This document shows, one piece after another, positions 1 through 10,869 of a stretch of DNA of 10,869 bases. The stretch's first letter is position 1. Every line of letters starts with the position of its first letter. The position numbers were made by a program, and so were the translations under genes. The notes beneath the pieces were generated by a model. That model had not been told where the DNA came from, did no database searches, and saw nothing but the letters and a program-made list of their open reading frames with translations. The DNA comes from Candidatus Latescibacterota bacterium (lineage in GTDB: Bacteria > JAAXHH01 > JACQVL01): the NCBI GenBank assembly GCA_016209865.1, contig JACQVL010000328.1, forward strand, positions 1-10,869. The letters are read 5' to 3'.

Positions 1-528
1 GACGTGGTCCGCGGCACCGATGCCACTGTCAACGCCAGCGTGCTGCGCGATGATCCAGTCCAGGCGTTTCGCTGCAACGTCGTCGGCGCGTACAACATTG
101 CGGTCGCGGCGGTGGCGTGCGGCCTCCGCCGCCACGCTCACTCCGGGCCCCAGGCAGTGGCGGGCGCCTATGCGCACGACTTCGACCTATCCGACGAGGT
201 GCCGATGCGGCCTGGTGATAACATCTACTGCATTACCAAATACCTGGCGCAGGAGATCTGGCACGTCTTCGCGGACGAGTACGATCTCGAAGTCATGGTC
301 ATTGGTGGCGGCGATCTGGCTGGCGCTGACGTCGGCCCCACCTGGTCGGAGGTGTGCAAGGCCATCCGATTGGGTCTGCACGTACCATCGTTCCCTCGGC
401 CGTACGAGGTCTTCAACTTCATCTCCGACCAACCGAACGGCAAGTATTCGGGCGAGAAGGCCGCGCGCATTCTGGGCTTCCGGCCACGCGACGACCTGAA
501 GGAGAAGTGGCTGCGGAAGTTCGAGTAA
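1..528 (+). CDS. SDR-family NAD(P)-dependent epimerase/dehydratase, C-terminal part
   Basis: The frame is open from the first base, so the gene starts upstream of the window; 175 codons plus a TAA stop are visible. It belongs to the extended short-chain dehydrogenase/reductase class: a helix-like FRCNVVGAYNIAVAA segment corresponds to the usual 'N-x-x-G-T-x-N' strand-helix region, HSGPQAVAGAY sits where the catalytic Ser/Thr loop is expected, and YCITK (fragment residues 76-80) is the YxxxK catalytic motif. The end, GKYSGEKAARILGFRPR, is the typical 'S-x-x-K-A-x-x-x-L-G-F-x-P' tail. The Rossmann glycine motif must lie off the window. The stretch between the IGGGDL strand and PTWSEVCKAIRLGL looks shorter than usual, so an internal deletion is possible. 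Its role is probably oxidation or epimerisation of a sugar or nucleotide sugar, in keeping with the catabolic genes downstream, from which it is separated by mobile-looking DNA. The family is clear; the substrate is unknown. Confidence 0.85.
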   Translation, partial: DVVRGTDATVNASVLRDDPVQAFRCNVVGAYNIAVAAVACGLRRHAHSGPQAVAGAYAHDFDLSDEVPMRPGDNIYCITKYLAQEIWHVFADEYDLEVMVIGGGDLAGADVGPTWSEVCKAIRLGLHVPSFPRPYEVFNFISDQPNGKYSGEKAARILGFRPRDDLKEKWLRKFE

Positions 529-547
529 GGGAAGATCCTTTGCCCTG

Positions 548-679
548 CCTAGTGCAAGTTCATAGGACATAGTTGGAAACACATGAATATGGATACGCAC
601 TTGCGTGGGTATGACAGATTGTTTCAGCGTTTTATAACGTATTATCCATTCCAAGTAGGTCTCCGGTTTTTGCACTAGG
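548..679. repeat. MITE-like palindromic element, 132 bp
   Basis: The ends are a perfect 10-bp inverted repeat: CCTAGTGCAA (548-557) and TTGCACTAGG (670-679). Extending inward without gaps, the two 31-bp ends match at 22 of 31 positions, including a second perfect block, TTGGAA (573-578) against TTCCAA (649-654). In the middle a small hairpin ATACGCAC-TTGC-GTGGGTAT has one mismatch in its stem. This core resembles the widespread family of intergenic palindromes that end in GGTATGAC-like sequence in many GC-rich bacteria. There is no room for a transposase, so it would be a non-autonomous element. The CTAG at both ends could be a 4-bp target duplication or part of the inverted repeat; because CTAG is itself a palindrome, sequence alone cannot decide. 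It begins 20 bases after the SDR stop and could act as its transcription end. Confidence 0.6.
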
Positions 680-715
680 AGATAGATGCACTCCGGACAG
701 AATAGTCTGGATCAC

Positions 716-741
716 TATAGTGCTTAGCGCCCTAACAAGCC
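716..741 (+). repeat. Short dispersed repeat, copy 1
   Basis: TATAGTG, five bases, then CGCCCTAACAAGCC. Nearly the same string occurs at the right end of the window (10842-10869): TATAGTG, six bases, then CGCCCTGAACAAGCC. I count 23 identical columns over a 28-column alignment with two single-base gaps. Copy 1 leads directly into the hairpin at 739-789, so it may be the left edge of a repeated element; copy 2 is cut by the window end. Confidence 0.4.
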
Positions 742-789
742 ATTGCAACAGAAAGGGCTTCGCGTCGCTTCGCCCTTCTGTTGAATGGC
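739..789. repeat. Imperfect hairpin, attC-like or REP-like
   Basis: GCCATT (739-744) pairs with AATGGC (784-789), CAACAGAA (746-753) with TTCTGTTG (776-783), and GGGC (755-758) with GCCC (772-775). This gives 18 base pairs with single unpaired bases at 745 and 754 and a 13-base loop. It is preceded by CCCTAAC (730-736) and followed by GTTTGGA (about 795-801) and TGTTATC. A long stem with unpaired bases, flanked by CTAAC on the left and a GTT box on the right, is the general design of integron attC sites. However, the right box departs from the GTTRRRY consensus, the spacers are uneven and no integrase is present. A REP/MITE remnant is equally possible. Confidence 0.4.
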
Positions 790-1117
790 AGGCCGTTTGG
801 ATGTTATCTTAGAGAAAGAGGAGATCATGAGCCTTCTCTGTTGAGAGGAGCACAGCGTCATGGAAAGAGGGTGGGTTAGGCGGCTCGAGGCTGTCGCCGA
901 TGCCATCAAACGCTATCCGGCGTTCAGAGCTCAGGCGTGCGCAGATTATCCAAGCCATGCATCTTTTCGGGCCTGGCGACGTACAATCCAAATGAGCCTC
1001 GCCCTTGCGACCATGGGCGCGTGTCCGAGACCGCGTGCCTTTCGCTCCCGCTCTCCGGCACGGCTCACCCCCCTGGGGCCGTCGGTGCCTCCGGCGTGGA
1101 GCCCCCGGTGCTAGACT

Positions 1118-1124
1118 GGAGGAG
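1118..1124 (+). promoter_or_regulatory. Ribosome binding site for the 119-aa secreted protein
   Basis: GGAGGAG lies six bases before ATG 1131. The same frame is open back to 1005, but only this ATG has a strong site and yields a signal peptide, so it fixes the start. Confidence 0.8.
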
Positions 1125-1130
1125 ATCCTC

Positions 1131-1490
1131 ATGAAACTGGCCGGACTCGCCTTCGCCTTCCTCTTGGGGTGTCTCCCCTCCATGGTCGCGGGGGGTCAGA
1201 ATCCCGTTGTTCCCGCCCTGCGTCCGATGACCGGGCTCTCCCAGGCCACGCGTGATTCGCTGGCCCAGGTCGAGCGGGAACTCCGCCGCCGGCTCAGGCC
1301 CCCGGCGCAGGCCCTGGGCACCCTGCCCTATACCATGCGGCGGGTGATCCCGGACGCGACGCGACGCTACTCCGGTCGGATGCTCAAACCGGATACGACC
1401 ATAGCGTATACCATTCGGCAACTCGATCCGACACGACCGTTTTTGCCAGGGCCACCCCCGGGGTGGCTCCCTAGGTCTGAGAAGAAATAG
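1131..1490 (+). CDS. Hypothetical exported protein, 119 aa
   Basis: The protein opens with MKLAGLAFAFLLGCLPSMVA, a short positively charged start followed by a hydrophobic core, ending in an AGG-Q cleavage-like site near residues 20-23. An LLGC at residues 11-14 is a loose lipobox, so a lipoprotein is possible, although Leu at -2 is unusual. The mature part is about 95 residues, rich in Arg and Pro, with one amphipathic stretch (SLAQVERELRRRLR) and a Pro/Gly-rich tail before the double-Lys end. I recognise no domain. It is followed closely by a MITE-like element and then by another exported protein, so the two may once have been co-transcribed and may act in the periplasm or at the surface. 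The strong ribosome site and leader support a real gene; the function is unknown. Confidence 0.7.
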   Translation: MKLAGLAFAFLLGCLPSMVAGGQNPVVPALRPMTGLSQATRDSLAQVERELRRRLRPPAQALGTLPYTMRRVIPDATRRYSGRMLKPDTTIAYTIRQLDPTRPFLPGPPPGWLPRSEKK

Positions 1491-1512
1491 TGGCCCCCGG
1501 TATCATCGTGTC

Positions 1513-1663
1513 TGGTCATGAATGATAGAACCGCCTCACGCTGGGCGTCAAGCGACGGCTTCCAGCGTCCGTTCGTGCCTCGCTCCCGCTGCCAGCCGTC
1601 GCTTGACGCCCAGCGTGAGGCAGGAACGCAACCCATTGTCCACGGTTCGTTCATTCATGGTCA
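1513..1663. repeat. MITE-like element with 6-bp flanking direct repeats
   Basis: TGGTCA at 1513-1518 and 1658-1663 are direct repeats that look like a target-site duplication. The element between them (1519-1657, 139 bp) has 15-bp terminal inverted repeats matching at 13 of 15 positions (TGAATGATAGAACCG against the complement of CGGTTCGTTCATTCA). Inside is a perfect 27-bp inverted repeat: arms at 1534-1560 and 1594-1620, separated by a 33-base spacer that can itself pair through CAGCG and CGCTG. There is no room for a transposase. Inserted between the 119-aa gene and the propeller gene, the strong hairpin could end transcription of the former or shield its mRNA. Its right edge lies only a few bases before the ribosome site of the latter. 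Because of the symmetry, both strands give frames encoding similar spurious peptides, which are not genes. Confidence 0.75.
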
Positions 1664-1680
1664 ACGAAGGGCGATGAGTC

Positions 1681-3927
1681 ATGCCAAACCGATTCGTTCG
1701 ATGTGCGGGGCTGCTCGGGGTGGTCTTCACGGCGACCGTCACGGCGGGGGCACTCACACATCACGACACCGATGCGCTGGAAACCGCGCGACGCCTGTAT
1801 CCGCCGGAGGTGACGCGCAGCCTGCTCGTCGGCACGATTCCACCGCCTCCGGGGTTCGACCGCGCGATGGCCGAGCGAGTCGGACCAACGCGGCTGGAGG
1901 CGCTGCGCTCAGGAAACGAGGTCCCCAGCGGCGTCGAGAACGATGCGGCTGCGCTCGTTCTGCTGCGGCTGAACATCGATCCCCACCGCCTGAAACCCGT
2001 GAGGGCCTCGCGCGCCACCGTGCAGTTCGTGCGCTCCGTCTATCCGGTCGCCCGCGGAAACACCTCGGGGTTCTTCCGGACCGGTCAGGACGCGGACCTC
2101 ATGCTGTCGGGCATCGATTTCAACAACGCCGGAGGCCCGTTGCTGTTCAACCATCCGATGGGCATCGCCAGCGACGGCACACGGCTCTTGCTGGCCGATA
2201 CCTACAACAACCGCGTGCTGATCTGGAAGACGCTGCCGAACGGGAATGTCCCGCCCGATCTCGTGCTGGGACAGGAAGACTTCATCAGCAACAATCCGGG
2301 GACGGGGCGCGACCAGATGAACTGGCCGGTCACCGTCGCCACGGACGGCCAGCGCATCCTCGTCGCCGACACCGACAATAACCGGATTCTGATCTGGCAT
2401 CACTTCCCCACGAAGCACGGCACGCCGGCCGACCTGGTGCTGGATGGCGAATGGGACGGCGAGCGGAACATCGAGGTGAGCAACGCCCGTTTCCATTGGC
2501 CGTGGGGGGTGTGGACGAACGGCGAAAAGATGGCGGTCAGCAGCACGGGCGGCGGCGGCGTGCTCATCTGGAACCGTTTTCCGTCGCAGGACAACCAACC
2601 CGCCGACCTGGTGCTGCGCGGCGGTGGCAAGCTCGGGACGCCCAGGACGATCACCAGCGACGGCACGCGCCTCATCGTCGGCGACCATAATCCTCGCATG
2701 GGGGGGATCGACAGCGGAACCTTCTTCTGGAAGACCTTTCCCACACGGGATGACCAGCCCTTTGATTTCTATCGCACCGATCCCCAGCGCGGTCCGTGGT
2801 TGCGCGGAACGTTCACGTCCGACGGGAAGCTGGCGCTGTTAGGCAGCACGCTCTTCATCTGGAACGCGTTCCCCGAGGACGAACGCGACGATCCCGACCT
2901 CGCCGTTCGCGGATTCGACTTCCGGCCCGGCGACCACACCGGCGTGGCGGCGGCGGGTGGACGGCTCTACGTGGTAACGGGCAATATCAACAAGGTCCTG
3001 GTGTATAAATCCCTCCCGACCACACCCGACCAGCGGCCCGACTTCGCCATCGGCAGCCCGGATCTGGCGACGAACACGCTCGAGACCCATTTCATCATCA
3101 GCAACCCGGCGCCCGCCTCCAACGGGAAGAGCCTGTTTGTGGCATCCGATTTCGACCGGAAACTGTACGTGTGGAAACAATTGCCAGACCACAGCGGCGC
3201 GCATCCCGATCTCGTCTACACCCTGGACTTCGGGCCGTGGGACATCGCCGTGTGGCAGGAGCGGCTGGTGCTCGCTGGCGGGCGGACGGTGGCGGTGTGG
3301 AACACGCTGCCGCTCGATGGCCACCCGCCGGATGTGATCTTCGACGAGCGCATCGGGAGCGTCCGGCTGGAGGAGATTCGCGGCGTTGCGTTGGACGATC
3401 GTTACTTCTATCTGGCCGACCACCGGGCCGGCAAGGTCTACGTATGGAAAGGGATTCCCTCCGCGGAATCGGAGCCGGTGTGTGCGCTGAATGTGGAGCA
3501 GGCGTGGCGGCTTTCCAGCGACGGCCACTACCTGACGATCGCCACCGCGTTTCGCCACATGGTGGTGATTTATCCGGTCGATGACCTGGAATTCAATCGC
3601 CGCTCGTGGGTTGTCGGGATGCCCGCCGGTGAAGGGCGCCCGGGGCCGCGCATGTTCAACGGCGTGGGCGAGGCGGTCGCCGCCGAGGGACACCTGTTCG
3701 TGGCCGAAGGGTTCAATCGCGTGCATGTCTGGCGTCGCATCGAAGACGCGCTGACCGGCAAATGGGCCGACGTGCTCCTCGGCCAACGCGATGTTGAGAG
3801 CATCCGTCCGGAGATCGGCCGCAACCGGCTGCACACCCCTGCGGCGCTCTCCTTCGATGGCAGGTACCTGTGGGTGGGGGAAACCAAGTTCTCTGAACGC
3901 ATCCTGCGCTTCAGCCCTATGCCCTGA
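1681..3927 (+). CDS. Large exported NHL-type beta-propeller protein, 748 aa
   Basis: The start is fixed: an in-frame TGA lies at 1675-1677, and GAAGGG (1666-1671) precedes ATG 1681. Residues 1-24 form a signal peptide (MPNRFVRCAGLLGVVFTATV then TAGA). Residues 25-150 are a non-repeat region with a Pro-rich stretch (TIPPPPGF). From about residue 155 to the end I count roughly twelve repeats of one plan: 'SDG-x-R-L-x-x-AD', a turn, then a hallmark strand such as NNRVLIWKTLP, NNRILIWHHFP, GGVLIWNRFP, STLFIWNAFP, NKVLVYKSLP, RKLYVWKQLP, RTVAVWNTLP, GKVYVWKGIP and NRVHVWRRIE, often followed by 'P-x-DLVL'. The last unit ends in RILRFSPMP. The repeats are related to NHL repeats, and twelve would fit two six-bladed propellers or one large closed ring. 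Such proteins usually bind ligands or other proteins; I see no catalytic signature. It may be an outer-surface or periplasmic binding protein, possibly unrelated to the sugar genes downstream. Confidence 0.88.
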   Translation: MPNRFVRCAGLLGVVFTATVTAGALTHHDTDALETARRLYPPEVTRSLLVGTIPPPPGFDRAMAERVGPTRLEALRSGNEVPSGVENDAAALVLLRLNIDPHRLKPVRASRATVQFVRSVYPVARGNTSGFFRTGQDADLMLSGIDFNNAGGPLLFNHPMGIASDGTRLLLADTYNNRVLIWKTLPNGNVPPDLVLGQEDFISNNPGTGRDQMNWPVTVATDGQRILVADTDNNRILIWHHFPTKHGTPADLVLDGEWDGERNIEVSNARFHWPWGVWTNGEKMAVSSTGGGGVLIWNRFPSQDNQPADLVLRGGGKLGTPRTITSDGTRLIVGDHNPRMGGIDSGTFFWKTFPTRDDQPFDFYRTDPQRGPWLRGTFTSDGKLALLGSTLFIWNAFPEDERDDPDLAVRGFDFRPGDHTGVAAAGGRLYVVTGNINKVLVYKSLPTTPDQRPDFAIGSPDLATNTLETHFIISNPAPASNGKSLFVASDFDRKLYVWKQLPDHSGAHPDLVYTLDFGPWDIAVWQERLVLAGGRTVAVWNTLPLDGHPPDVIFDERIGSVRLEEIRGVALDDRYFYLADHRAGKVYVWKGIPSAESEPVCALNVEQAWRLSSDGHYLTIATAFRHMVVIYPVDDLEFNRRSWVVGMPAGEGRPGPRMFNGVGEAVAAEGHLFVAEGFNRVHVWRRIEDALTGKWADVLLGQRDVESIRPEIGRNRLHTPAALSFDGRYLWVGETKFSERILRFSPMP

Positions 3928-4170
3928 TGCTCCTGGGGCAACGCGCCGAGAAGGCGAACGATGAAGGCGGCTCGCTTTTCCGGACGCCACGTGTTCGGCA
4001 GCCCGGAGCACGCTGGTGAGGTGCTTCGACAGTTCACAGGCCCGGCTTTCGGCACGAGCGCAGTGACGATCTCTTCTTGTCACACGCGTCTGAGGACAGA
4101 GATGCTCGTGCTGGGCTGCTCTACTCTGCGTTGTCTGGTTCGATGAGGCTGTTCTTGAGTTGGGTGACAG

Positions 4171-4176
4171 AAGGAG
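4171..4176 (+). promoter_or_regulatory. Ribosome binding site of the enolase relic
   Basis: AAGGAG stands seven bases before ATG 4184. It shows that the relic still keeps a gene-like start, so decay may be recent and a short 68-aa peptide could still be translated. Confidence 0.5.
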
Positions 4177-4183
4177 CATTCTG

Positions 4184-4520
4184 ATGCGCATCATTCGTGT
4201 GATACTCTCCATCGTTAACGTTCCGGAACGGCATTGGTGGTGGTCTGACGATGTGTATGGTCAGCCGCGCCATCAGCGGGCGGAACATGGGATCGCAGAA
4301 GTTGAGACGGACGAGGGATTGACTGGCCTGACGCAGAGGCGCGGAAACGACGCCCGAAGCGCGCATCAGGTATGTAACCGACCGGGTTGAAGCCATTCAC
4401 CGGGTGTTGCCGGACATGGTGGTCAGGCCTGACCTACGCTGGCGGCTTCGAGACGTGTGGGTGGCTCAGGAGCTCGCTCGTCGTCTGCAGGGGTATCCGA
4501 TCGATTGTCTGGAAAGTCCG
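4184..4520 (+). pseudogene. Enolase-superfamily (mandelate racemase/muconate lactonizing) gene relic
   Basis: From ATG 4184 the frame reads MRIIRVILSIVNVPERHWWW, then YGQPRHQ, then AEVETDEGLTGL. This is a classic N-terminal capping domain of the MR/MLE group (usual pattern 'V-x-T-D-E-G-x-x-G-x-G'). The frame then closes at 4390. In the next frame, open from 4332, the sequence from about 4359 to 4520 reads ARIRYVTDRVEAIHRVLP, then DMVVRPDLRWRLRDVWVAQE, then GYPIDCLESP. This matches the middle of the barrel, where 'R-x-D-x-N' and 'D-x-x-x-x-E-x-P' carry metal ligands. About 110 residues normally lie between these parts, so the gene has lost roughly 330 bp and shifted frame near 4335-4360. The ligand region reads RPDLRW rather than the usual DAN pattern. 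The C-terminal third is absent or replaced by the next reading frame. An N-terminal subtype different from the intact enolase at 9324 suggests a separate enzyme was once present. Confidence 0.7.
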
Positions 4521-4521
4521 A

Positions 4522-5376
4522 ATGAGCCTGCCGGAGCACTGGATCGGCCAGTTCGCTGCGCTGGGGGAGCAGCACGAGACGTTCGTCGTGCCGTACCGCT
4601 ATGGGGACTGCGGCTGGTTCGACGACCAGCCGATGTCGCCCATCTACCCGGTGGCGCTCTGGAGCCTGTCGATGCAGCAGGAGGACTGGGATCGAATCGA
4701 GTACATTCGCCGGGAGAGCCAGTACGACTGGAACCGAGTGATTGCGTTCCGGAACAAGGAAGATGCCGGACATGAGCAGCCCTGGGTGCGGTTTCTGGTG
4801 GGGGAGCATCCGAGTTACCCGGACGAGATGCTGCGGACCAGCTACAGCCTGGTCTGCTGGCGCCTGACTCAGGTTCGGGAGGATCAAGAAGCGGCCACGC
4901 ATCACGACGTCCAGCACTGGCAATATCTGAACCCGGTGGTGACCGAAGCGCTGATCCAGCTTACCTTAGGGGCACCCCAATTGATCTATAACGGGGGACT
5001 CCTGATGACCCGTGTCCGGTACGTCGATGCGGACCGCGGGCGGCCCGGTCTACCCCAGGACGTGGCGGCCTTAGTTGAAAAGCTCGAATCGGATCGGACG
5101 GTCCTGCGGCTGGTGAACCTGAGTCCATTCCAGACGAGAGCGGTGATCGTACAGGCTGGGGCATTCGGCGAGCATCGGTTTACCGAAGCCCGCTATACGG
5201 TCCAGACGAGTGCGTATCCGGGTCCGATCGGGACGTACGCGGCGCCGGCACTCAACACGGAGACGAGGACCGTCCCCGTCCACGAGAACCAGCTCCAGGT
5301 CCACCTGCCGCCCGGGCTGGAGATCCTTCTCGACCTGGGCACGGCGCGATTCGTCAATCATCCCTCGTACGTGTAG
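4522..5376 (+). CDS. Conserved protein of unknown function, probably N-terminally truncated
   Basis: From ATG 4522 this gives 284 residues, with only a weak ribosome site (GGAAAG at 4511-4516). The frame is open back to 4387, but that part overlaps the enolase relic in another frame and looks non-native. The body reads like a genuine globular protein. A Trp/Tyr-rich part contains YRYGDCGWF (residues 25-33), SPIYPVALWSLSM (39-51), EYIRRESQYDWNRV (60-73) and KEDAGHEQPWVRFL (79-92). QHWQYLNPVV (131-140) and LGAPQLIYNGG (149-159) follow, and then a strand-rich C-terminal domain beginning at TVLRLVNLSPF (193-203). To my recollection similar proteins occur beside heparinase, Gfo/Idh and enolase genes in Planctomycete-like bacteria, but I know of no assigned activity. 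The conserved Trp, Tyr, His and Glu residues would suit a carbohydrate-active protein; this is inference. It lies 80 bases before the Gfo/Idh gene, so it may be the first gene of the operon. It may be a broken gene. Confidence 0.65.
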   Translation: MSLPEHWIGQFAALGEQHETFVVPYRYGDCGWFDDQPMSPIYPVALWSLSMQQEDWDRIEYIRRESQYDWNRVIAFRNKEDAGHEQPWVRFLVGEHPSYPDEMLRTSYSLVCWRLTQVREDQEAATHHDVQHWQYLNPVVTEALIQLTLGAPQLIYNGGLLMTRVRYVDADRGRPGLPQDVAALVEKLESDRTVLRLVNLSPFQTRAVIVQAGAFGEHRFTEARYTVQTSAYPGPIGTYAAPALNTETRTVPVHENQLQVHLPPGLEILLDLGTARFVNHPSYV

Positions 5377-5456
5377 CGGTGGTGCTTTTCCTCAGTTCCT
5401 AAGAAACTCCACCATCGCGAGTCTGCCCGGAGGCTCTTCGACAAAGGGGGTGCACG

Positions 5457-6440
5457 ATGAACCTGGCACTCATCGGTTGCGGTCAAATGGGACGCGGGCA
5501 TGCACGGGCGGCCCACGACCTGGGATTCCCGGTCGTGGCCTTCTGTGACCTCCACCGCGAGGCGGCCACCCAGGCCCGGGATGAGTATGGCTGCGGCTAC
5601 GTCACGACCGATCCGGGCCGGATTCTGCGCGATGAGGAGATCGACCTCGTCATCATCGCCACCCACCACGACGCGCACCACCCGCTCGCTCTCGCCGCCG
5701 CGCAGGCAGGGAAACATATCCTGCTCGAAAAACCCATGTGCCTGACGGTCAGCCAGGCCGTCGAAGTGGCGGAAGCGGTCGACAAAGCCGGCGTCAAGAT
5801 GGCGATCAACTGCAAGTTTCGGATCGCGCCGACGGTCCAGAAGGCCAAGCACCTCATTCCGCATCCGCGGATCAGCCACGGCCAGCTGGCCATGGGCGAT
5901 TCCAGCCAGGGCCGATCCGCCTGGATCTGGGACAAGGACGACGGCGGCGGTCTGCTGATCAGCACCGCCGTCCATACGGTCGACCTGCTCTCCTACCTGA
6001 TGGGGTGCAAGGCGGAGCAGGTGTATGCCGAAGGCCGGCTGTTCGGCACAGCCAAGACCACGATGGAGACGTCCGATGCGCTCGCCGGCACCATCCGGTG
6101 GGACAACGGCGGTGTGTCCACCCTCATCAGCACGGACCAGGGGTTCAACCCGATGGTCTCGAAGTGGTTTCACGAGATCTGGGACGGTGAGCGCAGCGCG
6201 GTCTTCTCCGCCCATACCAGTCGGGTGGACTTTGGCGGATGTGAGATCGCCTACCTGGATGTCCGGGAACTGCCTGAGGACGAGCAACGCCGGGCGTCGA
6301 TGCTACTGAACCTGATCGACGCCATCCGCGAAGAGACGCGCCCGCTCTGTGACCAGTGGGAGGGCGTGCAGACGGTGGCCATCTGCAACGCGCTGGAGGC
6401 GGCGGCGCGGACCGGGAGACCGCAGCGGGTGTGGCGGTAG
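5457..6440 (+). CDS. Gfo/Idh/MocA-family oxidoreductase, 327 aa
   Basis: This is an NAD(P)-dependent dehydrogenase or redox-cycling enzyme acting on sugars or inositols in the cytoplasm. The N-terminal Rossmann fold begins MNLALIGCGQMGRGHARAA, with GCGQMG at residues 7-12. The strand LVIIATHHDAHHP (64-76) leads to LLEKPM, and Lys92 of EKP (91-93) is the conserved family lysine. The C-terminal alpha/beta domain carries GGGLLISTAVHTVDLL (163-178), where His173 and Asp176 occupy the usual 'GG-x-x-x-D-x-x-x-H-x-x-D' place; the first Asp of that pattern is replaced by Ser or Thr. The length is normal for the family. AAGGGGGT (5444-5451) is the ribosome site five bases before the ATG. The TIM-barrel gene follows 48 bases after the stop. 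Substrate cannot be read from sequence; the neighbourhood suggests a uronate-derived sugar or keto acid. Confidence 0.92.
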   Translation: MNLALIGCGQMGRGHARAAHDLGFPVVAFCDLHREAATQARDEYGCGYVTTDPGRILRDEEIDLVIIATHHDAHHPLALAAAQAGKHILLEKPMCLTVSQAVEVAEAVDKAGVKMAINCKFRIAPTVQKAKHLIPHPRISHGQLAMGDSSQGRSAWIWDKDDGGGLLISTAVHTVDLLSYLMGCKAEQVYAEGRLFGTAKTTMETSDALAGTIRWDNGGVSTLISTDQGFNPMVSKWFHEIWDGERSAVFSAHTSRVDFGGCEIAYLDVRELPEDEQRRASMLLNLIDAIREETRPLCDQWEGVQTVAICNALEAAARTGRPQRVWR

Positions 6441-6488
6441 TCACGATGTTACGCACGAGCCGAGGGGCCTGAACAGGGGAGGCTCACG

Positions 6489-7352
6489 ATGAGAGTAGCC
6501 CTCTCGGTCCGGATTGCCGAATCACCGGGCTCGAAGGAGCAGACGACCCGCACCCTGGCGCAGCTTGCGGCACTGGCCGCAGGCATCGGCTATCAGGCGG
6601 TGTGCATGCGCGCGTCACAGGTGGGGATTCAGACGCCTCTACAGGACATCACGGCGGCCCGACACACGGTGCAGGGCTATGGCTTGACGGTGTCCATGGT
6701 GACCGGCGATGTGGCGATCCCGCTCAACAACGACCGGGCGCCGGAGGCGCTGCGACACATCACCCCGTATCTCGACCTGGCCGCGTTGTTAGAGTCGGAT
6801 CTGATTCGGGTGGGAATGAAGCACGACACGGAGATCGTCTGGGCGCAGCGGGCGGCGGATGAGGCTCGGGAACGCGGCATTCGACTCGCCCATCAGTCAC
6901 ATACGCTGAGTCTGTTCGAGACCGTCGCGGGCTCGCTCGACGTCCTCAGGCGCATCAACCGTCCCAACTTCGGGCTCATCTACGAACCGGCGAACCTGGA
7001 CCTGTGTGGACAGGATTATGGCCCGGAGACCATCACACGGTTCGAGCCCTGGCTGTTCAACGTCTACCTCCAGAATCATCGCAAAACGCCGGACGGCCGT
7101 GTCACGCTCGCCACCTGGAGCCAGGGGGCCGTGTCCTACGACCCGATCCGGCTCCAGGACTCCGGGGGCCTCGACTTCCCGATGATCCTGGACACGCTCG
7201 ACCGCATCGGGTACACCGGGTATGTCACCGTGCATCAGGCGTTCACGGAGCTAATGGAGCCGGAAGACGCCGCCCGGCAGAGTTATGACCATCTGACGCG
7301 GATCGGGCATGTTGAACCTCTCAAAGGCGGTGGTCAGGGACACCAAGCCTGA
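6489..7352 (+). CDS. Sugar phosphate isomerase/epimerase-like TIM barrel (xylose isomerase-like), 287 aa
   Basis: AGGGGAGG (6475-6482) precedes the ATG by six bases. The protein shows the AP-endonuclease-2/xylose isomerase-like barrel: GIGYQAVCMRA (residues 32-42), GLTVSMVTGD (65-74), SDLIRVGMK (103-111), GIRLAHQSH (130-138), NFGLIYEPANL (160-170), LFNVYLQNHR (189-198) and a final GGLDFPMILDTLDRIGYTGY (226-245) followed by VTVHQAF. The order and spacing fit the family. The four positions that usually bind the divalent metal (Glu, Asp, His, Glu) appear here as His135/Gln136, Glu166, Tyr193 (with His197 nearby) and His249, so metal use may differ or be absent. I recall a subgroup with the same LQNHR and VTVHQAF motifs, so this is probably a real subfamily rather than decay. 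The likely role is isomerisation or epimerisation of a keto sugar produced by the neighbouring Gfo/Idh enzyme. A 115-base gap follows. Confidence 0.87.
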   Translation: MRVALSVRIAESPGSKEQTTRTLAQLAALAAGIGYQAVCMRASQVGIQTPLQDITAARHTVQGYGLTVSMVTGDVAIPLNNDRAPEALRHITPYLDLAALLESDLIRVGMKHDTEIVWAQRAADEARERGIRLAHQSHTLSLFETVAGSLDVLRRINRPNFGLIYEPANLDLCGQDYGPETITRFEPWLFNVYLQNHRKTPDGRVTLATWSQGAVSYDPIRLQDSGGLDFPMILDTLDRIGYTGYVTVHQAFTELMEPEDAARQSYDHLTRIGHVEPLKGGGQGHQA

Positions 7353-7467
7353 TCGGGTGCTGTGGCAGCGGTGTGGAATGGAGCACACGATTCTGAGTGA
7401 AGTGCGAACATGACGGGGAGTGTCGCCGTTTCCGGATAGCGCCCCGCTGACGCATTAGGAGGCGCTC

Positions 7468-9306
7468 ATGTCAACGCCGATGTCCGATTTGCGAAGCCTG
7501 CCTCTCAACCAATTCCAGCGTCTGCGCGATTCCGGGACCTCGCTCGTCCCCGAACTGGAAGCGGCCCGCCTCAACCGTCAGGCCCTGTGTGTCGCTCCCC
7601 AGACGCAGGTCGTACTCGCCCAGACTCAGCCCCTCATGGACACCCTCGATCAGATTCCCCAGACTTCCTACACCCTCTACCGCCACTTCATGCACACCGG
7701 CGACCGAGCTGGCTACGAGACCCCGTATTTCCTCAAACGCGCCCGGCTGGCCGCTGCCAGCCTGCGGCTGTTCCTGGGGCTGGAGACGGCATACGGTGCC
7801 ATGCTCCGGGATCTCGTACACGACTATGTGTGGGCCATCTGCGAGGAGAGTACCTGGGTTCTTCCTGCGCACGAATCTGTCGCCATCGACCTCTTTGCCG
7901 CTGAGACGGGGTTCATGCTGGCTGAGACCCTCTGTCTCCTCGGTCCCACCCTCGAGACTGAAATTCGCCACCGGGTGCGTCAGGAGATCGAGCATCGGAT
8001 TTTCACCCCCTACCTGCGCCTCGCGCCGGTATTCTGGTGGCAGAAGGGCCACAACAACTGGAATGGCGTCTGTAACAGCGCGATCGCCGCGACGTTTCTC
8101 CTCGTGGAACCGGAGCCGGGACGGAGGGCCCACGCGCTCGAGCTCGCCTTGGCCGGGCTGCAGGTGTTTCTCGACACGGCCTTCGAGGCGGACGGGAGTT
8201 CGACCGAGGGGGTGGCCTACTGGCATTACGGGCTGATGAACGTCGTCGTCCTGGCCGAAATGCTGCGAGCCTGTAGCGGGGGGACGATCGACCTGCTCGC
8301 CTCGACGCGAATGCGCCAGATTGCCGCCTACCCGGCCAAGTTGCACCTCTCCGGGTCGTCGTTTGCGAGCTTCTCGGACTGCGATGAGACCATCCACTTC
8401 CATCCGGGCATCCTCACCAGGCTGGCCGACCGCACGGGGGAGCGGTCGTTACTGGCCCTCCTGGCCCCGCCTGCGGAACCCGCCACGGATTGGCGGCTGC
8501 CGATGATGCTGCGGACGCTCCTCTGGTGGGATGGTCGTCAACCGGACGCGATCCCGGTGGAGGATGCCGTGCTGCCAGCCGGCGGGGTGGCTCGCCTCGT
8601 CGGGTGCACCCCGGCCGGGAGGCCGGTCGTCCTGGCCATCAAGGCAGGCCACAACGGGGAGAACCACAATCAGAACGATGTCGGAAGCTTTCTGGTGCAT
8701 GTGGGCGGCGAGACGCTGCTCACCGATCCGGGCCGGGGGCTGTACACGCGGGAGTACTTCAGTGACCGGCGGTACGAGAACCTCTTTGCCAATTCGTACG
8801 GCCACAGCGTCCCGCGCATCAACGGTCAGGTACAAGGCACGGGCCGGTCGTTCGCCGGTGAGTTGTTCGGGATTGAACAGGAAACCGGGGCCAAACGGGC
8901 CGTCGTGGAGTTCGCCCGGGCGTATCCAGTGACGGAGCTGACGAGTGCCCGGCGCGAGCTGTGGCTGGCCATCGATGGGGTACAGACCGGCGTGGTGTGG
9001 CTGCACGATCGGTTCCGCTTCACCGGCCAGCCGGGCGTGGTGGAAGAAGCGTTGATCACCTGGCAGGAGGTCGAGGTGGCGGGAGAGACGGCGCTGATTC
9101 ACGGCCCGCGTCAGACCCTACGCCTGGTGATTGAGTCACCCGCCGGGGTCTCCTTCGCGCTGGAACGCTTCGAGGAGCAGAGCCGGACCAATGGCAAATC
9201 GGCCATCCTCAAGCGCCTCAACATCGCGCTGCCGGCGGCACAGGACCTGCAGGTCAGGGTACGCATGGAGGTGGTGGACTCAGCGAGCGCAGCCCCAGGA
9301 GTCTGA
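7468..9306 (+). CDS. Heparinase II/III-family protein (polysaccharide lyase-like), 612 aa
   Basis: A textbook ribosome site, TTAGGAGG (7455-7462), stands five bases before the ATG. The N-terminal half is helical, as in an alpha/alpha toroid. It includes NNWNGVCNSAIAA (196-208) and DGSSTEGVAYWHYGL (242-256), which hold the Asn, Glu, Tyr and His residues typical of the lyase cleft (Tyr251, His253). The C-terminal half is a beta sandwich with GHNGENHNQNDVGSF (394-408), LLTDPGRGLY (417-426) and YGHSVPRING (444-453), matching the heparinase II/III-like domain, in which a His from this part joins catalysis. The family cleaves acidic polysaccharides (heparin, alginate and similar) by beta-elimination, leaving unsaturated uronates. 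No signal peptide is present (the start is MSTPMSDLRSLPLNQ), so a cytoplasmic oligosaccharide lyase is likely. The enolase follows after 17 bases, which implies co-transcription. The true substrate is unknown. Confidence 0.9.
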   Translation: MSTPMSDLRSLPLNQFQRLRDSGTSLVPELEAARLNRQALCVAPQTQVVLAQTQPLMDTLDQIPQTSYTLYRHFMHTGDRAGYETPYFLKRARLAAASLRLFLGLETAYGAMLRDLVHDYVWAICEESTWVLPAHESVAIDLFAAETGFMLAETLCLLGPTLETEIRHRVRQEIEHRIFTPYLRLAPVFWWQKGHNNWNGVCNSAIAATFLLVEPEPGRRAHALELALAGLQVFLDTAFEADGSSTEGVAYWHYGLMNVVVLAEMLRACSGGTIDLLASTRMRQIAAYPAKLHLSGSSFASFSDCDETIHFHPGILTRLADRTGERSLLALLAPPAEPATDWRLPMMLRTLLWWDGRQPDAIPVEDAVLPAGGVARLVGCTPAGRPVVLAIKAGHNGENHNQNDVGSFLVHVGGETLLTDPGRGLYTREYFSDRRYENLFANSYGHSVPRINGQVQGTGRSFAGELFGIEQETGAKRAVVEFARAYPVTELTSARRELWLAIDGVQTGVVWLHDRFRFTGQPGVVEEALITWQEVEVAGETALIHGPRQTLRLVIESPAGVSFALERFEEQSRTNGKSAILKRLNIALPAAQDLQVRVRMEVVDSASAAPGV

Positions 9307-9323
9307 TACCCAACGGAGGGCGT

Positions 9324-10493
9324 ATGCGGATTGACGCGATTCGTCTGGATATCGTCGAGAGCGACCCGATCGTGCCCGAGTGGCGACCGTTGCGGACGAT
9401 GCGCGAGTACCCCGGGACACGCGCTGTCCGCTTCGGCCATCAGCCCTACGACGGGCCCACGCTGCAACTCGGCCCCCGGCCCGTCTACCTCTGCCTCCTG
9501 CGGATTCAGACCGACGCCAATCTCGAAACGTGCGGCTTCTTGACCGGCAGTTGGGGCCGGGAACAGGCGGAGTGGGAGGCGCAGACGTTCAAGGTGCAAT
9601 GGGAGGCCGAGCTGGTCGGCGCTGAGGCGCTCGACCGGGAGTACCTGTGGCACAAACTCTGGATGGCCCGCCGGTATTTTCACCTGCCGTCCACCGCGCC
9701 CCTGGCCCTGATCGACGAACTACTCTGGGACCTGGCCGGCCTGTACGCCCACCTCCCGGTGCACAAACTCCTCGGCGGGTTTCGAGACCGCGTCCCGGCC
9801 TACCTCACGGAGACCGCCGTGTCGTATGACGACACCCTCCAGGCCGCTGAACGAGCCAACCGCGAAGGATATAAGGGATTCAAAGATCATGCGATGCTCG
9901 GAGTCGCCACCAACATCGCCCTGGCCAAAGACCTCCGGGCGCTGGTGGGGGATGATCTGGCGTTGATGCACGACCCGGTCCAGCAGTACAGCCTCGACGA
10001 CGCGATCATCGTCGGACAGGCGTTGGAACGGTTCGGCTACCTCTGGATCGAGGAACCGCTCCAGGAATTCGACATTCGTGGATTGAAACGCCTCTCGGAG
10101 GCGCTGGATTTGCCGGTGATGGCGTTAGAGTCGCTCCCCGGCAACCCGTACCTGGCCGTCCCGTACCTGACGGCCGGCGCGATCGACATCGTCCGCCAGA
10201 CCGGGCTGGGGATTACGGGTCAGATGAAGCTGGCCAACCTGGCCCAGATGTTCGGACTCAACTGCCATGGCGGCAACCCGCACGTGGTCGCCGCGATTCG
10301 GAATGACGACTGGTGGGAGGTCCCGGCCTGGACGTGGCGGCCGGCGGACCGGGTCGTCACCACGGCGGCGGCCTCGTTGATCCGCGACACGACGACCGTC
10401 CGGGACGGATACATGTACGTGCCGCAGACTTCGGGGCTGGGACGGGAGATCGAGTGGGCGGAGATTGAAGCCCGGACTGTGGCCACGTTTTAG
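9324..10493 (+). CDS. Enolase-superfamily enzyme, mandelate racemase type (probable acid-sugar dehydratase), 389 aa
   Basis: CGGAGGG (9314-9320) precedes ATG 9324. The length is typical. The N-terminal cap covers about residues 1-125, then the barrel follows. Visible key residues: Lys184 and Lys187 in EGYKGFKDHA (a KxxK arrangement at the second-strand base position); metal ligands Asp217 (ALMHDPVQQ), Glu243 or 244 (YLWIEEP) and Glu269 (VMALESLPG); and the His-Asp dyad, Asp288 (GAIDIVRQTGLG) with His315 (LNCHGGNPH). This set marks the MR subgroup, whose members abstract the proton alpha to a carboxylate and often dehydrate aldonates or uronate-derived acids to 2-keto-3-deoxy acids. Adjacent to a lyase, a TIM-barrel isomerase and a Gfo/Idh dehydrogenase, a dehydratase role is the best guess. 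The cap sequence (MREYPGTRAVRFG, then TCGFLTGSWG) is unlike that of common characterised members, so the substrate cannot be assigned. It is the last intact gene of the set. Confidence 0.92.
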   Translation: MRIDAIRLDIVESDPIVPEWRPLRTMREYPGTRAVRFGHQPYDGPTLQLGPRPVYLCLLRIQTDANLETCGFLTGSWGREQAEWEAQTFKVQWEAELVGAEALDREYLWHKLWMARRYFHLPSTAPLALIDELLWDLAGLYAHLPVHKLLGGFRDRVPAYLTETAVSYDDTLQAAERANREGYKGFKDHAMLGVATNIALAKDLRALVGDDLALMHDPVQQYSLDDAIIVGQALERFGYLWIEEPLQEFDIRGLKRLSEALDLPVMALESLPGNPYLAVPYLTAGAIDIVRQTGLGITGQMKLANLAQMFGLNCHGGNPHVVAAIRNDDWWEVPAWTWRPADRVVTTAAASLIRDTTTVRDGYMYVPQTSGLGREIEWAEIEARTVATF

Positions 10494-10592
10494 ACCATGA
10501 AGAGCCTCGACGAAGACGAGCGTACCCTCTCTGTTACCCTCTTTGGGGGGTCGTACTCGTTTTCCGCGATGATAGCAACTGATAAAGAGCCG

Positions 10593-10700
10593 ATTCGTCG
10601 TCGAGTCCTGATCGTGGCGCATAGCGACCGTCAGGAGCGGACGCGTCTGATCAGTACTCGGGTCGCAACCCGTCGAGAAAGGAAACTCTATGAAGGGTAA
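10593..10700 (+). pseudogene. BrnT-type toxin relic (C-terminal part)
   Basis: The frame is open from ATG 10497, but only its last 35 codons resemble a known family: RRRVLIVAHSDRQERTR, then LISTRVATRRERKLYEG. BrnT toxins (RelE-like ribonucleases of type II toxin-antitoxin systems) end in a pattern like 'R-x-x-V-x-x-x-R-x-x-x-x-R-I-I-S-A-R-x-A-T-x-x-E-R-x-x-Y'. The match covers the conserved basic cluster. The preceding 32 codons (MKSLDEDERTLSVTLFGG and onward) do not show the usual N-terminal 'F-x-W-D-x-x-K-A-x-x-N-x-x-K-H' motif in any forward frame, so the toxin has lost its N-terminal half. It overlaps the antitoxin start by 11 bases, the normal arrangement for such pairs. Confidence 0.6.
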
Positions 10701-10761
10701 ACCGCACGTGGCGGATGATCTGCGTCCGGACTATAACGCCACCCTGTTAAAAGATGGGTAA
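10690..10761 (+). pseudogene. Truncated antitoxin partner of the BrnT-like relic
   Basis: The ATG at 10690 overlaps the toxin stop and is preceded by AAAGGA (10677-10682). Translation gives MKGKPHVADDLRPDYNATLL then KDG and TAA. This resembles the start of a common small antitoxin-like family ('M-K-x-x-x-H-V-S-D-D-L-R-P-E-Y-D', normally continuing 'G-V-R-G-K-Y' for about 45 more residues), often encoded after BrnT toxins. Here the match stops exactly before the VRGKY part and A/T-rich sequence follows, which suggests a deletion or insertion break near 10757. Confidence 0.55.
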
Positions 10762-10841
10762 TGTCCCTCAGCTGCCTTGATAGGTAAACCGATGGGATTG
10801 GCATACTACATGTTGGGATCAATATTTGGTTATGGCCCATA

Positions 10842-10869
10842 TATAGTGGTAATCCGCCCTGAACAAGCC
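10842..10869 (+). repeat. Short dispersed repeat, copy 2 (cut by window end)
   Basis: TATAGTG, six bases, then CGCCCTGAACAAGCC. It corresponds to 716-741 with 23 identical columns of 28. It lies about 80 bases after the point where the antitoxin frame breaks. Whether a hairpin follows, as it does after copy 1, cannot be seen. Confidence 0.4.

Follow-up and report, generated by a model that had tools for sequence, protein, structure and literature searches.

The four genes at positions 5457-10493 of the window encode enzymes of known kinds, which are probably transcribed together, and they are more likely common gene families that were brought together locally than a conserved pathway of a new type. 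The reading that we prefer, tentatively and at a little less than an even chance, is that of a sugar-acid cluster composed of ordinary kinds of enzymes, which was assembled locally in this lineage around a PL33-like lyase.

The window, i.e., the whole stretch of DNA analysed here, is the complete contig C260 (10,869 bases); the draft genome to which it belongs comprises 356 contigs and 3.75 Mb, and was compared with 15 relatives (in total, 16 genomes of the phylum, from a single order). The cluster consists of four open and intact reading frames, all on the forward strand, which encode a Gfo/Idh/MocA NAD(P)-dependent oxidoreductase (5457-6440, 327 aa; Pfam GFO_IDH_MocA, 2e-25; EKP motif), a TIM barrel of the AP_endonuc_2 type (6489-7352, 287 aa; PF01261, 4.5e-13), a PL33-like lyase of the heparinase II/III type (7468-9306, 612 aa; Hepar_II_III_C, 7e-8), and an MR-group member of the enolase superfamily (9324-10493, 389 aa; MR_MLE_C, 4e-33). 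In gene order, the intergenic gaps measure 48, 115, and 17 bases. Each ATG is preceded by a stretch that is rich in purines and resembles a Shine-Dalgarno sequence. In addition, the window contains 11 stop-to-stop frames with 280 or more codons, as compared to a mean of 0.25 in shuffled sequences. A previous sequence-only reading had described four closely spaced intact genes for lyase, dehydrogenase, isomerase/epimerase-like, and dehydratase steps; the spacing and intactness are borne out by these results, and the Pfam matches agree with the four enzyme classes.

Both ends of the window are contig ends, so the wider locus is unreadable, and no transporter or regulator is visible because the contig stops 376 bases after the enolase gene. 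Transporter, sulfatase, and KdgK/KdgA-type genes, which had been noted as missing, are indeed absent from the contig, but their absence says little for a contig of only 10.9 kb, and the lack of transporters and of an aldolase or kinase is explained by the contig ends. The proposed check for an aldolase and a kinase likewise gave none on the contig, whereas six DHDPS-family and ten PfkB genes were found elsewhere in the genome. The SDR reported upstream of the cluster is present, but as a fragment (1-528) truncated by the contig start, approximately 5 kb away. A 748-aa NHL-repeat (beta-propeller) protein is encoded at 1681-3927.

For the lyase, PL33 was the first match by sequence among the solved structures (E 2e-30). 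The predicted structure (pLDDT 91) has the (alpha/alpha)6 toroid and the two-sheet beta domain, with the PL33 structures matching best: the top Foldseek and VIA matches were all PL33, with a Z score of 33.4 versus 30.4 for the next family (BtPL33 and BcPL33, 33; GAGase II, 30; Agrobacterium alginate lyase, 28). The PL33 residues found to be catalytic or essential, N238, Y291, and H444 (PMC11848413), align with N197, Y251, and H400 of the window lyase. These three residues and W198 are invariant in all 32 aligned family sequences, and all but one of the 32 also have R80 and H135. The window lyase also has a Val at the position of W242, which marks the subfamily PL33_2 (PMC11848413). In the tree, in which a PL33_1 fragment was the only reference for CAZy PL33, the window lyase falls in a separate clade with three Chloroflexota sequences of 58-62% identity (support 100/100). 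No obvious signal peptide was seen when the N-terminus was read by eye. The lyase step of the previous reading is supported, with a PL33-like fold in the model and the catalytic Asn/Tyr/His in the alignment; the active site is well supported, and the protein is very likely a functional beta-eliminase of uronate-containing glycans.

The window-type lyase was found in none of the 15 phylum relatives. Since this lyase occurs in one genome of the phylum and otherwise in Chloroflexota, lateral transfer of the gene is suggested; however, the base composition is not distinctive, and three of the relatives have heparinase-domain proteins of other kinds. These results extend the PL33-like lyases, with the catalytic set intact, to a clade whose members come from Chloroflexota and from a small phylum that is mostly uncultured.

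Hyaluronan, chondroitin, heparosan, and gellan are substrates of PL33 enzymes (PMC11848413), which would be consistent with a known uronate route, of the alginate, heparin, ulvan, or gellan type, with its remaining genes past the contig ends. Such a route would also agree with a Hydrogenedentota lyase of 43% identity, which lies near a putative glucuronate isomerase gene (assigned by eye), and with the KDG-type aldolase and kinase families in the genome. However, none of the known partners of these routes is visible on the contig, and we know of no characterised route in which a PL33-like lyase is combined with such an enolase and TIM barrel. We consider a known route unlikely.

For the enolase, the motifs K187-D-H189, HDP, EEP, ES, and HGG were observed, and the best match among the solved structures was Agrobacterium 1rvk/4hcd. 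Alignment with 1rvk, which covers residues 96-382 only, and with the phylum homologues placed the three carboxylate metal ligands and the strand-2 Lys. Regarding the His-Asp dyad of mandelate racemase, the His of the HG motif aligns, whereas the Asp is unplaceable, with deletions relative to 1rvk. With its metal ligands and K-x-H motif, the protein looks like an acid-sugar dehydratase, as had been proposed, and this function is probable on the aligned residues. Homologues of 41-45% identity were found in 13 of the 15 relatives, and the three that were aligned share these motifs; none of the phylum neighbourhoods that were read had the window context. The window genome has 34 MR_MLE_C matches, including the window enolase, and 33-56 were found per genome across the phylum. 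Among 12 lyase-bearing genomes searched, two had enolase homologues at E<=1e-20 (33-37% identical).

For the TIM barrel, the Pfam class agrees with the isomerase/epimerase-like barrel of the previous reading, but the canonical E-D-H-E metal tetrad is replaced by Q136, E166, Y193, and H249, which makes the isomerase label doubtful. The same four residues are invariant in the seven phylum relatives aligned, whereas the haloarchaeal homologues keep the canonical ones. The protein may thus not be a metal-dependent isomerase; if this subfamily works without the canonical metal site, it would be of separate biochemical interest. Across the phylum subfamily (6489-7352 and L143-L150), H135, Q136, H138, E166, H197, and H249 are invariant. 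A phylum-only profile gave one weak match among the solved structures (E 0.0019), and a single-sequence structure prediction (pLDDT 32) was discarded. A TIM barrel of 64-69% identity, single-copy at such identity, was found in 14 of the 15 relatives. In six of the eight relatives read, its neighbours by eye included a NUDIX hydrolase, cytochrome oxidase subunit III, or both, and neither a lyase nor a window-type Gfo or enolase gene lay beside it in any of the eight.

For the Gfo/Idh/MocA oxidoreductase, no match at E<=1e-30 was found in the 15 relatives. A paralogue of 39% identity lies on contig C282 of the same genome, and tblastn against a plasmid collection gave generic matches, about 27-30% identical among the matches listed.

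The unknown protein that had been noted upstream matches no Pfam model, but is encoded by a truncated gene copy outside the intact cluster (4387-5376, forward strand), which retains about 284 C-terminal residues (4522-5376) of a family of ~639-aa proteins. Just upstream of it is a frameshifted and internally deleted remnant of an MR-group enolase (4187-4540, forward strand), recognised from motifs by eye and a sub-threshold MR_MLE_C match (E 0.06). The genome also has a full-length 639-aa paralogue, 74% identical to the window fragment, on contig C78 (G000:C78, L200:9487-11403), which also carries an enolase and a DHDPS-family gene. The family (e.g., L029:8669-10588) occurs in all 16 genomes of the phylum, and also in haloarchaea (including their plasmids), actinomycetes, and Asticcacaulis; its members are often close to sugar-acid genes. 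A profile search gave no credible solved relative, and the sole fold hint for the family is a sub-threshold match to glucuronyl C5-epimerase.

A search of other genomes for the exact gene set, which the sequence-only reading had proposed as a check, recovered the set nowhere among the genomes examined; lack of conservation was one of the outcomes that this reading had named as refuting it. The Gfo, TIM-barrel, and enolase genes occurred together at none of 74 lyase loci. Any partner class lay within 6 kb at 14 of these 74 loci, in which the lyase frame was located (TIM barrel at nine, Gfo at four, and MR enolase at three, with Gfo and TIM barrel both present at two). In the stretches read at the three closest (58-62%) Chloroflexota lyase loci, one of which (L014) extends 170 bases upstream only, none of the three partners was found. 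These results argue against the set as a conserved, dedicated pathway. An undescribed pathway dedicated to a particular acidic oligosaccharide might still occur in unsampled relatives: the enolase and TIM-barrel subfamilies are divergent, the lyase active site is intact, and the window genome is the sole member of its own family among the genomes compared. However, the lack of conservation across the relatives and the lyase loci, together with the conservation of the TIM barrel without the other genes, makes such a pathway improbable. An undescribed uronate route in which a PL33-like lyase of an uncharacterised clade acts together with an enolase of a new subgroup and with a TIM barrel lacking the metal ligands and using different chemistry is, in our estimate, similarly far from probable.

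Partial look-alikes of the cluster were observed. In Chloroflexi 54-19, the order is ABC transporter, MR enolase, lyase (a distant homologue of the window lyase), amidohydrolase, aldo/keto reductase, and an intact copy of the 639-aa protein. On Haloterrigena plasmids, a stretch of about 7 kb holds a lyase, a TIM barrel, and an MR enolase that is of a different type; a rhamnose mutarotase is also present. In the relative G014 (contig C42; L204:6839-12407), a 639-aa family gene, two Gfo genes, and an enolase follow one another in a window-like order, with no TIM barrel or lyase; this was the only phylum enolase neighbourhood read that resembled the window.

The four genes might instead be chance neighbours, i.e., unrelated paralogues from abundant or old families that lie in a decaying region and share no pathway. 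This would be consistent with the many enolase-superfamily genes per genome, with the TIM barrel as a separate single-copy gene in the relatives, with the closest lyases lacking the partners, and with the truncated genes in the region. However, the four genes lie on the same strand with small gaps and ribosome-binding sites, all belong to carbohydrate-enzyme families, and partial look-alike clusters exist. We regard chance as a rather unlikely explanation, to be taken more seriously than either a known or a dedicated route.

The preferred reading, a locally assembled sugar-acid cluster, is supported by the gene spacing, the ribosome-binding sites, the intact lyase residues, the metal ligands and K-x-H motif of the enolase, the partial look-alikes, and the DHDPS-family and PfkB genes in the genome; the lack of conservation of the gene set counts against it. 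According to this reading, the four genes would form one transcription unit, assembled in the window lineage, that serves to salvage a sugar acid or an oligosaccharide containing uronic acid. As in PL33, cleavage by the lyase would proceed by beta-elimination at a 4-linked uronate, with His400 activating Tyr251, Tyr251 taking the C5 proton, and Asn197 holding the carboxylate. The Gfo/Idh/MocA protein would catalyse an oxidation or reduction between the lyase and enolase steps. Dehydration of an acid sugar by the enolase would yield a 2-keto-3-deoxy acid, which could be split by aldolases encoded elsewhere in the genome. The TIM-barrel gene is old in the phylum and is now located within the unit. 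The lyase and enolase steps do not chain obviously, because the unsaturated uronate produced by a lyase is not a usual substrate for an MR dehydratase. More generally, a plausible four-gene "pathway" from a single contig can be a local arrangement.

Compared with known systems, the TIM barrel resembles the AP_endonuc_2 sugar isomerases and epimerases (TM0416 and IolE) in its above-cut-off match to PF01261, but differs from them in the replaced metal tetrad. The enolase shares with Agrobacterium 1rvk/4hcd/4mmw, described as a glucarate or galactarate dehydratase, the MR-group barrel, the K-x-H of the second strand, the D/E/E metal ligands, and the HG of the seventh strand, whereas its cap is different and a few residues are deleted near the sixth and seventh strands. 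SAR202 genomes carry dozens of divergent MR-group enolases each, for which parallel non-phosphorylative sugar-acid routes have been proposed (PMC10444878, PMC6946804). The phylum shares this expansion, but it is another lineage, with 33-56 copies per genome, as compared to 80 copies in cultured SAR202 strains. Finally, the window lyase is only 20-22% identical to the solved PL33 members (BtPL33HA and BcPL33HA; PDB 8r6z-8r75; PMC11848413) and belongs to a separate clade with Chloroflexota sequences, but it matches them in the whole-length fold (558-576 residues aligned, Z 33), the catalytic Asn/Tyr/His, and the Arg and His of the subsites, and it has the Val typical of PL33_2.
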